Positions 1 to 64,000 of a stretch of 64,000 bases of DNA are shown here, piece after piece. The notes beneath the pieces are model-generated. The model had not been told where the DNA came from. It did not search any database and was given only the letters and a program-made list of their open reading frames with translations. A program made the translations under genes and the position numbers. The stretch is taken from contig NZ_JACHBR010000002.1 of NCBI RefSeq assembly GCF_014200435.1, forward strand, positions 1,247,001 through 1,311,000, given 5' to 3'. The DNA comes from Sphaerisporangium krabiense (GTDB taxonomy: Bacteria; Actinomycetota; Actinomycetes; Streptosporangiales; Streptosporangiaceae). Every line of letters begins with the position of its first letter. The first letter of the stretch is position 1.

Positions 1-417
1 GGACAGAACGTCGGCCACGGAGTCCCGCTGATCGAGGAACAGAGCGGCCAGCACGTCTACGTGATCGTGGCCGGTAGCCATCCCCGCTTGGTGACCTGTC
101 CACGGCGCACCGTGATCCCGTGCTCAGGCAACTGGCTGGAATCCACCGACGCGGGACCGTTCATGGACGCGCCGCGGCTGTGCGGCGTCCCCTTGGGAAA
201 GCTGGCCGACGCCGTGCTGTACCTGGGGCAACCGGCGGACCTGACACAGTCGCAGTGGGACCCCGCGATCTTCCACGACCCGGTGTACTGGGCGGAACTC
301 CAGAGGCGCAACGCGATCAACGGGAACCTCATCGACCTGGAACAGTACCGGCGGCAGCAGCCGATCACCCTGCCCACGCCACCTCCCGTGAGCTGCGCCG
401 CCGGTCGCGGCGACTGA
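1..417 (+). CDS. Partial CDS, C-terminal part of an unrecognised protein
   Basis: The reading frame is open from the first base to a TGA at 415-417, so the start lies outside the window and only the last 138 residues are visible. They contain cysteines in CPRRTVIPC, RLCGV and PVSCAAG, an aromatic/Asn-rich stretch (DPVYWAELQRRNAING), and a Pro-rich end. The segment LADAVLYLGQPADLTQSQ followed by DPVYWAEL faintly recalls the C-terminal part of erythromycin-esterase-like proteins, but I cannot confirm that. The frame has normal high-GC codon use, so I take it as a real gene of unknown function. Confidence 0.55.
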   Translation, partial: GQNVGHGVPLIEEQSGQHVYVIVAGSHPRLVTCPRRTVIPCSGNWLESTDAGPFMDAPRLCGVPLGKLADAVLYLGQPADLTQSQWDPAIFHDPVYWAELQRRNAINGNLIDLEQYRRQQPITLPTPPPVSCAAGRGD

Positions 418-451
418 CGGGGAAAAGCACGGATTCACCCCAGGGTTTGGC

Positions 452-922
452 CTACTCGGGGCCGATCACGGTCAGCTGGCCGAAGGCTGAGCGGGTGAGC
501 ATGCCCATTGTGGCGGTGACCACGAAGGAGTACGTGCCGGCCGGAGTGGTGGGGGCGGTCATGAGGGTGAGCGTCGAACTGGAGCCCGGGGGGACCGGGT
601 TGGGGTTGAACGTGTGGATGACCGAGGCGGGAAGCTGGTTGACCACCACGGCGAAGGGTGCGGGGTTGCCGGACAGCATCACCAGGGCGACGGTGTACTG
701 CACGTTTCCCCCGGCCACGACCGTACGGCTGAGCGGGTTGATCGTGAGGTAGTAGTCGTCGGCCTGCCTGGCGCCTTCCACGGCGGCGGCGACCTGGCGA
801 GTCTCCACGGGCGCCTGCCCGGCCGGCGCCCCGGCGGGAGGAAAGGCGGTGCCCAGAAGCGCGAGCACCAACCCGCCGAGCACGCCGAATCGGAGTGCGT
901 TCATCTGTGTGTTCGCCGGCAC
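452..922 (-). CDS. Secreted protein with an Ig-like/NEW3-type beta domain
   Basis: Encodes about 156 residues. The N-terminal MNALRFGVLGGLVLALLG followed by small residues is a typical Sec signal peptide, so the protein should be exported. The mature part holds alternating beta-strand patterns ending in TTPAGTYSFVVTATMG, the usual closing motif of bacterial Ig-like or NEW3-type repeats, which are binding or structural rather than catalytic. I chose the GTG at 922 because GGAG lies six bases upstream; the ATG at 904 would begin directly at the signal peptide but has no well-placed ribosome site. The gene converges on the partial gene at the window edge. Its specific role is unknown. Confidence 0.7.
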   Translation of the reverse strand: MPANTQMNALRFGVLGGLVLALLGTAFPPAGAPAGQAPVETRQVAAAVEGARQADDYYLTINPLSRTVVAGGNVQYTVALVMLSGNPAPFAVVVNQLPASVIHTFNPNPVPPGSSSTLTLMTAPTTPAGTYSFVVTATMGMLTRSAFGQLTVIGPE

Positions 923-1135
923 GCATATCTCCGATCGACCGGACCGTGACACGGAATTCGCTGTGCAACGGCCCAGATTAGAATCGGATATCAGGCGAGT
1001 CAAGATGAACTCTTTACGAGCCGCTGCTAATGCCGTTCAAGAGAATCCGTATATCCGGTGCCGCCTTGTCCGTCCGGTCGGCCGGGCCACCAGGCCGTCA
1101 ATTGGCTGGCCGGCCTCTATCGGAAGGCGCAATTG

Positions 1136-1170
1136 CGGCGGCGCAATCGCATTTCCCGTCTGCGCCGCCG
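1136..1170 (-). terminator. Stem-loop downstream of the serine hydrolase gene
   Basis: CGGCGGCGCA (1136-1145) pairs perfectly with TGCGCCGCCG (1161-1170) around a 15-base loop. It lies 28 bases past the stop of the minus-strand gene ending at 1198 and suits an actinomycete terminator, which often lacks a U-tract. Confidence 0.5.
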
Positions 1171-1197
1171 AACGCGTTTCCCTTCCGCGTGGGAGGG

Positions 1198-2307
1198 TTA
1201 CGACAGCAGGCCGTCATAGGCGGCGAAGAGGAGGCCGAGGGCGCGGTCGTCGCCGAGGGTGCCGTTGTCGAGCATCTGGTTCATCGCGTACGCGAACGTG
1301 AGGCGGTTGTCGAGGTCGATCACGACCAGGGAGCCGCCGAGGCCGCCCCAGAAGCAGGTGCGCCCGCCGGTCGGCCCGGCCATGATGGCGTACCCCAGGC
1401 CGTACCGCATCGTCGCGCCCAGATAGCGGTCCGTGCCGTGGAACTGCTCCTCCAGGGCGCGGGCGCAGCCCTCGGGCGACATCAGCCGCACGCCGTTCAC
1501 CGTGCCCCCGCAGGCCAGCACCGACTGGACGGCCGCGATCGAGCGGGCGTTGCCGTGCCCGTTGCCCGCGGGGATCTCGGCGCGCCGCCACCCGGTCGTG
1601 TTGGCGTCGGAGAAGTCGATCACAGGCGTGAAGGGGATGTCCGGCTGGGGCATGGCCGCGTCGCTCCGGACGGGCGGAGGGATGACCGGGGCGACGCGGT
1701 GGTCGTGCTCGGCGGGCAGGCCGATGTGGAAGTCGGCGCCGAGCGGCCCGGTGACCTCCTCGGCGAGGAAGGCGCCCACGCTCAGGCCCGTGACCCTGCG
1801 GATGACCTCGCCGACCAGGAACCCCTGGGTGACGACGTGGTACCCCGCGTCCGTGCCCGGCTCCCACAGGGGCGGCTGCGCGGCCAGCCGCGCGGTGGCG
1901 GCGGGCCGGTCGTACAGGTCCTCGACGGTCATCGGCGAGGTCCAGGTGGGCAGCCCCGCGGTGTGGGAGAGCAGGTGGCGCACGAGCACGCCATCCTTGC
2001 CCGCGGCGGCGAACTCGGGCCAGTACCGGGCGACCGGCGCGTCCACGTCGATCTCACCCCGGTCGGCGAGGATCAGCGCGCACAGCGCCGTCATCGTCTT
2101 GGTGGTGGACCAGACGTTGACGATGGTGTCGCGCCCCCACGGGACGGTGCGGGCCGCGTCGGCGTACCCGCCCCACAGGTCGGCCACCGGCTCCCCGTCC
2201 ACGTACACCGCCACCGAGGCGCCGACGTCGTCCTTGTCCAGCGAGGCCGCCAGCGCTTCGCGCACCGCGCCGAACCGTTCGTCACACGTGCCGTTGATCT
2301 CGGCCAT
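1198..2307 (-). CDS. Serine hydrolase of the beta-lactamase / EstB (class C) fold
   Basis: 369 residues, the normal length for the PF00144 beta-lactamase family. The nucleophile motif SxxK is seen as STTK (Ser67, Lys70). The second motif is Tyr156 in YHVVTQG, and FWGGLGG near the C-terminus replaces the KTG triad. This pattern is typical of esterase/carboxypeptidase members rather than true beta-lactamases. No signal peptide is visible, so the enzyme is probably cytoplasmic. The ATG at 2307 lacks a strong Shine-Dalgarno sequence. It lies 62 bases downstream of the radical SAM/methyltransferase set on the same strand, so it could be co-transcribed and might act as an esterase or peptidase on their product; that is inference only. 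Confidence 0.85.
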   Translation of the reverse strand: MAEINGTCDERFGAVREALAASLDKDDVGASVAVYVDGEPVADLWGGYADAARTVPWGRDTIVNVWSTTKTMTALCALILADRGEIDVDAPVARYWPEFAAAGKDGVLVRHLLSHTAGLPTWTSPMTVEDLYDRPAATARLAAQPPLWEPGTDAGYHVVTQGFLVGEVIRRVTGLSVGAFLAEEVTGPLGADFHIGLPAEHDHRVAPVIPPPVRSDAAMPQPDIPFTPVIDFSDANTTGWRRAEIPAGNGHGNARSIAAVQSVLACGGTVNGVRLMSPEGCARALEEQFHGTDRYLGATMRYGLGYAIMAGPTGGRTCFWGGLGGSLVVIDLDNRLTFAYAMNQMLDNGTLGDDRALGLLFAAYDGLLS

Positions 2308-2369
2308 GGACGGAACCTAACCCGGGCCTCCGTCACGCCGCCACGCATTAAAACCGCGTGCCAGGCGCC

Positions 2370-3854
2370 TCACCCGGGCAGGCCGGAGGCCGCGGCCTTC
2401 GCCATGGCGATGACCTGGCCGGCGAGCCCGTCCCCTTGGGCCGCGGGATCGCGCAGGTCGACGAGCGACGCGACCGGCTCCGCCCCGTCCGGGGCACGGT
2501 CGTGGCTGTAGACGAGCAGCCGGTCGGCGTGCTCACGGATCCGGTCCAGCAGCCGGCGCGCCCGGCCGGGTGTCGTCTCCCGCAGCCGGTTGAGGCCGAG
2601 CAGGACGAGCCGGTACGACCGGCCGGGCCGCCACGGCGTCTCGTCGTCGAAGACGTCGCCGACCGTGAAGTTACCGGAGTGGCCGGGCCACAGGTCGCGG
2701 GCGTGGGCGATCCTCTCGGGGGAGAGGTCCACGCCGTACGGCACGAGCGCGGGCGCCGCCTCCTCGCGCAGCAGCCGCAGGAGCGCCCCGTTGCCGCAGC
2801 CGAGGTCGGCGACGTGCGGCTCCGGCACGGCCAGCGCCGCGCGCGCGGCTCTCAGCAGGCGCCGGTGCGCCCGATCCATGGCGGCGCGGCCGGAGAAACC
2901 GTTGTCGGCGTGGTACCAGGCCGGACGGGGGTCGGGCCGCGGGATCGGATTGGCGAGCCCCCGCGCGAAGGCGGCCGCCCGGCCGGCGGGCACCGGCCGC
3001 ACCCGGTAGGGGAAGTGGAGCCCGCTCGCGCCTTCGCCGGGGTACTCGGTGCCCGCGCGCTGGACGACGCGCTTGCCCGTGAAGGCGTCCGTCGTCGTGG
3101 CGATCTTCAGGACGGGCGCGCGTATCTCGGCGATCCCGTGCAGGCTCGACCATTCCACGGGCCACGACAGGATCGCACGGCACCAGCCGGCCTCCTCGGC
3201 GAAACCCACGCGCTCGGCGAGTTCCAGGAGCCGCTCGCCGAGCGCGGCGGTGTCCTCGCAGTCGAACGCGCAGGGCAGGTGGGGCACCGCCCGCACGTCC
3301 ACCCAGCGCCACAGGACGTTGGTGAACACCGGGCCCGACACCCGCAGCGGCCGCGCGTTCTCGCCGTCGGAGCCGCCGGCCATGGCCCACGTCGGGTCGA
3401 GCAGGCGCCGCCGCGCCCACACGGCGTCGAAGAAGGCCCGGCAGCAGGGCGGGTAGCCGAGCAGCGTCCCGATGGCGTCGTGGTCGCCGGCCGTCCAGGC
3501 GGCACTCAGGCGGCGCAGATCGTCCGCGCCGCCGAAGCCGACGCGCAGCGTCGCGGGGCCGTCGCCGGCCCGTGCCGGGGTTCGCGCCGCGTAGCCGGGG
3601 GCTCCCGCGCCTTCCCGGGCGAGGACGGCGGCGCCGACGCCGAGCGCCTCCCAGCGCAGGAAGTGCCGGGGCATCTCGTCCTGCGGCACGCGCAGCACCG
3701 CGCACGGCCGGATCCCCGCCGCGACCGACAGCCACTGCACCTCGCGCCACGCGGCCGAGACGCGCCGCAGCCTCGGCTCCCACACCGCGCGGGCCCGGTC
3801 GTCCACCCACGTGACCCGGGTGAACTCCGGGAGCTCAAACGGCAGGCGTCGCAT
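2370..3854 (-). CDS. Two-domain protein: Cys-rich DUF483-like domain fused to a SAM methyltransferase
   Basis: 494 residues. The N-terminal part (about 1-300) carries GYPPCCRAFF (133-142) and HLPCAFDC (192-199), cysteine motifs that recall the DUF483 family. The C-terminal part (about 320-494) is a Rossmann methyltransferase with motif I VADLGCGNG (348-356) and an acidic GVDLSPERI at the end of strand 2. The ATG at 3854 overlaps the end of the radical SAM gene by 20 bases and has GGAGG close upstream, so the two are translationally coupled. I infer a second tailoring step, probably methylation, on the same substrate as the radical SAM enzyme. The family assignment of the N-terminal domain is from memory of its CC/CxxxC motifs and needs a profile search. 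Confidence 0.7.
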   Translation of the reverse strand: MRRLPFELPEFTRVTWVDDRARAVWEPRLRRVSAAWREVQWLSVAAGIRPCAVLRVPQDEMPRHFLRWEALGVGAAVLAREGAGAPGYAARTPARAGDGPATLRVGFGGADDLRRLSAAWTAGDHDAIGTLLGYPPCCRAFFDAVWARRRLLDPTWAMAGGSDGENARPLRVSGPVFTNVLWRWVDVRAVPHLPCAFDCEDTAALGERLLELAERVGFAEEAGWCRAILSWPVEWSSLHGIAEIRAPVLKIATTTDAFTGKRVVQRAGTEYPGEGASGLHFPYRVRPVPAGRAAAFARGLANPIPRPDPRPAWYHADNGFSGRAAMDRAHRRLLRAARAALAVPEPHVADLGCGNGALLRLLREEAAPALVPYGVDLSPERIAHARDLWPGHSGNFTVGDVFDDETPWRPGRSYRLVLLGLNRLRETTPGRARRLLDRIREHADRLLVYSHDRAPDGAEPVASLVDLRDPAAQGDGLAGQVIAMAKAAASGLPG

Positions 3855-5028
3855 GGGCCTCCCCGTCTCGCGCGTCCGCGCCGAAGCGCAGCATCCCGCT
3901 CATCGAGGGCGTGCCGCCCCGGCTCCACACCGCCATGAAGGCCGCCTCCAGCCGGGGCCGGATCGGGTGGCGGGAGAGTGGGACGAGCCCGCGCCGCAGG
4001 AACTCGCCCTCCAGCCGCTCGTACAGGCTCGTCCACACCGCGCAGTGCTCGGTGCGGTTGCGCCAGTCACCGTCGAGGGCCGTGCCGGGGCACTGCCCCT
4101 TGCACATGAGGAAGAACCGGCACCCCTGACAGCCTCCCGCGTCCTGCGGCGTCTGGTAGAGGGCCAGGTAGCGCTCGAAACCCGGCCGGTCGGCCTTGAC
4201 GAAGTCGATGCCCTCCTTGTTGGTGCGGCCGCAGTTGGTCCGCCGGCCGTCCCCCTCCACGCCGCGCACCGCCCTGGTGGTGTACGGATCGCAGCCGGTC
4301 CAGACGCACGTGTTGCGGTCGTCCATCCCGACCAGCATCGCCCGCATGTCCTGGAAGAGGTCGAAGCGGACGGCGGGCAGGCCGGACTCCAGCCGCAGGA
4401 ACGCCAGCAGGGCGGCGAGGTTCTCCTCCGCGGAGAGCGCGTACTTCAGGCGGACGACGGGGCTGTCCACTTCGAGCAGGTGGAGGCGGATCGAGGTGAT
4501 GCCCGCCGCCGCCATCTCGCCGATCCAGTCGATGAGCACGGGCAGCCGCTCGGCGCTCGCGTTGCCGCGGTGCAGGGTGACGATCAGGCTGGGCACCAGG
4601 TCCGCGGCGCACAGCCGTTCGATCGCGGCCATGGTGCGCGCGGTGCGCTCGCGGGTCGCGGCCAGCGACCCCGCCCACCGCGCGTCGTTGAGCTCCCCGG
4701 GGCCGTCGACCGAAACCCCCACGTTCACGTTGTAGCGGGCGAACATGTCGAGGTGCCGGTCATTGAGCAGCGAACCATTGGTCTGGATGGCGCTGCCGCC
4801 GAAATGGTCGTGACCCCAGTGGAACAAATCCTCCAGGTCGTCTTCCGGTACCAGGAGCGGCTCGCCGCCGAAAAGGCTGAAAGGCCCGCCTTCGTGGTCG
4901 ATGGCCGTTTTCATGAGCGCGATGTCGTAGGTGCGCTCCTCGTTCCCGGCGTCGCGCTCGGGATTCTGATAACAGTACTGACATTGGATGTTGCATCGCA
5001 CGCCGAGCGGGCGAACCTCGACCCCCAT
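3835..5028 (-). CDS. Radical SAM protein with C-terminal SPASM-type cysteine cluster
   Basis: 397 residues. The CxxxCxxC motif for the SAM-binding 4Fe-4S cluster is Cys12, Cys16 and Cys19, unusually close to the N-terminus. GGEP follows at the expected position (LFGGEPLL). The C-terminal half contains CVWTGC, NCGRTNKEG, CQGCRFFLMCKGQCPG and a final EHC, the layout of a SPASM domain holding auxiliary clusters. Such enzymes usually modify ribosomal peptides (thioether, cyclophane or epimer formation) or act as anSME-type oxidases. The gene follows the His/Asp-repeat gene by 36 bases and overlaps the methyltransferase gene. I infer peptide maturation with the 175-residue neighbour as substrate. 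No RiPP recognition domain is obvious to me. Confidence 0.85.
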   Translation of the reverse strand: MGVEVRPLGVRCNIQCQYCYQNPERDAGNEERTYDIALMKTAIDHEGGPFSLFGGEPLLVPEDDLEDLFHWGHDHFGGSAIQTNGSLLNDRHLDMFARYNVNVGVSVDGPGELNDARWAGSLAATRERTARTMAAIERLCAADLVPSLIVTLHRGNASAERLPVLIDWIGEMAAAGITSIRLHLLEVDSPVVRLKYALSAEENLAALLAFLRLESGLPAVRFDLFQDMRAMLVGMDDRNTCVWTGCDPYTTRAVRGVEGDGRRTNCGRTNKEGIDFVKADRPGFERYLALYQTPQDAGGCQGCRFFLMCKGQCPGTALDGDWRNRTEHCAVWTSLYERLEGEFLRRGLVPLSRHPIRPRLEAAFMAVWSRGGTPSMSGMLRFGADARDGEAHATPAV

Positions 5029-5064
5029 GCGCCTACCCCCAGCCCCGTCGTGACGGCCCGGCCG

Positions 5065-5592
5065 TCAGGCTTCCGTGTCCGTGGTCCCGCGCTGCTCGAT
5101 GACGCGGCCCTGCCGGGCCACGATCTCCTCGAGGACGGTCAGCCGCTCCTCGAACCTGCTCGCCAGCTGCAGGGCCCAGTGCAGTACGTTGCGCTGCTCG
5201 TTGATCAGAACGTTCCACGGCCGCCCCGGCAGGGTCGTGATGTCGCCGTGCAGGACGTCGCCGCCGTCGGCGTGGTCCCAGTGCGGCATGTCGCCGTGCA
5301 GGTCGTAATGGCCGTCGTGGAACGCGTCGTTGTGGCCGACGTCCCAGTGCGGCACGTCGGCGTGCGATGTGCCTTCGGCCTGCCCGTCCCTGATCAGCTC
5401 GCCGACCGTGTCGCTCAGTTCCACCTGGCCGAAGGTCAGCCGCAGCGCCTGCGCGTAGCGCGCGGCGAGCTCTTCGTACGACCGGGGGGCGGCGGCCGGC
5501 GCGGGTTCCGGGTCGTCGGTGTGAGGGGAATTGCCGGAATCGTCGGAGGCTTCGGATATCTCATGATTTTCAGGGCGCTCTTCGTGCGTCAT
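5065..5592 (-). CDS. His/Asp-repeat protein, candidate substrate of the radical SAM enzyme
   Basis: 175 residues, unlike any family I know. Residues 1-35 are acidic and Pro-rich. Residues 38-70 look helical (SYEELAARYAQALRLTFG) and could be a leader. Residues 77-117 are a His/Asp/Trp-rich core with eight H-x-D tripeptides (HAD, HWD, HND, HYD, HGD, HWD, HAD, HGD), the first three spaced exactly five residues apart, plus a FHD. Residues 126-168 form a second probable helix or coiled coil. The ATG at 5592 has GGGAG seven bases upstream. First gene of the set, and without signal peptide or membrane segment. It could be a RiPP-like precursor, a scaffold whose side chains are cross-linked, or a metal-binding protein; I favour modification by the adjacent enzyme. 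Confidence 0.7.
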   Translation of the reverse strand: MTHEERPENHEISEASDDSGNSPHTDDPEPAPAAAPRSYEELAARYAQALRLTFGQVELSDTVGELIRDGQAEGTSHADVPHWDVGHNDAFHDGHYDLHGDMPHWDHADGGDVLHGDITTLPGRPWNVLINEQRNVLHWALQLASRFEERLTVLEEIVARQGRVIEQRGTTDTEA

Positions 5593-5824
5593 CGGCCATC
5601 TCCCGGCGCCTGTTCGCTGTTTCCTTGGAAAATCCTCTCCTCGATCGTTCAGGTGTTCAAGGCCCGGCCGAGGTGAATTCAGCGGATTTCTCCGATATCG
5701 GCAGCCGGGAAATACCGTTTACGGTCCCATGATCGAATTCGCCGGTCCGTCGCGCGCCGGGGGCCGCCCGGGTCAGGACCCGCCGTCCCGTCCAGGCGTC
5801 CCCGTCGGGGGCGGCGCCGCGCAC

Positions 5825-5868
5825 ATAGTTGACATCAACTAGTCGGTAGCTGATAGTTGATGTCAACT
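5825..5868. promoter_or_regulatory. Tandem palindromic operators between padR and the radical SAM set
   Basis: Two near-identical palindromes, TAGTTGA-CA-TCAACTA (5825-5840) and TAGTTGA-TG-TCAACTA (5853-5868), lie 28 bp apart centre to centre, just upstream of the PadR start. The centres differ only as reverse complements of each other. Autoregulation by the PadR protein is the simplest reading; the sites could also control the divergent radical SAM transcript. Confidence 0.75.
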
Positions 5869-5882
5869 AAGAGCGCGGAGGT

Positions 5883-6482
5883 GTGGTGGAGAAGCGGCGC
5901 AAGGTGTCCAACCCGTTGGCGCTGGCGGCGATGGCGTGGCTGGTGCGGGGGCCGATGCATCCCTATGAGCTGGGGCGGCGGCTGCAGGAGACCGGGATGG
6001 ATCGCAGCATCAAGTACAACCGGGGGTCGCTCTACATGGTGGTGGAGCAGCTCAGGAAGGCGGGGTTCGTCGTCGAGCAGGAGACGGTGCGCGAAGGGCA
6101 GCGGCCCGAGCGGACGGTCTACGCGCTCACCGACCAGGGGCGCGCGGAGCTCTACGACTGGATGCGCGAGCTGGTGGCGGAGCCGCGGCACGAGTACCCC
6201 TACTTCGGCGTCGCGCTGTCGCTGCTCAGCGTCCTCGACCCGGGGGAGGCCGCCGAACTGCTCGGCCGGCGGCTGGAGACGCTGACCGCCGAGGTGGAGG
6301 AGACCCGGGCGGGCATGCAGGCCCTTCTCGACGGCGGCCTGCTGTGGATCTTCCAGATAGAGGAGAAGTACCGCCTCACGGTGCTGGAGGCCGAGCAGCG
6401 CTTCGTCACCGAACTGATCGACTCTCTCAGGCGGCCCGGCCACGCCGAGGCGTGGCAAGAGCTATTCAGGAGCGACACATGA
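5883..6482 (+). CDS. PadR-family transcriptional regulator
   Basis: 199 residues. The N-terminal winged helix (about 10-90) shows the PadR pattern PMHPYELGRRLQ, then SLYMVVEQLRKAGFV and ERTVYALTDQGRAEL. The C-terminal half is the helical dimerisation arm seen in Vir-type PadR proteins. GTG at 5883 or at 5886 could be the start; GGAG at 5877-5880 suits the second slightly better. The stop overlaps the ATG of the monooxygenase gene (ATGA), so the pair is an operon. The tandem palindromes directly upstream suggest that it represses itself and this operon, with a small aromatic or lipophilic ligand as the likely inducer. Confidence 0.9.
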   Translation: MVEKRRKVSNPLALAAMAWLVRGPMHPYELGRRLQETGMDRSIKYNRGSLYMVVEQLRKAGFVVEQETVREGQRPERTVYALTDQGRAELYDWMRELVAEPRHEYPYFGVALSLLSVLDPGEAAELLGRRLETLTAEVEETRAGMQALLDGGLLWIFQIEEKYRLTVLEAEQRFVTELIDSLRRPGHAEAWQELFRSDT

Positions 6483-7672
6483 CGGGGATCAGAACGGCAC
6501 TGGTCATCGGCGGCGGCATCGCGGGGCCGGTGGCCGCGGTGGCGCTGCGCCAGGCGGGCATCGAGGCCACCGTGTACGAGGCGTACGCCGGGAGCGCGGA
6601 CGGCGTGGGCGCGACGCTCGTGATCGCGCCGAACGGCCTGGACGCGCTCGGCGTGATCGGCGCGCGGGAGGCGGTCCGCGGGATCGGCCTGCCGATCTCG
6701 CACAACCTGGTGGTGGACGGCCGGGGCCGGCCCATCGGCGAGTTCCCGCGGCTCACCGACCTGCCGCCCAGCCGGGCGATGTGGCGGCCGGACCTGTACC
6801 GGGTGCTGCACGACCACGCCAGGGCGCGGGGCGTCGCCTTCGAGTACGGCAGGCGGCTCGTCGGCGCGGAGGAGACCCCGGACGGCGTCCTGGCGCGCTT
6901 CGCCGACGGGTCCACCGCCGTCGCGGACGTGCTCATCGGCGCGGACGGCGTCGGCTCGACCGTGCGGTCCCTGATAGACCCGCACGCGCCGGATCCCGAG
7001 CACGTGCCGCTGCTGAACTTCGGCGGCCTCGCCGACCTGAAGGTGCCGGCCAGGCCGGACGCGGTGTACTTCGTGTACGGGAACAAGGGCTTCCTCGGCT
7101 ACTGGGTGCAGCCCGACGGCCGTACCGCCTGGTGGAGCAACCTGCCGCACGGCGAGCCGATGACCGCCGCCCAGGCCCGCGAGACCCCGGCCGGGGAATG
7201 GCTGCGCCGCCTGGCGGAGGTCTACGCCGACGACGTTCCCGGCCGCGACCTGGTCCGGCACACGAGCCCCCGCGACCTGTCCGTGCTCGGCACCATGCAC
7301 ATCATGTCGTCCACGCCGCGCTGGCATCGCGGCCGGATGGTCCTGGTGGGCGACTCGGTGCACGCCCCGTCGTCCAGCTCGGGGCAGGGCGCGTCCCTGG
7401 CCGTCGAGAGCGCGATCGAACTGGCCCGCTGCCTGCGCGACCTGCCCGACGTGCCGGCGGCGTTCGCCGCCTACGAGCGGCTGCGCCGTCCCCGGGTCGA
7501 GAGCGTCGCCGCCCGCGCGGCCAGGACCAACAACACCAAGACGCTCGGGCCGGTGGGCCGGACCATGATGAAGCTGATGATGCCCCTGGCGATGAGGACC
7601 TTCCTCACCCCGGAGAAGACCCTCGGCCCCGAGCAGCGCCACCACATCGACTGGGACGCCCCGGCCGCCTAG
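6479..7672 (+). CDS. FAD-dependent monooxygenase, group A (PHBH/UbiH-like)
   Basis: 397 residues. The Rossmann fingerprint is GGGIAGPVAAVALRQAG at the N-terminus. The mid-protein GADGVGSTVR and the C-terminal LVGDSVHAPSSSSGQGAS (GD motif) complete the FAD/NAD(P)H monooxygenase signature. It probably hydroxylates or epoxidises a small hydrophobic molecule. The ATG at 6479 follows CAGGAG and overlaps the PadR stop by four bases. Regulation by that PadR is likely. The substrate cannot be told; a link to the divergent radical SAM set is possible but not shown. Confidence 0.88.
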   Translation: MTGIRTALVIGGGIAGPVAAVALRQAGIEATVYEAYAGSADGVGATLVIAPNGLDALGVIGAREAVRGIGLPISHNLVVDGRGRPIGEFPRLTDLPPSRAMWRPDLYRVLHDHARARGVAFEYGRRLVGAEETPDGVLARFADGSTAVADVLIGADGVGSTVRSLIDPHAPDPEHVPLLNFGGLADLKVPARPDAVYFVYGNKGFLGYWVQPDGRTAWWSNLPHGEPMTAAQARETPAGEWLRRLAEVYADDVPGRDLVRHTSPRDLSVLGTMHIMSSTPRWHRGRMVLVGDSVHAPSSSSGQGASLAVESAIELARCLRDLPDVPAAFAAYERLRRPRVESVAARAARTNNTKTLGPVGRTMMKLMMPLAMRTFLTPEKTLGPEQRHHIDWDAPAA

Positions 7673-7691
7673 CGCGGCGCCGGGAGGCTGG

Positions 7692-8699
7692 TCAGAAGGT
7701 GAGGGTCCAGCCTTCGCGCCGGGCCTGGTCGCCGGTGTAGGCCACGCCGTGGACCTTCAGCCCTGCCGGGTCCAGCAAGGTGATCGCGCCGCCGCCGTTG
7801 CCGAGCTGCAGCTCCGGGCCCGCCGGCAGGGTCAGGAACGCGCCCGCGGCCAGCGGCCCCGGCGGGAGCGGCCGCAGGCGCTTGGCGCGGTCGCTCAGGT
7901 TCCACCCGGTCAGGTCGACGGGGCCGGCGGAGGCGTTGAGCACGGTGACCGTCTCGTTCTCCGGCGCGGGACCCACCGGGTTGACCAGCGCGGCCACGAT
8001 CCGCACCGGCTCCTCCCCGCCGGCCGGACGGCCGGGGGCGGTGACGAGAGTGTGGCCGCTGACGTCGTCGGTGTGCCAGGCCTGCGACTGGAACGCCAGG
8101 AAGATCGCGATCCACCGGGGATCGCCGGGCAGGTGGATCAGCAGCCCGCCGTCCTGCCACACCCCGTCGTCCTGGTGGAACCGGCCGCTGTTGCCCTGGT
8201 TCATGTGGACGTCGTGCACGCCGTTGCCGGGCAGGAACCCGAAGACCTTGTCCCGGGTGGACGGCTCGGGGCCCCAGCGCTCGCCGAAGACGTACACCGA
8301 CGCCCCCGGGTCGCCGATCGCCCGCCGCACGTAGTGGTCGAGCTTGTCGCCGAGGTCGTTGTCGTCCCCGGTGACCTCGGGCGGCAGCGGGCGCATCAGC
8401 GCGGGGTCGAACAGGTTGCCGCGGATGAAGTCCAGTGCCGCGCCGCCGGGCCCGGAGGCGAGCGGCGTCCACCCCGTGCCCGGGGCGGGCAGGGCCTGGA
8501 GGAGCGGATGGGCGAAGTCCTCGACGGCCAGGTACAGCAGCTCGGACGGCGCCTGCTGCGACAGCACGTTCACCGCCGCGCGGTAGGCCGTCCCCGCCTG
8601 GTCGGCCAGGTGGATCTGGTAGTGCGGGGTGTCACCCCCGCCCTCACGCCGCCGCGCGACCGCGCGCGCGGCCAGCACCCCGTACGAGCGCAGTGGCAT
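7692..8699 (-). CDS. DUF2278 (YukJ-like) protein with C-terminal lamin-tail domain
   Basis: About 335 residues. The N-terminal part from MPLRSYGVLAARAV through VHDVHMNQGNSG has the DUF2278 (YukJ) pattern, a family of unknown biochemical function. The last 100 residues (VNPVGPAPENETVTVLNAS, then VDLTGWNLSD) are a lamin-tail-type Ig fold, often associated with nucleases or surface proteins. I chose the ATG at 8699 because GGGAGG lies six bases upstream and DUF2278 proteins start with MPL-type sequences; the frame stays open to 8837. No signal peptide is visible. The neighbours give no clue to its role. Confidence 0.75.
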   Translation of the reverse strand: MPLRSYGVLAARAVARRREGGGDTPHYQIHLADQAGTAYRAAVNVLSQQAPSELLYLAVEDFAHPLLQALPAPGTGWTPLASGPGGAALDFIRGNLFDPALMRPLPPEVTGDDNDLGDKLDHYVRRAIGDPGASVYVFGERWGPEPSTRDKVFGFLPGNGVHDVHMNQGNSGRFHQDDGVWQDGGLLIHLPGDPRWIAIFLAFQSQAWHTDDVSGHTLVTAPGRPAGGEEPVRIVAALVNPVGPAPENETVTVLNASAGPVDLTGWNLSDRAKRLRPLPPGPLAAGAFLTLPAGPELQLGNGGGAITLLDPAGLKVHGVAYTGDQARREGWTLTF

Positions 8700-8902
8700 G
8701 ACCGACCTCCCGTGGAGCGGATCCGGCACGACGGCGTCCGGCGCCGGGGCGCGGCCGCTGACGCAAACCTGCTCCAGGAAGCGCCTGTTGTCCATCACCC
8801 GGGCCCGTGCGACGTCCGAATTTCCTGGGCGTTCCATGGTTGTCAGGACATGGTTAGCCTGAGGGAAAGACTCTCCCGTGACTCCCGCCCCGAGGAGTTC
8901 AG

Positions 8903-9151
8903 ATGCGCAGAGCGATCGTCGTCATCGGTATGGCCGCATGCGCGGTCACGGCCGTGCTCCCGGTGAGCGCGCGGGCCGCCGCCGCGCCTGTGCCCTCCGG
9001 GGCCGCCGTCGACCCCCCTGGCGACTGGCCCTGCTACCGGCAGGGGCAGATCGTCTACTTCGGCGGCCTCCCGTGGCGGGCCAGGCGCGACATCTGTGGT
9101 CCGGGTTTCGACCCGGCCAGCGTGCCCGCGCTCTGGGAGCCCGCCTGGTAG
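8903..9151 (+). CDS. Small secreted protein with one cysteine pair
   Basis: 82 residues with a clear signal peptide (MRRAIVVIGMAACAVTAVLPVSARA). The mature part of roughly 55 residues contains two cysteines, in WPCYRQG and DICGPG, and ends in a Trp-rich ALWEPAW. The order of aromatic residues (IVYFGGLPWRAR, then WEPAW) resembles small chitin/carbohydrate-binding modules of the CBM5/12 type. That likeness is weak and there is no catalytic domain. GAGGAG precedes the ATG. It stands alone between convergent and divergent neighbours. Confidence 0.65.
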   Translation: MRRAIVVIGMAACAVTAVLPVSARAAAAPVPSGAAVDPPGDWPCYRQGQIVYFGGLPWRARRDICGPGFDPASVPALWEPAW

Positions 9152-9190
9152 AGGCGCGCGCCTGAGCGAGGGCGGCTCGCGGGCGGCGGG

Positions 9191-9823
9191 TCAGCCGGCG
9201 CCGGGGACGGTGACGGGCTGCTCCTTGAACTCGAAGCCGCGCTTGGCGGCGTCCTGTTGCAGGCTGTCGATGGAGTTCTTGCTGCCGGCCAGGTCGGCCT
9301 CGGTGGCGGTGCCGCCCTTCAGCTTGTCGGTGAGGCTCTGGAACTTGCCGGTCACGCCTTCGACCGCCTTGCACAGCGTGGGGTTGGCCTGGGCGAAGCG
9401 CTTGGCGACCTTCAGCTCGTGCAGGGCGAACGCGCCGGCGACCGCCGCCTTGACGAACGTGCGCTTGCGCTTCTCCGCGCCCTCCTTGAACCCGCCGGCG
9501 CGCAGCGGCTTGTAGATGTACCGGTGGAAGGCGCCGAGGGCGAGGCCCGCGTGCAGCGCGAAGCGGGTCTTGGCGAACCTGCGGGTGTTGCCCTCGGTCG
9601 GGCACGCGCCGGTGTACTCGCCGTCGTCCGTCGCCGTGGGCGCCGCCGCGGCCGGGCTCGTGGCCACCACGGCGCCCGGCGGCGTGGTGGTGGCGGACCT
9701 GCCGCCGCAGCCGCCGACCAGGGCGGCCGACACCGCCGCCGACAGGGCCAGCGCGACCACCGTGCTCCGCGCCCGGCGCGGCACCGCCCCCGGGCGCACG
9801 CCGCCCTCGCTCTCCGCAGCCAT
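9191..9823 (-). CDS. Putative lipoprotein of unknown function
   Basis: 210 residues. A basic N-terminus and the hydrophobic stretch VVALALSAAVSAALVGGC end in a lipobox-like VGGC, so I expect membrane anchoring on the outer face. A Thr/Ala/Pro linker follows. The rest is a basic helical region (RRFAKTRFALHAGLALGAFHRYIYKPL, then AVAGAFALHELKVAKRFAQ) with two further cysteines. The pattern resembles other actinobacterial conserved lipoproteins of unknown role. The ATG at 9823 is preceded by a G-rich ribosome site. Confidence 0.7.
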   Translation of the reverse strand: MAAESEGGVRPGAVPRRARSTVVALALSAAVSAALVGGCGGRSATTTPPGAVVATSPAAAAPTATDDGEYTGACPTEGNTRRFAKTRFALHAGLALGAFHRYIYKPLRAGGFKEGAEKRKRTFVKAAVAGAFALHELKVAKRFAQANPTLCKAVEGVTGKFQSLTDKLKGGTATEADLAGSKNSIDSLQQDAAKRGFEFKEQPVTVPGAG

Positions 9824-9920
9824 CAGTTCCCCCCAAGGACGTCACGGCGCCCGATCCGCGCCCCCTCCTCCCTGTTCCCTCCGTGGTTGATCCAACACTC
9901 TCGGTGACGGCACAGGAGGG

Positions 9921-10493
9921 TCAGGCGCGGCGGGCGCGGAAGGCGGCGGTCTTGACCCGGTTCTGGCAGGTCGTCGAGCAGAAGCGGCGGGTGCCGTTGC
10001 GGGAGGTGTCGACGTAGACGCGGTCGCAGTGCGGGGCGGTGCAGACGCCGAGCCGGTCGTGCAGCTCGCCGCCGAGCACGATCGCGAGGCCGGTGGCGCA
10101 GGCGGCGGCCCAGTCGTCGCCCGCGGTGCCCGCGGGGCCGTGGAAGTGCAGGTGCCAGGGCTCGCCGTCGTGGCGTTCGAGGTGCGGGCGGGCCTGGGTG
10201 CGCTCCAGCAGCCGGTTGACCTGCAGGGCCGCGGTGTCGACGTCCCCGGCCTCGACGGCGTCGAAAACCACGCGCAGCTCGGCGGCCACCTGGGCGAGCT
10301 GAAGGGCCGTCTCGTCGGAGACCTCGCGGTCGCGCCCGCCCCCGGCCCGCAGGGCCTCGCGGGCCGCGTCGCGCCGCGCCGGCCCCTCGGGCGGCGAGAG
10401 GTGGGGCCTGCCGTGCGCCTCGCCGGGGGTGAGGCGGTTGACCAGCGCGGCCGCCACCGCCACCACGGCATCGGAGTGACTGTTGAAGTTCAC
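9921..10493 (-). CDS. CGNR zinc-finger (ABATE domain) regulator
   Basis: About 190 residues. The N-terminal FNSHSDAVVAVAAALVNRLTPG is the opening of ABATE-domain proteins. The C-terminal CTAPHCDRVYVD and FCSTTCQNRVK form the treble-clef CGNR zinc finger used for DNA binding. I place the start at the GTG at 10493; there is no ideal ribosome site and the frame is open further upstream, antisense to the next gene. It is divergent from a methyltransferase gene and shares with it a 72-base region carrying a palindrome, so it may regulate that gene and itself. Confidence 0.82.
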   Translation of the reverse strand: MNFNSHSDAVVAVAAALVNRLTPGEAHGRPHLSPPEGPARRDAAREALRAGGGRDREVSDETALQLAQVAAELRVVFDAVEAGDVDTAALQVNRLLERTQARPHLERHDGEPWHLHFHGPAGTAGDDWAAACATGLAIVLGGELHDRLGVCTAPHCDRVYVDTSRNGTRRFCSTTCQNRVKTAAFRARRA

Positions 10494-10521
10494 TTGACCG
10501 GTTACATCCTTCGGTTCTAGC

Positions 10522-10549
10522 CTGTCACTATCCACAGGATAGACGACAG
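10522..10549. promoter_or_regulatory. Nested palindrome in the CGNR / methyltransferase divergent promoter
   Basis: CTATCC-ACA-GGATAG (10528-10542) is perfect and is flanked by CTGTC (10522-10526) and GACAG (10545-10549). It lies midway between the two divergent starts and is a good candidate for the CGNR regulator's operator. Confidence 0.5.
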
Positions 10550-10565
10550 TTACCAGGAGGCTTTC

Positions 10566-11345
10566 GTGTCCATTCTCACGCGTGAGGCGGCCCAGAACTG
10601 GATCACCCGCTGGGACCGGCAGCAGGAGGGCTACCTGCCCGACCGCGAGGAGCGGTTCACCGCCCTGATCGACGCCGTCGAGGCGGGCGCCGGGCGGTCC
10701 GACCCGCTCGTCCTGGACCTCGGGTGCGGGCCCGGTTCCCTGTCCTCCCGCCTGCTGGACCGGCTGCCCGGCGCCACCGTCGTGGCCATCGACGCCGACC
10801 CGCTGCTGCTGGCCCTCGGCGACGCCGTCAACGCCGGACGTCCCGGCCTGCGCTTCGCCGACCACGACCTGCGCGAGCCCGGGTGGGCGGCGGCTCTCGG
10901 GCTGCCGCGCCCGGCCGACGTCGCCGTGAGCACGACGGCCCTGCACTGGCTGTCGCCCGGAGACCTGCGGACGATGCTGGCCGAGCTGACCTCGGTGCTG
11001 CGGCCAGGCGGGCTGTTCCTCAACGGCGACCACATGGAGGCCGGCGACGTCGCGCCCCGCCTCGGCGAGCTGGAGCGCGCCGTCCACGACCGGGCCACCG
11101 CAAGGCGGTTCGGCGCGGGCATGCCCGAGGACTGGCGCCAGTGGTGGGACGCCGCGGGCGCCGACCCGGAGCTGGCCGAGCTGTGCCACGCGCGCGAGCG
11201 CAGGGTCGCCGGCGCCGACCACCACGGCTCGGAGTCGCTCTTCCTGTCCACGCACGTCGCCGCGCTGCGCGAGGCCGGTTTCGGGGAGATCGGCACGCTG
11301 TGGCAGAACGGCCACAACCGCCTGCTGGGCGCCATCTACGGCTGA
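10566..11345 (+). CDS. Class I SAM-dependent methyltransferase
   Basis: 259 residues. Motif I is VLDLGCGPGSLSSRLLDRLP, followed by an acidic VVAIDADPLLL, which binds the ribose of SAM. TALHWLSPGDLRTMLAEL is the post-motif region of small-molecule methyltransferases. GTG at 10566 has CAGGAGG eight bases upstream. It is the only gene on this side of the divergent promoter shared with the CGNR regulator. The substrate is not predictable from sequence. Confidence 0.85.
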   Translation: MSILTREAAQNWITRWDRQQEGYLPDREERFTALIDAVEAGAGRSDPLVLDLGCGPGSLSSRLLDRLPGATVVAIDADPLLLALGDAVNAGRPGLRFADHDLREPGWAAALGLPRPADVAVSTTALHWLSPGDLRTMLAELTSVLRPGGLFLNGDHMEAGDVAPRLGELERAVHDRATARRFGAGMPEDWRQWWDAAGADPELAELCHARERRVAGADHHGSESLFLSTHVAALREAGFGEIGTLWQNGHNRLLGAIYG

Positions 11346-11415
11346 GCGGGGCCGAATCTGCCAAGATGGTGTCAGATTCCGGGTAATTCACTCGCCGGGA
11401 CCGGGCCGGGCTGCC

Positions 11416-11421
11416 TAGGGT
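11416..11421 (+). promoter_or_regulatory. Putative -10 element for a leaderless deaminase mRNA
   Basis: TAGGGT ends eight bases before the ATG at 11430 and no ribosome site is present. This is the arrangement of leaderless actinobacterial transcripts. No clear -35 was seen. Confidence 0.35.
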
Positions 11422-11429
11422 CGGGCGTC

Positions 11430-12464
11430 ATGAGTACCCCATCGGCCCCATCCGCCGGCGCGTTCATCGCGGCCCTCCCGAAGGTCGAGCTGCACGTCCA
11501 CCTGGTCGGGTCCGCCTCGGTGCCCACGGTGCTGGATCTGGCCCGGCGGCACCCCGGCGGCCCGGTCCCGACCACCGAGGAGGAACTGCGGGAGTTCTAC
11601 GTCTTCCGCGACTTCCCGCACTTCACCACCGTCTACGAGGGCGTCAACAGCCTGGTCCGCGAGCCCGAGGACGTCGCCACCCTCGTCACCGGCGCGGCCC
11701 GCGACCTGGCCGCGCAGAACGCCCGCTACGTCGAGCTCACCGTCACCCCGTACTCCCACCACCGCATGGGCATGACCCCGCGGGCGGTCACCGAGGCGCT
11801 CGACCTGGCCGCCCGCGAGGCCGCCGGGTTCGGCGTGCGCGTCGCCTACATCTTCGACATCCCCGGCGAGTACGGCGCCGACGCCGCGCGGGCCACCCTG
11901 GACCACGCGCTGGCGGAGCCGCCGCGGGACCTCATCGGCCTCGGGCTCGCCGGCCTGGAGGAGGTCCGCGCGCGGCACCGCGACACGTTCCATGACGCCT
12001 TCCGCGCCGCCACCGCGGCCGGCCTGCACAGCCTGCCGCACGCCGGGGAGGTCGGCGGCCCGCCCATCATCTGGGAGGCCGTCGAGGACCTGCGGGCCGA
12101 GCGCATCGGCCACGGCATCCGCTGCCTGGACGACCCGCGGCTGGTCGCCCACCTGCGCGAGACCCGGCTGCCCCTGGAGGTCTGCCCGACCTCCAACGTC
12201 CGCACCCGCCAGGTGCCCGACCTCGCCTCCCACCCGCTGCCCCGGCTGCTGGAGGAGGGCCTGTACGTCACGCTCAACAGCGACGACCCGCCCATGTTCG
12301 GCACCACGCTGGAAGGGGAGTACCAGGTGGCCGCCGAGGTCTTCGGCCTCGGGCCCGCCGCGCTCGCCGACCTGGCCCGCGCCGCGGTCCTGGCCTCGTT
12401 CCTGGACGAGCAGGGCAAGCGCGAGATCATCGCCGAGATCGACCGGGTGCCGCTCCCGGCCTAG
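11430..12464 (+). CDS. Adenosine / aminodeoxyfutalosine deaminase family enzyme
   Basis: 344 residues with the metal-dependent deaminase fold: HVH (His22, His24), HAGE (His204, Glu207), RIGHG (225-229) and the paired aspartates SDDPPMF (Asp285, Asp286). It should hydrolytically deaminate the 6-amino group of an adenosine-type purine. The SDDPPMF and PYSHHRMGM segments remind me of the subgroup that deaminates 6-amino-6-deoxyfutalosine in menaquinone synthesis. Plain adenosine deaminase is equally possible. It probably has a leaderless start. It is monocistronic and converges on pgl, with a short hairpin between. Confidence 0.85.
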   Translation: MSTPSAPSAGAFIAALPKVELHVHLVGSASVPTVLDLARRHPGGPVPTTEEELREFYVFRDFPHFTTVYEGVNSLVREPEDVATLVTGAARDLAAQNARYVELTVTPYSHHRMGMTPRAVTEALDLAAREAAGFGVRVAYIFDIPGEYGADAARATLDHALAEPPRDLIGLGLAGLEEVRARHRDTFHDAFRAATAAGLHSLPHAGEVGGPPIIWEAVEDLRAERIGHGIRCLDDPRLVAHLRETRLPLEVCPTSNVRTRQVPDLASHPLPRLLEEGLYVTLNSDDPPMFGTTLEGEYQVAAEVFGLGPAALADLARAAVLASFLDEQGKREIIAEIDRVPLPA

Positions 12465-12470
12465 GCGCGG

Positions 12471-12498
12471 CCGTCCAGGCCGGTGGACCCCTGGACGG
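12471..12498. terminator. Hairpin between the convergent deaminase and pgl genes
   Basis: CCGTCCAG (12471-12478) pairs with CTGGACGG (12491-12498) around a 12-base loop in the 34-base gap between the two stop codons, so it could end transcription from both sides. Confidence 0.55.
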
Positions 12499-13272
12499 TC
12501 AGGGAGACGCGAGCCGGCCCAGGTCCGGCGGGATCTTGGCCGCCGCGCCCCTGTCCAGCAGGAACACCGTGCGCAGCCGTCCCCGCGCGCCCGCGCCCGG
12601 CACCTGGAACGGCCCCGAACCCTGGAGCGCCAGGCGGACGGCGCCCGCCTTCTCCTCGCCCGCCGCGATCACCCACACCTCGCGCGCGGCGCCGATCGTG
12701 GGCAGCGTCAGCGAGATCCGGGTCGGCGGCGGCTTGGGCGCCCCGTGCACGGCGACCACCGGCCGCTCGTCGTACAGGGCGGGCATCTCGGGGAACAGCG
12801 AGGCCACATGGCCGTCCGGGCCGAGGCCCAGCATGAGGACGTCGAACGACGGCACCGGCCCGTGGTCCTCGGGCCGGGACGCCCGGCGCAGCTCGGCCGC
12901 GTACCGGTCGGCCGCCTCCTCGGCGGTCAGACCGGAGTCGGGACCCGGGATCGGATGGACCCGCTCGGGGTCGGTCTCGACGTGGTCGAGCAGCGCCCGC
13001 CGGGCCGCGGTCTCGTTGCGCTCGGCGTCGCCGGTGGCCAGGAAGCGCTCGTCGCCCCACCAGATGTCCAGCCGCGGCCACTCCACCGCGTCGTGCGCAG
13101 GGTTGGCCGCCACCTCGGCCAGCGAGGCGGTGCCCATGCCGCCACCGGTCAGCACCAGGTGCGCCGAGCCCTTGGCGGCCAGCGCGTCGGCCAGCCCGGT
13201 GATGAGCCGGGCCGCGACCGCCTTGGCCAGCACCTTGGAGTCCCGGTGCACCAGGACCGTGGGAACACTCAC
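12499..13272 (-). CDS. pgl: 6-phosphogluconolactonase
   Basis: 257 residues, the normal length. It hydrolyses 6-phosphogluconolactone to 6-phosphogluconate, the second step of the oxidative pentose phosphate pathway. Family marks are LVLTGGGMGT near residue 45, WWGDERF, RNETAARRALL and MLGLGPDGHVASLFP. The GTG at 13272 is the only sensible start; AAAGGA lies somewhat far upstream. It is the last gene of the block tkt-tal-pgi-zwf-opcA-pgl, 65 bases after opcA. Confidence 0.95.
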   Translation of the reverse strand: MSVPTVLVHRDSKVLAKAVAARLITGLADALAAKGSAHLVLTGGGMGTASLAEVAANPAHDAVEWPRLDIWWGDERFLATGDAERNETAARRALLDHVETDPERVHPIPGPDSGLTAEEAADRYAAELRRASRPEDHGPVPSFDVLMLGLGPDGHVASLFPEMPALYDERPVVAVHGAPKPPPTRISLTLPTIGAAREVWVIAAGEEKAGAVRLALQGSGPFQVPGAGARGRLRTVFLLDRGAAAKIPPDLGRLASP

Positions 13273-13337
13273 GACAAGAACCGTCCTTTTGCTAGGGATG
13301 CGCCCCGGCGCGCGCCGCCGCGCCGGGGCGGGGAACC

Positions 13338-14240
13338 TCAGAGGGCGGCCACGCCCCTGATCGTCTCCTCGTACACCTCGTCGGGGTCCAGGCGGCGCAG
13401 CTCCTCGGCCAGCAGCTCGGCGGTGGACCTGCGGGCCAGCGCCACCTGCCGGTCCGGCTGCCCTGGCCGCTTCAGCGTGGCGGTGCGCGAGTCGTGCCGC
13501 TCGACGATCACCTCGCCGTCGTTCGTGCGCAGCCGCACCGTCGTCAGGCCCGGCCCCTTGGACTCGGCCACGCGGATCGGCGCGTCCAGCTTGGACGACA
13601 GCCACACCGCGAGCAGGCAGGCGCTCGGGTGGCCCGCCTCGCCCTCGACGTAGCCGTCGATCACCTCGCCGACGGGCTGGTCGAACGCCGCCGCCAGCAG
13701 GCTGCGCCACGCCGTGATGCGCGTCCAGGTCAGGTCGGTGTCGCCGGGGGAGTAGCCGTGGATCCTGCTCTTGATCGCGGCGACCTGGTCCGGCGCGGAG
13801 CGGGCGTCGGTGACCCGGCGCTGGCCGAACGCCCCCACCGGGTCCTTGGCCGGGGCCTGCGGCGCGTCGCCCGGCCACCAGACCACCACGGGGATGTCGG
13901 TGAGCAGCAGCGGCGCGAGCACCGAGTCGGCGTGCTCGGTCAGCTCGCCGTACAGGCGCAGCAGCACGACCTCGCCCGTCGTCAGCTCGCCGACCCGCAG
14001 CTCGGCGTCCAGGCGGGTGCCCTCCTCGCGCTCTCTCGGGATGACCGCGAGGATGCGCGAGGGATGCTCGCGCGAGGCCTCGGAGGCGGCGCGCACCGCG
14101 TCGTACTGGTGGCTCTCGTCGCACACCACGACGATGGTGAGCACCATGCCGACGGCCGGGGCGCCGAGCTGGTGGCGCAGGCGGGTGAGCTGCGCGGCCA
14201 CCTCGGAGGCCGTGGTGCTGCTCATGAGGAAGCTGGTCAC
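13338..14240 (-). CDS. opcA: Glucose-6-phosphate dehydrogenase assembly protein OpcA
   Basis: 300 residues, typical for OpcA. It is known in actinobacteria and cyanobacteria as a partner that activates or assembles glucose-6-phosphate dehydrogenase. Recognisable segments are LLLTDIPVVVWWPGDAP, DLTWTRITAWRSLLAAAFD and the C-terminal RRLDPDEVYEET. GTG at 14240 has GGAAGG ten bases upstream. It lies directly after zwf, as in other actinomycetes, which supports the assignment. Confidence 0.95.
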   Translation of the reverse strand: MTSFLMSSTTASEVAAQLTRLRHQLGAPAVGMVLTIVVVCDESHQYDAVRAASEASREHPSRILAVIPREREEGTRLDAELRVGELTTGEVVLLRLYGELTEHADSVLAPLLLTDIPVVVWWPGDAPQAPAKDPVGAFGQRRVTDARSAPDQVAAIKSRIHGYSPGDTDLTWTRITAWRSLLAAAFDQPVGEVIDGYVEGEAGHPSACLLAVWLSSKLDAPIRVAESKGPGLTTVRLRTNDGEVIVERHDSRTATLKRPGQPDRQVALARRSTAELLAEELRRLDPDEVYEETIRGVAAL

Positions 14241-14286
14241 GGCGCCGCCCCTTCCACGCGCGTGTCGAGTGTGTTCACCGGAAGGG

Positions 14287-15912
14287 TCACAGCCGCCTCC
14301 AGGCGCGCCCGTCGCGGGCCATCATCGCGTCGGCCGAGGCCGGGCCGCCGGTGCCGGCGGCGTAGCCCTCGGGACGCCGGACGCTCTCGGCCCAGAACTT
14401 CTCGATCGGGTCGATGATGCTCCACTGGAGCTCCACCTCCCGCTGGTGCGGGAACAGCGGCGGATCGCCGATGAGCACGTCCAGCAGCAGCCGCTCGTAG
14501 GCCTCGGGGGAGGACTCCAGGAACGCCTCGCCGTAGGCGAAGTCCATGTTGACGTCCCGGACCTCCATGGCCGTGCCCGGCACCTTGGAGCCGAACCTGA
14601 CCGTGATGCCCTCGTCCGGCTGGACGCGGATCACCAGCGCGTTCTGCCCGAGGATCTCGGTGTCGGTCTTGCTGAACGGCAGGTGGGGCGCCCGCTGGAA
14701 CACCACGGCCACCTCGGTCATGCGCCGGCCGAGCCGCTTGCCGGTGCGCAGGTAGAACGGCACGCCCGCCCAGCGCCGGTTGGCGATCTCCAGCTTGACC
14801 GCGGCGTAGGTCTCGGTCCTGGAGTCCGGCGGGATGCCCTCCTCCTCCAGGAAGCCCGGCACCGGCACGCCGCCCTGCCAGCCCTCGGTGTACTGGCCGA
14901 TGGCCGTGGAGGTCTCCAGGTCCGCGGGCAGCTTGATCGCCTCCAGGACCTTCTCCTTCTCGCGGCGCAGGGCCGAGGCGCCGAAGGCGGTCGGGTCCTC
15001 CATGGCGACCAGCGCCATGAGCTGCAGCAGGTGGTTCTGGATGACGTCGCGCGCCGCGCCGATGCCGTCGTAGTACCCGGCCCGCGTGCCGACGCCGATG
15101 TCCTCGGCCATCGTGATCTGCACGTGGTCGACGTAGCCGCGGTTCCAGATCGGCTCCCACAGCGTGTTGGCGAACCGCAGCGCCAGGATGTTCTGGACGG
15201 TCTCCTTGCCCAGGTAATGGTCGATGCGGAACACCGAGTCGGGCCGGAACGCCGAGTCGACGATCCGGTTGAGCTCCTTGGCGCTCTCCAGGTCGTGGCC
15301 GAACGGCTTCTCGATCACCACGCGCCGCCAGGCCCCCGGCGGCGGCTTGTGCAGGCCGGTCCGCTTGAGCTGCTCGATGATGACCGGGAAGAACTTCGGC
15401 GGGGTGGAGGTGTAGAACGCGTAGTTCCCGCCGGTGCCGCGGGTCTCGTCGATCTCCTTCAGCACCATCGCCAGCGCGTCGAAGGCGCCGTCGTCGTCGA
15501 ACGAGCCCGGCACGAAGTGCAGGCCCTCGCAGATCTGCTTCCACACCTCCTCGCGGAACGGCGTGCGGGCGTGCTCCTTCACCGCGTCATGGGTGATCTT
15601 GGCGAAGTCCTGGGAGGCCCAGTCGCGCCGGGCGAAGCCGACCAGGGAGAAGCCCGGCGGCAGCAGCCCCCGGTTGCCCAGGTCGTAGATCGCCGGCAGG
15701 AGCTTGCGCCGCGACAGGTCGCCGGTCACCCCGAACAGCACCAGCACCGACGGCCCCGCCACCCGCGGCAGCCTCTTGTCGCGGGGGTCGCGCAGCGGGT
15801 TGGCCTCGGCGACCTCCAGCGTGGTGGTCGTGCTCGCCGCCGCCTGCGCGATGGCGACCGCCTCGTCCGGCGCCGCGGCCTCGGGGGACGCCGGCGGCTC
15901 GCTCTGGTTCAT
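14287..15912 (-). CDS. zwf: Glucose-6-phosphate 1-dehydrogenase
   Basis: 541 residues. It oxidises glucose-6-phosphate to 6-phosphogluconolactone with NADP+. GVTGDLSRRKL (61-71) is the nucleotide-binding loop and RIDHYLGK (229-236) holds the substrate-binding lysine and catalytic residues. About 50 N-terminal residues rich in Ala, Glu and Thr precede the usual start and look unstructured. ATG at 15912 has GGGAGG four bases upstream and overlaps the pgi stop by one base (TGATG), so translation is coupled. Confidence 0.96.
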   Translation of the reverse strand: MNQSEPPASPEAAAPDEAVAIAQAAASTTTTLEVAEANPLRDPRDKRLPRVAGPSVLVLFGVTGDLSRRKLLPAIYDLGNRGLLPPGFSLVGFARRDWASQDFAKITHDAVKEHARTPFREEVWKQICEGLHFVPGSFDDDGAFDALAMVLKEIDETRGTGGNYAFYTSTPPKFFPVIIEQLKRTGLHKPPPGAWRRVVIEKPFGHDLESAKELNRIVDSAFRPDSVFRIDHYLGKETVQNILALRFANTLWEPIWNRGYVDHVQITMAEDIGVGTRAGYYDGIGAARDVIQNHLLQLMALVAMEDPTAFGASALRREKEKVLEAIKLPADLETSTAIGQYTEGWQGGVPVPGFLEEEGIPPDSRTETYAAVKLEIANRRWAGVPFYLRTGKRLGRRMTEVAVVFQRAPHLPFSKTDTEILGQNALVIRVQPDEGITVRFGSKVPGTAMEVRDVNMDFAYGEAFLESSPEAYERLLLDVLIGDPPLFPHQREVELQWSIIDPIEKFWAESVRRPEGYAAGTGGPASADAMMARDGRAWRRL

Positions 15913-17537
15913 CAGACCTCCCGTGCGGCGTCCAGCAGGTGCCTGACGCCGGCCTTGCGATCGGTGAGGTGCAGCCGCACCACCGGACGGCCGCGGCCGC
16001 GCAGCGCGTCCAGGTCGCCGAGCGCCTGCGCGAGCTGGAGCCGTCCGAGGGTGTACGGCCGGCCCGGGACCTGCAGGTCCTCCTCGACGGCGCCGGTGAT
16101 CTCCAGGAAGACGCCGTTCTGCGGGCCGCCCTTGTGGTACTGCCCGGTCGAGTGCAGGTAACGCGGGCCCCATCCGAACGTGACCGGGTGGTCGGTGCGG
16201 AACGCCAGCAGGCCCTGCAGGGTCGCCGGGTCGTGCGCGGCCCAGATGTCGGTGATCTCCTCGAACGACGCCTCCGGCGGCACCGGCACGTCGAAGGCGG
16301 CCTCGCGGTCCAGGAACGCCAGGATCGCCAGGTAGCCGCGGTCGGGGATCTGCTCCAGCAGCGCGGTGAACACGCCCGACAGGTCCTTCACGTCGGCGGG
16401 GAGGTCGCCGTAGACCTCCACCGGGCCGTCGACCAGCGCCGGGGCGCCCGTCGGCAGCGCGCCGTCGCCGCCGTCGCCCAGGATGCGGGCGGTGTTCTCC
16501 TTGGACTCGGCGACGTTCGGCTGGTCGAAGGGGTTGATGCCGAGCATCCGCCCCGCGACCGCGGTCGCGTACTCCCAGATCAGGAACTGCGCGCCGAGCG
16601 GCCCGTCGACCTGGACGCCGCCTTCGGTGTCGATGCCGGCGACGAGCTCGTCATCGGCCTCGTTCGGGTCGGCGCCGACGACGGGCAGGATGCCCTTGCC
16701 CTGCTTGCCGGTGGACTCGGCGATGAGCTGCTCGATCCAGTCGGGCAGGCCGTTGATCGCCGACAGGCTGTCCTCCAGGACGAGCTTGTCGCGGCCGGCC
16801 AGCGCGGCGGCGCCGAGGGCCGCGCCGAGCTCCAGGCCCGGGTTGCCCTCGCCGCCGGCGAGCTGCGGGCGCACCTCGGCGGCCTGGTCGAGCAGGCGCC
16901 CGATGTCGGCCCCGGCCAGCGCGCTCGGCACCAGCCCGAAGGCGGTGAGGGCGCTGTAGCGGCCGCCCACGTTGGGGTCGGCGAGGATCACGGTGTAGCC
17001 GGACTCGATCGCCGCCTGCTCCAAGGGGGAGCCGGGGTCGGTGACCACGACGATGCGGTCGGCCGGGTCGATGCCGGCGTCGCGGAACGCCTGCTCGTAG
17101 ATGCGGCGGTGGCTGTCGGTCTCGACGGTCGAGCCGCTCTTGCTGGACACGACGAGGATCGTGCGGTCGAGGCGGTCGGCGAGCGCGCGCCGCACCTGGC
17201 CGGGATCGGTGGTGTCCAGCACGGTGAGCGCCACGTCGGAGGTGGCGCAGATGACCTCGGGGGCCAGGGATGAGCCGCCCATGCCCGCGAGCACGACGTG
17301 CTCCAGGTTCTCCGCGCGGGCGCGCTCGACGAGCTTGCTGATCTCGGGCAGCAGCTCGCGCGAGGTGGTGGGGAGGTCGAGCCAGCCGAGGCGTATCCGC
17401 GCCTCGGACTCCGCCTCCCCGCCCCACAACGACGCGTCGCCGCGGGACAGCGCCTCGGGCACGCCTTCCTCGGCGAGCTTCCGCACGGCCGCGGCGGCCT
17501 CCGCGGCCACCGCCTCGTCACCGAACGTTATAGACAT
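15912..17537 (-). CDS. pgi: Glucose-6-phosphate isomerase
   Basis: About 541 residues. It interconverts glucose-6-phosphate and fructose-6-phosphate, feeding zwf from glycolysis. Visible family features are the sugar-phosphate-binding VVSSKSGSTVET, GGRYSALTAFGLVP, and WEYATAVAGRMLGINPFDQPNVAESK. It is of the divergent actinobacterial type rather than the E. coli type. I prefer the ATG at 17537 because AAGG lies six to seven bases before it; an ATG two codons upstream (17543) is in frame but closer to that site. Its last base overlaps the zwf start. Confidence 0.93.
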   Translation of the reverse strand: MSITFGDEAVAAEAAAAVRKLAEEGVPEALSRGDASLWGGEAESEARIRLGWLDLPTTSRELLPEISKLVERARAENLEHVVLAGMGGSSLAPEVICATSDVALTVLDTTDPGQVRRALADRLDRTILVVSSKSGSTVETDSHRRIYEQAFRDAGIDPADRIVVVTDPGSPLEQAAIESGYTVILADPNVGGRYSALTAFGLVPSALAGADIGRLLDQAAEVRPQLAGGEGNPGLELGAALGAAALAGRDKLVLEDSLSAINGLPDWIEQLIAESTGKQGKGILPVVGADPNEADDELVAGIDTEGGVQVDGPLGAQFLIWEYATAVAGRMLGINPFDQPNVAESKENTARILGDGGDGALPTGAPALVDGPVEVYGDLPADVKDLSGVFTALLEQIPDRGYLAILAFLDREAAFDVPVPPEASFEEITDIWAAHDPATLQGLLAFRTDHPVTFGWGPRYLHSTGQYHKGGPQNGVFLEITGAVEEDLQVPGRPYTLGRLQLAQALGDLDALRGRGRPVVRLHLTDRKAGVRHLLDAAREV

Positions 17538-17645
17538 ATCCATCCTTGAGGTCGTCTTCTCGCGCGAGGGCGGGCCGCGCGGTCCCGAGGACGTCCGGGG
17601 CGGCCCCGCGCGATGCGGGCCGCCCCGGAGGAGGCCGCCGGTCGC

Positions 17646-18755
17646 TCAGCTCGCCTTTTTGAGCTCGGCCGCGACGGTCCCGAGCAGCTCGTTCCACGAG
17701 GTGACGAACTTCTCGACGCCTTCGTCCTCCAATGCCCTCACCACGTCGTCGTAGTCGATGCCGGCCTGCTTGAGCGCGGCCATGGTGTTCCACGCCTGCT
17801 CGTAGTGCGGCCGGACGGTGTCGCCGTCGATGTTGCCATGATCGGCGACCGCGTCGAGCGTCTTCTCGGGCATGGTGTTGACCGTGCCGGAGGTGACGAG
17901 CTGGTCGACGTACAAGGTGTCGGGATACTCCGGGTTCTTCACACCGGTGGACGCCCACAGCGGCCGCTGGGGGCGCGCCCCGGCCGCGCGCAGCGCCTGC
18001 CAGCGCGGCCCGCTCATGACCTCCTCGTAGGCGGCGTAGGCCAGGCGGGCGTTGGCGACCGCCGCCTTGCCCTTCAGCTCCTGCGCCTCCGGCGTGCCGA
18101 TCTTCTCCAGCCGCTTGTCCACCTCGGTGTCGAACCGGCTGACGAAGAACGACGCCACCGACTCGATCTTCGACAGGTCCAGGCCGCCGGCCTTGGCCTG
18201 CTCCAGGCCGGTTAGCCAGGCGTCCAGGACCGCGCGGTAACGCTCCAGCGAGAAGATCAGCGTGACGTTGACGCTGATGCCCTCGGCCAGCGCCTGCGTG
18301 ATCGCCGGCAGGCCCGCCAGCGTGGCGGGGATCTTGATGAAGACGTTCGGGCGGTCGACCAGCCACCACAGCGCGCGGGCCTCGGCCACGGTCCGCTCGG
18401 ACGACTCGTTGGCCAGGCGCGGGTCCACCTCGATGGACACCCGGCCGTCCACGCCGCCGGTCGCCTCGAACACCGGCCGCAGCACGTCGGCCGCCCAGCG
18501 GATGTCGAAGGTGGTGATCGCCCGGACCGCCTCGCCGACGTCCACGCCGCGGACCGCCAGGTCGCGCAGCTGCGGGTCGTAGGCGTCGCCCTTGCTCAGG
18601 GCGGAGGCGAAGATCGTGGGGTTGGAGGTGACGCCGGCGACGTGCTTGTCGCGGATCAGCGACTGCAGGTCGCCGGTGCGCAGGCGCTCGCGGCTGATGT
18701 CGTCCAGCCAGATCGAGACGCCCTGGTCGGTGAGGCGCTTCAGGTTTTCGCTCAT
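17646..18755 (-). CDS. tal: Transaldolase
   Basis: 369 residues, the long actinobacterial form. It transfers a dihydroxyacetone unit between sedoheptulose-7-phosphate and glyceraldehyde-3-phosphate. The Schiff-base lysine is Lys141 in [36 protein letters not shown] and WASTGVKNP are further family motifs. It begins 13 bases after the tkt stop and is clearly in the same operon. A 108-base gap separates it from pgi. Confidence 0.96.
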
Positions 18756-18768
18756 GACGGTGAGTCCT

Positions 18769-20880
18769 CTAGTTTCCGGTCGTCTGGCCCTTGTCGGCCC
18801 CGGTCTTGGCGAGGCTGCCCTTGGCGGCGGTCGCCACACGCTCGGCGGTGAGGCCGAACTGCTCGTACAGCGTCTTGTACGGCGCCGACGCGCCGAAGTG
18901 CTCAAGGCTCACGACCTCTCCCTCCTCACCTACGAACTGCCGCCAGCCGAGCGCGATTCCCGCCTCCACCGCGACCCGCGCGCGCACCGACGGGGGCAGC
19001 ACGAGCTGCTTGTAGGCGTCGTCCTGGGCGTTGAACCACTCCACGCACGGCATCGAGACCACGCGGGCCGGGATGCCCTCGTCCTCCAGGATCCGGCGCG
19101 CGCCGATGGCCAGCTCGACCTCGCTGCCCGTGCCGATGATGACCACCTTCGGCTGCCCGGTGGAGGCCTCCTCCAGGATGTAGGCGCCCTTGGCGACCTT
19201 CTCGAAGTCGCGGGTGCCCTCGTAGACGGGGAGGTTCTGCCGGCTCAGCGCCAGCGCCGCCGGGCGGTCGGTGTGCTCCAGCACGGCCTTCCACGCCGCC
19301 GAGGTCTCGTTGGCGTCGGCGGGCCGCACCACGTCCAGGCCCGGGATGGCGCGCAGCGCCCACAGGTGCTCCACCGGCTGGTGGGTGGGGCCGTCCTCGC
19401 CGAGGCCGATCGAGTCGTGCGTCCAGACGTAGGTGACCGGCAGGCCCATCAGCGCGGCCAGGCGCACCGCGGGGCGCATGTAGTCGCTGAAGACCAGGAA
19501 CGTGCCGCCGTAGGGCCGGGTGCCGTCGTGCAGGGCGATGCCGTTGAGGATGGCGCCCATGCCGTGCTCGCGGATGCCGAAGTGCAGCGTGCGGCCGTAG
19601 CGGTTCCCCGGGAACAGCTTGGTCTGGTACTCCTCGGGGATGAAGGACGGCTCGCCCTCCATGGTCGTGTTGTTGGACTCGGCCAGGTCCGCCGAGCCGC
19701 CCCACAGCTCCGGCAGCACCGGGGCCAGCGCGTTCAGCACCGTGCCCGACGCCTTGCGGGTCGCCATGGCCTTGCCCGGCTCGAAGACCGGCAGGGCCTC
19801 CTCCCAGCCCGCGGGCAGCCTGCGCACGCTGATCCGGTCGAACAGGGCGGCGTTGTCGGGGTTGGCGGCCCGCCAGCGCTCGTACTCCTCGTTCCACCGC
19901 GCGTGCGCGGCCCGGCCGCGCTCGGCGACCTCGCGCGCGTGGCCGAGGACCTCCTCGGGCACCTGGAAGTTCTTCGCCGGGTCCAGGCCCAGGATCTCCT
20001 TGGTGGCGGCGACCTCCTCGGCGCCGATGGCCGCGCCGTGGATCTTGCCGGTGTTCTGCTTGTTCGGCGCCGGCCAGCCGATGATCGTGCGCAGCTTGAT
20101 CAGCGTCGGCCGGTCGGTCTCGGCGACGGCGGCGCGGTAGGCCTCGTACAGCTTGTCGACGTTCTCGACGTACTCGCCGGTCTCGGTCCAGTCCACGCTG
20201 ATCACGTGCCAGCCGTACGCCTCGTACCGCGCGGCGACGTCCTCCGACAGCGAGATCGCCGTGTCGTCCTCGATCGAGATGTGGTTGGCGTCGTAGATGA
20301 CGTTGAGGTTGCCGAGCTTCTGGTGGGCCGCCAGCGCGCTGACCTCGTGGCTGATGCCCTCCTCGATGTCGCCGTCGGAGGCGATGCACCAGATGTGGTG
20401 GTCGAAGGGGCTCTCGCCCGGCGCGGCGCCCGGGTCGAACAGGCCGCGCTCGCGGCGCTGGGCCATGGCCATGCCGACGGCGTTGCCGATGCCCTGCCCG
20501 AGCGGGCCCGTCGTCGTCTCCACGCCCAGCGTGTGGCCGTGCTCGGGGTGGCCGGGGGTCAGGCTGTCCCACTGGCGCAGCCCGGCCAGGTCCTCCACGG
20601 TCAGGCCGTAGCCGGACAGGAAGAGCTGGATGTACAGGGTGAGGCTGGAGTGCCCGGCCGACAGCACGAAGCGGTCGCGGCCCACCCAGCCCGGGTCGGT
20701 GGGATCATGGCGAAGCACGCGCTGGAACAGCAGGTACGCGGCGGGGGCCAGGCTCATCGCGGTACCCGGGTGTCCCGACCCGGCCTTCTCCACCGCGTCC
20801 ATGGCCAGAGCGCGTATGACGTCGACCGCGCGCCGATCGGAGTCGGTCCACTCAAGGTCTGGCACGAGTTCGCTGCTCAA
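18769..20880 (-). CDS. tkt: Transketolase
   Basis: 703 residues, normal length. It is a thiamine-diphosphate enzyme that transfers two-carbon units in the non-oxidative pentose phosphate pathway. [13 protein letters not shown] near the N-terminus, [14 protein letters not shown], the metal/ThDP motif [10 protein letters not shown] and the C-terminal [16 protein letters not shown] are diagnostic. The start is a TTG at 20880 with GAGGAG nine bases upstream; the next in-frame starts would remove conserved sequence. It is the first gene of the pentose phosphate block, divergent from ctaB. Confidence 0.96.
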
Positions 20881-21287
20881 CTGCTCGCTCTCCTCATTCG
20901 GCTATTCGGCGCCGGCCGGGTTCCGCCGCCCGTCCGGTACTGGTTTTGCACCCCACACCGGACCTTAACGGGTCGATCCCCTCACCGTAGATGCATCGTG
21001 CGTCTGGCACGTGACCGGGGAATGCAGGGCTCACATCGTTAGAACCATCCCCATGAGAAGCCGCGTCGAACGCGACGCGCCGCACCGGCCGCGGCGGGCC
21101 GGCGCCCAGGGGGAACCCCGCCTCGACCTCGCCGGCCGGGCGCGGGCGCACGTGGCATTCGCCCCCGATGCCGGGACCGGCGACCCCGCGCACTACAGTG
21201 AGACCTCGAAGTGTGGCTCATGCCCGCAATCACGGACCCGCTCAAACTCAAAGGTTACGCGTTGACCCCGCACCCGCTGGAAGCGCC
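20881..21287. other. Divergent intergenic region between tkt and ctaB
   Basis: About 400 bases with no convincing gene. It must hold both promoters. A possible -10 for ctaB, TACAGT at 21194-21199, lacks an obvious -35. The GC-rich middle (21060-21160) contains short self-complementary runs but no strong hairpin. Confidence 0.4.
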
Positions 21288-22223
21288 TTGACGGTGCTCA
21301 CGACCAAGCCGCCGGCCGTTCCGCTCGCCGGCGCGCGCAGAACGCCGCTCGCGGTCGTGCGCGCGTACGTCGCGCTGACCAAGCCGCGCATCATCGAGCT
21401 GCTGCTGATCACGACGCTGCCGGTGATGTTCCTCGCAGCCCGGGGCTTCCCGCCCCTGTGGACGGCCGTCGCCACGCTGGTCTTCGGCACGCTGTCCGCG
21501 GGCAGCGCCAACGTCCTCAACTGCTACATCGACCGCGACATCGACGCGACCATGCGCCGCACCCGGCGGCGCCCGCTGGCGATGGCCGCGGTCGCGCCGC
21601 GGAACGCGCTGATCTTCGGCGTCGTGCTCGGCGTGCTGTCGACCCTCGGGCTGGCGGTCACGGTGAACGCCCTCGCGGCCGGGCTGTCCCTGGCGGCGAT
21701 CCTGTTCTACGTCTTCGTGTACTCGATGCTGCTCAAGCGCCGCACCTCCCAGAACGTCGTCTGGGGCGGCATCGCGGGCTGCATGCCCGTGCTGATCGGC
21801 TGGGCGGGCATCACCGGGCGCGTCGACTGGGCGCCGGTCGTGCTGTTCGGCGTGGTGTTCTTCTGGACGCCCCCGCACACCTGGACGCTCGCCATGCGCT
21901 ACCGCGAGGACTACGCCGCCGCCGCGGTCCCCATGCTGCCGGTGGTCGCCACCGAGCGGCGCGTGGCCCGGGAGTGCGTCGCCTACACCTGGGCGACGGT
22001 GGCCTGCTCGCTGCTGCTCTGGCCGATCGCGGGCACGACCCCGGTGTACGGCGTGGTCGCGGCCGTGCTCGGCGCGGTGTGCCTGTGGGAGGTCTACCGG
22101 CTGCTCGGCAGGGTCAACGCCGGCAAGACCGGCGTCGCCCTGCGGCCCATGCGCTTCTTCCACTGGTCCAACGCCTACCTGGCCCTGCTGTTCCTGGCCG
22201 TGGCGGTCGACTCCCTGCTGTGA
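21288..22223 (+). CDS. ctaB: Protoheme IX farnesyltransferase (heme O synthase)
   Basis: About 311 residues, membrane-embedded with roughly eight to nine hydrophobic helices. It attaches a farnesyl chain to heme B to give heme O, the precursor of heme A for cytochrome c oxidase. The UbiA-family diphosphate motif is [18 protein letters not shown] and the heme-side motif is [15 protein letters not shown]. The start is a TTG at 21288 with GGAAG just upstream, or the GTG at 21294; there is no in-frame ATG nearby. It is monocistronic and ends at a strong palindromic terminator. Heme A synthase lies about 5.5 kb away. Confidence 0.95.
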
Positions 22224-22227
22224 GCCT

Positions 22228-22269
22228 CACGACAGCGCCCCGGCCCGCGCGGGCCGGGGCGCTGTCGTG
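22228..22269. terminator. Perfect 42-base palindromic terminator after ctaB
   Basis: Positions 22228-22269 form an uninterrupted inverted repeat (CACGACAGCGCCCCGGCCC folding on GGGCCGGGGCGCTGTCGTG with GCGC at the tip). It lies five bases after the ctaB stop and 14 bases before the stop of the convergent metallopeptidase gene, so it should terminate both. Confidence 0.85.
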
Positions 22270-22282
22270 TCAGGAGGTCGTG

Positions 22283-23029
22283 TCAGGAGGAGGGCAGGCA
22301 GCCGTACACGCCGTACCTGGCGCCCTGGGTGAAGGAGGAGACCCGCTGGGTGGCGTTGCCGTGGTCGCCCACGTCGGTCCACGGGGTCTCGTCCGCCAGC
22401 TCGGTCAGCGCGTCGGAGAGCTCCTCCACGTCCCCGGACTCGAACCGCAGCGTCCCGTCGTAGGCGGCCCCGTATAGCACCGCCCCCGCCAGGCAGTCCG
22501 CCTGGAGTTCCTTGGCACGGGAGACCAGCCCCGCGTTCAGCCGCGCCTGGACGGCGTGGCCCCACTCGTGGGCGATGATCAGGTACACCCAGGCGTCGCC
22601 GGAGGCGTAGCCGTCGCGCATCAGCCCGAGGTCCCAGGCGATGTAGTCGCCGGGACGGCAGTAGAAGGCGTTCTGGTAGCCGAGCCGCTTCCCGCCGCAC
22701 ACCGGGGGCCTGCGGTAGCCGCGCGCGTAGCCCCCGAAGACCGTGGGGCGGGTGTAGCGGCCGGTGAAGAACTGCCGCCAATGGGAGGACCAGTAGCGGT
22801 TCACGACGTACAGGGCGGTGGAAATGTCCTGCCCCATGTCATCCGCCGTGGACCGGGACACCTCGTGCGTTCTTGCCGTACTCGTCGTGCTCGCCGTCCG
22901 GGCCGTGCCCGCCGTGCCCGCTCCGGTGCCGGTCTTCCCGGTGGAGGCCAGGCCGGTCTCCCCGGTAGCCGCCACGGCAAGGCAGGAAACGACCGCGATC
23001 GTCAGGACGCTTTTCGCCCCTCGTCCCAC
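22283..23029 (-). CDS. Secreted neutral zinc metallopeptidase (YpfJ-like)
   Basis: 248 residues. A signal peptide (SVLTIAVVSCLAVAATGETGLA) is followed by a low-complexity Thr/Gly/Ala linker. The catalytic domain has the zinc motif HEWGH in YLIIAHEWGHAVQARL, the segment ELQADCLAGAVL with the third-ligand Glu/Asp region, and cysteines in PPVCGGKRL and AFYCRPGD. This matches the YpfJ/putative neutral zinc metallopeptidase family, which works outside the membrane. GTG at 23029 has GAGGTGG upstream. The substrate is unknown. Confidence 0.88.
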   Translation of the reverse strand: MGRGAKSVLTIAVVSCLAVAATGETGLASTGKTGTGAGTAGTARTASTTSTARTHEVSRSTADDMGQDISTALYVVNRYWSSHWRQFFTGRYTRPTVFGGYARGYRRPPVCGGKRLGYQNAFYCRPGDYIAWDLGLMRDGYASGDAWVYLIIAHEWGHAVQARLNAGLVSRAKELQADCLAGAVLYGAAYDGTLRFESGDVEELSDALTELADETPWTDVGDHGNATQRVSSFTQGARYGVYGCLPSS

Positions 23030-23202
23030 GCGAGGACCACCTCTCGTATCCGGACCCCCGCCAGAATGGTAGATATCCGTGTTCGTCGGTGGAAGTTGTC
23101 AAATGACATCTGAATTGTTGGCACGGTCCGCGTGAGGAACACGGCCCGGCGCCAAGGGCGAAAAGGGGCGGGCGCCGGGCCGGACGAAGGGGCGATTCCG
23201 GC

Positions 23203-24645
23203 TCAGCGGCCCGCGATCAGCTCCGCGATGCGGGCGTAGGCCGAGGTGCGGCTCATCCGCGCGTTCTCGTGGCGGTCGGCCGCGCGGAACAGCGTGTAGA
23301 TCGCCTGGACACCGATCCAGCGCAGCGGCTCCGGCTCCCACTGCCGCACCCGGCGTCCCACCCACGGCAGGGCGGTCAGCTCGGTGTCGCGCCGCAGCAC
23401 CAGGTCGCGCAGCGTGCGCCCGGCCAGGTTCGTGGTCGTCACGCCGCTGCCCACGTAGCCGCCCGCCCAGCCGAGGCCGGTCGCGTGGTCCAGATGGACG
23501 GTCGAGCACCAGTCGCGCGGCACGCCGAGCACCCCGCACCAGGCGTGCTGGACCCTCGCCCCGGACGCGGCCGGGAACAGGCCCGTGAGGATCTCGCGCA
23601 GCGCCGCGACGGTCCGCGGCTGGGTGGCGCCCCGGTGGTCGGTGCGGGACCCGAAGCGGTACGGCACGCCGCGCCCGCCGATGGCGATGCGCCCGTCGGC
23701 CGTCCGCTGCGCGTAGCAGTACGCGTGCGCCTCGTCGCCGAGCAACTCGTTGTTCCGCCAGCCGACGCGCTCCCACACCTCCTCGCCCAGCGGCTCGGTG
23801 ACGATCATCGAGCTGTTCATCGGCAGCCACTGGCGGCGCTGGCCCTTGATGCCCGCGGTGAACCCCTCGGTGGCCCGGATCACGTACTCGGCGGTGACCG
23901 TCCCGCGGTCGGTCACCGCGCTCGCCCGGCCCGCCGCCGTCCGCGGGCGGATCTCGCGCACCGTGGTGCCCTCGAAGACGTCCACCCCGAGCGCCTCGAC
24001 CGCCCGCGCCAGGCCGACGGCGAGCTTGGCGGGCTGGATGCGGGCGCAGTGCGGGCTGTAGACGGCCGCGTACGCGCCGGCGATCCGGACGCGGTCCTCC
24101 TGCTCCTCGCGGGTCAGCAGCCGCGCGTCCTGCTCGCCGAAGCCCCACCGGCGCAGGTAGGCCAGTTCGGCGTGCAGGCGGCGGTTCTGCGCCGGGTTGG
24201 TGGCGACCTGCATGAGCCCGCCCTTGTGGACGTCGGCGTCGATGCCCTCCGCGCGCGCGACCGCGATCACCTCGTCCACGGCGGTGAACATGGCGTGCTG
24301 CAGGTCGATCATGGCCTGCCGCCCGCGCGCCCGCGCGTACCGCTCCCGGGAGCCGGCGAACTCCGCCGACAGCCAGCCCCCGTTGCGGCCGGAGGCGCCG
24401 AACCCGGCGAACTCCTTCTCCAGGATCGCGATCCGCAGGTCCGGCTGCGCCTTCTTCAGGTAGTACGCGGTCCACATGCCGGTGTAGCCGCCGCCGACGA
24501 TGGCCACGTCGTAGTCCCGGCCGCCGGGCAGGGCGCGGCGGCGGGCCGGCAGGCCGATCTGCCGGTACCAGAACGAGACCCCGCCGTTGGCGAAGTCGCC
24601 GGCCAGCGGGGTGCCGTCCAGCCGCCTGCCACCAGTGCCGTCCAC
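23203..24645 (-). CDS. FAD-dependent amine/amino-acid oxidase (DAO family, PuuB-like)
   Basis: About 480 residues. The dinucleotide-binding motif is DVAIVGGGYTGMWTAYYLK near residue 45. ASGRNGGWLSAEF and the C-terminal GYVGSGVTTTNLAGRTLRDL complete the DAO-fold pattern of gamma-glutamylputrescine oxidase-like enzymes. It should oxidise a primary or secondary amine, releasing H2O2 and an aldehyde or imine. I chose the GTG at 24645 because GGAGGT lies exactly six bases upstream; the frame runs on to a TTG at 24678. It follows the XRE-cupin regulator gene on the same strand, which fits polyamine-type regulation. Confidence 0.85.
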   Translation of the reverse strand: MDGTGGRRLDGTPLAGDFANGGVSFWYRQIGLPARRRALPGGRDYDVAIVGGGYTGMWTAYYLKKAQPDLRIAILEKEFAGFGASGRNGGWLSAEFAGSRERYARARGRQAMIDLQHAMFTAVDEVIAVARAEGIDADVHKGGLMQVATNPAQNRRLHAELAYLRRWGFGEQDARLLTREEQEDRVRIAGAYAAVYSPHCARIQPAKLAVGLARAVEALGVDVFEGTTVREIRPRTAAGRASAVTDRGTVTAEYVIRATEGFTAGIKGQRRQWLPMNSSMIVTEPLGEEVWERVGWRNNELLGDEAHAYCYAQRTADGRIAIGGRGVPYRFGSRTDHRGATQPRTVAALREILTGLFPAASGARVQHAWCGVLGVPRDWCSTVHLDHATGLGWAGGYVGSGVTTTNLAGRTLRDLVLRRDTELTALPWVGRRVRQWEPEPLRWIGVQAIYTLFRAADRHENARMSRTSAYARIAELIAGR

Positions 24646-24720
24646 GCCGATACCTCCACATGCCACAACAGAAGCCAAGATCCCTCGTGCCCGCGCCGCG
24701 GGTCCCTGCGCCCCGAAGCG

Positions 24721-25320
24721 CTAGGACGGGGTGGGCGGGCTGATCATCCACACCACTTCCAGCGGCCCGTCGCCGTCGTTCTCCAGGCGGTGCGGGGTCG
24801 CGGTCCGGTACTCGGCGCTGTCCCCGGCCTCCAGCCGGTGCGCCGCCGCCGCGCCGGGCGGGCCGATCCATAACAGGGCCGTGCCGCGCAGCACCAGCAG
24901 GATCTCCTGCGCGTCGCCGTGGGTGTAGGGCTCGTCCCCGGTCGAGGCGCCGGGGTCGAACTCGCCGCTGTAGACCTCCAGGTTCTGGAGGGGCCGCTGC
25001 GAGACGAGGTGCTTGCGGGTGCCCGGCCCGGCCGGCAGCTCCGGCCGCTCGGCCCGGCGCACGACCCGGTGCGCCGTGGAGTCGTCCTCACTGAACAGCT
25101 CGGCCACCGTGAGCCCGAGCGCCCCGGCGATCCGCCGCAGCATCCCGACGCTGGCGCTGGTCAGCCCACGTTCGAGCTGACTGATGAACCCCGGGCTGGC
25201 CTGCGCCCGCGCGGCGAGATCACGCAACGACATGCCCCGCATACCGCGATAGGCCCGAATCCGCGCCCCCAGCCGGACGACATCCCCCCGCCCCGCCTCC
25301 CGCAGGTCCTCGCCACCCAC
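24721..25320 (-). CDS. XRE-family regulator with C-terminal cupin (PuuR-like)
   Basis: 199 residues. An N-terminal helix-turn-helix (about 15-75) reads MSLRDLAARAQASPGFISQLERGLTSASVGMLRRIA. The C-terminal cupin barrel (about 110-190) includes YTHGDAQEILLVLRGTALL and HRLEAGDSAEYRTATPHRLEN. This architecture is used by PuuR-type regulators that sense polyamines or amino acids. It lies upstream of the FAD oxidase on the same strand and probably controls it. GTG at 25320 is taken as start, without a good ribosome site. Confidence 0.88.
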   Translation of the reverse strand: MGGEDLREAGRGDVVRLGARIRAYRGMRGMSLRDLAARAQASPGFISQLERGLTSASVGMLRRIAGALGLTVAELFSEDDSTAHRVVRRAERPELPAGPGTRKHLVSQRPLQNLEVYSGEFDPGASTGDEPYTHGDAQEILLVLRGTALLWIGPPGAAAAHRLEAGDSAEYRTATPHRLENDGDGPLEVVWMISPPTPS

Positions 25321-25733
25321 CGAACGCCCCGATCATCCCCACCGAACAAACTGTTCACCCACCAGCCCAGAACTGTACAAACCCCCACCTTCGCGAACAA
25401 CCCCACCAAACCTAACGAAGCCATCACAGCCCGCAGTTTTCTCCACACTTCAGGCGCCCCCGGCGGCCGTCCATGCGAACACTCCACGCCGACGTCGTGG
25501 CCGCCGCGGCGGCGCGGGGTACGGACACGCGGAGAGTCGGGTGATTCGGCGGTGGGTGGGAAAGATGCGGGGGTTCCGGGGATTGTTCGGGTGTGGGAGC
25601 GTTGTTCCGGGGGAAGACCTGAATGCTCGGCGAGCCGTTCTGGTGCGGGGTGGTGCGGTGATGGCGGGGTGCCGGCCTTGCGGATCCGGTGGGGGTGCGG
25701 CGCGGGCCGTGCCGGGCGAATACGCTCACGGCC
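25321..25733. other. Divergent intergenic region between XRE-cupin and PrsW genes
   Basis: About 410 bases without a credible gene. CGAACAA occurs at 25343-25349 and 25394-25400, and its inverse occurs in GGGGATTGTTCG at 25578-25589. AACTGTnCA occurs twice between 25350 and 25380. The left half is pyrimidine-rich and the right half G-rich on the plus strand. TACGCT (25721-25726) lies seven bases before the PrsW ATG and could be the -10 of a leaderless transcript. Confidence 0.4.
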
Positions 25734-26984
25734 ATGACAGACCGTGATCCGCGCAGCGTGCTGCAGGAGCGGCCCTCGGTCGGGCTGATCTTCGGGCTTG
25801 TCGCGGCCGGCATCTGCGCGCTGGTGTCGTTCTCGTTCGACGTCTTCAACGGCGAGCCCGTGCAGTTCTTCATCGCCCTGACGCTCGCCCTGGCCCCGGT
25901 GCCGCTGCTGCTCGCCGGGCTCCTCGCCCTGGACCGCCTGGAGCCGGAACCGCGCAAGGACCTGGCGTTCGCGTTCCTGTGGGGCGCGGGCGTCGCCGTG
26001 CTCATCGCCGGCGTCCTCAACAGCCTCAACCTGAGGTACCTCACCATCGCCACCCAGGACCCGGCCGGGGCGCGCAACTTCGTGGCCACCTTCCTCGCCC
26101 CCGTCGTCGAGGAGACGATGAAGGGCCTGGTGCTGCTCGGGCTGCTGCGCTGGCGCAGGCAGGAGCTGGACGGCCCCACCGACGGCATCATCTACGCGGG
26201 CATGGTCGGCCTCGGCTTCGCCATGAGCGAGAACGTCAGCTACTACATCATGGCCCAGGACCAGCACGGCGTGCAGGGCCTGGCGGTCACCGTGGTGCTG
26301 CGCGGCATCCTGTCGCCGTTCGCCCACCCCCTGTTCACCTCGATGATCGGCATCGCGGTCGCCTCGGCGGCGCAGAGCCGCGGGCCGGCGCGCACCGGGG
26401 TCGTCGTCCTGGGCTGGATCGGCGCGATCATCCTGCACGGCATCTGGAACGGGTTCACCTCCTACGGCGGCCTGCCCGGCCTGAGCGCGGCCTACCTGCT
26501 GCTGATGATCCTGTTCTTCGTCGAGCTCGGCGTCGTCGTCAGGGACCGCAAGCGCATCGTGGGCTTCATCCAGTACTACCTGCCGCCGTACGGGGGCCTC
26601 GGCCTGGTCACCGACGTGGACGTGTACATGCTGTCCTCGCTGCAGGGGCGAAGACAGGCGCGGCAGTGGGCCAAGGCGTACGGCGGGGCGCGCGGGCTGC
26701 GGGCCATGCGCGACTACCAGGTCGCCGCGACCGAGCTCGGCCTGCTGCACGAGCGCGGCCGGCGCGGCGCGATCTCCAGGGACGTCTTCGAGCGGCAGCG
26801 CGAGGCCCTGCTGGCCTGCATGAGCGCGGCCAAGGCGGCGTTCCCCGTCCCGGAGAGACACCAGGACACGATCGCCAGGGGGCAGGCGCCGCCCGGCTAC
26901 GCCCCGGGGCACGACGTCCGCCACTCGGCCTCGCCCTACCCGCCGCCGGACGGCATGCCGGGCGACCCGCGCCGGCCCGCCTGA
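25734..26984 (+). CDS. PrsW-family intramembrane metalloprotease-like protein
   Basis: 416 residues. Six to eight hydrophobic helices lie in the first 270 residues. They contain the family residues: the EE pair in APVVEETMKG, the second Glu in GFAMSENVSYY, and the His residues in SPFAHPLF and ILHGIWNGF. PrsW in Bacillus cleaves an anti-sigma factor; actinobacterial members are mostly uncharacterised. The last 140 residues are cytoplasmic and basic (RQWAKAYGGARGLRAMRDY), ending in a Pro-rich tail. It has no ribosome site and a -10-like TACGCT very close to the ATG, suggesting leaderless translation. Confidence 0.85.
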   Translation: MTDRDPRSVLQERPSVGLIFGLVAAGICALVSFSFDVFNGEPVQFFIALTLALAPVPLLLAGLLALDRLEPEPRKDLAFAFLWGAGVAVLIAGVLNSLNLRYLTIATQDPAGARNFVATFLAPVVEETMKGLVLLGLLRWRRQELDGPTDGIIYAGMVGLGFAMSENVSYYIMAQDQHGVQGLAVTVVLRGILSPFAHPLFTSMIGIAVASAAQSRGPARTGVVVLGWIGAIILHGIWNGFTSYGGLPGLSAAYLLLMILFFVELGVVVRDRKRIVGFIQYYLPPYGGLGLVTDVDVYMLSSLQGRRQARQWAKAYGGARGLRAMRDYQVAATELGLLHERGRRGAISRDVFERQREALLACMSAAKAAFPVPERHQDTIARGQAPPGYAPGHDVRHSASPYPPPDGMPGDPRRPA

Positions 26985-26994
26985 CCGGCGCCGC

Positions 26995-27735
26995 TCACGA
27001 TCGCGCGCCGACGATCGCGTCCAGCGAGGTCTCGCGCGGGCCGGGGAAGACCGGCGAGGACCGCAGCACCACCGCGTCCAGCAGGCCCTTCGCCGTCGCG
27101 CCGAACTCCCGCACCGCGTACGCGGTCGTCGGCCCCGGCCACACGGGGAAGGAGTCGTCGCCGACCCCGAACGCGTCGATTCCCGCCGTCCGGCACAGCG
27201 CCACCGCGCGCGGCAGGTGGAAGTTCTGCGTGACCACGGTCGCGCGCCGGGCGCCGAACACCTCCCGGGCCCGCACGCAGGAGTCCCAGGTGTCGAAGCC
27301 CGCGTAGTCCAGGACCAGCACCCCGGCGGGCACCCCGCGCGCCACCAGGTAGTCGCGCATCGCGGTCGGCTCGTCGTACCCCACCCGGCCGTTGTCGCCG
27401 GACAGCAGCAGCGCCCGCACCTTGCCTGACCGGTACAGCGCGGCGGCGATCTCCAGCCGCGTGGCCAGCATCGCCGACGGCGAACCGTGGTACAGGCCCG
27501 CGCCGAACACCAGCGCCACCGGGGCGGCGGGCACCTCGCGCAGCCACCCGCCCCCAGGGGCCGCCGTGACGTGGTGGCCGAGCGCGGACGCCCACGCCCA
27601 GGTCATCGGCGCGAACGGGAGCAGGCTGAGCGCGACGGCCGACAGGAACAGCCGGCGGCGCGCCCGCGGCGGCCGGCGCGACCACCACGCCCGCGGGGGC
27701 GGAAAAGACCGTGATCGTTCGGAGAGGCTGGGCAC
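26995..27735 (-). CDS. SanA/YdcF-family (DUF218) membrane protein
   Basis: 246 residues. A basic N-terminus and one membrane segment (LFLSAVALSLLPFAPMTWAWA) anchor the protein, and the rest is a DUF218 domain. Visible motifs are VALVFGAGLY, LLLSGDNGRVGYDEPTAM and VVTQNFHLPRAVALC. This is the pattern of SanA, known in enterobacteria as an envelope-barrier protein. The GTG at 27735 is six bases after the heme A synthase stop, so the two are co-transcribed. Its role in actinomycetes is unknown. Confidence 0.85.
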   Translation of the reverse strand: MPSLSERSRSFPPPRAWWSRRPPRARRRLFLSAVALSLLPFAPMTWAWASALGHHVTAAPGGGWLREVPAAPVALVFGAGLYHGSPSAMLATRLEIAAALYRSGKVRALLLSGDNGRVGYDEPTAMRDYLVARGVPAGVLVLDYAGFDTWDSCVRAREVFGARRATVVTQNFHLPRAVALCRTAGIDAFGVGDDSFPVWPGPTTAYAVREFGATAKGLLDAVVLRSSPVFPGPRETSLDAIVGARS

Positions 27736-27741
27736 GCAGGC

Positions 27742-28785
27742 TTAGACGCCGGCCGCCCGCACTTCGTTCGCGGCGGGGGCGGCGGGTGGGGCGGACGAGG
27801 GAGCCGTGCCGCGGGAGCGCATGAGGAACACCACGCGCAGGGCGGCGATCCACACCAGCGTCGAGCCGAGCACGTGCATGCCGACCAGCAGGGCGGGCAC
27901 GGCCAGGAAGTACTGCACGTACCCGATCACGCCCTGGGCCAGCTCGACGCCGAGCAGCACCAGCGCGCCGCGCCGGGCCCGGCCGGGGGAGTCGGTCACG
28001 TGCAGGGCGAACAGCAGGGCGAACGTCAGCCCCAGCACCACCCACACCGCGTCGGCGTGCAGGCGGGCCATCGCCTCGATGTCGAACGAGAAACGCGAGG
28101 CGGCGTCGTCGCCCGAGTGCGGGCCGGTGCCGGTGACCACGACGCCCGCCACCAGCAGGACGAACACCGCCGCGACCAGCACGAACCCCAGCGTGCGTAT
28201 GTCACGGTGCACCAGGCGCCGCGGGGGGGCGTCGCCCTCGCCCGCGCGGGCGTACAGGGCGAGCGCGGCGGCGATCATGCCGATGGACAGCAGGAAATGG
28301 ACGCTCACGGTGACCGGGTTGAGCAGGCTGCGCACCACGACGCCGCCCCACAAGCCCTGCACCCCGACCCCGAACGGCTGGATCAGGGCGAGGCCCACCA
28401 GCGAGCGGCGGCGCGGCACCCGGCGGAAGGCGGCCACCAGGCAGGCCACCGCCACCGCCAGGACCAGGAAGGACAGCAGGCGGTTGCCGAACTCGATCGC
28501 CATGTTCAGCGGCGAGTGGTCGTCGTGCGGGGCGGGGACGAAGCTGCCGGGCGTGCAGCGCGGCCAGCTCGGGCAGCCGAGGCCCGAGCCGGTGAGGCGC
28601 ACCGCGGCCCCGGTGACGGAGATGCCCACGTTGACCACCACGGCGGTCAGCGCCCACCGCCTCATCGTCACGGCGGTCGGCGACCACACGGAGTGGAACA
28701 GCCCCAGCCCCCAGCTCCGCAGCCGCCCGGGCAGCCCATCCCCCCGCCTACCGTTGACCCGCGTCTCCTGCTCTGTTGCCGTCAC
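27742..28785 (-). CDS. ctaA: Heme A synthase (COX15/CtaA)
   Basis: About 347 residues, with eight hydrophobic helices. It oxidises the C8 methyl of heme O to a formyl group, giving heme A for the aa3 oxidase, so it works after CtaB. Helix-borne histidines are in NMAIEFGNRLLSF, VSVHFLLSIG, ARLHADAVW and VGMHVLGSTL. The early cysteine pair GLGCPSWPRC is typical. A GTG at 28785 with TACCAT seven bases upstream fits a leaderless start; an ATG at 28794 is also in frame. It is divergent from the hydroxyproline island. Confidence 0.92.
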   Translation of the reverse strand: MTATEQETRVNGRRGDGLPGRLRSWGLGLFHSVWSPTAVTMRRWALTAVVVNVGISVTGAAVRLTGSGLGCPSWPRCTPGSFVPAPHDDHSPLNMAIEFGNRLLSFLVLAVAVACLVAAFRRVPRRRSLVGLALIQPFGVGVQGLWGGVVVRSLLNPVTVSVHFLLSIGMIAAALALYARAGEGDAPPRRLVHRDIRTLGFVLVAAVFVLLVAGVVVTGTGPHSGDDAASRFSFDIEAMARLHADAVWVVLGLTFALLFALHVTDSPGRARRGALVLLGVELAQGVIGYVQYFLAVPALLVGMHVLGSTLVWIAALRVVFLMRSRGTAPSSAPPAAPAANEVRAAGV

Positions 28786-28872
28786 GCCACACATGGTAGG
28801 CCGTGCCTATGGTGCTCTCTTCGTTCGCACGGCGTGAGGGCCGTGTTGATGGCGCCGCCTCCGGCGTCGCGG

Positions 28873-28977
28873 CGTGAGGGCGCCTTTGAGCCGGTGCTCT
28901 TCCGTCGTCGCTCGGAAGGGGGCTCGTTCCTCACCCCCTTCCTCCCTCCTCCTCCAGAGCACCGGCGCGCCCTCACG
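28873..28977. repeat. Long three-tier hairpin upstream of the hydroxyproline island
   Basis: Three nested perfect stems: CGTGAGGGCG (28873-28882) with 28968-28977; CCGGTGCTCT (28891-28900) with 28956-28965; GGAAGGGGG (28914-28922) with 28934-28942 around an 11-base loop. GGCGTGAGGG at 28831-28840 and GGTGCTCT at 28811-28818 are extra partial copies of the left arm. It sits between divergent genes. It could be an insulating terminator for antisense reads, or the remnant of a small non-coding mobile repeat. Confidence 0.7.
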
Positions 28978-29025
28978 TGCGCGGAGGGTTCGAGCAGGTC
29001 ATCCGGGTGTTGATTGGGTTGGTGG

Positions 29026-29038
29026 ATATGTGACATAT
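29026..29038. promoter_or_regulatory. Palindrome and promoter at the head of the hydroxyproline genes
   Basis: ATATGT-G-ACATAT (29026-29038) is a perfect odd-centred palindrome 37 bases before the first gene. TTGATT at 29010-29015 and CATATT at 29034-29039 could be -35 and -10 with an 18-base spacer, so the palindrome would cover the -10. It is a candidate operator for the GntR/FCD protein encoded at 42254-42928. Confidence 0.5.
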
Positions 29039-29075
29039 TACTGATGCGGATGGAGCGCCGGGTGGGGGAGGGTGG

Positions 29076-30212
29076 ATGGCGGACGTCGTGGTCGTCGGCG
29101 CGGGGGTCGTCGGGGCGGCGTGCGCGTACTTCGCCGCGCGGGCGGGGATGTCGGTGACCGTGGTGGACCGGGGGGCGGTCGCGGCGGGCACCACCGGGGC
29201 GGGCGAGGGGAACATCCTGGTCTCCGACAAGGAGCCCGGGCCGGAGCTGGAGCTGGCCCTGCTGTCCGGCCGCCTGTGGCGGGAGCTGGCCGGGTCCGGC
29301 GGGTTCGAGTACGAGCCCAAGGGCGGGCTGGTCGTCGCCGAGACGCCCGAGGTGACGCGGTCGCTGACCGCGCTCGCCGCCGCGCAGGCCGCGCACGGTG
29401 TCGAGGCGAGGCCCGTCGCCGCCGGGGAGCTGCGGGACCTCGAGCCCCACCTGGCCGAGGGCCTCGCCGGAGGCGTCCACTATCCGCAGGACGCGCAGGT
29501 GCAGCCCATGCTGGCCGCCGCCCGGCTGATCCGGCACGCCCCCGGGGCCGTCCTGCGCACCGGCGTCCGCGTCACCGGCCTGCTGCGCGACGGCGACCGC
29601 GTCACCGGCGTCCGCACCGACAAGGGCGACATCCCCGCCGGAGCCGTGGTCAACGCCGCGGGCACCTGGAGCGGCGAGGTGGCCGCGCTCGCCGGGATCC
29701 GCCTGCCGATCCTGCCGCGCCGCGGGTTCATCCTGGTCACCGAGCCCGTCGGCGGACGCCTCGGGCCGCCGGTGATCCGGCACAAGGTCTACACGGCCGC
29801 CTACGTCACCGCGGTGGCCAGCGACTCGGCCGATCTGGAGACGAGTGCGGTGATCGAGGGCACCCCGGCCGGGACCGTGCTCATCGGCGCCAGCCGCGAG
29901 CGCGTCGGCTTCGACCGCACGACCTCGATCCCCGTCCTGGCGGCGCTGGCACGCCAGGCCGTCGCGCTGTTCCCCGGGCTCGCCGCCCGCCGGGCGATCA
30001 GGTCCTACTGCGGCTTCCGCCCGTACTGCCCGGACCACCTGCCCGTCATCGGCGCCGACCCCCGCGCGCCCGGCCTGTACCACGCGTGCGGACACGAGGG
30101 CGCGGGCATCGGCCTCGCCCCCGCCACCGGCCACCTCGTCGCCGCCCTGCTCACCGGGGCCGCGCCCGGCCTGGACCTCAGCCCCTTCCGCCCGGAAAGG
30201 TTCGCCGCGTGA
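29076..30212 (+). CDS. D-hydroxyproline dehydrogenase, beta (catalytic FAD) subunit
   Basis: 378 residues. The N-terminus has the FAD motif VVVVGAGVVGAACAYFAARAG. GTTGAGEGNILVSDK follows and the C-terminal CGHEGAGIGLAPATGHLVA closes a DAO fold. By family knowledge the beta subunit of HcnABC/LhpBEF-type dehydrogenases oxidises cis-4-hydroxy-D-proline to 1-pyrroline-4-hydroxy-2-carboxylate and passes electrons to the partner subunits. The next two genes overlap it by four bases each (GTGA, ATGA) and encode exactly those partners. It is the first gene of the catabolic operon. Confidence 0.85.
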   Translation: MADVVVVGAGVVGAACAYFAARAGMSVTVVDRGAVAAGTTGAGEGNILVSDKEPGPELELALLSGRLWRELAGSGGFEYEPKGGLVVAETPEVTRSLTALAAAQAAHGVEARPVAAGELRDLEPHLAEGLAGGVHYPQDAQVQPMLAAARLIRHAPGAVLRTGVRVTGLLRDGDRVTGVRTDKGDIPAGAVVNAAGTWSGEVAALAGIRLPILPRRGFILVTEPVGGRLGPPVIRHKVYTAAYVTAVASDSADLETSAVIEGTPAGTVLIGASRERVGFDRTTSIPVLAALARQAVALFPGLAARRAIRSYCGFRPYCPDHLPVIGADPRAPGLYHACGHEGAGIGLAPATGHLVAALLTGAAPGLDLSPFRPERFAA

Positions 30213-30505
30213 CCACCTCACCGCCTCCCCACGCCGGCCGTCTCGTCGGCGCGCGGCCCGAGCCCGCCTTCGAGATCACCGTGGACGGCCGCGCCCTCTC
30301 CGCCGTGCCCGGCCAGACGATCGGCGCCGTCCTGCACGCGGCGGGCGTCGTCTCCTGGCGCACCACGCGGTTCGGGGGACGCCCGCGCGGCCTGTTCTGC
30401 GGCATCGGCGTGTGCTTCGACTGCCTGGTCACCGTCAACGGCACGCCGTCCCTGCGCGCCTGCCAGACCGAGGCGCTGCCCGGCGACCGGGTGAGCACCG
30501 GATGA
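30209..30505 (+). CDS. D-hydroxyproline dehydrogenase, gamma (2Fe-2S) subunit
   Basis: 98 residues. A small plant-type ferredoxin domain carries CGIGVCFDCLVTVNG and a fourth cysteine in LRACQTEA, the C-x4-C-x2-C pattern with a distal Cys that holds a 2Fe-2S cluster. It corresponds to the N-terminal domain of HcnA or to SoxA-like subunits. Its GTG overlaps the stop of the beta subunit and its TGA overlaps the alpha start, so the three are made in equal amounts as a complex. Confidence 0.87.
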   Translation: MTTSPPPHAGRLVGARPEPAFEITVDGRALSAVPGQTIGAVLHAAGVVSWRTTRFGGRPRGLFCGIGVCFDCLVTVNGTPSLRACQTEALPGDRVSTG

Positions 30506-32001
30506 GGGATCTGGCCATCGTCGGCGGCGGCCCGGCGGGCATGGCGGCGGCCGTCGCCGCCTCACGCGCGGGCCTGGACGTCGTGCTGATCGACGCGCAG
30601 GCGCGGCTCGGCGGCCAGTACTTCCGCCACGCCCCCGAGGGGTTCCGCGCCCGCCGTCCCGGCGCGTTGCACCACGGCTTCGTCCGCTTCACCCGCCTGG
30701 CCGCCGCGCTGCGGGACGCCGACGTCCGGCTCGGCCACCGGGTCTGGGCCGTGGAACGGGCGCGAGGCGACGGCGAGGAGGCGTTCGCCGTGCACTGCCT
30801 GGCGGGCGCCCGGGAGGAGCGGCGGGTGACCGTCCGCGCCCGGCGCCTGCTGATCGCCACGGGGGCGCACGACCGGCCGCTGCCCTTCCCGGGCTGGGAC
30901 CTGCCGGGCGTGCTCACCGCCGGGGGCGCGCAGGCGCTGCTCAAGGGCGACCTGGTCGTGGCCGGGCGCACGGTCGTCGTCGCCGGGACCGGCCCCTTCC
31001 TGCTGCCCGTCGCGGCGGGCCTGGCGGAGGCGGGCGCGCGCGTGGCGGGGGTGTTCGAGGCGGGCGGCGGGTACGGCCTGGCGCCCGCGCTGGCCGCCGA
31101 TCCGTCCAAGATCGCGGAAGGCGCCGGGTACGCCCTGCGCCTGGCCCGGCGCCGCGTGCCGTACGCCGTGCGGCACGCCGTGGTCGAGGCGCACGGCGCG
31201 GACCGGCTCACCCACGTGACCGTGGCGCGGCTCGGCCGCGACTGGGCGCCGGGGGAGCGGCGCACGATCGCCTGCGACGCGCTCGCCGTCGGCTACGGTT
31301 TCGTCCCGCAGATCGACCTCGCCGTCCAGCTCGGCTGCCCCACCCGAGCGGGCCGCGACGGCGAGCCGGTCGTGGTGGTGGACGCCGGGATGCGCGCCGG
31401 TGTGCCGGGGGTGTACGCGGCGGGCGAGCCGACCGGTGTGGGCGGCGCCGAGCTGGCCGAGGTGGAGGGCTGGACCGCCGGTCGCTCCGCCGCCGCCGAC
31501 CTCGGCCGCCCGGTGCGTCCCGCGCCCGCCCTGGCGAGAAGGCGGAGCCGCCTGGCCGCCTTCGGCGCCGCGGTGCTGGACGCCTACCCTGTCCGGGACG
31601 GCTGGAAGGGGTGGTTGCGCGACGACACCCTGGTCTGCCGCTGCGAGGAGGTCCCGTACGCGCGGGTGCGCGAGGCGCTGGAGCTGGGCGCGGTGGACGC
31701 GCGGTCGGTGAAGCTGCTGTCCCGCGCCGGGATGGGCTGGTGCCAGGGCCGGATCTGCGGCCACGCGGTGGCCCGCCTGGCCGGGGAGGAGCCCTCGCCT
31801 CCGCGCAGGCCGCTCGCCCAGCCCGTACGGCTCGGGGACCTGGCGGCGGGCCCGGCATCGGACACGGCCACGCAGACGGCCACGGAGACGGACGCGGAGA
31901 CGGCCACGGAGACGGACGCGGTGGTGGGCCCGGTGAGAGGCCCGGAGACGGACACGGCAAGCGACCTTGCAGGACATTCCGGAGGAGAGGACCCCCGATG
32001 A
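30502..32001 (+). CDS. D-hydroxyproline dehydrogenase, alpha (NAD(P)-type flavin, BFD-like) subunit
   Basis: 499 residues. LAIVGGGPAGMAAAVAASRAG binds FAD and TVVVAGTGPFLLPVAAGLAEAG is the second Rossmann motif. A BFD-like Cys cluster CRCEE plus CQGRICG (around residues 375-420) should hold a further 2Fe-2S site. This is the HcnB/LhpF architecture. After about residue 430 the protein has a long extra tail of Thr/Glu/Asp/Gly repeats, partly made by a 24-base tandem duplication, not expected in the family. The stop overlaps the ATG of the deaminase gene. Confidence 0.85.
   Translation: MRDLAIVGGGPAGMAAAVAASRAGLDVVLIDAQARLGGQYFRHAPEGFRARRPGALHHGFVRFTRLAAALRDADVRLGHRVWAVERARGDGEEAFAVHCLAGAREERRVTVRARRLLIATGAHDRPLPFPGWDLPGVLTAGGAQALLKGDLVVAGRTVVVAGTGPFLLPVAAGLAEAGARVAGVFEAGGGYGLAPALAADPSKIAEGAGYALRLARRRVPYAVRHAVVEAHGADRLTHVTVARLGRDWAPGERRTIACDALAVGYGFVPQIDLAVQLGCPTRAGRDGEPVVVVDAGMRAGVPGVYAAGEPTGVGGAELAEVEGWTAGRSAAADLGRPVRPAPALARRRSRLAAFGAAVLDAYPVRDGWKGWLRDDTLVCRCEEVPYARVREALELGAVDARSVKLLSRAGMGWCQGRICGHAVARLAGEEPSPPRRPLAQPVRLGDLAAGPASDTATQTATETDAETATETDAVVGPVRGPETDTASDLAGHSGGEDPR
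31874..31921 (+). repeat. 24-base perfect tandem duplication inside the alpha subunit gene
   Basis: Positions 31874-31897 are repeated exactly at 31898-31921. The unit is eight codons, so the frame is kept, and it duplicates TATETDAE-type residues in the non-conserved C-terminal tail. Copy number may vary between strains. Confidence 0.9.
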
Positions 32002-32891
32002 CGACCCGTGAGAAGCCCTGGCACGGTGTGATGGTGGCGACCGCGCTGCCGCTGCGCGAGGACCTGAGCGTCGACGAGGACCGCTACGCCGAGCACTGCC
32101 GCCGTCTGGTCGGCGAGGGATGCGACGGCGTGGTGCCGAACGGCTCGCTCGGCGAGTACCAGACGCTGACCCCGCGGGAGCGCGCCCGCGTGATCGAGAC
32201 CGCGGTCGCGGCCGTGGGCGGCGACCGCGTGATGCCGGGCGTGGCCGCCTACGGCGCGGCCGAGGCCCGCCGCTGGGCCGAGCAGGCCGCCGAGGCGGGC
32301 TGCCGCGCCGTCATGCTGCTCCCCCCGAACGCCTACCGCGCCGACGCGCGGGCGGTCCTCGGCCACTATCGCGAGGTCGCCAAGGCCGGCCTGCCGATCG
32401 TCGCCTACAACAACCCCTTCGACACCAAGGTGGACCTGGTGCCGCCGCTGCTGGCGGAGCTGCACGCCGAGGGCCTGATCGCCGGGGTCAAGGAGTTCAC
32501 CGGCGACGTGCGGCGCGCCTACGAGATCGCCGAGCTGGCCCCGGAGCTGGACGTGCTGATCGGCTCGGACGACGTGGTGCTCGAACTGGCCCTCGCCGGG
32601 GCGGTCGGCTGGGTCGCCGGGTACCCGAACGCGCTGCCCGCCTCCTGCGTGGCGCTGTACCGCGCGGCGGTGGCGGGCGACGTGGCCACCGCGCTGCCGC
32701 TGTACCGCGCCCTGCACCCGCTGCTGCGCTGGGACTCCAAGACCGAGTTCGTCCAGGCCATCAAGCTGTCCATGGACATCGCCGGCCTGTACGGCGGCCC
32801 GTGCCGCCCGCCGCGGGTCCCGCTGACCCCCGAGCACGAGGCCGTGGTGCGGACCGCGACAGAGAAGGCGCTCGCCGGAGGGCTGCGGTAG
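31998..32891 (+). CDS. DHDPS-family lyase, probable 1-pyrroline-4-hydroxy-2-carboxylate deaminase
   Basis: 297 residues, a TIM-barrel of the dihydrodipicolinate synthase/NAL superfamily. PNGSLGEYQTLTPRER is the substrate-loop region, VAYNNPF holds the tyrosine, and GVKEFTGD holds the Schiff-base lysine. In hydroxyproline breakdown a member of this family deaminates and dehydrates 1-pyrroline-4-hydroxy-2-carboxylate to 2-oxoglutarate semialdehyde. Placement between the dehydrogenase and the epimerase supports that role over lysine synthesis. The start overlaps the preceding stop. Confidence 0.85.
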   Translation: MTTREKPWHGVMVATALPLREDLSVDEDRYAEHCRRLVGEGCDGVVPNGSLGEYQTLTPRERARVIETAVAAVGGDRVMPGVAAYGAAEARRWAEQAAEAGCRAVMLLPPNAYRADARAVLGHYREVAKAGLPIVAYNNPFDTKVDLVPPLLAELHAEGLIAGVKEFTGDVRRAYEIAELAPELDVLIGSDDVVLELALAGAVGWVAGYPNALPASCVALYRAAVAGDVATALPLYRALHPLLRWDSKTEFVQAIKLSMDIAGLYGGPCRPPRVPLTPEHEAVVRTATEKALAGGLR

Positions 32892-32894
32892 CCG

Positions 32895-33896
32895 ATGCGG
32901 ACCAAGAAGATCTTCCACGTGGTCGACTCCCACACCGAGGGGATGCCCACGCGGGTGGTCACCGGGGGAGTCGGCGTGATCCCCGGCGCGACCATGGCCG
33001 AGCGCCGCGAGCACTTCGTGGCCAACCTCGACCACATCCGCAGGCTGCTGATGTTCGAGCCGCACGGCCACTCGGCGATGAGCGGCGCGATCCTGCAGCC
33101 GCCCACGCGCCCGGACGCCGACGTCGGGGTGGTCTACATCGAGGTGTCCGGCTGCCTGCCGATGTGCGGCCACGGCACCATCGGCGTGGCGACGGTCCTG
33201 GTGGAGACCGGCATGGTCGAGGTCACCGAGCCGGTCACCACCGTGCGCCTGGACACCCCGGCCGGGCTGGTCGTGGCGTCGGTGCGGGTGGAGGACGGCG
33301 CGGCGGCCGCGGTGACGATCACCAACGTGCCGTCCTTCAGCGCCGGGCTCGGCCGCACGGTCAAGGTGCCGGGCCACGGCGAGGTGACCTACGACCTCGC
33401 CTACGGAGGCAACTTCTACGCGATCCTGCCGATCGAGTCGGTCGGGCTGCCGTTCGACCGGGCCAGAGGCCGCGACATCCTGGACGCGGGCCTGGCGATC
33501 GCGGCGGCGATCAACGAGGCGGACGAGCCGGCGCACCCGCTGGACCCGGGCATCCGGGGCGTCCACCACGTGCAGTTCGTCGCTCCAGGCTCGGACGCGC
33601 GGCTGTCGCGGCACGCGATGGCCATCCACCCCGGCTGGTTCGACCGCTCGCCCTGCGGCACGGGCACCTCCGCCCGCATGGCCCAGTTGCACGCGCGGGG
33701 CGAGCTGGCGCTGGGAGAGGACTTCGTCAACGAGTCCTTCATCGGCACCCGCTTCACCGGGCGGCTGGTGGAGGAGACCGAGGTGGCCGGGCTGCCCGCC
33801 GTGGTGCCGACGATCACCGGGCGCGCGTGGGTCACGGGCACCGCGCAGCACTTCCTCGACCCGTCGGACCCGTTCCCCGAGGGATTCCAGTTGTGA
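32895..33896 (+). CDS. 4-hydroxyproline epimerase (proline racemase family)
   Basis: 333 residues. It should invert C2 of trans-4-hydroxy-L-proline to give cis-4-hydroxy-D-proline, the first step of the pathway. Both acid/base cysteines are present: Cys91 in PMCGHGTIG and Cys254 in RSPCGTGTSAR, so it is a true two-base epimerase or racemase and not a dehydratase. FEPHGHSAMSGA and the C-terminal GRAWVTGTAQHFLDPSDPF match hydroxyproline epimerases. It follows the deaminase gene by three bases. Proline racemase is the alternative, less likely here. Confidence 0.9.
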   Translation: MRTKKIFHVVDSHTEGMPTRVVTGGVGVIPGATMAERREHFVANLDHIRRLLMFEPHGHSAMSGAILQPPTRPDADVGVVYIEVSGCLPMCGHGTIGVATVLVETGMVEVTEPVTTVRLDTPAGLVVASVRVEDGAAAAVTITNVPSFSAGLGRTVKVPGHGEVTYDLAYGGNFYAILPIESVGLPFDRARGRDILDAGLAIAAAINEADEPAHPLDPGIRGVHHVQFVAPGSDARLSRHAMAIHPGWFDRSPCGTGTSARMAQLHARGELALGEDFVNESFIGTRFTGRLVEETEVAGLPAVVPTITGRAWVTGTAQHFLDPSDPFPEGFQL

Positions 33897-33951
33897 CAGG
33901 CGCTCCGCGCGGCGGGACGCCCGCCGCGCCGGCGCTGGAGAGGGATTGACG

Positions 33952-35307
33952 ATGGACGTTGTGGTGAGCCGCTCGCCGCAGAACCCCGCCGACGTGGTGG
34001 CGAGCGCCCCCGCGGCCGGCGGGCCCGGCGTCACGGAGGCGGTGCGGCGGGCCCGGGCGGCGCAGGCGCGGTGGGCCGGGTCCGGCGCCGCCGGGCGGGC
34101 CGCCGCGCTGACCCGCGCCGCCGAGGCCGTCGCCGCGAACGCGGGCGAGCTGGCCGCGCTGGTGGTGCGCGAGGCCGGCAAGCCGGTGACCGAGGCGCGG
34201 GGCGAGGTGGCGCGGTCGGAGGCGATCCTGCGCTACTACGCCCAGCAGGTGTTCGACCCGGTGGGCGCGGTGCACGAGCCGTCCGGGGCCGGGCTGGCCT
34301 TCACCCGCAGGCGGCCGCGGGGCGTGGCGGGGCTGATCACGCCCTGGAACTTCCCCCTGGCCATCCCGCTGTGGAAGGCCGCCCCCGCGCTGGCCTTCGG
34401 CAACGCGGTCGTGCTCAAGCCGTCCCCGCACGCGCTGGGCTGCGCGCTACGGCTGGCCGAGCTGCTCGGCCTGCCCGAGGACCTGTTCCAGGTGACGCCC
34501 GGCGGGGCCGAGGAGGGCGCGGCGCTGGTGGAGGCGTGCGACGTCGTCTCCTTCACCGGCTCCGCCGCCGTGGGCCGCGCGGTGAGCGTGGCGGCGGCGG
34601 GCGCGGGCGTGCCCGCGCAGGCCGAGATGGGCGGCCAGAACGCGAGCGTCGTGCTGCCCGACGCCGACCTGGAGGCCGTGGCCGCGCAGATCGCCGCCGC
34701 CGCGTTCGGGTACGCCGGGCAGAAGTGCACGGCCACCCGGCGGGTGATCGCGGTGGGCCGCGGCGCGGAGGTCCGCGAGGCGCTGGTCGCCGCGGTCGCC
34801 AAGCTCGGGGTGGGCGACCCCGCCGACCCGGGCACCGCGGTCGGGCCGCTGATCGACGAGGCGGCCCGCGACCGCGCCGTCGCGGCGGCGGAGGGCGGCC
34901 GGGTGCTCGCCGGGGGAGCCGCCCTGGACCGCGAGGGCTGGTTCGCCGCCCCCACGCTGGTGGACGGCGTCCCCGCCGGGCACGTCCTGGCCGGCGAGGA
35001 GGTGTTCGGGCCGGTCTGCCTGGTGCAGGACGCCGCGTCCGTGGACGAGGCCGTGGCGCTGGCCAACGGGGTGCGCTACGGACTGGTCTCGGCCGTCTAC
35101 ACCCGCGACCTGGACCGCGCGCTGGAGGTCTCCGCGCGCCTGGACACCGGCCTGGTGAAGGTCAACGCGCCGACCACCGGCGTGGACTTCTACCTGCCGT
35201 TCGGCGGCGAGAAGGACTCCAGCCACGGCCCGCGCGAGCAGGGCAAGGCGGCGCAGGACTTCTACACCTCGATCCGGACGGTCGCGATCGCCCCGGCCGG
35301 CGGCTGA
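33952..35307 (+). CDS. Aldehyde dehydrogenase, probable 2-oxoglutarate semialdehyde dehydrogenase
   Basis: 451 residues. ITPWNFPLAIPLWKAAPAL and the lysine in VVLKPSP bind NAD(P), AEMGGQNASVV contains the general-base glutamate, and GYAGQKCTATRR contains the catalytic cysteine. EEVFGPV is also present. In this setting it would oxidise 2-oxoglutarate semialdehyde to 2-oxoglutarate, the last step of hydroxyproline degradation. I chose ATG 33952 because GAGAGGG lies seven bases upstream; a TTG at 33946 is in frame. It is the last gene before a hairpin that separates catabolic and transport genes. Confidence 0.88.
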   Translation: MDVVVSRSPQNPADVVASAPAAGGPGVTEAVRRARAAQARWAGSGAAGRAAALTRAAEAVAANAGELAALVVREAGKPVTEARGEVARSEAILRYYAQQVFDPVGAVHEPSGAGLAFTRRRPRGVAGLITPWNFPLAIPLWKAAPALAFGNAVVLKPSPHALGCALRLAELLGLPEDLFQVTPGGAEEGAALVEACDVVSFTGSAAVGRAVSVAAAGAGVPAQAEMGGQNASVVLPDADLEAVAAQIAAAAFGYAGQKCTATRRVIAVGRGAEVREALVAAVAKLGVGDPADPGTAVGPLIDEAARDRAVAAAEGGRVLAGGAALDREGWFAAPTLVDGVPAGHVLAGEEVFGPVCLVQDAASVDEAVALANGVRYGLVSAVYTRDLDRALEVSARLDTGLVKVNAPTTGVDFYLPFGGEKDSSHGPREQGKAAQDFYTSIRTVAIAPAGG

Positions 35308-35330
35308 CGGCCCCACGCGCGTTCTCACCC

Positions 35331-35365
35331 GCCGCTCCCTCCGCCCGCCTGGCGCGGGGAGCGGC
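35331..35365 (+). terminator. Hairpin after the aldehyde dehydrogenase gene
   Basis: GCCGCTCCC (35331-35339) pairs with GGGAGCGGC (35357-35365) around a 17-base loop, 23 bases after the stop. It probably ends the 29 kb transcript. Confidence 0.5.
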
Positions 35366-35431
35366 GCCGCGCCGGCCGGCCGAGGGCCGCGGGAGCCCCG
35401 TTCCCGCCGGGCTTAACAACTCGCTTAACGG

Positions 35432-35474
35432 TCTGATATCAGATCTTGACGCTGCCCTGACCTGCGTGTGCAAT
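35432..35474 (+). promoter_or_regulatory. Palindrome and promoter upstream of the ABC substrate-binding gene
   Basis: TCTGATATCAGA (35432-35443) is a 12-base perfect palindrome. TTGACG (35446-35451) follows almost at once and TGCAAT (35469-35474) lies 17 bases further on, a reasonable -35/-10 pair. The palindrome just upstream of -35 could bind the cluster's GntR protein or an activator. Confidence 0.5.
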
Positions 35475-35519
35475 GTCACACGTCATATGAGACGGTGCTG
35501 TTCCGCAAGGAGAGACACG

Positions 35520-36695
35520 ATGGGCAGATCGCGCATATCGGTGCTCGGCACGCTGCTTGCGGCCGTCACCCTTCTGACCGCCGGCTGTGGCCAGGGCATC
35601 CTCGGCGGCGGGTCCTCCTCCAAAGGAGGGGGCGGGGACGAGGGCCCCATCACGCTCGGCATGCTGATCCCGCAGTCCGGCAGCGAGGCCGCCATCGGCC
35701 CGTACATGCAGAACGCCGCCCAGCTCGCGGTGGACGAGATCAACGCCAAGGGCGGCGTGCTCGGGCGCAAGCTCCGGCTGCAGGTCGCCGACGACGCCTG
35801 CGACGCCCAGACGGCGGTCGCCGGCGCGAACAAGCTGGTCACCGAGGGCGTCAAGGTGTCGGTGGGCGGCTACTGCTCGGGCGCCACGCTCCCGACCCTG
35901 CCGGTCTTCGGCAAGGCGAACATCCCGATGATCATTCCGGCCGCCAACTCCCAGGAACTCGTCGATCAGCACCTCAAGCACGTCTTCCTGATCAACGGCA
36001 CCGGCACGCAGCAGGCGACCGCGGCCATGGCCTGGATGACCAAGCAGGGCGCCAAGAGCGTCGCGCTGGTGCACGACAACACCAGTTACTCCAAGGACAT
36101 CGCCGTCCGCACCCAGAAGCTGCTCGACGAGGCGGGCGGCGCCGAGACCGCGATCCTGGAGGCCGTGACCCCCAAGGAGAGCGACTACAGCGCGAACATC
36201 CACAACATCCTGGCCAAGAAGCCGGACTTCGTCTACTGGACCGGCTACTTCCAGGAGGGCGGCCTGATCATCCGCCAGCTCAGGCAGGCCGGCTACACCG
36301 GGAAGATCATGGTCGGCGACGGGTCGGTGTCGGAGAAGCTCGCCGACATCGCGGGCGGCGAGGCCGCCGAGGGCGTCTACGCGACGATGACCCAGACGCC
36401 GGACACGCTGCAGGGGGCCGAGGGCTGGATCGACGCCTACAGGAAGAAGTTCAACGCCGCGCCGGGCCCGTACTCCAACCAGGCCTACGACGGCGTGCGG
36501 CTGGCCGCCGAGGCGGTCACCAAGGCCGGGTCCACCGACAGCGCCAAGGTCATCGCGGCGCTGGAGGCGATCGACGGGTTCCAGATGTTCTCCGGCCCGC
36601 TCAAGTTCACCCCCGACCACACCCTGGCCTCCGGCGGCTTCCAGATCCTCGTCGTCAAGGGCGGCAAGTTCGCCCTGCAGGACGCGCTCAAGTGA
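35520..36695 (+). CDS. Substrate-binding lipoprotein of a LIV-type ABC importer
   Basis: 391 residues. The signal LGTLLAAVTLLTAGC ends in a lipobox with Cys23 as the lipid anchor. The Leu/Ile/Val-binding fold follows: ITLGMLIPQSGSEAAIGPYMQNAAQLAVDEIN is standard. Being next to hydroxyproline catabolic genes, it probably binds hydroxyproline or proline rather than branched-chain amino acids. ATG at 35520 has AAGGAG at the right distance. A stem-loop in the 156-base gap downstream probably keeps its mRNA more abundant than that of the permeases. Confidence 0.9.
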   Translation: MGRSRISVLGTLLAAVTLLTAGCGQGILGGGSSSKGGGGDEGPITLGMLIPQSGSEAAIGPYMQNAAQLAVDEINAKGGVLGRKLRLQVADDACDAQTAVAGANKLVTEGVKVSVGGYCSGATLPTLPVFGKANIPMIIPAANSQELVDQHLKHVFLINGTGTQQATAAMAWMTKQGAKSVALVHDNTSYSKDIAVRTQKLLDEAGGAETAILEAVTPKESDYSANIHNILAKKPDFVYWTGYFQEGGLIIRQLRQAGYTGKIMVGDGSVSEKLADIAGGEAAEGVYATMTQTPDTLQGAEGWIDAYRKKFNAAPGPYSNQAYDGVRLAAEAVTKAGSTDSAKVIAALEAIDGFQMFSGPLKFTPDHTLASGGFQILVVKGGKFALQDALK

Positions 36696-36734
36696 GCGTG
36701 CCCGAGGCCGCGCCCGCGGCGACCGGCACCCCCT

Positions 36735-36767
36735 GCGCGCCCGGCCGCCACGGGTCGCCGGGCGCGC
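36735..36767 (+). terminator. Intercistronic stem-loop between binding protein and permease genes
   Basis: GCGCGCCCGGC (36735-36745) pairs with GCCGGGCGCGC (36757-36767), an 11-bp stem with an 11-base loop. It likely acts as a partial terminator or 3' stabiliser of the binding-protein mRNA. It is followed by a short GGGAAC tandem repeat. Confidence 0.6.
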
Positions 36768-36851
36768 GGGCGTCCGGCGACGGCCGGGGACGGGAACGGG
36801 AACGGGACGCCGGAGCCGCACGCGAGATCGGCGAAGGAAACTGAAGGGGAC

Positions 36852-37745
36852 ATGGCACAACTGATCTGGAACGGGTTGTTCGTCGGCTCGTTCTACGCCC
36901 TGGTGGCGCTGGGCTACAGCATGGTCTACGGGATCATGAAGCTCCTCAATTTCGCGCACGGCGACCTGTACATGCTGGGCGCCTTCACCGGGTTCGCCGT
37001 GCTCGGCGCGGTGGGCGGCGTCTCCCCGGGCATGGCGCTGCCCGTCCTGCTCGGCGTGATGGTGGTCACGATGGCCGTCACCGGCCTGTCCGGCGTCGTG
37101 CTGGAACGCGTCGCCTACCGCCCCCTGCGGGGCGCGCCGCGGCTGTCCCTGCTGATCACGGCGGTGGGCGCGTCGTTCGCTCTGGAGTACGGCATGCGCA
37201 CCGCCGCGGGCGCCGACCCGCAGGTCTATCCGGTTCGGCTCGGCGGAACGGCCCTGGAGGTGCTGGGCGCGCGGATCACCGTCCAGCAGGTCGCGCTGAT
37301 CGTCGTGGCGGTCGCCCTCATGATCGGGCTGAACCTGCTGGTCACCCGCACCCGCGAGGGCCGCGCCATGCGGGCCATCGCCCTGGACCCGCGCACCAGC
37401 GCGCTGATGGGCATCAACGTCAACGCGGTGATCTCGCGCACGTTCTTCCTCGGCTCGGCGCTGGCGGGCGCGGCCGGCGTCATGGCGGGGGCCTACTACG
37501 GCAAGATCGACTTCCTGATGGGCTTCATGATCGGGCTGAAGGCGTTCACCGCCGCCGTCATCGGCGGCATCGGCAACATCCCCGGCACCATGCTCGGCGG
37601 CCTGCTGCTCGGCCTGCTGGAGTCCTTCGGCACCTACTGGCTGGGCGGCGAGTGGCGTGACGTGTTCGCCTTCGGCGTGCTGATCCTGTTCCTGACCGTG
37701 CGGCCCACCGGCCTGCTCGGCGAGCGCGTCACGGAGCGCGTATGA
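36852..37745 (+). CDS. ABC importer inner-membrane permease, LivH type
   Basis: 297 residues, almost all hydrophobic with about eight membrane helices. GYSMVYGIMKLLNFAHGDLYMLGAF and the C-terminal AFTAAVIGGIGNIPGTMLGG are the LivH signatures; the latter is the loop contacting the ATPase. ATG is preceded by GAAGGGGAC. Its stop overlaps the next permease start (ATGA). It forms the membrane channel with the next gene product. Confidence 0.95.
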   Translation: MAQLIWNGLFVGSFYALVALGYSMVYGIMKLLNFAHGDLYMLGAFTGFAVLGAVGGVSPGMALPVLLGVMVVTMAVTGLSGVVLERVAYRPLRGAPRLSLLITAVGASFALEYGMRTAAGADPQVYPVRLGGTALEVLGARITVQQVALIVVAVALMIGLNLLVTRTREGRAMRAIALDPRTSALMGINVNAVISRTFFLGSALAGAAGVMAGAYYGKIDFLMGFMIGLKAFTAAVIGGIGNIPGTMLGGLLLGLLESFGTYWLGGEWRDVFAFGVLILFLTVRPTGLLGERVTERV

Positions 37746-38722
37746 CCGCCCCCGCCAAGGCCCCCGGCGCGCGCCGGCCGCGGCACGGCACCCCGCTCGG
37801 CCGCGCCGTCGGCCGCCTGCTCGACGACAAGTGGACCGGCGCGGCCGGGCTGGCCGTCGCGCTGCTGGCCCCGTTCGTGATCGCCACGCCCTACGCGCTG
37901 TCGGTCATGACCAGCGCGGCGATCTTCGTGATGCTGGCCTCCGGCCTCAACATCGTCGTCGGCTTCTGCGGCCTGCTCGACCTCGGGTACGTCGCCTTCT
38001 ACGCCGTCGGCGCCTACACCAGCGGCGTGCTCGCCACCCGGCTGGACCTGCCGCTCTGGGCGACCGTGCCCGCGGTCGTCGCGGTGACCGCCCTGGCGGG
38101 CGTGGTGATCGGCGCGCCCACGCTGCGGCTGCGCAGCGACTACCTGGCCATCGTGACCCTCGGCTTCGGCGAGATCATCCGCATCACCGCCAACAACCTG
38201 GAGATCACCGGAGGCCCCTCGGGCATCTACGGCATCCCCGGCCTCACCGGCAGCCCGGTCGTCTTCTACTACATCACCGTGGCCGTCGTCGCCCTCGCCG
38301 TGGTCGGGGCGTCCCGCCTCGGCCGCTCCCGGCTCGGCCGGGCCTGGCGGTTCGTGCGCGAGGACGAGGACGCCGCCGAGGCCATGGGCGTGCACACCTA
38401 CCGCGTCAAGCTCGCCGCCTACGTCGCCGGGGCCGTCTGGGGCGGCCTCGCCGGGGTGCTGTTCGCCGCGCAGGTCTCGGCGATCTCGCCGGGCAGCTTC
38501 ACGTTCCTGTCGTCGGCGCTCGTGCTGATGGCGGTCGTGCTCGGCGGCATGGGCTCCTCGCCCGGCGTGGTGATCGGCGCCGTCGTCGTCAGCCTGCTGC
38601 CCGAGGTGCTGCGGGACTTCGCCGACCACCGGTTCCTCCTGTTCGGCGTGCTGCTCATCGTCGTCATGCTGCTGCGGCCGCAGGGGCTGTGGCCGCACCG
38701 CTCCCGGGAGGCGGGCCCATGA
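37742..38722 (+). CDS. ABC importer inner-membrane permease, LivM type
   Basis: 326 residues with eight to nine membrane helices. GLNIVVGFCGLLDLGYVAFYAVGAY and the coupling-loop region AMGVHTYRVKLAAYVAGA plus VLGGMGSSPGVVIGA identify LivM. It overlaps its neighbours by four bases on both sides, so the transport genes are a tightly coupled operon. Confidence 0.95.
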   Translation: MTAPAKAPGARRPRHGTPLGRAVGRLLDDKWTGAAGLAVALLAPFVIATPYALSVMTSAAIFVMLASGLNIVVGFCGLLDLGYVAFYAVGAYTSGVLATRLDLPLWATVPAVVAVTALAGVVIGAPTLRLRSDYLAIVTLGFGEIIRITANNLEITGGPSGIYGIPGLTGSPVVFYYITVAVVALAVVGASRLGRSRLGRAWRFVREDEDAAEAMGVHTYRVKLAAYVAGAVWGGLAGVLFAAQVSAISPGSFTFLSSALVLMAVVLGGMGSSPGVVIGAVVVSLLPEVLRDFADHRFLLFGVLLIVVMLLRPQGLWPHRSREAGP

Positions 38723-39564
38723 CCCTGCTCGAGGTACAGGACCTGCGGCTGTCCTTCGGCGGCCTGCTCGCCATCGACGGCCTGACCTTCTCGGTGGGAC
38801 GCGCCGAGATCGTCTCGGTCATCGGGCCGAACGGCGCGGGCAAGACCTCGGCGTTCAACTGCGTCACCGGCTTCTACCGGCCCACCGCCGGGCGGATCAC
38901 CCTGGACGGCAGGGACGTCACCGGCCTGCGCCCCTCCAAGATCGCACGGCTCGGCGTGGCCCGCACGTTCCAGAACCTGCGCCTGTTCGGCGAGATGTCG
39001 GTGCTGGACAACGTCCGCGCCGGCGCCCACCTGTGGCTGCGGCAGAGCGTCGCCGACGCCCTGCTGCACACCCCGCGCTACCGGCGCACCGAACGCGAGT
39101 GCACCGAGCAGGCCCACCACTGGCTGGACTTCGTCGGCCTGCGCGGCGACCGGTTCGGCCGGGCCCGCGCCCTGCCGTACGGCGAGCAGCGGCGGGTGGA
39201 GATCGCCCGCGCCCTGGCCCGCAGGCCGGAGCTGCTGCTGCTCGACGAGCCCGCGGCCGGGCTGAACCACGGCGAGAAGGCCGAGATGCTCGACCTGATC
39301 CGCAGGATCCGCGGCCTCGGCGTCGCGACCGTGCTCATCGAGCACGACATGGGGCTGGTCATGGAGGTGTCCGAACGCGTGGTCGTGCTCAACTTCGGCC
39401 GCGAGATCGCCGACGGCCGCCCCGAGGACGTCCGCCGCGACCCCGCCGTCATCGAGGCGTACCTGGGCAAGGACGACGAGGACGACGAGGACGACGGCCC
39501 GGACGCCGGGGACGTGCCGCGGGACCGCGACGAGCACCGGGAGGCACGCGATGGCGGCGCTTGA
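38719..39564 (+). CDS. ABC importer ATPase, LivG type
   Basis: 281 residues. Walker A is GPNGAGKTSAF, the signature motif is degenerate (LPYGEQRRVEIARALA), and Walker B is LLLLDEPAAGL, followed by the LivG-typical NHGEKAEMLDLIRRI. The last 30 residues are an acidic repeat tail (DDEDDEDDGPDAGD) beyond the usual end of the family. The 3' end overlaps livF by 14 bases, so the tail may have arisen by readthrough of a shorter ancestral stop. Confidence 0.94.
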   Translation: MTLLEVQDLRLSFGGLLAIDGLTFSVGRAEIVSVIGPNGAGKTSAFNCVTGFYRPTAGRITLDGRDVTGLRPSKIARLGVARTFQNLRLFGEMSVLDNVRAGAHLWLRQSVADALLHTPRYRRTERECTEQAHHWLDFVGLRGDRFGRARALPYGEQRRVEIARALARRPELLLLDEPAAGLNHGEKAEMLDLIRRIRGLGVATVLIEHDMGLVMEVSERVVVLNFGREIADGRPEDVRRDPAVIEAYLGKDDEDDEDDGPDAGDVPRDRDEHREARDGGA

Positions 39565-40267
39565 GGTCGACGCGCTCGACGTCCACTACGGCGGCGTGCA
39601 CGCCCTGCGCGGCATGTCGCTGACCGTCGGGGACGGTGAGATCGTCGCGCTGCTCGGCAACAACGGCGCGGGCAAGACCACCACCCTGTCGGCGGTCTCG
39701 GGCCTGGTGCGCCCGAGCGGCGGGCGCGTGGTCTTCGACGGCGCCGATCTCACGCGGGCCAGGCCCGAGGCCATCGTCAGGGCGGGCCTGGTGCACGTCC
39801 CCGAGGGCCGCCGCGTCTTCAGCACGCTCAGCGTGCACGAGAACCTCCTGATCGGCGGGTACCTCGTCCGGGACAAGGCCGAGACGCGCCGCCGCGTCGA
39901 GCGGGTCTACGGCCTGCTGCCGCGCCTGGCCGAACGCCGCGGCCAGCAGGGCGGCACGCTGTCGGGCGGCGAGCAGCAGATGCTCGCCATCGGCCGCGCC
40001 CTGGTCTCCGGCCCTCGGCTGCTCCTGCTGGACGAGCCGTCCATGGGCCTCGCGCCGCTCGTCGTCGCCTCGGTCATGGAGCTGGTCCGCGAGATCAACG
40101 ACGAAGGGGTCTCGGTGCTGCTGGTGGAGCAGAACGCCAAGGCCGCGCTGAAGATCGCCCACCGCGGGTACGTCATCGAGAACGGGGCCTGCGTGCTCGG
40201 CGGCCCGGCCGGGGAGCTGCGCGGCGACCCCCGGGTCGTCGAGGCCTACCTGGGAGGGGTCCGATGA
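39551..40267 (+). CDS. ABC importer ATPase, LivF type
   Basis: 238 residues. Walker A is GNNGAGKTTTL, the ABC signature is LSGGEQQMLAIGRAL, and Walker B is LLLLDEPSMGLAPLV. VPEGRRVFSTLSVHENL is the LivF hallmark. It pairs with LivG on the two permeases. The stop overlaps the next gene's ATG. Confidence 0.95.
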   Translation: MAALEVDALDVHYGGVHALRGMSLTVGDGEIVALLGNNGAGKTTTLSAVSGLVRPSGGRVVFDGADLTRARPEAIVRAGLVHVPEGRRVFSTLSVHENLLIGGYLVRDKAETRRRVERVYGLLPRLAERRGQQGGTLSGGEQQMLAIGRALVSGPRLLLLDEPSMGLAPLVVASVMELVREINDEGVSVLLVEQNAKAALKIAHRGYVIENGACVLGGPAGELRGDPRVVEAYLGGVR

Positions 40268-41262
40268 GCGCCGCGCCGCCGGAGGTCCGCACCGTCGACT
40301 ACCACACCGGCGGCGAGCCGTTCCGGATCGTCACGGCGGGCGTGCCCGAGATCCCCGGGGTCACGGTCCTGGACCGCAGGGCCGCCGCCGCGGCGCCGGA
40401 GGTCGACCGGGTGCGCCGGCTGCTGTGCCACGAGCCGCGCGGCCACGCCGACATGTACGGCTGCTTCCTGGTGCCCCCGGACGACGCGGGCGCGCACCTC
40501 GGCGTGCTGTTCTGGCACAAGGACGGCTACTCCACCGCCTGCGGCCACGGCACGATCGCCCTCGGCGTCCACGCCGTGGAGACCGGCCTGGTGGCGGGCG
40601 ACCCGGACGGCGACACCGACGTCGTCGTGGACGTGCCCTCCGGCCGGGTCACGGCCCGGGTGCGCAGCGCGGGCGGCGTCATCGCGTCGGTGACGTTCAG
40701 GAACGTGCCCTCCCATGTCGTGGCGAGGAACGTGCCGGTCACCGTCGCGCACCGCGGCGCCGCCGTCGAGGCCGCGGTGGACGTCGCCTACGGCGGCGCG
40801 ATCTACGCCTCGGTGCCCGCGGCCGCGTTCGGGCTGGCCGTCGAGCCCCGGCACCTCACCGAGCTGATCGCGCTCGGCCGCGCGGTCAAGGCCGCGCTGG
40901 CCGGCCACCCGGCCGCCCGGCACCCCTCCGACGACCGGCTGTCGGGCATCTACGGCGTCATCTTCCACGAGGACGTCGCCCCCGGTCACCAGCGCAACGT
41001 CACGGTGTTCGCCGACGGCGAGGTGGACCGCTCGCCGTGCGGGTCCGGCACCGCCGCCCGGCTGGCCCTGCTCCACGCCGACGGCTTCACCGGCGAACTC
41101 ACCCACGAGAGCATCGTCGGCAGCGTCTTCACCGGGCGGGTCGCCGAGGCGCGCGGCGACGCCGTGATCCCCGAGATCACCGGCATGGCCTACCGCACCG
41201 GCGCCCACGCCTTCACCCTGGACCCCCGCGACCCCCTCGGCGCCGGGTTCACGCTCCGATGA
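40264..41262 (+). CDS. Second proline racemase-family protein
   Basis: 332 residues, a paralogue of the epimerase at 32895-33896. Both catalytic cysteines are present, Cys93 in TACGHGTIAL and Cys259 in RSPCGSGTAAR. The known trans-3-hydroxyproline dehydratases replace the second cysteine with Thr, so a racemase or epimerase activity is expected. It is coupled to the reductase gene that follows (ATGA). Possible substrates are proline or 3-hydroxyproline. Confidence 0.82.
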   Translation: MSAAPPEVRTVDYHTGGEPFRIVTAGVPEIPGVTVLDRRAAAAAPEVDRVRRLLCHEPRGHADMYGCFLVPPDDAGAHLGVLFWHKDGYSTACGHGTIALGVHAVETGLVAGDPDGDTDVVVDVPSGRVTARVRSAGGVIASVTFRNVPSHVVARNVPVTVAHRGAAVEAAVDVAYGGAIYASVPAAAFGLAVEPRHLTELIALGRAVKAALAGHPAARHPSDDRLSGIYGVIFHEDVAPGHQRNVTVFADGEVDRSPCGSGTAARLALLHADGFTGELTHESIVGSVFTGRVAEARGDAVIPEITGMAYRTGAHAFTLDPRDPLGAGFTLR

Positions 41263-42257
41263 CGGCCCCCGCCGTCATCGGAGCGGAACACGTGCGCGCC
41301 CTGGTGCCGATGGAGGCGGCCGTGACGGCGCTGGCGGACGCCCTGCGCGGCGGCCTGGACCCCGGCGCCGACCCGCCCCGCCCGGTCGTGGAGGTGCCCG
41401 CCGGGCAGCTCCTGCTCATGCCCGCCGCCCACGGCCGCCACGCGGGCGTCAAGATCGCCGGGGTCGCCCCGGCCAACCCCGCGCGCGGGCTGCCCCGCAT
41501 CCAGGGCGCCTACCTGCTGCTGGACGGCGCCACGCTGGCCACGCTCGCCGTGATCGACGGGCCCGCGCTCACGGCGCTGCGCACCCCCGCCGTCTCCGCC
41601 CTGGCCGTGCGCCGCCTGGCCCGCCCGGACGCCCGCACGCTCACCGTCTTCGGCGCCGGGCCGCAGGCGTGGGGACACGTCGAGGCGCTGCGCGCGGTGC
41701 GCCCGGTGGAACGCGTCACCGTCGTGGGCCGCGACCGGGGCCGCGCCGAGGCCCTGGCGGCCCGCTGCGCCGCCGCCGGACTGCACGCCGCGGCCGTCCC
41801 CGCCGCCCGCCGCGCGGAGGTGGAGCGCGCCGTGGCCTCGGCGGACCTGATCGCCTGCTGCACGAGCGCCAGAGAGCCGCTGTTCCCCGGCGCGCTGGTC
41901 GCCGGCGGCGCCACCGTCGTCGCCGTCGGCTCCCACGAGCCGGAGGCGCGTGAGGTGGACGGCGCGCTGGTCGCCCGCGCCACCGTCGTGGTGGAGACGC
42001 GGGCCGTCGCGCTGGCCGAGGCGGGCGATGTGATCCTGCCCCTCCGCGAGGGGGTGATCGGCGCGGATCACCTGGTCGCGGACCTGCGTGAGCTGGAACG
42101 CGGCACCCTCACGCCAGGACCGGGCCCCCGGCTGTTCAAGAGTGTCGGGATGGCCTGGGAGGATCTGGTGGTGGCCGCCGCGGTGCACGACGCGTGGCGG
42201 AGCGGATCTGGAGGGGATGCGAAGATGGCGAGCGGGCCTGAGCGGAGCGGGCCGTGA
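41259..42257 (+). CDS. Ornithine cyclodeaminase / mu-crystallin family, probable 1-pyrroline-2-carboxylate reductase
   Basis: 332 residues. TLTVFGAGPQAWGHVEALRAV is the NAD(P)-binding motif and GVKIAGVAPANPARGLP precedes it, as in mu-crystallin-like reductases. In hydroxyproline clusters these enzymes reduce delta-1-pyrroline-2-carboxylate to L-proline. That product would arise from a dehydratase or from D-proline oxidation, which suits the racemase-family neighbour. Its GTGA junction couples it to the regulator gene. An ornithine cyclodeaminase role is less likely here. Confidence 0.82.
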   Translation: MTAPAVIGAEHVRALVPMEAAVTALADALRGGLDPGADPPRPVVEVPAGQLLLMPAAHGRHAGVKIAGVAPANPARGLPRIQGAYLLLDGATLATLAVIDGPALTALRTPAVSALAVRRLARPDARTLTVFGAGPQAWGHVEALRAVRPVERVTVVGRDRGRAEALAARCAAAGLHAAAVPAARRAEVERAVASADLIACCTSAREPLFPGALVAGGATVVAVGSHEPEAREVDGALVARATVVVETRAVALAEAGDVILPLREGVIGADHLVADLRELERGTLTPGPGPRLFKSVGMAWEDLVVAAAVHDAWRSGSGGDAKMASGPERSGP

Positions 42258-42928
42258 GCGAGGAGGGCAGGCTGCACCTGCCCGTCATGAGCGGGCGCCA
42301 GAGCCTGCGCGAGCAGGTCGCGCAGGCGTTGCGGGACGCCCTGGTGGCCGCCGAGATGCGCCCGGGCGTGGTGTACTCGGCCCCCGTGCTGGCCGCGCAG
42401 TTCGGCGTGTCGGCCACGCCGGTGCGCGAGGCGATGCTCGACCTGGCCAAAGAGGGGCTGGTCGAGGCCGTGCGCAACAAGGGGTTCCGGGTCACCGAGC
42501 TGTCCGAGCGCGACCTGGACGAGCTCACCGACATCCGCGCGCTGCTGGAGGTCCCCACGGTGGCCCGGCTGGCCGACGCCTCGCGCGCCGAGGAGTTCGA
42601 GCGGCTGCGCCCGGTGGCCGCCGAGATCGTCGCGGCCGCCGAGGCCGGTGACCTGCTCACCTACGTCAACGCCGACCTGCGCTTCCACGTCGAGCTGCTG
42701 AGCCTCGCGGGCAACGCGCACCTGGTCGAGATCGCCCGCGACCTGCGCTACCGCGCCCGCTTGTACGGTCTGAAGGGCATGTCCGAGCGGGGCACCCTCG
42801 TCCATTCCGCGCGCGAGCACCTGGAGGTCCTGGACGCCCTGGTGCGCGGCGACGCCGGCGCGGCCCGGCGGGTGATGGAGCACCACATCCGGCACGTCCG
42901 CGGCATCTGGGCCGACCGCCCCGAATAG
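42254..42928 (+). CDS. GntR-family regulator with FCD domain
   Basis: 224 residues. The N-terminal winged helix (about 15-85) reads SLREQVAQALRDALVAAEMRPG and FGVSATPVREAMLDLAKEGLV. The C-terminal all-helical FCD domain has the metal-binding ADLRFHVELLSLAGN and HSAREHLEVLDAL. It closes the transport operon and is the obvious regulator of the hydroxyproline genes. Likely targets are the palindromes at 29026-29038 and 35432-35443. Confidence 0.9.
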   Translation: MSEEGRLHLPVMSGRQSLREQVAQALRDALVAAEMRPGVVYSAPVLAAQFGVSATPVREAMLDLAKEGLVEAVRNKGFRVTELSERDLDELTDIRALLEVPTVARLADASRAEEFERLRPVAAEIVAAAEAGDLLTYVNADLRFHVELLSLAGNAHLVEIARDLRYRARLYGLKGMSERGTLVHSAREHLEVLDALVRGDAGAARRVMEHHIRHVRGIWADRPE

Positions 42929-42937
42929 CCGGCCGCC

Positions 42938-42953
42938 CCGGACGGCCGTCCGG
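42938..42953 (+). terminator. Palindromic terminator after the GntR gene
   Basis: CCGGACGGCCGTCCGG (42938-42953) is a perfect 16-base palindrome nine bases past the stop codon, at the end of the hydroxyproline/transport operon. Confidence 0.5.
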
Positions 42954-43126
42954 CCCCGGCGCGGCGAACCCGTGCCCGGACGGCTCTCGGGGGTGAAGAG
43001 GACACCTCAGGCGGATGTTCTTCCTCCCGGACGTAAATGTCACATGGGGTTACCCTATTGACTCGGTAGGTAATGCGGACAATCCTGGGTCAGCGACAGC
43101 CAGAGTCACCGACCTTGGAGGGCCGC

Positions 43127-43621
43127 ATGAGTGTCACCGACGATCTCCTCGCCAACGCCCAGCGCTACGCGGAGCACTTCGACAAGGGGCACCTCCCGCT
43201 GCCGCCCGCCAAGGGCGTCGCCGTGCTCGCCTGCATGGACGCCCGGCTCAACGTCTACGGCCTGCTCGGCCTGTCCGAGGGCGACGCCCACGTGATCCGC
43301 AACGCCGGGGGAGTGGTCACCGCCGACGAGCGCCGCAGCCTCGCCATCAGCCAGCGCCTGCTCGGCACCCGCGAGATCATCCTCATCCACCACACCGACT
43401 GCGGCATGCTGACGTTCACCGACGACGGCTTCAAGCACACCATCGAGGCCGAGGTCGGCATCAAGCCCGACTGGCCCGCCGAGGCGTTCGCCGACCTCGA
43501 CGAGGACGTCGTGCAGTCCATCAACCGGATCAGGGCCGACCCGTTCATCCCCAACAAGGATTCGGTGCGCGGCTTCGTGTACGAGGTCGAGACCGGGCGC
43601 CTGCGCGAGGTCAAGGCCTGA
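43127..43621 (+). CDS. Beta-carbonic anhydrase
   Basis: 164 residues, a short type D-like form. Zinc ligands are Cys36 in ACMDARLN, His89 and Cys92 in HHTDCG, and the Asp38-Arg40 dyad is present. It hydrates CO2 to bicarbonate. ATG at 43127 has GGAGG seven bases upstream; an open frame extends to 43073 but lacks the site. A TTGACT and the nearby TTACCCTA / TAGGTAA arms at 43048-43073 may be its promoter and operator. It ends at a strong hairpin shared with the convergent exporter gene. Confidence 0.92.
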   Translation: MSVTDDLLANAQRYAEHFDKGHLPLPPAKGVAVLACMDARLNVYGLLGLSEGDAHVIRNAGGVVTADERRSLAISQRLLGTREIILIHHTDCGMLTFTDDGFKHTIEAEVGIKPDWPAEAFADLDEDVVQSINRIRADPFIPNKDSVRGFVYEVETGRLREVKA

Positions 43622-43627
43622 CGGACC

Positions 43628-43664
43628 GGCCGCCGCGCCCGCTCACGCCCCGGGCGCGGCGGCC
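43628..43664. terminator. 14-bp stem hairpin between convergent genes
   Basis: GGCCGCCGCGCCCG (43628-43641) pairs perfectly with CGGGCGCGGCGGCC (43651-43664) around a nine-base loop, seven bases after the carbonic anhydrase stop and ten bases before the convergent stop. It is a bidirectional terminator. Confidence 0.8.
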
Positions 43665-43673
43665 CGCCGGTTC

Positions 43674-44627
43674 TCAGCTCGTGCGCGTGGCGCCCACCGA
43701 GGCGACGACCACGCAGCCGATCGCCGCCCACTCCCGCAGCCCCAGGATCTCGCCGAGCACGAGCAGGCCCACCAGCGCGGCGGCGGCGGGCTCCAGGCTC
43801 ATCAGGATGCCGAAGACCCGCTTGGGCATGCGCCGCAGGGCCTCCAGCTCCAGGCTGTAGGGGATCACCGAGGACAGCAGGCCGACGCCCGCCCCCAGCA
43901 GGAGCAGCTCCGGGCGCAGCAGGTCCGCCCCGCCGGCCGCCACGCCCGCGGGCGCGCTCACCGCCACCGCCACGATCATGGCGAACGACAGCCCGGTCGT
44001 CCCGGGGAACCTCTTGCCCACCGCGGCCGACAACAGGATGTAGGCCGCCCAGCAGGCCCCCGCGAGCGCGGCGAACGCGATGCCGAGCCCGTCCAGCCCG
44101 CTGTCACCGTTCCACGGGGCCAGCAGCGCGATGCCCGCGGCCGCCAGCACCACCCACAGCAGGTCCAGCCGGCGCCGGGACGCCGCCACGGCCACCCCGA
44201 GCGGGCCGAGGAACTCGATCGTCACGCAGATGCCCATCGGCAGCCGGGCCAGCCCCTCGTAGAACGAGAGGTTCATGACGCCGAGCGTCACGCCGAAGGC
44301 CAGCCCGGCCGCCAGGTCGCGCCGCGTCAGCCCCCGCAGCCGGGGCCGGGCCACCAGGCCGAGGATCAGCGCGCTCGCGGCGATGCGCAGGAACACCACC
44401 GCGCTCGGCGGCAGCGCGGCGAACAGGTTCTTGGCGATCCCGGCGCCGAGCTGCACCGACAGGATGGCCAGCACGACCAGGCCCGAGGGCGGCACGGCGC
44501 CCGCGGCGGCCCGCGCCAGCGCGGCGGGCCGCCCCCGGCCCCGGGGCAAGGGGACGCCTGAGGAGGACAGGGCCGGCGCGGACATCATCGGCGCGGACGG
44601 CATCGGCACGGTCATGGCGTCTCTCAC
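43674..44627 (-). CDS. EamA-family (RhtA-like) drug/metabolite exporter
   Basis: 317 residues with ten hydrophobic helices arranged as two EamA repeats; FLRIAASALILGLVARP and GICVTIEFLGPLGVAV lie in the first. The 40-residue N-terminus is basic and Pro-rich. The pattern FYEGLARLPMGICVTIEFLGPL is typical of RhtA-type threonine/homoserine exporters. GTG at 44627 has GAGGA very close; an ATG at 44615 is an alternative. It is upstream of nothing on its strand and ends at the shared hairpin. Confidence 0.87.
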   Translation of the reverse strand: MRDAMTVPMPSAPMMSAPALSSSGVPLPRGRGRPAALARAAAGAVPPSGLVVLAILSVQLGAGIAKNLFAALPPSAVVFLRIAASALILGLVARPRLRGLTRRDLAAGLAFGVTLGVMNLSFYEGLARLPMGICVTIEFLGPLGVAVAASRRRLDLLWVVLAAAGIALLAPWNGDSGLDGLGIAFAALAGACWAAYILLSAAVGKRFPGTTGLSFAMIVAVAVSAPAGVAAGGADLLRPELLLLGAGVGLLSSVIPYSLELEALRRMPKRVFGILMSLEPAAAALVGLLVLGEILGLREWAAIGCVVVASVGATRTS

Positions 44628-44667
44628 GTTCCTCGCACGCGCCCGTGCGGTCGGGGGAAGGGGCCGC

Positions 44668-45438
44668 TCACTCCCAGCGGAAGGTGCGGGAGGCCAGGGC
44701 CAGGGTGCCCGCGGCCCAGGCGAGCAGGATCAGCAACTGCCCGATCGGCAGCCCGCCGCCGTGCGCGAGCACCTCGCGCAGGCCCCCGGTCAGCGCCGTG
44801 ATCGGCAGGGCCTCGGCCACCGCGCGCAGCGGCTCAGGGAACGCGGTCACCGGCAGCACCACGCCGCCGATGCCGAGCAGCACCAGGTACACGAGGTTGG
44901 CCGCCGCGAGCGTGGCCTCGGCGCGCAGCGTGCCCGCCATCAGCAGCGCGAGCCCGCTGAACGCGGCCGTGCCCGCGAGGATCAGCGCGAGCGCGGGCAG
45001 CGCGCCGCCGGCGTGCGGGCGCCAGCCGAGGCCCAGGGCGACGGCGGCGATCACGACGACCTGGAGCGCCTCGACCGTGACCACCGCGAGGGTCTTGGCG
45101 AGCATCAGGCCCGTGCGGGACAGCGGTGTGGCGCCGAGGCGCTTGAGCACGCCGTACCGCCGCTCGAAGCCGGTGGCGATGGCCTGGCCCGTGAACGCCG
45201 TCGACATGATCGCCAGCGCGAGCACCCCGGGGGTGACGAAGTCGACGCGGTGTCCCGGGACCTCCAGCAGCGGCGCGGCGGAGAAGCCCACCAGCACCAG
45301 GATCGGGATGATCAGCGTGAGCAGGAGCTGCTCGCCGTTGCGCAGCACCGCGCGCACCTCGGCGCCGGCCTGGGCGAGCACCATGCGCCGCAGCGGGGCC
45401 GCGCCCGGCCGCGGGGTGAAGTCGAGGGCGGCGCTCAC
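44668..45438 (-). CDS. ABC-2 type transporter permease
   Basis: 256 residues with six membrane helices. Features are the N-terminal amphipathic start (RMVLAQAGAEVRAVLRNGEQLLLTLIIPI), FERRYGVLKRLGATPLSR in the cytoplasmic loop, and a hydrophobic C-terminal half. Family members export lipids or drugs as dimers with a separate ATPase. GTG at 45438 overlaps the ATPase stop by four bases. In Streptomyces a similar pair is found next to heme A synthase, but its substrate is not known. Confidence 0.88.
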   Translation of the reverse strand: MSAALDFTPRPGAAPLRRMVLAQAGAEVRAVLRNGEQLLLTLIIPILVLVGFSAAPLLEVPGHRVDFVTPGVLALAIMSTAFTGQAIATGFERRYGVLKRLGATPLSRTGLMLAKTLAVVTVEALQVVVIAAVALGLGWRPHAGGALPALALILAGTAAFSGLALLMAGTLRAEATLAAANLVYLVLLGIGGVVLPVTAFPEPLRAVAEALPITALTGGLREVLAHGGGLPIGQLLILLAWAAGTLALASRTFRWE

Positions 45439-46349
45439 CGCAGCTCCCTTCCCGTCAGTTCGAGGAAGACGTCCTCCAGCGTGCGGCGTTCGACGCTGAG
45501 GTCGTCGGCGGTGACGCCCTCGGCGGCGCACCAGGCGGTGACCGTGCCGAGCAGCTCGGGCCCGACGTGCCCCTCGATCACGTAGTGGCCGCTCGGCGAC
45601 TCCTTGGCGGCGCTGCCCGTGGGCAGCGCCTTGAGCAGCTCGTCCAGGTCGAGCCCCGGCCGGGCGCGGAACCGGAGCTGCCGCTCGGCGCCGGTGAGCG
45701 CGCGCGGGCTGCCCTCGGCCACCACCGTGCCCCGGTCGATGATGACGACCTTGTCGGCGAGCCGCTCCGCCTCGTCCATGTGGTGGGTGGTCAGCACCGT
45801 GGAGACCCCGCGGGCGCGCAGCTCGCCGACCACGTCCCAGCAGGCGTGCCGGGCCTGCGGGTCGAGCCCGGCGGTCGGCTCGTCCAGGAAGACCAGCTCG
45901 GGACGGCCGATGATGGCCGCGGCGAGCGAGAGGCGCTGCTGCTGGCCGCCCGACAGGCGGCGGTACGGGGTGCGGGCGTGCTCGGCGAGACCGAGGCGCT
46001 CCAGCAGCGCGCCGGGGTCGAGCGGGTGGGCGTGGAAGCGGGCCACCAGCCGCAGCCACTCCCCGGCGCGCATGGCCGGGGGCACGCCGCCGGACTGCGG
46101 CATGACGCCGACGCGGGGCTTGAGCGCGGCGGCGTCCCGCGCCGGGTCGAGGCCGAGCACGCGCACGGTGCCGCCGTCGGCCTTGCGGAACCCCTCGCAG
46201 ATCTCGACCGTGGAGGTCTTGCCGGCGCCGTTCGGGCCGAGGATCGCGGTCACCGCGCCGCGCCCGGCGCTCAGCGTCAGGCCGTCCACGGCCACGGTGC
46301 GGCCGTACCGCTTGACCAGGCCGGTGAGCGCGACGGCTGGGGAGTCCAT
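45435..46349 (-). CDS. ABC transporter ATPase, DrrA/CcmA-like
   Basis: 304 residues. Walker A is GPNGAGKTSTVE, the signature is LSGGQQQRLSLAAA, and Walker B is LVFLDEPTAGLDPQ, followed by TTHHMDEAERLADKV. The C-terminal extension (about 230-304) ends in SVERRTLEDVFLELTGREL, the usual dimerisation tail of ABC-2 exporters of the DrrA type. ATG at 46349 was chosen because the family starts here; the frame remains open upstream. It drives the permease encoded immediately downstream. Confidence 0.92.
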   Translation of the reverse strand: MDSPAVALTGLVKRYGRTVAVDGLTLSAGRGAVTAILGPNGAGKTSTVEICEGFRKADGGTVRVLGLDPARDAAALKPRVGVMPQSGGVPPAMRAGEWLRLVARFHAHPLDPGALLERLGLAEHARTPYRRLSGGQQQRLSLAAAIIGRPELVFLDEPTAGLDPQARHACWDVVGELRARGVSTVLTTHHMDEAERLADKVVIIDRGTVVAEGSPRALTGAERQLRFRARPGLDLDELLKALPTGSAAKESPSGHYVIEGHVGPELLGTVTAWCAAEGVTADDLSVERRTLEDVFLELTGRELR

Positions 46350-46552
46350 GGTGACGAGTCTAAGGACCGGCCGGGGCGGTCTTTCCGCCGGACCGCGCCG
46401 TGCGTGCCCGCTCGCGGTAAAGGTTGCGGGCGCCTGCGGCCAAGACGGGCCCGCCGCCCGGCCCGCGGGCCGCGCCGCCGTGTGACGCTGTCCCTGTCCT
46501 CCCGCCCTGCGCCGGAAGGACCGGGCGCGCAGCGTACGCAAGGAGGTCGCGG

Positions 46553-47332
46553 ATGCCGGCCCGTAGCGGTTACAAGCCCGGCGTGCCCTGCTGGGTGGAT
46601 CTCTCCTGTCCCGACACCGGCGCCGCCGCGGCGTTCTACGCCGAGCTGTTCGGCTGGCGCGCCGCGTTCGACCCCGACCCCGAGGCCGGCGGCTACGGCC
46701 GCTTCCTGCGCGACGGCAAGCCGGTCGCGGGCGTGGGCGCGACCTTCGCCGCGGGCGTCCCCGCGGTCTGGAACACCTACGTCGCCACCGACGACGCCGA
46801 GTCGGTCGCCGACCGGGTCAAGGAGGCCGGGGGACGGGTGTGCACCGGCCCGGTGCAGGTGTTCGACGAGGGCACCATGGCGGTCTTCCGCGACCCGGCG
46901 GGCGCGTCGTTCATGGTCTGGCAGCCCGGGCGGCACTACGGGGCCGGGCTGGTCGGCGAGCCGGGCTCGCCGTGCTGGTACGAGCTGGACTCCTGCGACC
47001 CCGAGGGCGCGAAGGCGTTCTACCCGGAGGTGTTCGGCTGGGAGCGGCGCGGCTCGGCCGACCCGGCGGGCGGGGAGTACACCGAGTGGCTGCAGGACGG
47101 CAGGCCGGTCGCGGGCATGCCCCCGGCCGGCGACAAGCTGCCTCCCGACGTGCCGTCCCGCTGGCTGGTCTTCTTCGCGGTCGCCGACTGCGACGCCGTC
47201 GTGGCCCGGACGACCGGGCTCGGGGGCGCGCTGCTCCGCCCGGCCCGTGATCTACCGCTCGGCCGCTGTGCCGTCCTGGCCGATCCCCAGGGCGCGGTGT
47301 TCGCCGCGCTCGCGCTCAGGACCCCGGCGTAG
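46553..47332 (+). CDS. Two-domain VOC (glyoxalase/bleomycin-resistance fold) protein
   Basis: 259 residues with two VOC repeats. The first (about 8-125) starts GVPCWVDLSCPDTGAAAAFY and the second (about 138-255) starts GSPCWYELDSCDPEGAKAFY. Both repeats keep the family's FYAELFGW / FYPEVFGW pattern. Such proteins may bind hydrophobic ligands or act as metal enzymes, and the metal ligands are not certain here. ATG has an excellent AAGGAGG six bases upstream. It stands alone and ends at a small hairpin before the iron box. Confidence 0.88.
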   Translation: MPARSGYKPGVPCWVDLSCPDTGAAAAFYAELFGWRAAFDPDPEAGGYGRFLRDGKPVAGVGATFAAGVPAVWNTYVATDDAESVADRVKEAGGRVCTGPVQVFDEGTMAVFRDPAGASFMVWQPGRHYGAGLVGEPGSPCWYELDSCDPEGAKAFYPEVFGWERRGSADPAGGEYTEWLQDGRPVAGMPPAGDKLPPDVPSRWLVFFAVADCDAVVARTTGLGGALLRPARDLPLGRCAVLADPQGAVFAALALRTPA

Positions 47333-47348
47333 GCCCCGCGGACGCCGT

Positions 47349-47367
47349 CCCGGCGGGGGCCGCCGGG
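47349..47367 (+). terminator. Short hairpin after the VOC gene
   Basis: CCCGGCGG (47349-47356) pairs with CCGCCGGG (47360-47367) around a GGG loop, 17 bases past the stop. Confidence 0.5.
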
Positions 47368-47392
47368 CTCCCATATGCCCTCTGACCAGGAG

Positions 47393-47411
47393 TTAGGTAA
47401 GCCTAACCTGC
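47393..47411. promoter_or_regulatory. IdeR/DtxR-like iron box upstream of sufR
   Basis: TTAGGTAAGCCTAACCTGC matches the 19-base DtxR/IdeR consensus TTAGGTTAGGCTAACCTAA at 15 positions and contains the inverted repeat GTTAGG-N4-CCTAAC (47392-47407). It lies 72-90 bases before the sufR start. Iron-dependent control of the SUF operon is the straightforward reading. Confidence 0.75.
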
Positions 47412-47482
47412 GTGACGGACTCCATTCCGGTGGTGCACGTCTCAAGTTGTGCGGCGGGAAGGAATTACGGCACACTGATGTT

Positions 47483-48265
47483 GTGAAAAACATGGCCGGG
47501 ATGACGAACGCCGAGAAGGGCGCCGAGCGTGGTACACGCGCGCGCGTCGCTCGGCTCATCCTGGAGCACGGCCCGGTCGACGCCGCCGCCCTGGGCGAGC
47601 GGCTCGGGCTGACGCCCGCGGCGGTCCGGCGTCATCTGGACGCGCTGGTCGCCGAGGGAATGATAGAGCCACGCACGGCGCGCCCACGCGGGCAGCGCGG
47701 GCGCGGCAGGCCGGCGAAGCTGTTCATCATCACCGACGCCGGCCGCAGCGCCTTCGAACACGCCTACGACGGCCTGGCGGGCAGCGCGCTGCGCTTCCTC
47801 GCCGAGCACATGGGCGAGGACGCCGTGGCGAGGTTCGCCAGGTCGCAGGTCAGCGGCCTGGTCCGGCGTCTGGAGCCCCAGATGCGCGAGGTACCCGCCG
47901 AGCAGCGGGTGCGCGTGCTCGCCGAGGCCCTGACCGCCGACGGCTACGCCGCCTCGGCCAGCACGGCCAAGTCCGGCGGTGAGCAACTGTGCCAGCACCA
48001 CTGCCCGGTCGCCCACGTGGCGGCGGAGTTCCCGCAGTTGTGCGAGGCCGAGACCGAGGCCTTCGGGCACCTGCTCGGCACGCCGGTGCAACGCCTGGCG
48101 ACGATCGCCCACGGCGACGGGGTGTGCACGACCCACGTGAGCCCGAGGGTCCTGGCGTCGCAGCGTACGCCGCGGCGTGACGACGCGGACGGCGCCGACG
48201 ACGCGGACCCCGATGACGGTAACTCGCGCAACGCGATCGAGAAGAACAAGGAGACCGGAAGGTGA
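47483..48265 (+). CDS. sufR: SufR-type Fe-S cluster regulator of the suf operon
   Basis: 260 residues. The winged helix (about 15-75) reads [23 protein letters not shown] and [18 protein letters not shown]. Cys170, Cys174, Cys187 and Cys215 lie in the C-terminal part; three of them probably bind a 4Fe-4S cluster, as in SufR. The acidic tail after 230 is unusual. GTG at 47483 lacks a ribosome site and has CACACT seven bases upstream, fitting a leaderless mRNA. Its stop overlaps sufB (GTGA). It likely represses the operon when clusters are plentiful. Confidence 0.9.
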
Positions 48266-49674
48266 CTGTCACCGACCGCCCGGAGCTTGAAGGCCTCGGG
48301 AACTATAAGTTCGGCTGGGCCGATCCCGACGTGGCCGGCGCGACCGCGCGCCGGGGCCTGTCCGAGGAGGTCGTGCGGAACATCTCCGCGCTGAAGGGCG
48401 AGCCGGAGTGGATGCTCGACCTGCGCCTGAAGGGCCTCCGCCTGTTCGGCAAGAAGCCCCTGCCCACCTGGGGCTCCGACCTCACGGGCATCGACTTCGA
48501 CAACATCAAGTACTTCGTCCGCTCCACCGAGAAGCAGGCCGCCTCCTGGGAGGAACTGCCCGCGGACATCAAGAACACCTACGACAAGCTCGGCATCCCC
48601 GAGGCGGAGAAGCAGCGCCTGATCGCCGGCGTCGCGGCCCAGTACGAGTCCGAGGTGGTCTACCACAAGATCCGTGAGGACCTCGAGGAGAAGGGCGTCG
48701 TCTTCCTCGACACCGACACCGGCCTCAAGGAGCACCCCGAGCTCTTCAAGGAGTACTTCGGGTCGGTCATCCCCGTGGGCGACAACAAGTTCGCCTCGCT
48801 GAACACGGCGGTGTGGTCGGGCGGCTCGTTCATCTACGTGCCGCCGAACGTCAACGTCGAGATCCCGCTCCAGGCCTACTTCCGGATCAACACCGAGAAC
48901 ATGGGCCAGTTCGAGCGCACGCTGATCATCGTCGACGAGGGCTCCTACGTCCACTACGTCGAGGGCTGCACCGCGCCGATCTACTCCTCCGACTCGCTGC
49001 ACAGCGCGGTCGTCGAGATCATCGTGAAGAAGAACGCCCGCTGCCGGTACACGACCATCCAGAACTGGTCGAACAACGTCTACAACCTGGTCACCAAGCG
49101 CGCCGTCGCCTACGAGGGCGCCACCATGGAGTGGATCGACGGCAACATCGGCTCCAAGGTCACGATGAAGTACCCGGCGGTCTACCTCATGGGCGAGCAC
49201 GCCAAGGGCGAGACCCTGAGCGTCGCCTTCGCCGGCGAGGGCCAGCACCAGGACGCGGGCGCCAAGATGGTGCACCTCGCGCCGAAGACCTCCTCCACGA
49301 TCATCTCCAAGTCGGTCGCGCGGGGCGGCGGGCGCACGTCCTACCGCGGCCTGGTCCAGATCGAGGAGGGCGCGGCGGGGTCGGCCTCGACCGTCAAGTG
49401 CGACGCGCTGCTCATCGACCAGATCAGCCGCTCGGACACCTACCCCTACGTCGACGTCCGCGAGGACGACGTCTCCATGGGCCACGAGGCCACGGTCTCC
49501 AAGGTCTCCGACGACCAGCTCTTCTACCTGATGAGCCGCGGCCTGACCGAGGACGAGGCCATGGCGATGATCGTCCGCGGCTTCGTCGAGCCGATCGCAC
49601 GCGAGCTCCCGATGGAGTACGCCCTGGAGCTCAACCGCCTGATCGAGCTGCAGATGGAAGGGGCGGTGGGCTGA
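48262..49674 (+). CDS. sufB: Fe-S cluster assembly protein SufB
   Basis: 470 residues, standard length. It is the scaffold subunit of the SufBC2D complex that builds new Fe-S clusters. [19 protein letters not shown] and the C-terminal [31 protein letters not shown] are characteristic. Conserved cysteines include the one in [21 protein letters not shown]. No intein is present, unlike the mycobacterial homologue. GTG at 48262 overlaps the sufR stop and has AAGGAG upstream. Confidence 0.97.
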
Positions 49675-49676
49675 CC

Positions 49677-50801
49677 ATGGGCCTGGACACCAAACCCGTC
49701 TCCAGCCTGCACGGGAAGTCCTCCTACGACCTGGCGGACTTCCCCGTGCCGACCGGGCGCGAGGAGTCCTGGAGGTTCACCCCGCTCTCGCGCCTGCGCG
49801 GCCTGCACGACGGCACCGCCCCGGTGGCGGGCACCGTCGTGCTGGAGGTCCACCCCGGGCCGGAGGTCTCCGTCGAGACCGTCGGCCGCGACGATCCCCG
49901 CGTCGGCAAGGCGTACGTGCCCGCCGACCGGGTGAGCGTCCAGGCGTACACCTCCTTCGAGAAGGCCACCGTCATCACGGTGCCCAAGGAGACCGTGACC
50001 TCCGAGCCGATCGTGGTCGACGTGCGCGGCCACGGCGCGGGCGGCGCGACCTACGGCCACCTGGTGATCCGGGTCGAGCCGCTGGCGCAGGCCGTGCTGG
50101 TCCTGGACCACCGGGGCAGCGCCGTGTACGCCGACAACGTCGAGTTCGTCGTCGGCGAGGGCGCCTCGCTCAAGGTGGTCAGCCTCCAGGACTGGGACGA
50201 CGACGCCGTGCACGTCTCCCACCACCACGCCCAGCTCGGCAAGGACGCCACCTTCAAGAGCTTCGTGGTCACCCTGGGCGGCGACCTGGTGCGCCTGGCC
50301 CCGTCGGTGTCCTACACCGGCCGCGGCGGCGACGCCGACCTGAGCGGCCTGTACTTCGCCGACGCCGGTCAGCACCTGGAGCACCGCCTGCTGGTCGACC
50401 ACACCGTGCCGGACTGCCGCAGCCACGTCGACTACCGCGGCGCGCTGCAGGGCGAGGACGCCCACGCGGTCTGGATCGGCGACGTGATCATCCGCGTCGA
50501 GGCGACCGGCACCGACACCTACGAGCTGAACCGCAACCTCATCCTCACCGACGGCGCCCGCGCCGACTCGGTGCCGAACCTGGAGATCCTCACCGGCGAG
50601 GTCGCGGGAGCCGGGCACGCCTCGGCCTCCGGCAGGCTCGACGACGAGCACATCTTCTACCTTCAGGCCCGCGGCATCCCGCACGACGAGGCGCGCCGCC
50701 TGGTCGTGCGCGGCTACTTCGCCCAGCTCATCGAGAAGATCGAGGTCGAGGAGATCCGCGCCCGGGTGCTCGCCGCGGTGGAGGCGGAGCTCGCGCGATG
50801 A
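49677..50801 (+). CDS. sufD: Fe-S cluster assembly protein SufD
   Basis: 374 residues. It is the partner of SufB in the SufBC2D complex, involved in iron entry and ATPase coupling. The N-terminal PTGREESWRFTPLSRL and C-terminal GRLDDEHIFYLQARGIPHDEARRLVVRGYFAQLIEKI are diagnostic. It begins two bases after the sufB stop; its own stop overlaps the Rieske gene. Confidence 0.96.
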   Translation: MGLDTKPVSSLHGKSSYDLADFPVPTGREESWRFTPLSRLRGLHDGTAPVAGTVVLEVHPGPEVSVETVGRDDPRVGKAYVPADRVSVQAYTSFEKATVITVPKETVTSEPIVVDVRGHGAGGATYGHLVIRVEPLAQAVLVLDHRGSAVYADNVEFVVGEGASLKVVSLQDWDDDAVHVSHHHAQLGKDATFKSFVVTLGGDLVRLAPSVSYTGRGGDADLSGLYFADAGQHLEHRLLVDHTVPDCRSHVDYRGALQGEDAHAVWIGDVIIRVEATGTDTYELNRNLILTDGARADSVPNLEILTGEVAGAGHASASGRLDDEHIFYLQARGIPHDEARRLVVRGYFAQLIEKIEVEEIRARVLAAVEAELAR

Positions 50802-51142
50802 CGTTCGAAAAGGTCTGCGTGCTGTCCGACATCCCTGACGGCGGCGTCGCCGGGGTCGAGGTGGACGGCACGCCCGTGGCGCTGGTCCGCAAGGACGGCG
50901 AGGTGTTCGCCCTGCACGACGTCTGCTCGCACGCCGAGGTCCGGCTGAGCGAGGGCGAGGTGTACGACGGCACGCTGGAGTGCTGGCTGCACGGCTCGTG
51001 CTTCGACATCCGCTCCGGCAAGCCCACCGGCCCGCCCGCCACCCGACCCGTTCCCGTGTACCGCGTGAAGGTCGAGGGCGACGACGTCCTCGTCGCGCTC
51101 GACGCCGCGGACGCTGACACCGCCCAAGATCAGGAGTCGTAA
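50798..51142 (+). CDS. Rieske-type 2Fe-2S ferredoxin in the suf operon
   Basis: 114 residues. The Rieske ligands are Cys43-x-His45 and Cys62-x2-His65 (CSHAEVRL and CWLHGSCF). It resembles the bifunctional-dioxygenase/NirD-like small ferredoxins that sit between sufD and sufC in actinobacteria. It may supply electrons during cluster assembly or sulfur transfer. ATGA coupling to sufD makes it an integral member of the operon. The C-terminal 10 residues are a short acidic extension. Confidence 0.92.
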   Translation: MTFEKVCVLSDIPDGGVAGVEVDGTPVALVRKDGEVFALHDVCSHAEVRLSEGEVYDGTLECWLHGSCFDIRSGKPTGPPATRPVPVYRVKVEGDDVLVALDAADADTAQDQES

Positions 51143-51143
51143 G

Positions 51144-51890
51144 TTGTCCACCCTGGAAATTCGTGACCTGCATGTCGCCGTGGAGGACAAGGAGATCCTG
51201 CGCGGCGTCGACCTGACCGTCCGCTCCGGCGAGACCCACGCCCTGATGGGGCCGAACGGCTCGGGCAAGTCGACGCTCGCCTACGCGATCGCCGGTCACC
51301 CGAAGTACACCGTCACCTCCGGCACCGTCACCCTCGACGGCGAGGACGTCCTGTCGCTCGGCGTCGACGAGCGCGCCCGCGCCGGCCTGTTCCTGGCCAT
51401 GCAGTACCCGGTCGAGGTCCCGGGCGTCTCGGTGTCCAACTTCCTGCGCAGCGCCGTCACGGCCGTGCGCGGCGAGGCGCCGAAGCTGCGCCTGTTCACC
51501 AAGGAGCTCAAGGAGGGCATGGACGCCCTGTCCATCGACTCCTCCTTCGCCCAGCGCAACCTCAACGAGGGCTTCTCCGGCGGTGAGAAGAAGCGCCACG
51601 AGATCCTCCAGCTCGAACTGCTCAAGCCGAAGATCGCCATCCTGGACGAGACCGACTCCGGCCTGGACGTCGACGCGCTGCGCGTCGTCTCCGAGGGCGT
51701 CAACCGGTTCCGCTCCTCGGGCGAGACCGGCGTGCTGCTGATCACGCACTACACCCGCATCCTGCGCTACGTGAAGCCCGACTTCGTCCACGTCTTCGCG
51801 GGCGGCAGGATCGTCGAGGAGGGCGGCCCCGAGCTGGCCGACAAGCTCGAGTCCGAGGGCTACGAGCGCTACACCAAGGCGACTGCATGA
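51144..51890 (+). CDS. sufC: Fe-S cluster assembly ATPase SufC
   Basis: 248 residues. Walker A is GPNGSGKSTLAYA, the signature region is FSGGEKKRHEILQL and Walker B is IAILDETDSGLDVDALRVV, the SufC form. AMQYPVEVPGVSVSNFLRSAV is a SufC hallmark. It powers SufBD. The start is a TTG at 51144 with CAGGAG nine bases upstream and no alternative ATG nearby. Confidence 0.97.
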   Translation: MSTLEIRDLHVAVEDKEILRGVDLTVRSGETHALMGPNGSGKSTLAYAIAGHPKYTVTSGTVTLDGEDVLSLGVDERARAGLFLAMQYPVEVPGVSVSNFLRSAVTAVRGEAPKLRLFTKELKEGMDALSIDSSFAQRNLNEGFSGGEKKRHEILQLELLKPKIAILDETDSGLDVDALRVVSEGVNRFRSSGETGVLLITHYTRILRYVKPDFVHVFAGGRIVEEGGPELADKLESEGYERYTKATA

Positions 51891-53149
51891 CCGACAGCAC
51901 GTTCGAGGTGGAGAGGATCCGGAAGGACTTCCCGATCCTCTCCCGCGAGCTGCCCGGGGGCCGGCCCCTGATCTACCTGGATTCCGGCAACTCCTCGCAG
52001 AAGCCCGCGCACGTCATCACCACCATGCGCGACCATCTGGAGCAGCACTACAGCAACGTCGGCCGGGCGCTGCACGTGCTGGGCAGCGAGTCGACCGAGG
52101 CCTACGAGGGCGCCCGCGACGCGGTGGCCGCCTTCGTCGGCGCGCCGAGCCGTGACGAGATCATCTTCACCAAGAACGCCTCCGAGGCGCTGAACCTCGT
52201 GGCGTACGCCTTCGGCAACCCCGTGGGCGAGGACGAGCGCTTCCGCCTCGGCCCGGGCGACGAGATCGTGATCTCCGAGATGGAGCACCACTCCAACATC
52301 GTGCCCTGGCAGCTCCTGGTCCAGCGCACGGGCGCCACGCTGCGGTGGTTCCCCGTGACCGACGAGGGCCGGCTGGACCTGTCCGGGCTGGACGAGCTGG
52401 TCACGGAACGCACGAAGATCGTGTCGATCGTCCACCAGTCCAACGTCCTCGGCACGGTCAACCCGGTCGCGCAGGTCCTGGCGCGGGCCCGCCAGGTCGG
52501 CGCGCTGATGATGCTCGACGCCTCCCAGTCGGTGCCCCACCGCCCGGTGGACGTGGCCGCGCTCGGCGTCGACTTCGTCGCCTTCACCGGCCACAAGATG
52601 GTCGGCCCCTCCGGCATCGGCGTGCTGTGGGGGAAGAACGAGCTGCTGGAGGCCATGCCTCCGTTCCTCGGCGGCGGCGAGATGATCGAGGCCGTCTGGA
52701 TGGACCACTCCACGTTCGCGCCGGTGCCGCACAAGTTCGAGGCCGGCACCCCGCCGATCGTCGAGGCGGTCGGGCTCGGCGCCGCGGTCGAGTACCTCAC
52801 CGGCATCGGCATGGAGGAGATCCGGCGGCACGAGCACGAGCTCACCGAGTACGCGCTCGGCGCGCTCGCGGAGGTCCCGGGACTGCGGGTGATCGGCCCC
52901 ACCACGGCCGAGGACCGCGGGGGCACGCTGTCGTTCACGATCCCCGGCATCCACCCGCACGACGTCGGGCAGATCCTCGACGACCGGTTCGGCATAGCCG
53001 TGCGCGTCGGGCACCACTGCGCCCGGCCGCTGCACCTGCGCTTCGGAATACCGGCGACCACACGGGCGTCGTTCTACCTGTACAACACCACGGACGAGAT
53101 CGACGCGCTGGTCCGGGGGCTCCGCCACGTCCAGAAGGTGTTCGGATAA
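51887..53149 (+). CDS. sufS: Cysteine desulfurase SufS
   Basis: 420 residues, a PLP class V aminotransferase fold. It takes sulfur from cysteine as a persulfide for cluster building. The PLP lysine is in FTGHKMVGPSGIG and the catalytic cysteine in RVGHHCARPLHLRFG. YLDSGNSSQKP near the N-terminus is typical. The start overlaps the sufC stop by four bases. The partner that accepts the sulfur is SufU, encoded next. Confidence 0.97.
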   Translation: MTDSTFEVERIRKDFPILSRELPGGRPLIYLDSGNSSQKPAHVITTMRDHLEQHYSNVGRALHVLGSESTEAYEGARDAVAAFVGAPSRDEIIFTKNASEALNLVAYAFGNPVGEDERFRLGPGDEIVISEMEHHSNIVPWQLLVQRTGATLRWFPVTDEGRLDLSGLDELVTERTKIVSIVHQSNVLGTVNPVAQVLARARQVGALMMLDASQSVPHRPVDVAALGVDFVAFTGHKMVGPSGIGVLWGKNELLEAMPPFLGGGEMIEAVWMDHSTFAPVPHKFEAGTPPIVEAVGLGAAVEYLTGIGMEEIRRHEHELTEYALGALAEVPGLRVIGPTTAEDRGGTLSFTIPGIHPHDVGQILDDRFGIAVRVGHHCARPLHLRFGIPATTRASFYLYNTTDEIDALVRGLRHVQKVFG

Positions 53150-53152
53150 GAC

Positions 53153-53590
53153 ATGATCGCCGAGTCGCTGTACCAGGAGCTGATCCTGGAGCATTACAAG
53201 CACCCGCAGGGCCGGGGCCTGCGCGAGCCGTACGACGCCGAGGTGCACCACGTGAACCCGACCTGCGGCGACGAGGTCACCATGCGGGTGAAGCTCGGCG
53301 ACGGCGGCAAGGTCGAGGACGTCTCCTACGACGGGCAGGGCTGCTCGATCAGCCAGGCCGCGGCGTCGGTGCTGCACGAGCTGGCCACCGGCTCGACCGT
53401 CGAGAGCACCCTCGCGGTCGTGGACGAGTTCACCCGGCTGATGCAGGGCCGGGGGCAGGTCGAGCCGGACGAGGACGTCCTCGGGGACGCGGTGGCGTTC
53501 GCCGGGGTGGCCAAGTACCCGGCGCGGGTCAAGTGCGCCCTGCTGGCCTGGATGGCCTACAAGGACGCCCTGGTGAGGAGCTCGGCATGA
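53153..53590 (+). CDS. sufU: SufU zinc-dependent sulfur acceptor (NifU-like)
   Basis: 145 residues. Cysteines in NPTCGDEV, GQGCSISQ and ARVKCALLAW coordinate zinc in SufU proteins. Sulfur passes from SufS to SufU by ligand exchange. LYQELILEHYKHPQGRG opens the family. It starts three bases after sufS. The stop overlaps a possible 22-codon reading frame leading to the next gene. Confidence 0.96.
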   Translation: MIAESLYQELILEHYKHPQGRGLREPYDAEVHHVNPTCGDEVTMRVKLGDGGKVEDVSYDGQGCSISQAAASVLHELATGSTVESTLAVVDEFTRLMQGRGQVEPDEDVLGDAVAFAGVAKYPARVKCALLAWMAYKDALVRSSA

Positions 53591-53655
53591 TCGGCGTGCG
53601 AGCCCTGGACGACAACCGCCGCGCGTGGGCGCGGCGAGGCGAGGAGGCGGCGTGA
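53587..53655 (+). other. Possible 22-codon coupling reading frame between sufU and sufT
   Basis: ATG at 53587 overlaps the sufU stop (ATGA) and its own TGA at 53653-53655 overlaps the next GTG. The peptide would be MIGVRALDDNRRAWARRGEEAA. It has no separate ribosome site. It may carry ribosomes across the 61-base gap, but it could equally be untranslated chance. Confidence 0.3.
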
Positions 53656-54026
53656 GCAAGCCCGTGGAGACCCCGACCGGGGCCGAGGCCGGATACGACG
53701 GCGAGACCACGCTCGAAGAGGTCTTCGAGGCGCTCAAGGACGTCGTGGACCCCGAGCTCGGCGTCAACGTCGTCGACCTCGGCCTGGTGTACGGCGTCAA
53801 CCTCGACCCGGGGCAGCCCGGCGGGGCGCCCGTGGCGACGCTGGACATGACGCTGACCAGCGCCGCGTGCCCGCTCACCGACGTCATCGAGGAGCAGGCC
53901 CACTCCGCCCTGGACGGCATGGTGTCCGATGTGAAGATCAACTGGGTCTGGCTTCCCCCGTGGGGTCCCGACAAGATCACCGACGACGGGCGCGAGCAGC
54001 TCCGCATGCTCGGCTTCAACGTCTGA
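53652..54026 (+). CDS. sufT: MIP18/PaaD-family (DUF59) Fe-S assembly protein SufT
   Basis: 124 residues. The DUF59 core is VFEALKDVVDPELGVNVVDLGLVYG, followed by MTLTSAACPLTDVIEEQ with the conserved cysteine. Family members help mature Fe-S proteins and are the usual last gene of actinobacterial suf operons. GTG at 53652 is preceded by GAGGAGG. The C-terminal WVWLPPWGPDKITDDGREQLRMLGFNV is also typical. Confidence 0.94.
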   Translation: MSKPVETPTGAEAGYDGETTLEEVFEALKDVVDPELGVNVVDLGLVYGVNLDPGQPGGAPVATLDMTLTSAACPLTDVIEEQAHSALDGMVSDVKINWVWLPPWGPDKITDDGREQLRMLGFNV

Positions 54027-54039
54027 GCCCGCGTCCCGG

Positions 54040-54057
54040 CCCGGGCGTCCGCCCGGG
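54040..54057 (+). terminator. Hairpin ending the suf operon
   Basis: CCCGGGCG (54040-54047) pairs with CGCCCGGG (54050-54057) around a two-base tip, 13 bases after the sufT stop. The remaining sequence to 54260 is GC-rich and shows no gene. Confidence 0.55.
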
Positions 54058-54260
54058 TCACCGTCGCAGCCGGCGCCAGGAGCCACCGTCCGGGCCACGA
54101 CGCGCGCCCACGGCCACGCCGTCCCGGGGACGGTGACGCACGCCGTCGTCGCGCGCCTCGGACCGCGGCCGCGCGATCCGGGCGGCGCAGCGCGTTCCGC
54201 CCGCCGGCCGCGCCGTCACGTCCGGCGCCCGGCCCCGCGCCGTCCCCGTGATCGCCCTCG

Positions 54261-54292
54261 TTGATCGCGGCCCCGCCCGGGTCGGGTAGACT
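54261..54292 (+). promoter_or_regulatory. Candidate promoter of the DEAD-box helicase gene
   Basis: TTGATC (54261-54266) and TAGACT (54287-54292) resemble -35 and -10 boxes, with a rather long 20-base spacer. A start near 54299 would leave about 155 bases of untranslated leader before the GTG at 54454. The leader includes a small hairpin TACGGCG/CGCCGTA at 54373-54388. Confidence 0.45.
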
Positions 54293-54412
54293 GGACACAC
54301 ACCCCTTCATGAGCGGCGCTCGCGTCCGTTGCGAGGCGCACTCCCGCGTCCCCCGGGCGCCCTCATGTTCACTACGGCGCACGCCGTACGTCCCGGCTCG
54401 TCCTTTCGCAGA

Positions 54413-54452
54413 AGTGACGTGCCATCTCTCGTCGATCGAAAGGCACGTCACT
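54413..54452 (+). promoter_or_regulatory. Stem-loop covering the ribosome site of the helicase gene
   Basis: AGTGACGTGCC (54413-54423) pairs perfectly with GGCACGTCACT (54442-54452). The ribosome site GAAAGG (54438-54443) lies at the loop/stem edge, and the stem ends one base before the GTG at 54454. Folding should limit initiation; a helicase could open it. Confidence 0.7.
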
Positions 54453-54453
54453 C

Positions 54454-55959
54454 GTGACAACCAGCAACGCCGCCATGCCCGCGCACGCCCAGGCGGAGCC
54501 GCAGGACGCGCCGCCGGCGCGTCAGGGCCGGGCGGCGTCGGAGTCCGCCCCGTCGGAGTTCGCCCTCCTCGGCCTCCCGAAGCCCCTGATCAGCGCGCTC
54601 GCCCGCCAGGGCATCACCAGCCCGTTCCCCATCCAGCGGGCCACCATCCCCGACATCCTCGCCGGGCGCGACGTGCTCGGCCGGGGCCAGACCGGCTCGG
54701 GCAAGACCCTGGCCTTCGGCCTGCCCGCCATGACGCGCGTCGCCGGGACCAGGGCCGCCGCGGGCCGTCCCCTCGCCGTCGTCCTCGTGCCGACCCGCGA
54801 GCTCGCCATGCAGGTCACCGACGCGCTGGAGCCGCTCGGCCGCGGCCTGTCCCTGCGCATGAAGACCGTCGTCGGCGGCATGTCCATGGGCAGGCAGATC
54901 GAGGCGCTGCGGCGCGGCGTCGAGATCGTCGTCGCCACCCCCGGGCGGCTCACCGACCTGGTCCAGCAGGGCGAGTGCTCGCTGGCCGACGTCAAGGTCA
55001 CCGTGATCGACGAGGCCGACCACATGTGCGACCTCGGCTTCTTCCCCGTGGTCAGCGCGCTGCTCGCCCGGACCCCCGCCGACTGCCAGCGCCTGCTGTT
55101 CTCCGCCACCCTGGACGGCGACGTCGACAAGCTCGTCCGCCGCTTCCTGGACGACCCGGTGACGCACTCCCTGGCCCCGGCCACCTCGCCCGTGGACACC
55201 ATGGAGCACCACATGGTCCAGGTCACCCGGGACGACAAGTTCGCGGTCACCGCCGAGATCGCCGGCCGTGAGGGCCGCACGATCATGTTCGTGCGCACCC
55301 AGCACGGCGTCGACCGCCTGGTGAAGCAGCTCGCCCGGGTCGGCGTCCGCGCGGGCGGCCTGCACGGGGGCAAGCGCCAGAACCAGCGCACCCGCATCCT
55401 GTCGGAGTTCCGCGACGGCGCGGTCGGCGTCCTGGTCTGCACCGACGTGGCCGCCCGCGGCATCCACGTCGACGACGTCAGCCTCGTCCTGCACGTGGAC
55501 CCGCCGATGGACCACAAGAGCTACCTGCACCGCGGCGGGCGCACGGCGCGGGCCGGCGAGCGCGGCACGGTGATGACCCTGGTGCTGCCCGGCGAGCGCC
55601 GGTCGGCGGAGTCGATGACCCGCCGCGCCGGGGTGCGGCCGCAGCGCCTGAAGGCCGTGCCGGGAGACCCGCTGCTGGCCGAGCTGGCGGGCGCGCGGAC
55701 GCCGAGCGGGATCGCGGTCCCGGTCTGGGAGCCGCCGGCCCCGGTCGCCGAGCGGCGCCCGCGCCGTGAGGGAGGCCAGGGCGGCGACCGCCGTCCGCGC
55801 CGCTACCACGACCGCTCCCGCGAGGAGGGCGAGCGCCGCGACGGCGACCAGCGGCCGGGCGAGCGCCGTGAGCGCAGGTTCGACGGCGAGCGGCGCCCGG
55901 AGGGCCGGTCCGGGTCCCGCGGCGCGGGCCCGCGCACGCGGCGAGCCGCCCAGGGGTGA
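54454..55959 (+). CDS. DEAD-box ATP-dependent RNA helicase
   Basis: 501 residues. The motifs are in order: Q-motif region TSPFPIQRATIPDIL, Walker A TGSGKT, PTRELAMQ, DEAD in VIDEADHMCDLGF, SAT in LFSATLD, and HRGGRTARAGERG. The C-terminal 110 residues are a disordered Arg/Glu/Gly-rich tail (RRPRREGGQGGDRR onwards) that likely binds RNA, as in RhlE/DeaD-type proteins. It probably remodels ribosomal or mRNA structures in the cold or under stress. A hairpin in its own leader sequesters the ribosome site, which would suit autoregulation. Confidence 0.95.
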   Translation: MTTSNAAMPAHAQAEPQDAPPARQGRAASESAPSEFALLGLPKPLISALARQGITSPFPIQRATIPDILAGRDVLGRGQTGSGKTLAFGLPAMTRVAGTRAAAGRPLAVVLVPTRELAMQVTDALEPLGRGLSLRMKTVVGGMSMGRQIEALRRGVEIVVATPGRLTDLVQQGECSLADVKVTVIDEADHMCDLGFFPVVSALLARTPADCQRLLFSATLDGDVDKLVRRFLDDPVTHSLAPATSPVDTMEHHMVQVTRDDKFAVTAEIAGREGRTIMFVRTQHGVDRLVKQLARVGVRAGGLHGGKRQNQRTRILSEFRDGAVGVLVCTDVAARGIHVDDVSLVLHVDPPMDHKSYLHRGGRTARAGERGTVMTLVLPGERRSAESMTRRAGVRPQRLKAVPGDPLLAELAGARTPSGIAVPVWEPPAPVAERRPRREGGQGGDRRPRRYHDRSREEGERRDGDQRPGERRERRFDGERRPEGRSGSRGAGPRTRRAAQG

Positions 55960-56057
55960 CCCGGGCGGCCCGCCGGGCCGGGGAAGCCGGCGCGGTGGGT
56001 CTCGGTGGCCTGACCGGGCCGGGACCCGATCGGACGTGATCCGGCGGGCGGGCGCGG

Positions 56058-56657
56058 TCAGGCGTGGTCGGCGCAGCAGGGCGTCGGGTCCGGCACCTCG
56101 GCCGGCATGAGCGCGCCGCCGATCGCGGGCATGGTCAGCAGCACGATCCGGCCGTCGCGCCACTGCGGGCGCACGAAGCCCTGCGTCACGACCGGTGTGC
56201 CGGGCTCGGGGTCGCCGGCGTGGGCCAGCACCGCGACGCGCTCGATCGCCGAGCGGTCCAGCAGCTCGGCGACGGTCAGCGTCCCGGTCAGCGCCTCGTG
56301 CCCGGGGTAGACGACCAGGCGCCCGCCGGACCGCGCCGCGTGCTCGGCCGCGGCCAGCGCGGCGCCCTCCGCCAGAGCCCCGGGCCCGGCGCGGCGCCCG
56401 CCGAGCGCGGCCCCGAGGCCGTCCGGCGGCTCGGGAAGCCGAGGCGGCCCGCCGGGCGCGGTCGCGCCGAGGTCCAGGGACAGGGCGACGTGCGGCAGGC
56501 CCGTCGCCGTGCGGACGAAGTGCGTGCAGCCGACGATCCCCGCCGGTCCGCCGGGCGCCTCCGCCCCGTCCGTGAGCTCCAGGGAGTCCAGGACGTGGCG
56601 GAGCAGGTGCTCGGCCTCGGGGACCGTCCGCGAGCCCGCGTCAAGGCCGAGGATCAT
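56058..56657 (-). CDS. Unrecognised 199-residue protein
   Basis: The protein begins MILGLDAGSRTVPEAEHLL and has an N-terminal region with GIVGCTHFVRTATGLPHVALSLDL, a Gly/Pro/Ala-rich middle, and a C-terminal half with ERVAVLAHAGDPEPGTPVVTQGFVRPQWRDGRIVLL that looks like beta strands. It ends in CCADHA. I recognise no family, signal peptide or membrane segment. The ATG at 56657 overlaps the stop of the upstream PHP gene by four bases, so the two are coupled. Codon use is normal. Confidence 0.6.
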   Translation of the reverse strand: MILGLDAGSRTVPEAEHLLRHVLDSLELTDGAEAPGGPAGIVGCTHFVRTATGLPHVALSLDLGATAPGGPPRLPEPPDGLGAALGGRRAGPGALAEGAALAAAEHAARSGGRLVVYPGHEALTGTLTVAELLDRSAIERVAVLAHAGDPEPGTPVVTQGFVRPQWRDGRIVLLTMPAIGGALMPAEVPDPTPCCADHA

Positions 56658-58441
56658 CCGCGCGGCACGATCCAGATCGGGTTGCTGTAGAACCACAGGT
56701 CCTTCCACGGGTCGGCGTCGCCGAAGACGTCGATCGCGGGGCCGGCCGGGTCGACGGCCGCGCCCAGCAGGCCCGGGGCGCCGCGGTTGCCGTCCGTGCC
56801 GCGCAGGCGCACGTACACCGGGCGGGCGATCGCGCCGAGCTGGTAGGTGAAGCTCACCGTGCCGGTGTTCTTGCCCACCTCGAAGGACTTGACGACCTTG
56901 GTGGCCGGGGTCGTGAACACGTCCTTGTCGGCGGCCGGGCCGGTGACGTCGCCCTGGATGACGTCCACGCGGGCGAGGGCGGGGACGAACTGCGCCCAGT
57001 TGGGCCGGTCGGCCAGGGTGATCTCGATGGCGACCTCGACCTTGGCGCCCTTGCGCACCTGCAGCGTGTCGCCGAGGGTGACGCCGCGCTCGCCGCCCTT
57101 GACCTCGCGGACCCGCACGACCAGGCCGCTGATCAGGCCGCCGTGGTCCACCCAGACGCGGCCGGCGCGCAGGGCGTCCATGACGGCGCCGTAGGCGAAG
57201 CTCTTCGCGCCGACGTGGGTGCGGCTGTAGTAGCCGGGCCAGAAGTCGCCGTTGTTCAGGTTGGGCGTGCCGCCGTGGACCGGGTCGTTGTACCGGCCGT
57301 TGGCGTCGAAGCCGCCGCCGGGCCCGCGCACGCTGGTGTCGCCCCACACGGTGTGGGAGTCGGAGTTGGCGGTGATCCACCACGGCTTGCCCTCGGCGAG
57401 GAGGCTGTCCCACAGGCCGCCGACCGTCGCGGTCATCCAATCGAAGCCGCCGAAGGTCTTGTAGCTCTCGGCCGGGTAGCCGGGGAAGGAGTCGGCGCTC
57501 GGGCCGCCGTCGTAGTACCCGCGCCCGCCGCCGGGTCCGGCCGGCTTGGGGATGCCCGCCGCCTGGTGCCCGGGGGCGCCCTCCATGCCGACGGCGATGC
57601 CGGGCGCGGCGTCGCGCCAGCCGCGGATCTCGTGCGGGGAGTCGATGCCCTTGCGCGAGGGGTGGTTGGCGAGGAACAGCGCGTCGTCCACGCGCCGCCG
57701 CTTGACGGCCTGGGCGAGGAAGTTCAGGCCCGCGATGGCCAGGGCCTCGTTCTGCGGCGTGCCGGCGGTCGCGCCCTTGACCGCGCCGTCGAAGGAGTTC
57801 TCGAACTCCTTCAGCGTGGCGACCTCCTCGCGGCCCGGGGCGACGAAGACGGTGCCGTGCTCGGCGGCGGGGATGTTCCACTCCAGGCCCTGGAAGACCA
57901 GGGTGTCCTTGACGAGCCGGCGCGCGGCGACGATGTCGGGGTTGACGATCTCGACGCCGATCTTGGCGTGCGTGGCGCCGCCGTGGTCGGTGATGACCAT
58001 CCAGTCCAGGCCGAACGCGTTGGCGTGCCGGACGTGGTCGATCACGCGGTACTGGCCGTCGGAGCTGTGCTGGGTGTGGATGTGGTGGTCCCCGGCCAGC
58101 CACCGGTAGCCGTCGCGCGGTTCGTCGCCGTGCCGGGCGCGGGCGGCGGAGGACGCCGAGGCGGCGGCCTCGCCCTGCGCGCCGAGCACGCCCGCGGCGG
58201 TCAGGCCCGCGCCGAGCAGGCCCGCGCGCCGGAACATCTGGCGCCGCGACAGCTCGGAGGGGGAGAGCTCGGCGTCCGGGACGGTCAGGTCGGCGACCGG
58301 GCCGAGGCCGGCCCCTTCGGCGTCGTGCGCGTGAGGGTGTGCGTGATCGTGGGGGTGTGCGTGATCGTGAGGGTGATCGTGCCCGTGGCCCAATTTCTTG
58401 CCTTTCCCGATGCGGACCGGATCGATCTTGGTCCGGTCCAC
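56654..58441 (-). CDS. PHP-domain metal-dependent phosphoesterase with His-rich N-terminus and Tat-like signal
   Basis: 595 residues. Residues 18-40 are a His/Asp/Pro/Ala run (HGHDHPHDHAHPHDHAHPHA), then LSRRQMFRRAGLLGAGLTAAGV is a twin-arginine-like signal, then the PHP domain begins with GDHHIHTQHSSDGQ and has MVITDHGGATH and ITANSDSHTVWGD as further metal-ligand segments. It should hydrolyse a phosphoester using two or three metal ions. If exported, the His-rich part lies on the cytoplasmic side of the Tat signal. I chose GTG 58441 with GAGGG six bases upstream; the frame is open further. Confidence 0.85.
   Translation of the reverse strand: MDRTKIDPVRIGKGKKLGHGHDHPHDHAHPHDHAHPHAHDAEGAGLGPVADLTVPDAELSPSELSRRQMFRRAGLLGAGLTAAGVLGAQGEAAASASSAARARHGDEPRDGYRWLAGDHHIHTQHSSDGQYRVIDHVRHANAFGLDWMVITDHGGATHAKIGVEIVNPDIVAARRLVKDTLVFQGLEWNIPAAEHGTVFVAPGREEVATLKEFENSFDGAVKGATAGTPQNEALAIAGLNFLAQAVKRRRVDDALFLANHPSRKGIDSPHEIRGWRDAAPGIAVGMEGAPGHQAAGIPKPAGPGGGRGYYDGGPSADSFPGYPAESYKTFGGFDWMTATVGGLWDSLLAEGKPWWITANSDSHTVWGDTSVRGPGGGFDANGRYNDPVHGGTPNLNNGDFWPGYYSRTHVGAKSFAYGAVMDALRAGRVWVDHGGLISGLVVRVREVKGGERGVTLGDTLQVRKGAKVEVAIEITLADRPNWAQFVPALARVDVIQGDVTGPAADKDVFTTPATKVVKSFEVGKNTGTVSFTYQLGAIARPVYVRLRGTDGNRGAPGLLGAAVDPAGPAIDVFGDADPWKDLWFYSNPIWIVPRG
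58335..58369 (-). repeat. Two copies of a 17-base repeat (18-base period) encoding the His-rich run
   Basis: GGGTGTGCGTGATCGTG occurs at 58335-58351 and 58353-58369, in frame with the minus-strand gene, giving two HDHAHP units. Slippage could change the length of the histidine run. Confidence 0.8.
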
Positions 58442-58693
58442 CAGGAACCCTCGCAAAAGGCACTGAACTCGATGTGAACACTCCGGATCGGGCGGGGGTC
58501 CAACGGCTTGCGATCGTGGCTCCCGGACGGCCGCCGCCCTCGCGCGCGTTTTCTGTGCCGCCGGCGCGCGCCCCGGGCGGGGGAGCAAGCGCGCGGGGAC
58601 GCGGCACGCGATCTCGCCAGATGGGCGCCTGCCGCGTCGCACGCTCCGGGCCGACTACTCTTGACGGGCAGGCACACCCACGTGAGAGAGAAC

Positions 58694-58957
58694 ATGAAGA
58701 CCTTCGAAGAGCTGTTCGCCGAGCTGTCGGACAAGGCGCGCACCCGTCCCGCCGGGTCGGGCACCGTCGCGGCCCTGGACGCCGGTGTCCATGCCATCGG
58801 CAAGAAGGTCGTGGAGGAGGCGGCCGAGAGCTGGATGGCCGCCGAGCACGAGTCGGCCGACCGCGCGGCGGAAGAGATCTCGCAGCTCCTCTATCACGTG
58901 CAGGTCCTGATGATCGCCCGGGGCATCGGGCTCGACGAGGTCTACAAGCATCTCTAG
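58694..58957 (+). CDS. hisE: Phosphoribosyl-ATP pyrophosphatase
   Basis: 87 residues, normal length for the stand-alone HisE of actinobacteria. It hydrolyses phosphoribosyl-ATP to phosphoribosyl-AMP, the second step of histidine synthesis. The MazG-like metal-binding motif is [16 protein letters not shown] and [19 protein letters not shown] at 58694 is preceded by GAGAGAG. It sits 60 bases before hisG, as in related genomes. Confidence 0.95.
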
Positions 58958-59017
58958 GCCGGCTCCGACCGGCCTTCGCCGACCGGCCTCGTCCTCTCCG
59001 ATCCGAAGGAACCATCC

Positions 59018-59869
59018 GTGACCATGCTGCGCCTGGCCGTGCCCAACAAGGGCGTTCTCACCGAGGCCGCCCAGACCATCCTGAAAGAGGCGGGCTACCG
59101 CGCCCGCAAGGACTCCAAAGAGCTCGTCGTCGTCGACCCCGAGAACGCCTGCGAGCTGTTCTTCCTGCGCCCCCGCGACATCGCCGTCTACGTCGGCGAG
59201 GGCACCCTGGACGCCGGCATCACCGGCCTGGACATGCTGTTCGACTCCGGCGCCCCGGCCGAGGAGGTCATGCCGCTCGGCTTCGGCGTCTCCACCTTCC
59301 GCTTCGCCGCCAAGGCCGGGGTGTTCTCCTCGGTCAGGGACCTCGACGGCATGCGCGTGGCCACCTCCTACGCCGGCCTGCTCGGCAAGCACCTCGCCGA
59401 GGTCGGCGTCGAGGCCCGGGTGATCAAGCTGGACGGCGCGGTCGAGACCGCGATCCGTCTCGGGGTGGCCGACGCCGTCGCCGACGTCGTCGAGACCGGC
59501 ACCACCCTGCGCAACGTCGGCCTGGACGTCTTCGGCGACCCCATCGCCCACTCCCAGGCCGTGCTGATCAAGCGGGCCGGCGCGGAGGAGACCTCGGGCC
59601 TGCGTCAGCTCGTCCGCCGCCTGCAGGGCGTCATCGTCGCCCGCGACTACGTGATGATCGACTACGACATCCGGGCCGAGCGCATCGACGAGGCCATCGC
59701 GCTCACCCCCGGCATGGAGGGGCCGACGGTGTCCCCGCTGCACCGCGAGGGCTGGGTCGCGGTCCGCGCGATGGTGCCCCGCAAGGGCCACCAGCAGGTG
59801 ATGGACCAGCTGGGGGAGATCGGCGCCAAGGCCGTCCTCGCCACCGCCATCTTCGCCTGCCGCCTGTAG
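59018..59869 (+). CDS. hisG: ATP phosphoribosyltransferase, long (HisG-L) form
   Basis: 283 residues with the C-terminal regulatory ACT-like domain (about 215-283), so it is the long, histidine-inhibited form. It joins ATP and PRPP in the first step of histidine synthesis. LAVPNKGVLTEAAQTIL opens the catalytic domain and VADAVADVVETGTTLRNVGL is the PRPP-binding region. GTG at 59018 has AAGGA seven bases upstream; ATG at 59024 is possible. It ends at a strong terminator. Confidence 0.96.
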   Translation: MTMLRLAVPNKGVLTEAAQTILKEAGYRARKDSKELVVVDPENACELFFLRPRDIAVYVGEGTLDAGITGLDMLFDSGAPAEEVMPLGFGVSTFRFAAKAGVFSSVRDLDGMRVATSYAGLLGKHLAEVGVEARVIKLDGAVETAIRLGVADAVADVVETGTTLRNVGLDVFGDPIAHSQAVLIKRAGAEETSGLRQLVRRLQGVIVARDYVMIDYDIRAERIDEAIALTPGMEGPTVSPLHREGWVAVRAMVPRKGHQQVMDQLGEIGAKAVLATAIFACRL

Positions 59870-59879
59870 CGCCGTTCCG

Positions 59880-59907
59880 GGCCGCGCCGCCTCCGCCCGG
59901 CGCGGCC
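59880..59907 (+). terminator. Terminator after hisG
   Basis: GGCCGCGCCG (59880-59889) pairs with CGGCGCGGCC (59898-59907) around an eight-base loop, followed by a T-containing stretch. It lies ten bases after the hisG stop. Confidence 0.75.
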
Positions 59908-60016
59908 TTCTGATCCTTTCGCGCGGAGTTCACCCCGGCCGGGACGCGGCGACATCCGCGTGCCCGGCCTTCGTGTTCCCGGCGCCGCCGGACGGGAATT
60001 ACTCAACACCTCACCG

Positions 60017-60076
60017 TTGACGCGTGAAACCTATTGCGCTTAACTAGCCACATGGCTAACACTAGCCATCTGGCTA
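60017..60076 (+). promoter_or_regulatory. P450 operon promoter with two tandem palindromic operators
   Basis: TTGACG (60017-60022), a 17-base spacer and TTAACT (60040-60045) form a good promoter. TAGCCA-CA-TGGCTA (60045-60058) and TAGCCA-TC-TGGCTA (60063-60076) are near-perfect copies 18 bp apart and start at the -10. Binding here would block RNA polymerase. The TetR protein encoded at 63143 is the likely repressor. Confidence 0.8.
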
Positions 60077-60108
60077 ACCCGGCGGAAGCTACCGATTCCG
60101 AGGCTGAG

Positions 60109-61347
60109 ATGACCATCAGCGACGACCGAGCCGCCCGGCTCGCGATCGACGAGATCAACCTGGCAGACCCCGACTTCTGGCTGCGCGACGACTACCACGA
60201 CGCGCTGACGGTGCTGCGCGACGAGCGGCCGATCTCCTGGCACGAGCATCCCGAGAGCGGCAAAGGCTTCTGGGCGTTCCTCGACCACGCCGACATCGCC
60301 GCCGTCACCCAGGACTGGAAGAACTATTCGAGCAAGTACGGGATGCGGGTGCACCACGACTGGGGCACCGGCCAGCTGCGTCCCGGCACCGGCGTCTTCA
60401 TCGAGATGGACCCGCCGGAGCACACCGCCAACAGGAAGAACGTGAGCGTCGGGTTCACCCCGCGCCAGATCCGGCGGATGGACGAGTACATCCGCGCCCA
60501 GGCCCGCAGGATCGTCGCCCGCTACAGCGCCGGCGACGAGATCGACTTCGTGGCCGAGATCTCCGCCGACCTGCCGATCCAGATCGTCTGCGACCTGATG
60601 GGCGTCCCCGACGCGGACCGCCCGTACATGCTGGAGCTGTCCAACAAGACCGTCGGCGACCAGGACCCCGAGTACGGCGTCTCCACCGACGAGGGGGCCC
60701 ACGCCACGCGCGCCCTGCGCGAGTACGGCGTGGCGCTCGCGGCCGAGCGGCGCGCCAACCCCGAGGAGGACCTGATCTCCTCGATCGCGCGGTTCGAGGT
60801 CGGCGGCGAGCTCTGCCCGCCGGAGATGATCGGCGGCTACTTCGCCCTGCTCGTCGCCGCGGGCAACGAGACGACCCGCACCGCGATCTCCCACGGGATG
60901 CACGCGTTCACGCTGTTCCCCGAGGAGCGCCGCCGCTTCCTCGCCGACCCGGTCGGCCTGCAGCACACGGCCGCCGAGGAGATCGTCCGCTGGGCCACGC
61001 CCGTGCGGCACATGGGCCGGGTGCTCGAACACGACTACGAGTACAAGGGCTTCCAGATGCGCAAGTGGCAGAAGGCCGCCGTCTGGTACGCCGCCTCCAA
61101 CCGCGACCCCGCCGTCTTCGAGAACCCCTTCCGGTTCGACATCGGCCGTGACCCGAACCCGCACCAGAGCTTCGGCGCCGGCGGCCCGCACTTCTGCATG
61201 GGGGCCAACCTGGCACGGCGCGAGATCTGGATGCTCTTCCAGGAGCTGTTCGCCCGCTTCCCCGAGTCCGAGGTCGTCGCGGAGCCGGTCAAGCTGCGCT
61301 CGATCCACGTCAACGGGATCAAGTCGATGAAGGTCGTGCTGCGATGA
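60109..61347 (+). CDS. Cytochrome P450 (CYP124/125-like style)
   Basis: 412 residues. The I-helix is LLVAAGNETTRTAIS, the ExxR motif is in AAEEIVRW, and the heme loop is FGAGGPHFCMGANLAR with the thiolate cysteine. MDPPEHTANRKNVSVGFTPRQI is also typical. It would hydroxylate a hydrophobic substrate such as a terpene, steroid side chain or fatty compound. I placed the start at ATG 60109, after GAGG; the ATG at 60052 lies inside the operator and would add residues not seen in the family. Its stop overlaps the next ferredoxin gene. Confidence 0.93.
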   Translation: MTISDDRAARLAIDEINLADPDFWLRDDYHDALTVLRDERPISWHEHPESGKGFWAFLDHADIAAVTQDWKNYSSKYGMRVHHDWGTGQLRPGTGVFIEMDPPEHTANRKNVSVGFTPRQIRRMDEYIRAQARRIVARYSAGDEIDFVAEISADLPIQIVCDLMGVPDADRPYMLELSNKTVGDQDPEYGVSTDEGAHATRALREYGVALAAERRANPEEDLISSIARFEVGGELCPPEMIGGYFALLVAAGNETTRTAISHGMHAFTLFPEERRRFLADPVGLQHTAAEEIVRWATPVRHMGRVLEHDYEYKGFQMRKWQKAAVWYAASNRDPAVFENPFRFDIGRDPNPHQSFGAGGPHFCMGANLARREIWMLFQELFARFPESEVVAEPVKLRSIHVNGIKSMKVVLR

Positions 61348-61568
61348 CCGGCGCGGTGCGGACCACCCGGCTGCTGTCGGTCGAGGCCGACGTGTGCGAG
61401 GGCAACGCGGTCTGCGCGCGCATGGCGCCCGACCTGTTCGTGCTCCCCGGCGACGTCGAGGTGGTCACCGTCGTCAGGCAGCCGGACACGGCCGAGCTCG
61501 TCAGGCGCGCGGAGATGGCCGTCCGCCGGTGCCCCAAGCGCGCCCTGCGCTACGACGAGGTGCTGTGA
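61344..61568 (+). CDS. 3Fe-4S type ferredoxin for the P450
   Basis: 74 residues. It has only three cysteines at cluster positions: Cys18 and Cys24 in CEGNAVC, and Cys63 in RRCPKRAL. That is the pattern of single-cluster 3Fe-4S ferredoxins that feed actinobacterial P450s. The ATG overlaps the P450 stop by four bases, so it is made together with it. It should pass electrons from the reductase to the heme. Confidence 0.93.
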   Translation: MTGAVRTTRLLSVEADVCEGNAVCARMAPDLFVLPGDVEVVTVVRQPDTAELVRRAEMAVRRCPKRALRYDEVL

Positions 61569-61570
61569 CC

Positions 61571-61894
61571 ATGGCCGAGGTGACGCTCATCAGCCACTCC
61601 GGCACCCGCACCACGCTCGAGGTGCCGCCCGGCACCAGCGTCATGCGCGCGGCCATCGCCAACGGCGTCCGCGGCATCTACGCCGAATGCGGCGGCGACA
61701 CCATGTGCGCCACCTGCCACGTCTACGTCGACCCCGAGTTCGCCGGGCTGTTCCCGCCCGTGAACGAGGACGAGGACGAGATGCTGGAGGCCACCGCCTG
61801 CGACCGGCTGCCGAGCAGCCGCCTGAGCTGCCGCCTCACCATCCCCGACGGGTGCGGCGCGGTCGTCGTCCGGCTCCCCGAGTCGCAGCGATGA
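61571..61894 (+). CDS. Adrenodoxin/putidaredoxin-type 2Fe-2S ferredoxin
   Basis: 107 residues. Cys40, Cys46, Cys49 and Cys87 are in the C-x5-C-x2-C-x37-C layout of vertebrate-type 2Fe-2S ferredoxins. MRAAIANGVRGIYAECGGDTMCATCHVYV and the acidic helix NEDEDEMLEA, the partner-docking surface, are clear. It begins two bases after the other ferredoxin and overlaps the reductase start, so both ferredoxins are in one operon with one P450. It could serve the P450, a second unseen oxygenase, or both. Confidence 0.94.
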   Translation: MAEVTLISHSGTRTTLEVPPGTSVMRAAIANGVRGIYAECGGDTMCATCHVYVDPEFAGLFPPVNEDEDEMLEATACDRLPSSRLSCRLTIPDGCGAVVVRLPESQR

Positions 61895-63117
61895 GCGAGC
61901 GCGTCGTCATCGTCGGGGCCGGCCACGCCGGGATCTCCACGGCTTTCGAACTGCGCGAGGCCGGGTTCGCCGGGCCGGTCGTCGTGCTCGACCAGGCCGG
62001 GCACGAGCCCTACGAGCGCCCGCCGCTGTCGAAGGCGTGGCTGGCCGGCGCCGTCTCCACCGGCGAGCTGGCCTTCCGCGGCCCCGAGGTGTACGCGCGG
62101 CGGCGGATCGAGCTGCGCACCGGCGTGCGGGTGAGCGCGATCGACCGCGGGCCCCGCGAGGTGGTCACCGCGGACGGCGCGCGCCTGCCCTACGACCACC
62201 TGGTGCTGGCCACCGGCGCCCGCCCCCGCGCGCTGCCGGTCCCCGGCGCCGGCCTCGCCGGCGTGCACCGCCTGCACACCCTGGCCGACGCCCTGGCGCT
62301 GCGCGCCGCCCTGGACGGCGCACGCGCCCTGGCCATCGTCGGCGGCGGGTTCATCGGGCTGGAGGTCGCCGCCGCGGCGCGCAAGCGCGGGGTCCCGACG
62401 ACCGTCGTCGAGGCGGCGCCGCGGCTGATGCGGCGCGTCGTGAGCGAGCCGGTCTCGGCCTTCTACCACCGTCTGCACGAGGAGGCGGGCTGCGTGATCC
62501 GCACCGAGGCGGCCGTCGGCGCGCTGACCGGCGAGGACGGGCACGTGACCGGGGTGCGGCTCGCCGACGGCGCCACGGTGCCCGCCGACATGGTGGTGGC
62601 CGGCATCGGTGTCGTGCCCGAGACGGGCCTGGCCGGCGCGGCCGGGCTGGCGACCGGTGACGGCGTGCTGGTCGACGAGGCGCTGCGAACCTCCGACCCG
62701 GCGGTCTTCGCCGTCGGCGACTGCGCCCGCTTCCCGCTCGGCGAGGCGATGGTGCGCCTGGAGTCGGTCCAGAACGCGGCCGACCAGGGACGCGCGGTCG
62801 CCGCCGCGATCACCGGCGACGCCCGGCCCTACCGGGACGTCCCGTGGTTCTGGACCGACCAGCACGGATGCAAGCTGCAGATCGCCGGGATCGCCACCGG
62901 CGCGGACGAGTGGGCCGTCGTCGGCGACGTCCAGGAGCGGCGCTTCACGGTGCTGTGCTGGCGCCGCGGCGCCCTGGTGGCGGGCGAGTCGGTCAACAGG
63001 CCGGCCGACCACCTCGCGCTGCGCCGGCTGATCGCGGCCAAGGCGTCGATCTCGCCCGCGGCCGCGCGGGCCGGCGGCTTCACGCTCAAGGACCATGCCC
63101 GCTCACTGGCCGGATGA
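61891..63117 (+). CDS. FAD-dependent ferredoxin reductase (putidaredoxin reductase type)
   Basis: 408 residues. FAD binding is VVIVGAGHAGISTAFELREAG, NADH binding is ALAIVGGGFIGLEVAAAARKRG, and the closing FAD motif is VFAVGDCARFPLG. YERPPLSKAWL and WFWTDQHGCKLQIAG are the rhodocoxin/putidaredoxin reductase signatures. It takes electrons from NAD(P)H to the adjacent ferredoxins. ATG overlaps the previous stop. The gene completes a class I P450 system. Confidence 0.94.
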   Translation: MSERVVIVGAGHAGISTAFELREAGFAGPVVVLDQAGHEPYERPPLSKAWLAGAVSTGELAFRGPEVYARRRIELRTGVRVSAIDRGPREVVTADGARLPYDHLVLATGARPRALPVPGAGLAGVHRLHTLADALALRAALDGARALAIVGGGFIGLEVAAAARKRGVPTTVVEAAPRLMRRVVSEPVSAFYHRLHEEAGCVIRTEAAVGALTGEDGHVTGVRLADGATVPADMVVAGIGVVPETGLAGAAGLATGDGVLVDEALRTSDPAVFAVGDCARFPLGEAMVRLESVQNAADQGRAVAAAITGDARPYRDVPWFWTDQHGCKLQIAGIATGADEWAVVGDVQERRFTVLCWRRGALVAGESVNRPADHLALRRLIAAKASISPAAARAGGFTLKDHARSLAG

Positions 63118-63142
63118 GGCCCTGCCCGAGAAGGGACCACCC

Positions 63143-63700
63143 ATGAAGCCCGACCCCGAGAACGTCCCGGCTCCCGAACGCATCAAGGAGGCCGCGATCC
63201 GGCTGATGCGCGTCAAGGCGCCGAGCCGGATCACCGGCCGGGAGCTGGCGGCCGAGGCCCAGGTCAACTACGGCCTCGTCCACCACTACTTCGGCGGCAA
63301 GAACCAGGCGCTGCGCGAGGCGTTCCGCGAGCTCGCCCGGCAGTACGTCGACGCCGTCCAGACCATGCCCGACCACGAGCGGATCCTGCCCAACGCCGGG
63401 CCCGAGCTGAGCGACGTGTGGTTCGTGCTGGCCAACCTGGCGATGGACCCCGACTCCCTGGACATCGTCGACTGGGACTACCCCCTGCTACGTAACCGGC
63501 TCGCCGCCCGCCTGGCCGCGGAAGGCGAGGGCGCCGGCGCGGCGCGGGAGCACATCAGGCAGGACATCGCCGTCGCCTTCGCGCTCGCGCTCGGCTGGAC
63601 GGTCTTCCAGCCCTTCATCTGCGACGCGCTGGAGCTCGACGCGGAGGCCCGCAAGGCCGTCGACCGCGCGACCGCCGACATGGTCGCCGAGCGCTGGTGA
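63143..63700 (+). CDS. TetR-family regulator
   Basis: 185 residues. The N-terminal helix-turn-helix (about 8-55) reads RIKEAAIRLMRVKAPSRITGRELAAEAQVNYGLVHHYFGGK, the TetR pattern with FGGK. The C-terminal ligand domain is helical and hydrophobic. ATG has GAAGGG upstream. It closes the P450 operon, 25 bases after the reductase, and probably binds the two palindromes at 60045-60076, repressing its own operon until the P450 substrate or product appears. Confidence 0.9.
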   Translation: MKPDPENVPAPERIKEAAIRLMRVKAPSRITGRELAAEAQVNYGLVHHYFGGKNQALREAFRELARQYVDAVQTMPDHERILPNAGPELSDVWFVLANLAMDPDSLDIVDWDYPLLRNRLAARLAAEGEGAGAAREHIRQDIAVAFALALGWTVFQPFICDALELDAEARKAVDRATADMVAERW

Positions 63701-63808
63701 GACGGCGATGCCCGCCCCCCGCGACGACGGCCACCCCATCTCCGGCGCGCACGCGCGCCGGTCACGACCAGGCGACGGGAAGCGGCGCCGGATATCGGAG
63801 GTACACCA

Positions 63809-64000
63809 GTGAGCGGTCGAGCACGCGACATCGCGATCGTCGGAGCGGGGCAGCTCGGGCTCCACCTGGGGATCGGCCTGCTGCGCCAAGGACACCGCGT
63901 CCGGCTGATCACCAATCGCACCGGCGAGCAGATCCGCGAGGGCGGAGTGCTGTCCAGCCAGGCGATGCTGGCGCCGAGCCTGGACCTCGAACGGCGCCTG
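63809..64000 (+). CDS. Partial CDS, N-terminus of a styrene-monooxygenase-like flavoprotein
   Basis: Only the first 64 codons are in the window and the frame runs off the end. The GTG at 63809 has GGAGG seven bases upstream. DIAIVGAGQLGLHLGIGLLRQGH is an FAD-binding motif and VRLITNRTGEQIREGGVLSSQAM resembles the opening of StyA/IndA-type epoxidases (SNRTPxxI...G..LSSQ). The family's partner reductase would lie beyond the window. It is probably part of the same catabolic locus as the P450. Confidence 0.7.
   Translation, partial: MSGRARDIAIVGAGQLGLHLGIGLLRQGHRVRLITNRTGEQIREGGVLSSQAMLAPSLDLERRL

Follow-up and report, generated by a model that had tools for sequence, protein, structure and literature searches.

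Repeated H-x-D tripeptides characterise a small protein encoded immediately before a radical SAM/SPASM enzyme in Sphaerisporangium krabiense. The window, by which we mean the whole 64,000-nucleotide stretch of DNA that was analysed, contains one member of a widespread linked system, which is common to many phyla and phages. We propose that the array protein is the substrate of the enzyme and that three-residue cyclophanes are formed repeatedly along the array; the cross-linking is inferred, and this full explanation was given a probability of roughly 0.7. That the array protein is the substrate of the neighbouring enzyme is held with high confidence. The product is probably an aromatic-to-Asp/Asn cyclophane; no covalent bond has been shown, and there is no mass or NMR evidence.

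The array protein and its operon

The array protein is encoded on the minus strand at 5065–5592, where the open reading frame has both an ATG start and a stop and specifies 175 residues; the plus strand of this interval holds an unrelated open frame. A total of nine H-x-D units were identified, namely HTD at residue 24, HAD at 77, HWD at 82, HND at 87, HYD at 95, HGD at 99, HWD at 104, HAD at 107 and HGD at 115. The array proper, residues 77–117 (5242–5364, minus strand), contains eight H-x-D units and one F-x-D unit (FHD). The initial annotation had listed these eight units, two occurrences of PHWD and a five-residue spacing of the first three units, all of which the minus-strand translation confirmed, but it had overlooked the ninth unit at residue 24. 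Composition-preserving shuffles of the whole protein gave a mean of 1.26 units and a maximum of 7, and none of 100,000 reached nine. For residues 77–118 only, the eight units observed compared with a shuffle mean of 2.09 and a maximum of 7 (0/100,000). Asp was found at position +2 of 9 of the 13 His residues, and every other offset from −6 to +6 gave at most 5.

No NCBIfam or Pfam family was recognised in the array protein (best E 0.14 and 0.19), and its own 8.53-Mb genome contained a single match. An export signal was not evident. The C-terminus looked helical by eye in the window and in two chromosomal relatives (L006 and L008), and in the window it appeared coiled-coil-like, with no prediction run. 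Whole-protein homology was tried and set aside: 3 of 394 genomes of the class matched at E 0.001, own genome included, and the two non-self matches were weak (2.0e-5 and 7.7e-4), one at a locus without an ORF of at least four H-x-D units and the other in an H-rich frame. The earlier expectation of conserved flanking helices around a varying number of H-x-D units was not borne out, as none of the 27 further loci gathered through the enzyme gave a tblastn match to the whole protein (E 0.001); the triplets were the sole shared feature. A search of plasmid records for relatives gave no match at E 1e-20.

The operon consists of three co-directional genes. The array gene is followed, after a gap of 36 bp, by the radical SAM/SPASM gene (P0003; 3835–5028, minus strand; 397 aa; Pfam Radical_SAM, 42 bits), the proposed cyclophane-forming maturase, which overlaps the third gene (P0004; 2370–3854, 494 aa) by 20 bp. 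Residues 1–300 of the third gene product form a DUF483-like domain (2955–3854, minus strand) in a region without a Pfam match (E 1), and its C-terminus is a SAM-dependent methyltransferase domain (2370–2867, minus strand; Pfam Methyltransf_25, 33 bits). The three-gene set with radical SAM/SPASM and methyltransferase genes described in the initial annotation holds, with the correction that the methyltransferase gene starts with the DUF483-like domain; it is this domain that is the constant partner of the enzyme, the methyltransferase being optional.

Alignment of 28 enzyme rows showed that C12, C16 and C19 were invariant, together with C241, C246, C266, C300, C303, C309, C313 and C329. Assignment to the triceptide systems was assessed by several criteria. 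The presence of a radical SAM domain with SPASM-type auxiliary cluster cysteines was met, as was a linked substrate with aromatic-x-residue triplets, in the window and its relatives. A match to a curated triceptide subfamily was not: P0003 fell far below the cut-offs of all NCBIfam families among the matches listed, the best being AmcB (71.4 of 425 bits), with YhhB at 58.6/445, GrrM/OscB at 47.1/310, FxsB at 42/370 and XyeB at 38.8/450. Families of other reactions (sulfatase maturase, DynA, PapB) were also among its NCBIfam matches. The HxsB/HxsC pair criterion was not met either, as the operon holds one radical SAM gene, and neither family was among the best 25 of 63 NCBIfam matches of P0003, which places them at best below 29 bits. 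In the predicted structure of a fused relative (L009), the enzyme half was nearest to anSME and ChlB, with a TM-score of 0.73 by target length for ChlB (PDB 9gm3); by profile among PDB sequences, ChlB came next after anSME (54 bits).

All 27 chromosomal relatives have, immediately following the enzyme, a relative of the DUF483-like domain covering 285–300 N-terminal residues; this count includes L004, where the contig end cuts it to 28 aa, and L017, where the match is weak. Enzyme and domain form one ORF in 10 of the 27, with the methyltransferase fused too in L020, and the P0004 alignment reached the methyltransferase domain in 8 of the 27. A profile of the domain was searched in 27 genomes, including that of the window and leaving out those of two loci. 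Each had one copy beside the enzyme, and further matches were weak and found in two genomes; weak matches away from the cassette were seen in the SAR324 genome (G827:C62:65871-66461 and 73816-74142). The DUF483 (PF04467) gathering score of 25 bits was not met. Relatives scored 15.6–20.8 bits in 4 of 8 proteins scanned, 5 of which contain the domain, and the window protein gave no match at E 1. The AF2 model of the domain had a mean pLDDT of 90, and Foldseek returned no match to it in the PDB at E 0.001, although a relative may be missing from the list. The best VIA-align Z score, 6.7 over 104 residues (2guk), is weak and uninformative on function.

Seven neighbours in the window were scanned, among which there was no transporter and no clear protease; one was a PF00144 beta-lactamase-family hydrolase. 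At 5817–5878, immediately before a divergent gene for a PadR-family regulator (5883–6482) and more than 200 bp from the cassette start, a 25-bp inverted repeat contains two 17-bp palindrome-like copies (ATAGTTGACATCAACTA). The inverted repeat is probably the operator of this regulator.

Linkage of arrays and enzyme in chromosomes and phages

The enzyme was rare in the genome sets searched, with the centre genome counted each time: 1 of 396 genomes of the phylum, 2 of 120 relatives, 1 of 250 and 2 of 242 in two other classes, and 4 of 31 in one order. A contig scan with the enzyme collected 27 loci whose enzymes were 52–63% identical. Their titles name Actinobacteria, Acidobacteria, Chloroflexi, Proteobacteria, Cyanobacteria, Bacillota, Armatimonadota, Planctomycetota, SAR324, Bacteroidota (Flavobacteriales) and a deltaproteobacterium. 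Since 25 of the 27 carry a MAG or uncultured label, some may be misbinned. For the linkage counts, an array was defined as at least 5 H-x-D units per 60 aa. The 29 chromosomal loci counted include the window, longer versions of two loci (L047 and L048) and the separately found L046; L001 (the window again) was dropped beforehand, as were L009 and L028, for which the longer L048 and L047 stand in.

An H-x-D ORF was found near the enzyme in 26 of these 29 loci, on the same strand in 25 and on the opposite strand in L010. A 27th, L047, carries Y-x-D/H-x-D units instead. No array was found in the sequence at hand for L048 (9.8 kb upstream; the contig stops 1.07 kb past the enzyme match), and the cyanobacterial L046 has enzyme and partner with no H-x-D array within ~9 kb on either side. 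Two neighbours in L046 (8223–8816 and 11123–11938) contain THDQ/THDA-type repeats rather than H-x-D.

The substrate ORFs vary in size from about 70 to 1,400 aa. Those of the Acidobacteria (L012–L015) are small, about 70–110 aa, and in six loci (L011, L017, L018, L020, L023 and L024) the arrays are the tails of proteins of ~900–1,400 aa. A twin-arginine-like motif (loose pattern) was present in 8 of 10 chromosomal array proteins checked. In chromosomes, the array often sits in an export-signalled protein or at the tail of a large one. Pfam searches of some chromosomal-cassette neighbours revealed no general phage, injection-system or toxin context. In L011 (Cohnella faecalis), a protein with a delta-endotoxin N-terminal-like domain (8044–9330) follows the fused enzyme; for the array protein of ~1,390 aa upstream, Pfam gave nothing clear beyond a weak ribosomal S11 match. 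In L022, a second radical SAM gene (7786–9114) lies directly downstream of the cassette.

Phage and other viral sequences displayed the same association. A profile scan of IMG/VR identified 52 contigs with the enzyme (37–58% identity) and 8 with unrelated radical SAM genes. A same-strand H-x-D array was present in 41 of the 52, and a 42nd (L070) has an array of F-x-N repeats; in the 8 contigs with unrelated radical SAM genes, which served as controls, at most 2 H-x-D units per 60 aa were seen. A P0004 relative accompanied the enzyme in 48 of the 52 and was present in 0 of the 8 controls. The 11 viral contigs without an H-x-D array comprise L070, L051 and nine that are poor in upstream sequence (L056, L059, L062, L071, L082, L093, L096, L098 and L100, with only 0–3,453 bp upstream of the enzyme match). 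L051, which has no array on its 8-kb contig, is a sister of phage phiLo, whose arrays sit ~4.4 kb downstream on the other strand. Since the 52 contain near-copies, the 47 loci with a near-full enzyme were clustered at 90% identity, leaving out rows with 300 or fewer matched residues. This gave 36 clusters, 35 of which had an array, counting the F-x-N array of L070; the exception was L051.

The array of L070 (2896–3942) consists mostly of F-x-N units (SFSNTPFGNTP...) and accompanies an enzyme of the same family. On another viral contig, L091 (5249–12619), two array genes occur with two enzyme genes, and F-S-N and H-S-D units are mixed. Many viral array proteins open with a repeated PGSxWVEG-type segment, as judged by eye. 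PHROGs searches with 8 viral array proteins gave no family for 5 and unknown-function families for 3.

Three Thermus phages with Thermus thermophilus HB8 as recorded host (phiMa, phiLo and Cumys) carry the cassette, and all three have arrays, those of phiLo being on the opposite strand. Cumys_13 contains 54 H-x-D units and phiMa_29 contains 53; phiLo has two arrays of 72 and 101 units, the latter in phiLo_136. In Cumys, baseplate and tail collar fibre genes are followed by one hypothetical gene, the array gene, an 'rSAM protein' and a 'DUF483-domain protein'. The layout in phiMa is similar, with the genes annotated as hypothetical. No tail context could be shown for phiLo, because its array genes are annotated as hypothetical. 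Of 6 contigs whose genes upstream of the array were tested against PHROGs, 3 have tail fibre, host specificity or tape measure assignments there, and another has a virion structural protein.

In a tree of 78 enzymes, the 29 chromosomal rows formed one side of a well-supported branch (100/97). The split may be exaggerated, as the chromosomal rows were collected mainly with the window protein and the viral rows with an alignment. By our own count, the C-terminus of 34 of the 48 viral enzymes that could be read carries at least 3 H-x-D units, as does that of 4 of the 29 chromosomal enzymes (L002, L003, L004 and L007). The 14 viral enzymes without such a tail make up one tree branch, and the window's enzyme has none either, which makes the tail dispensable. 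This suggests, by inference, a non-essential tail for self-modification or docking.

The association was then approached from the arrays. A nucleotide pattern encoding four H-x-D units, which took no account of the enzyme, matched at least 120 viral stretches; these are a sample. ORFs with at least 8 units per 60 aa among the listed stretches comprised 41 varied arrays and 17 monotonous repeats. Among the matches listed, the enzyme was present in the fetched stretch for 32 of the 41 varied arrays, 1 of the 17 monotonous repeats and 0 of the 62 below that density. Searching the whole records of 20 stretches added the enzyme for three more varied arrays (L194, L118 and L212), giving 35 of 41 among the matches listed; the whole records of ten monotonous-repeat controls contained no enzyme. 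The six varied arrays remaining without it, again among the matches listed, were L137, L166 and L188, which come from records of 36–78 kb and resemble the array of L194; L198, a 10-kb record; and L143 and L210, which are doubtful as arrays. Homologues found widely without a radical SAM neighbour would, according to the initial annotation, have refuted its proposal. No such pattern emerged, as arrays and enzyme family were linked in both directions.

Some individual records deserve separate description. In L166 (925–2013), a collagen-like GPPGPP stretch precedes the varied H-x-D array, and the 64-kb record contains no enzyme of the family; in L194, whose array is similar, the enzyme lies elsewhere in the record. 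The arrays of L157, L177, L180, L213, L224, L227 and L128 occur with a divergent enzyme scoring ~160–275 bits, compared with 400–600 for most others. These enzymes perhaps represent further subfamilies.

The triplet rule and competing explanations

Residue preferences were analysed in 63 dereplicated arrays, 10 of 73 having been dropped as near-copies. Asp or Asn occupied position +2 of 1,702 of 1,753 His residues (1,648 Asp, 54 Asn), and Glu occurred there three times. The middle residue was broad, with Pro (1), Arg (1), Lys (5) and Cys (6) rare among the 1,648. The height of the +2 peak was helped by selection, because the arrays were chosen partly by the motif; the near-absence of Glu at +2 and of a middle Pro is no selection effect. 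Across 19 pairs of related arrays, identity was 95% at position 1 and 93% at position 3, compared with 65% at x and 62% in the linkers. Changes at position 1 stayed aromatic in 13 of 20 cases, and 23 of 29 changes at position 3 were D/N swaps. This conservation is somewhat inflated, because the alignment scoring rewards H and D matches.

These preferences bear directly on how the arrays are to be read. His and Asp are good metal ligands, and the arrays could be metal-binding or buffering stretches with the enzyme acting elsewhere, for which the twin-arginine-like motif of the chromosomal array proteins may also speak. A strict +2 register is not expected of metal-binding His-rich proteins, and a metal site should accept Glu and not Phe. 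Glu replaces Asp in only 3 of 1,753 His contexts, His is swapped for Tyr or Phe and Asp for Asn, and varied arrays are tied to the enzyme family in the reverse scan; we regard metal binding as improbable. The D/N preference at +2 and the aromatic and D/N swaps fit three-residue cyclophane chemistry better. Still less credible is a role of the module in DNA modification, the reading that Kolesnik et al. 2024 put forward for the Thermus phages. In its favour, relatives lie near deazapurine DNA-modification genes in some cyanobacteria (PMC11437467, available in part), neighbours that may suit the array-less cyanobacterial L046, and some members do have a methyltransferase domain. In most loci examined, however, the module accompanies arrays (no systematic search for nearby DNA-modification genes was made), and the available part of PMC11437467 calls the third gene a protein of unknown function, with the repeats unmentioned.

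It is also possible, though unlikely, that the array is the substrate but undergoes other chemistry, such as a C-N or C-O bond, Asp beta-hydroxylation, epimerisation or modification of the x residue. Recognition of the triplet is established by the linkage and the +2 rule, but the reaction itself is not, and the enzyme's NCBIfam neighbours include the other-reaction families named above. Against this, an aromatic residue at position 1, D/N at position 3 and a nearly free x constitute the triceptide rule. A side-chain C-N or C-O link is impossible for Phe without prior oxidation, and the F-x-N array of L070 occurs with the same enzyme family. Cyclophane formation on the array remains the preferred reading. 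The original proposal, in which the adjacent cyclophane-type enzyme acts on the array as its substrate, is supported by the two-way linkage and by H/Y/F/W-x-D/N positions that are kept while the rest varies.

Proposed mechanism and relation to known systems

By inference from its conserved CxxxCxxC motif, the enzyme would cleave SAM to a 5'-deoxyadenosyl radical. This radical is presumed to remove a beta-hydrogen from the Asp/Asn of each aromatic-x-Asp/Asn triplet. By analogy with HaaB and YhhB, the beta-carbon would then bond to the ring of the triplet's first residue, a His (or Tyr/Phe), closing a three-residue cyclophane and costing each unit 2 Da. The SPASM clusters may accept the electron. 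Repeated along the array, this step could stiffen an otherwise flexible segment into a row of small rings. Because the enzyme begins almost at C12, its first cluster cysteine, and lacks a separate N-terminal recognition domain, it is probably the DUF483-like domain, whether adjacent or fused, that holds or feeds the array. Methylation would be an optional tailoring step. The modified phage protein is probably a tail fibre or tip, tail-gene context having been seen in some phages. Whether phage tail fibres consist partly of long cyclophane chains, produced by a dedicated radical SAM/DUF483 machine that often cross-links its own tail as well, and the same machine in the chromosomes of many phyla stiffens bacterial surface or secreted proteins, the Sphaerisporangium-like operon included, is evenly balanced.

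If cyclophane chemistry does serve to make structural protein, with tens of rings in one chain, phage tails and bacterial surface proteins would be built on a new principle. The DUF483-like partner would gain a setting, and peptide engineering a set of highly iterative maturases. The proposal can be put to a direct test, since the recorded host of three cassette-bearing phages is Thermus thermophilus HB8. No literature report of the bond or of the arrays was found; subscription papers and preprints were mostly outside the scope of the search, and novelty is not proven.

Triceptide precursors described so far are short peptides carrying few motifs, and proteins of 10–100 units are not known among them. 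The Cumys/phiMa rSAM module of Kolesnik et al. 2024 is the same cassette of rSAM, DUF483 and a third protein; the available part of that paper notes prophage relatives and InterPro fusions, suggests an unknown DNA modification and leaves unexplained the third protein, which is here an array of 53–54 H-x-D units (PMC11437467). The His-Xaa-Ser system (HxsA, HxsB/HxsC; Haft and Basu, as cited in PMC9062424, available in part) likewise combines radical SAM enzymes with a His-x-residue protein, but it has Ser for Asp and two radical SAM enzymes. ChlB/ChlBH (PDB 9gm3) is among the best structural matches of the fused relative, and a title cited in PMC12636437, which calls ChlB a 'multiple cyclophane synthase', implies several rings per substrate. 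Its substrate is, however, a RiPP precursor peptide, and it is fused to a HEXXH hydroxylase rather than a DUF483-like domain (PMC12636437, available in part).

A close parallel is with the triceptide maturases (XncB, OscB/GrrM, MscB, YxdB, HaaB and YhhB), in which a SPASM radical SAM enzyme is likewise found beside its substrate. According to the part of PMC11002830 available, small peptide natural products are the known setting of cyclophane-forming radical SAM enzymes, which act on aromatic-x-(D/N) triplets, with His and Tyr accepted by known members: HaaB and YhhB link His C2 to a C-beta, and YxdB links Tyr C3 to the C-beta of Asp. The His cases named there link to Ala or Arg, unlike the Asp of this array. 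Further differences are a protein substrate bearing up to dozens of units (101 in phiLo_136), phage-borne or often export-signalled; a constant DUF483-like partner; and an enzyme that lies under every curated cut-off among the matches listed. The system works like a triceptide system and differs from it in substrate size, repeat number, the DUF483-like partner and the phage setting.
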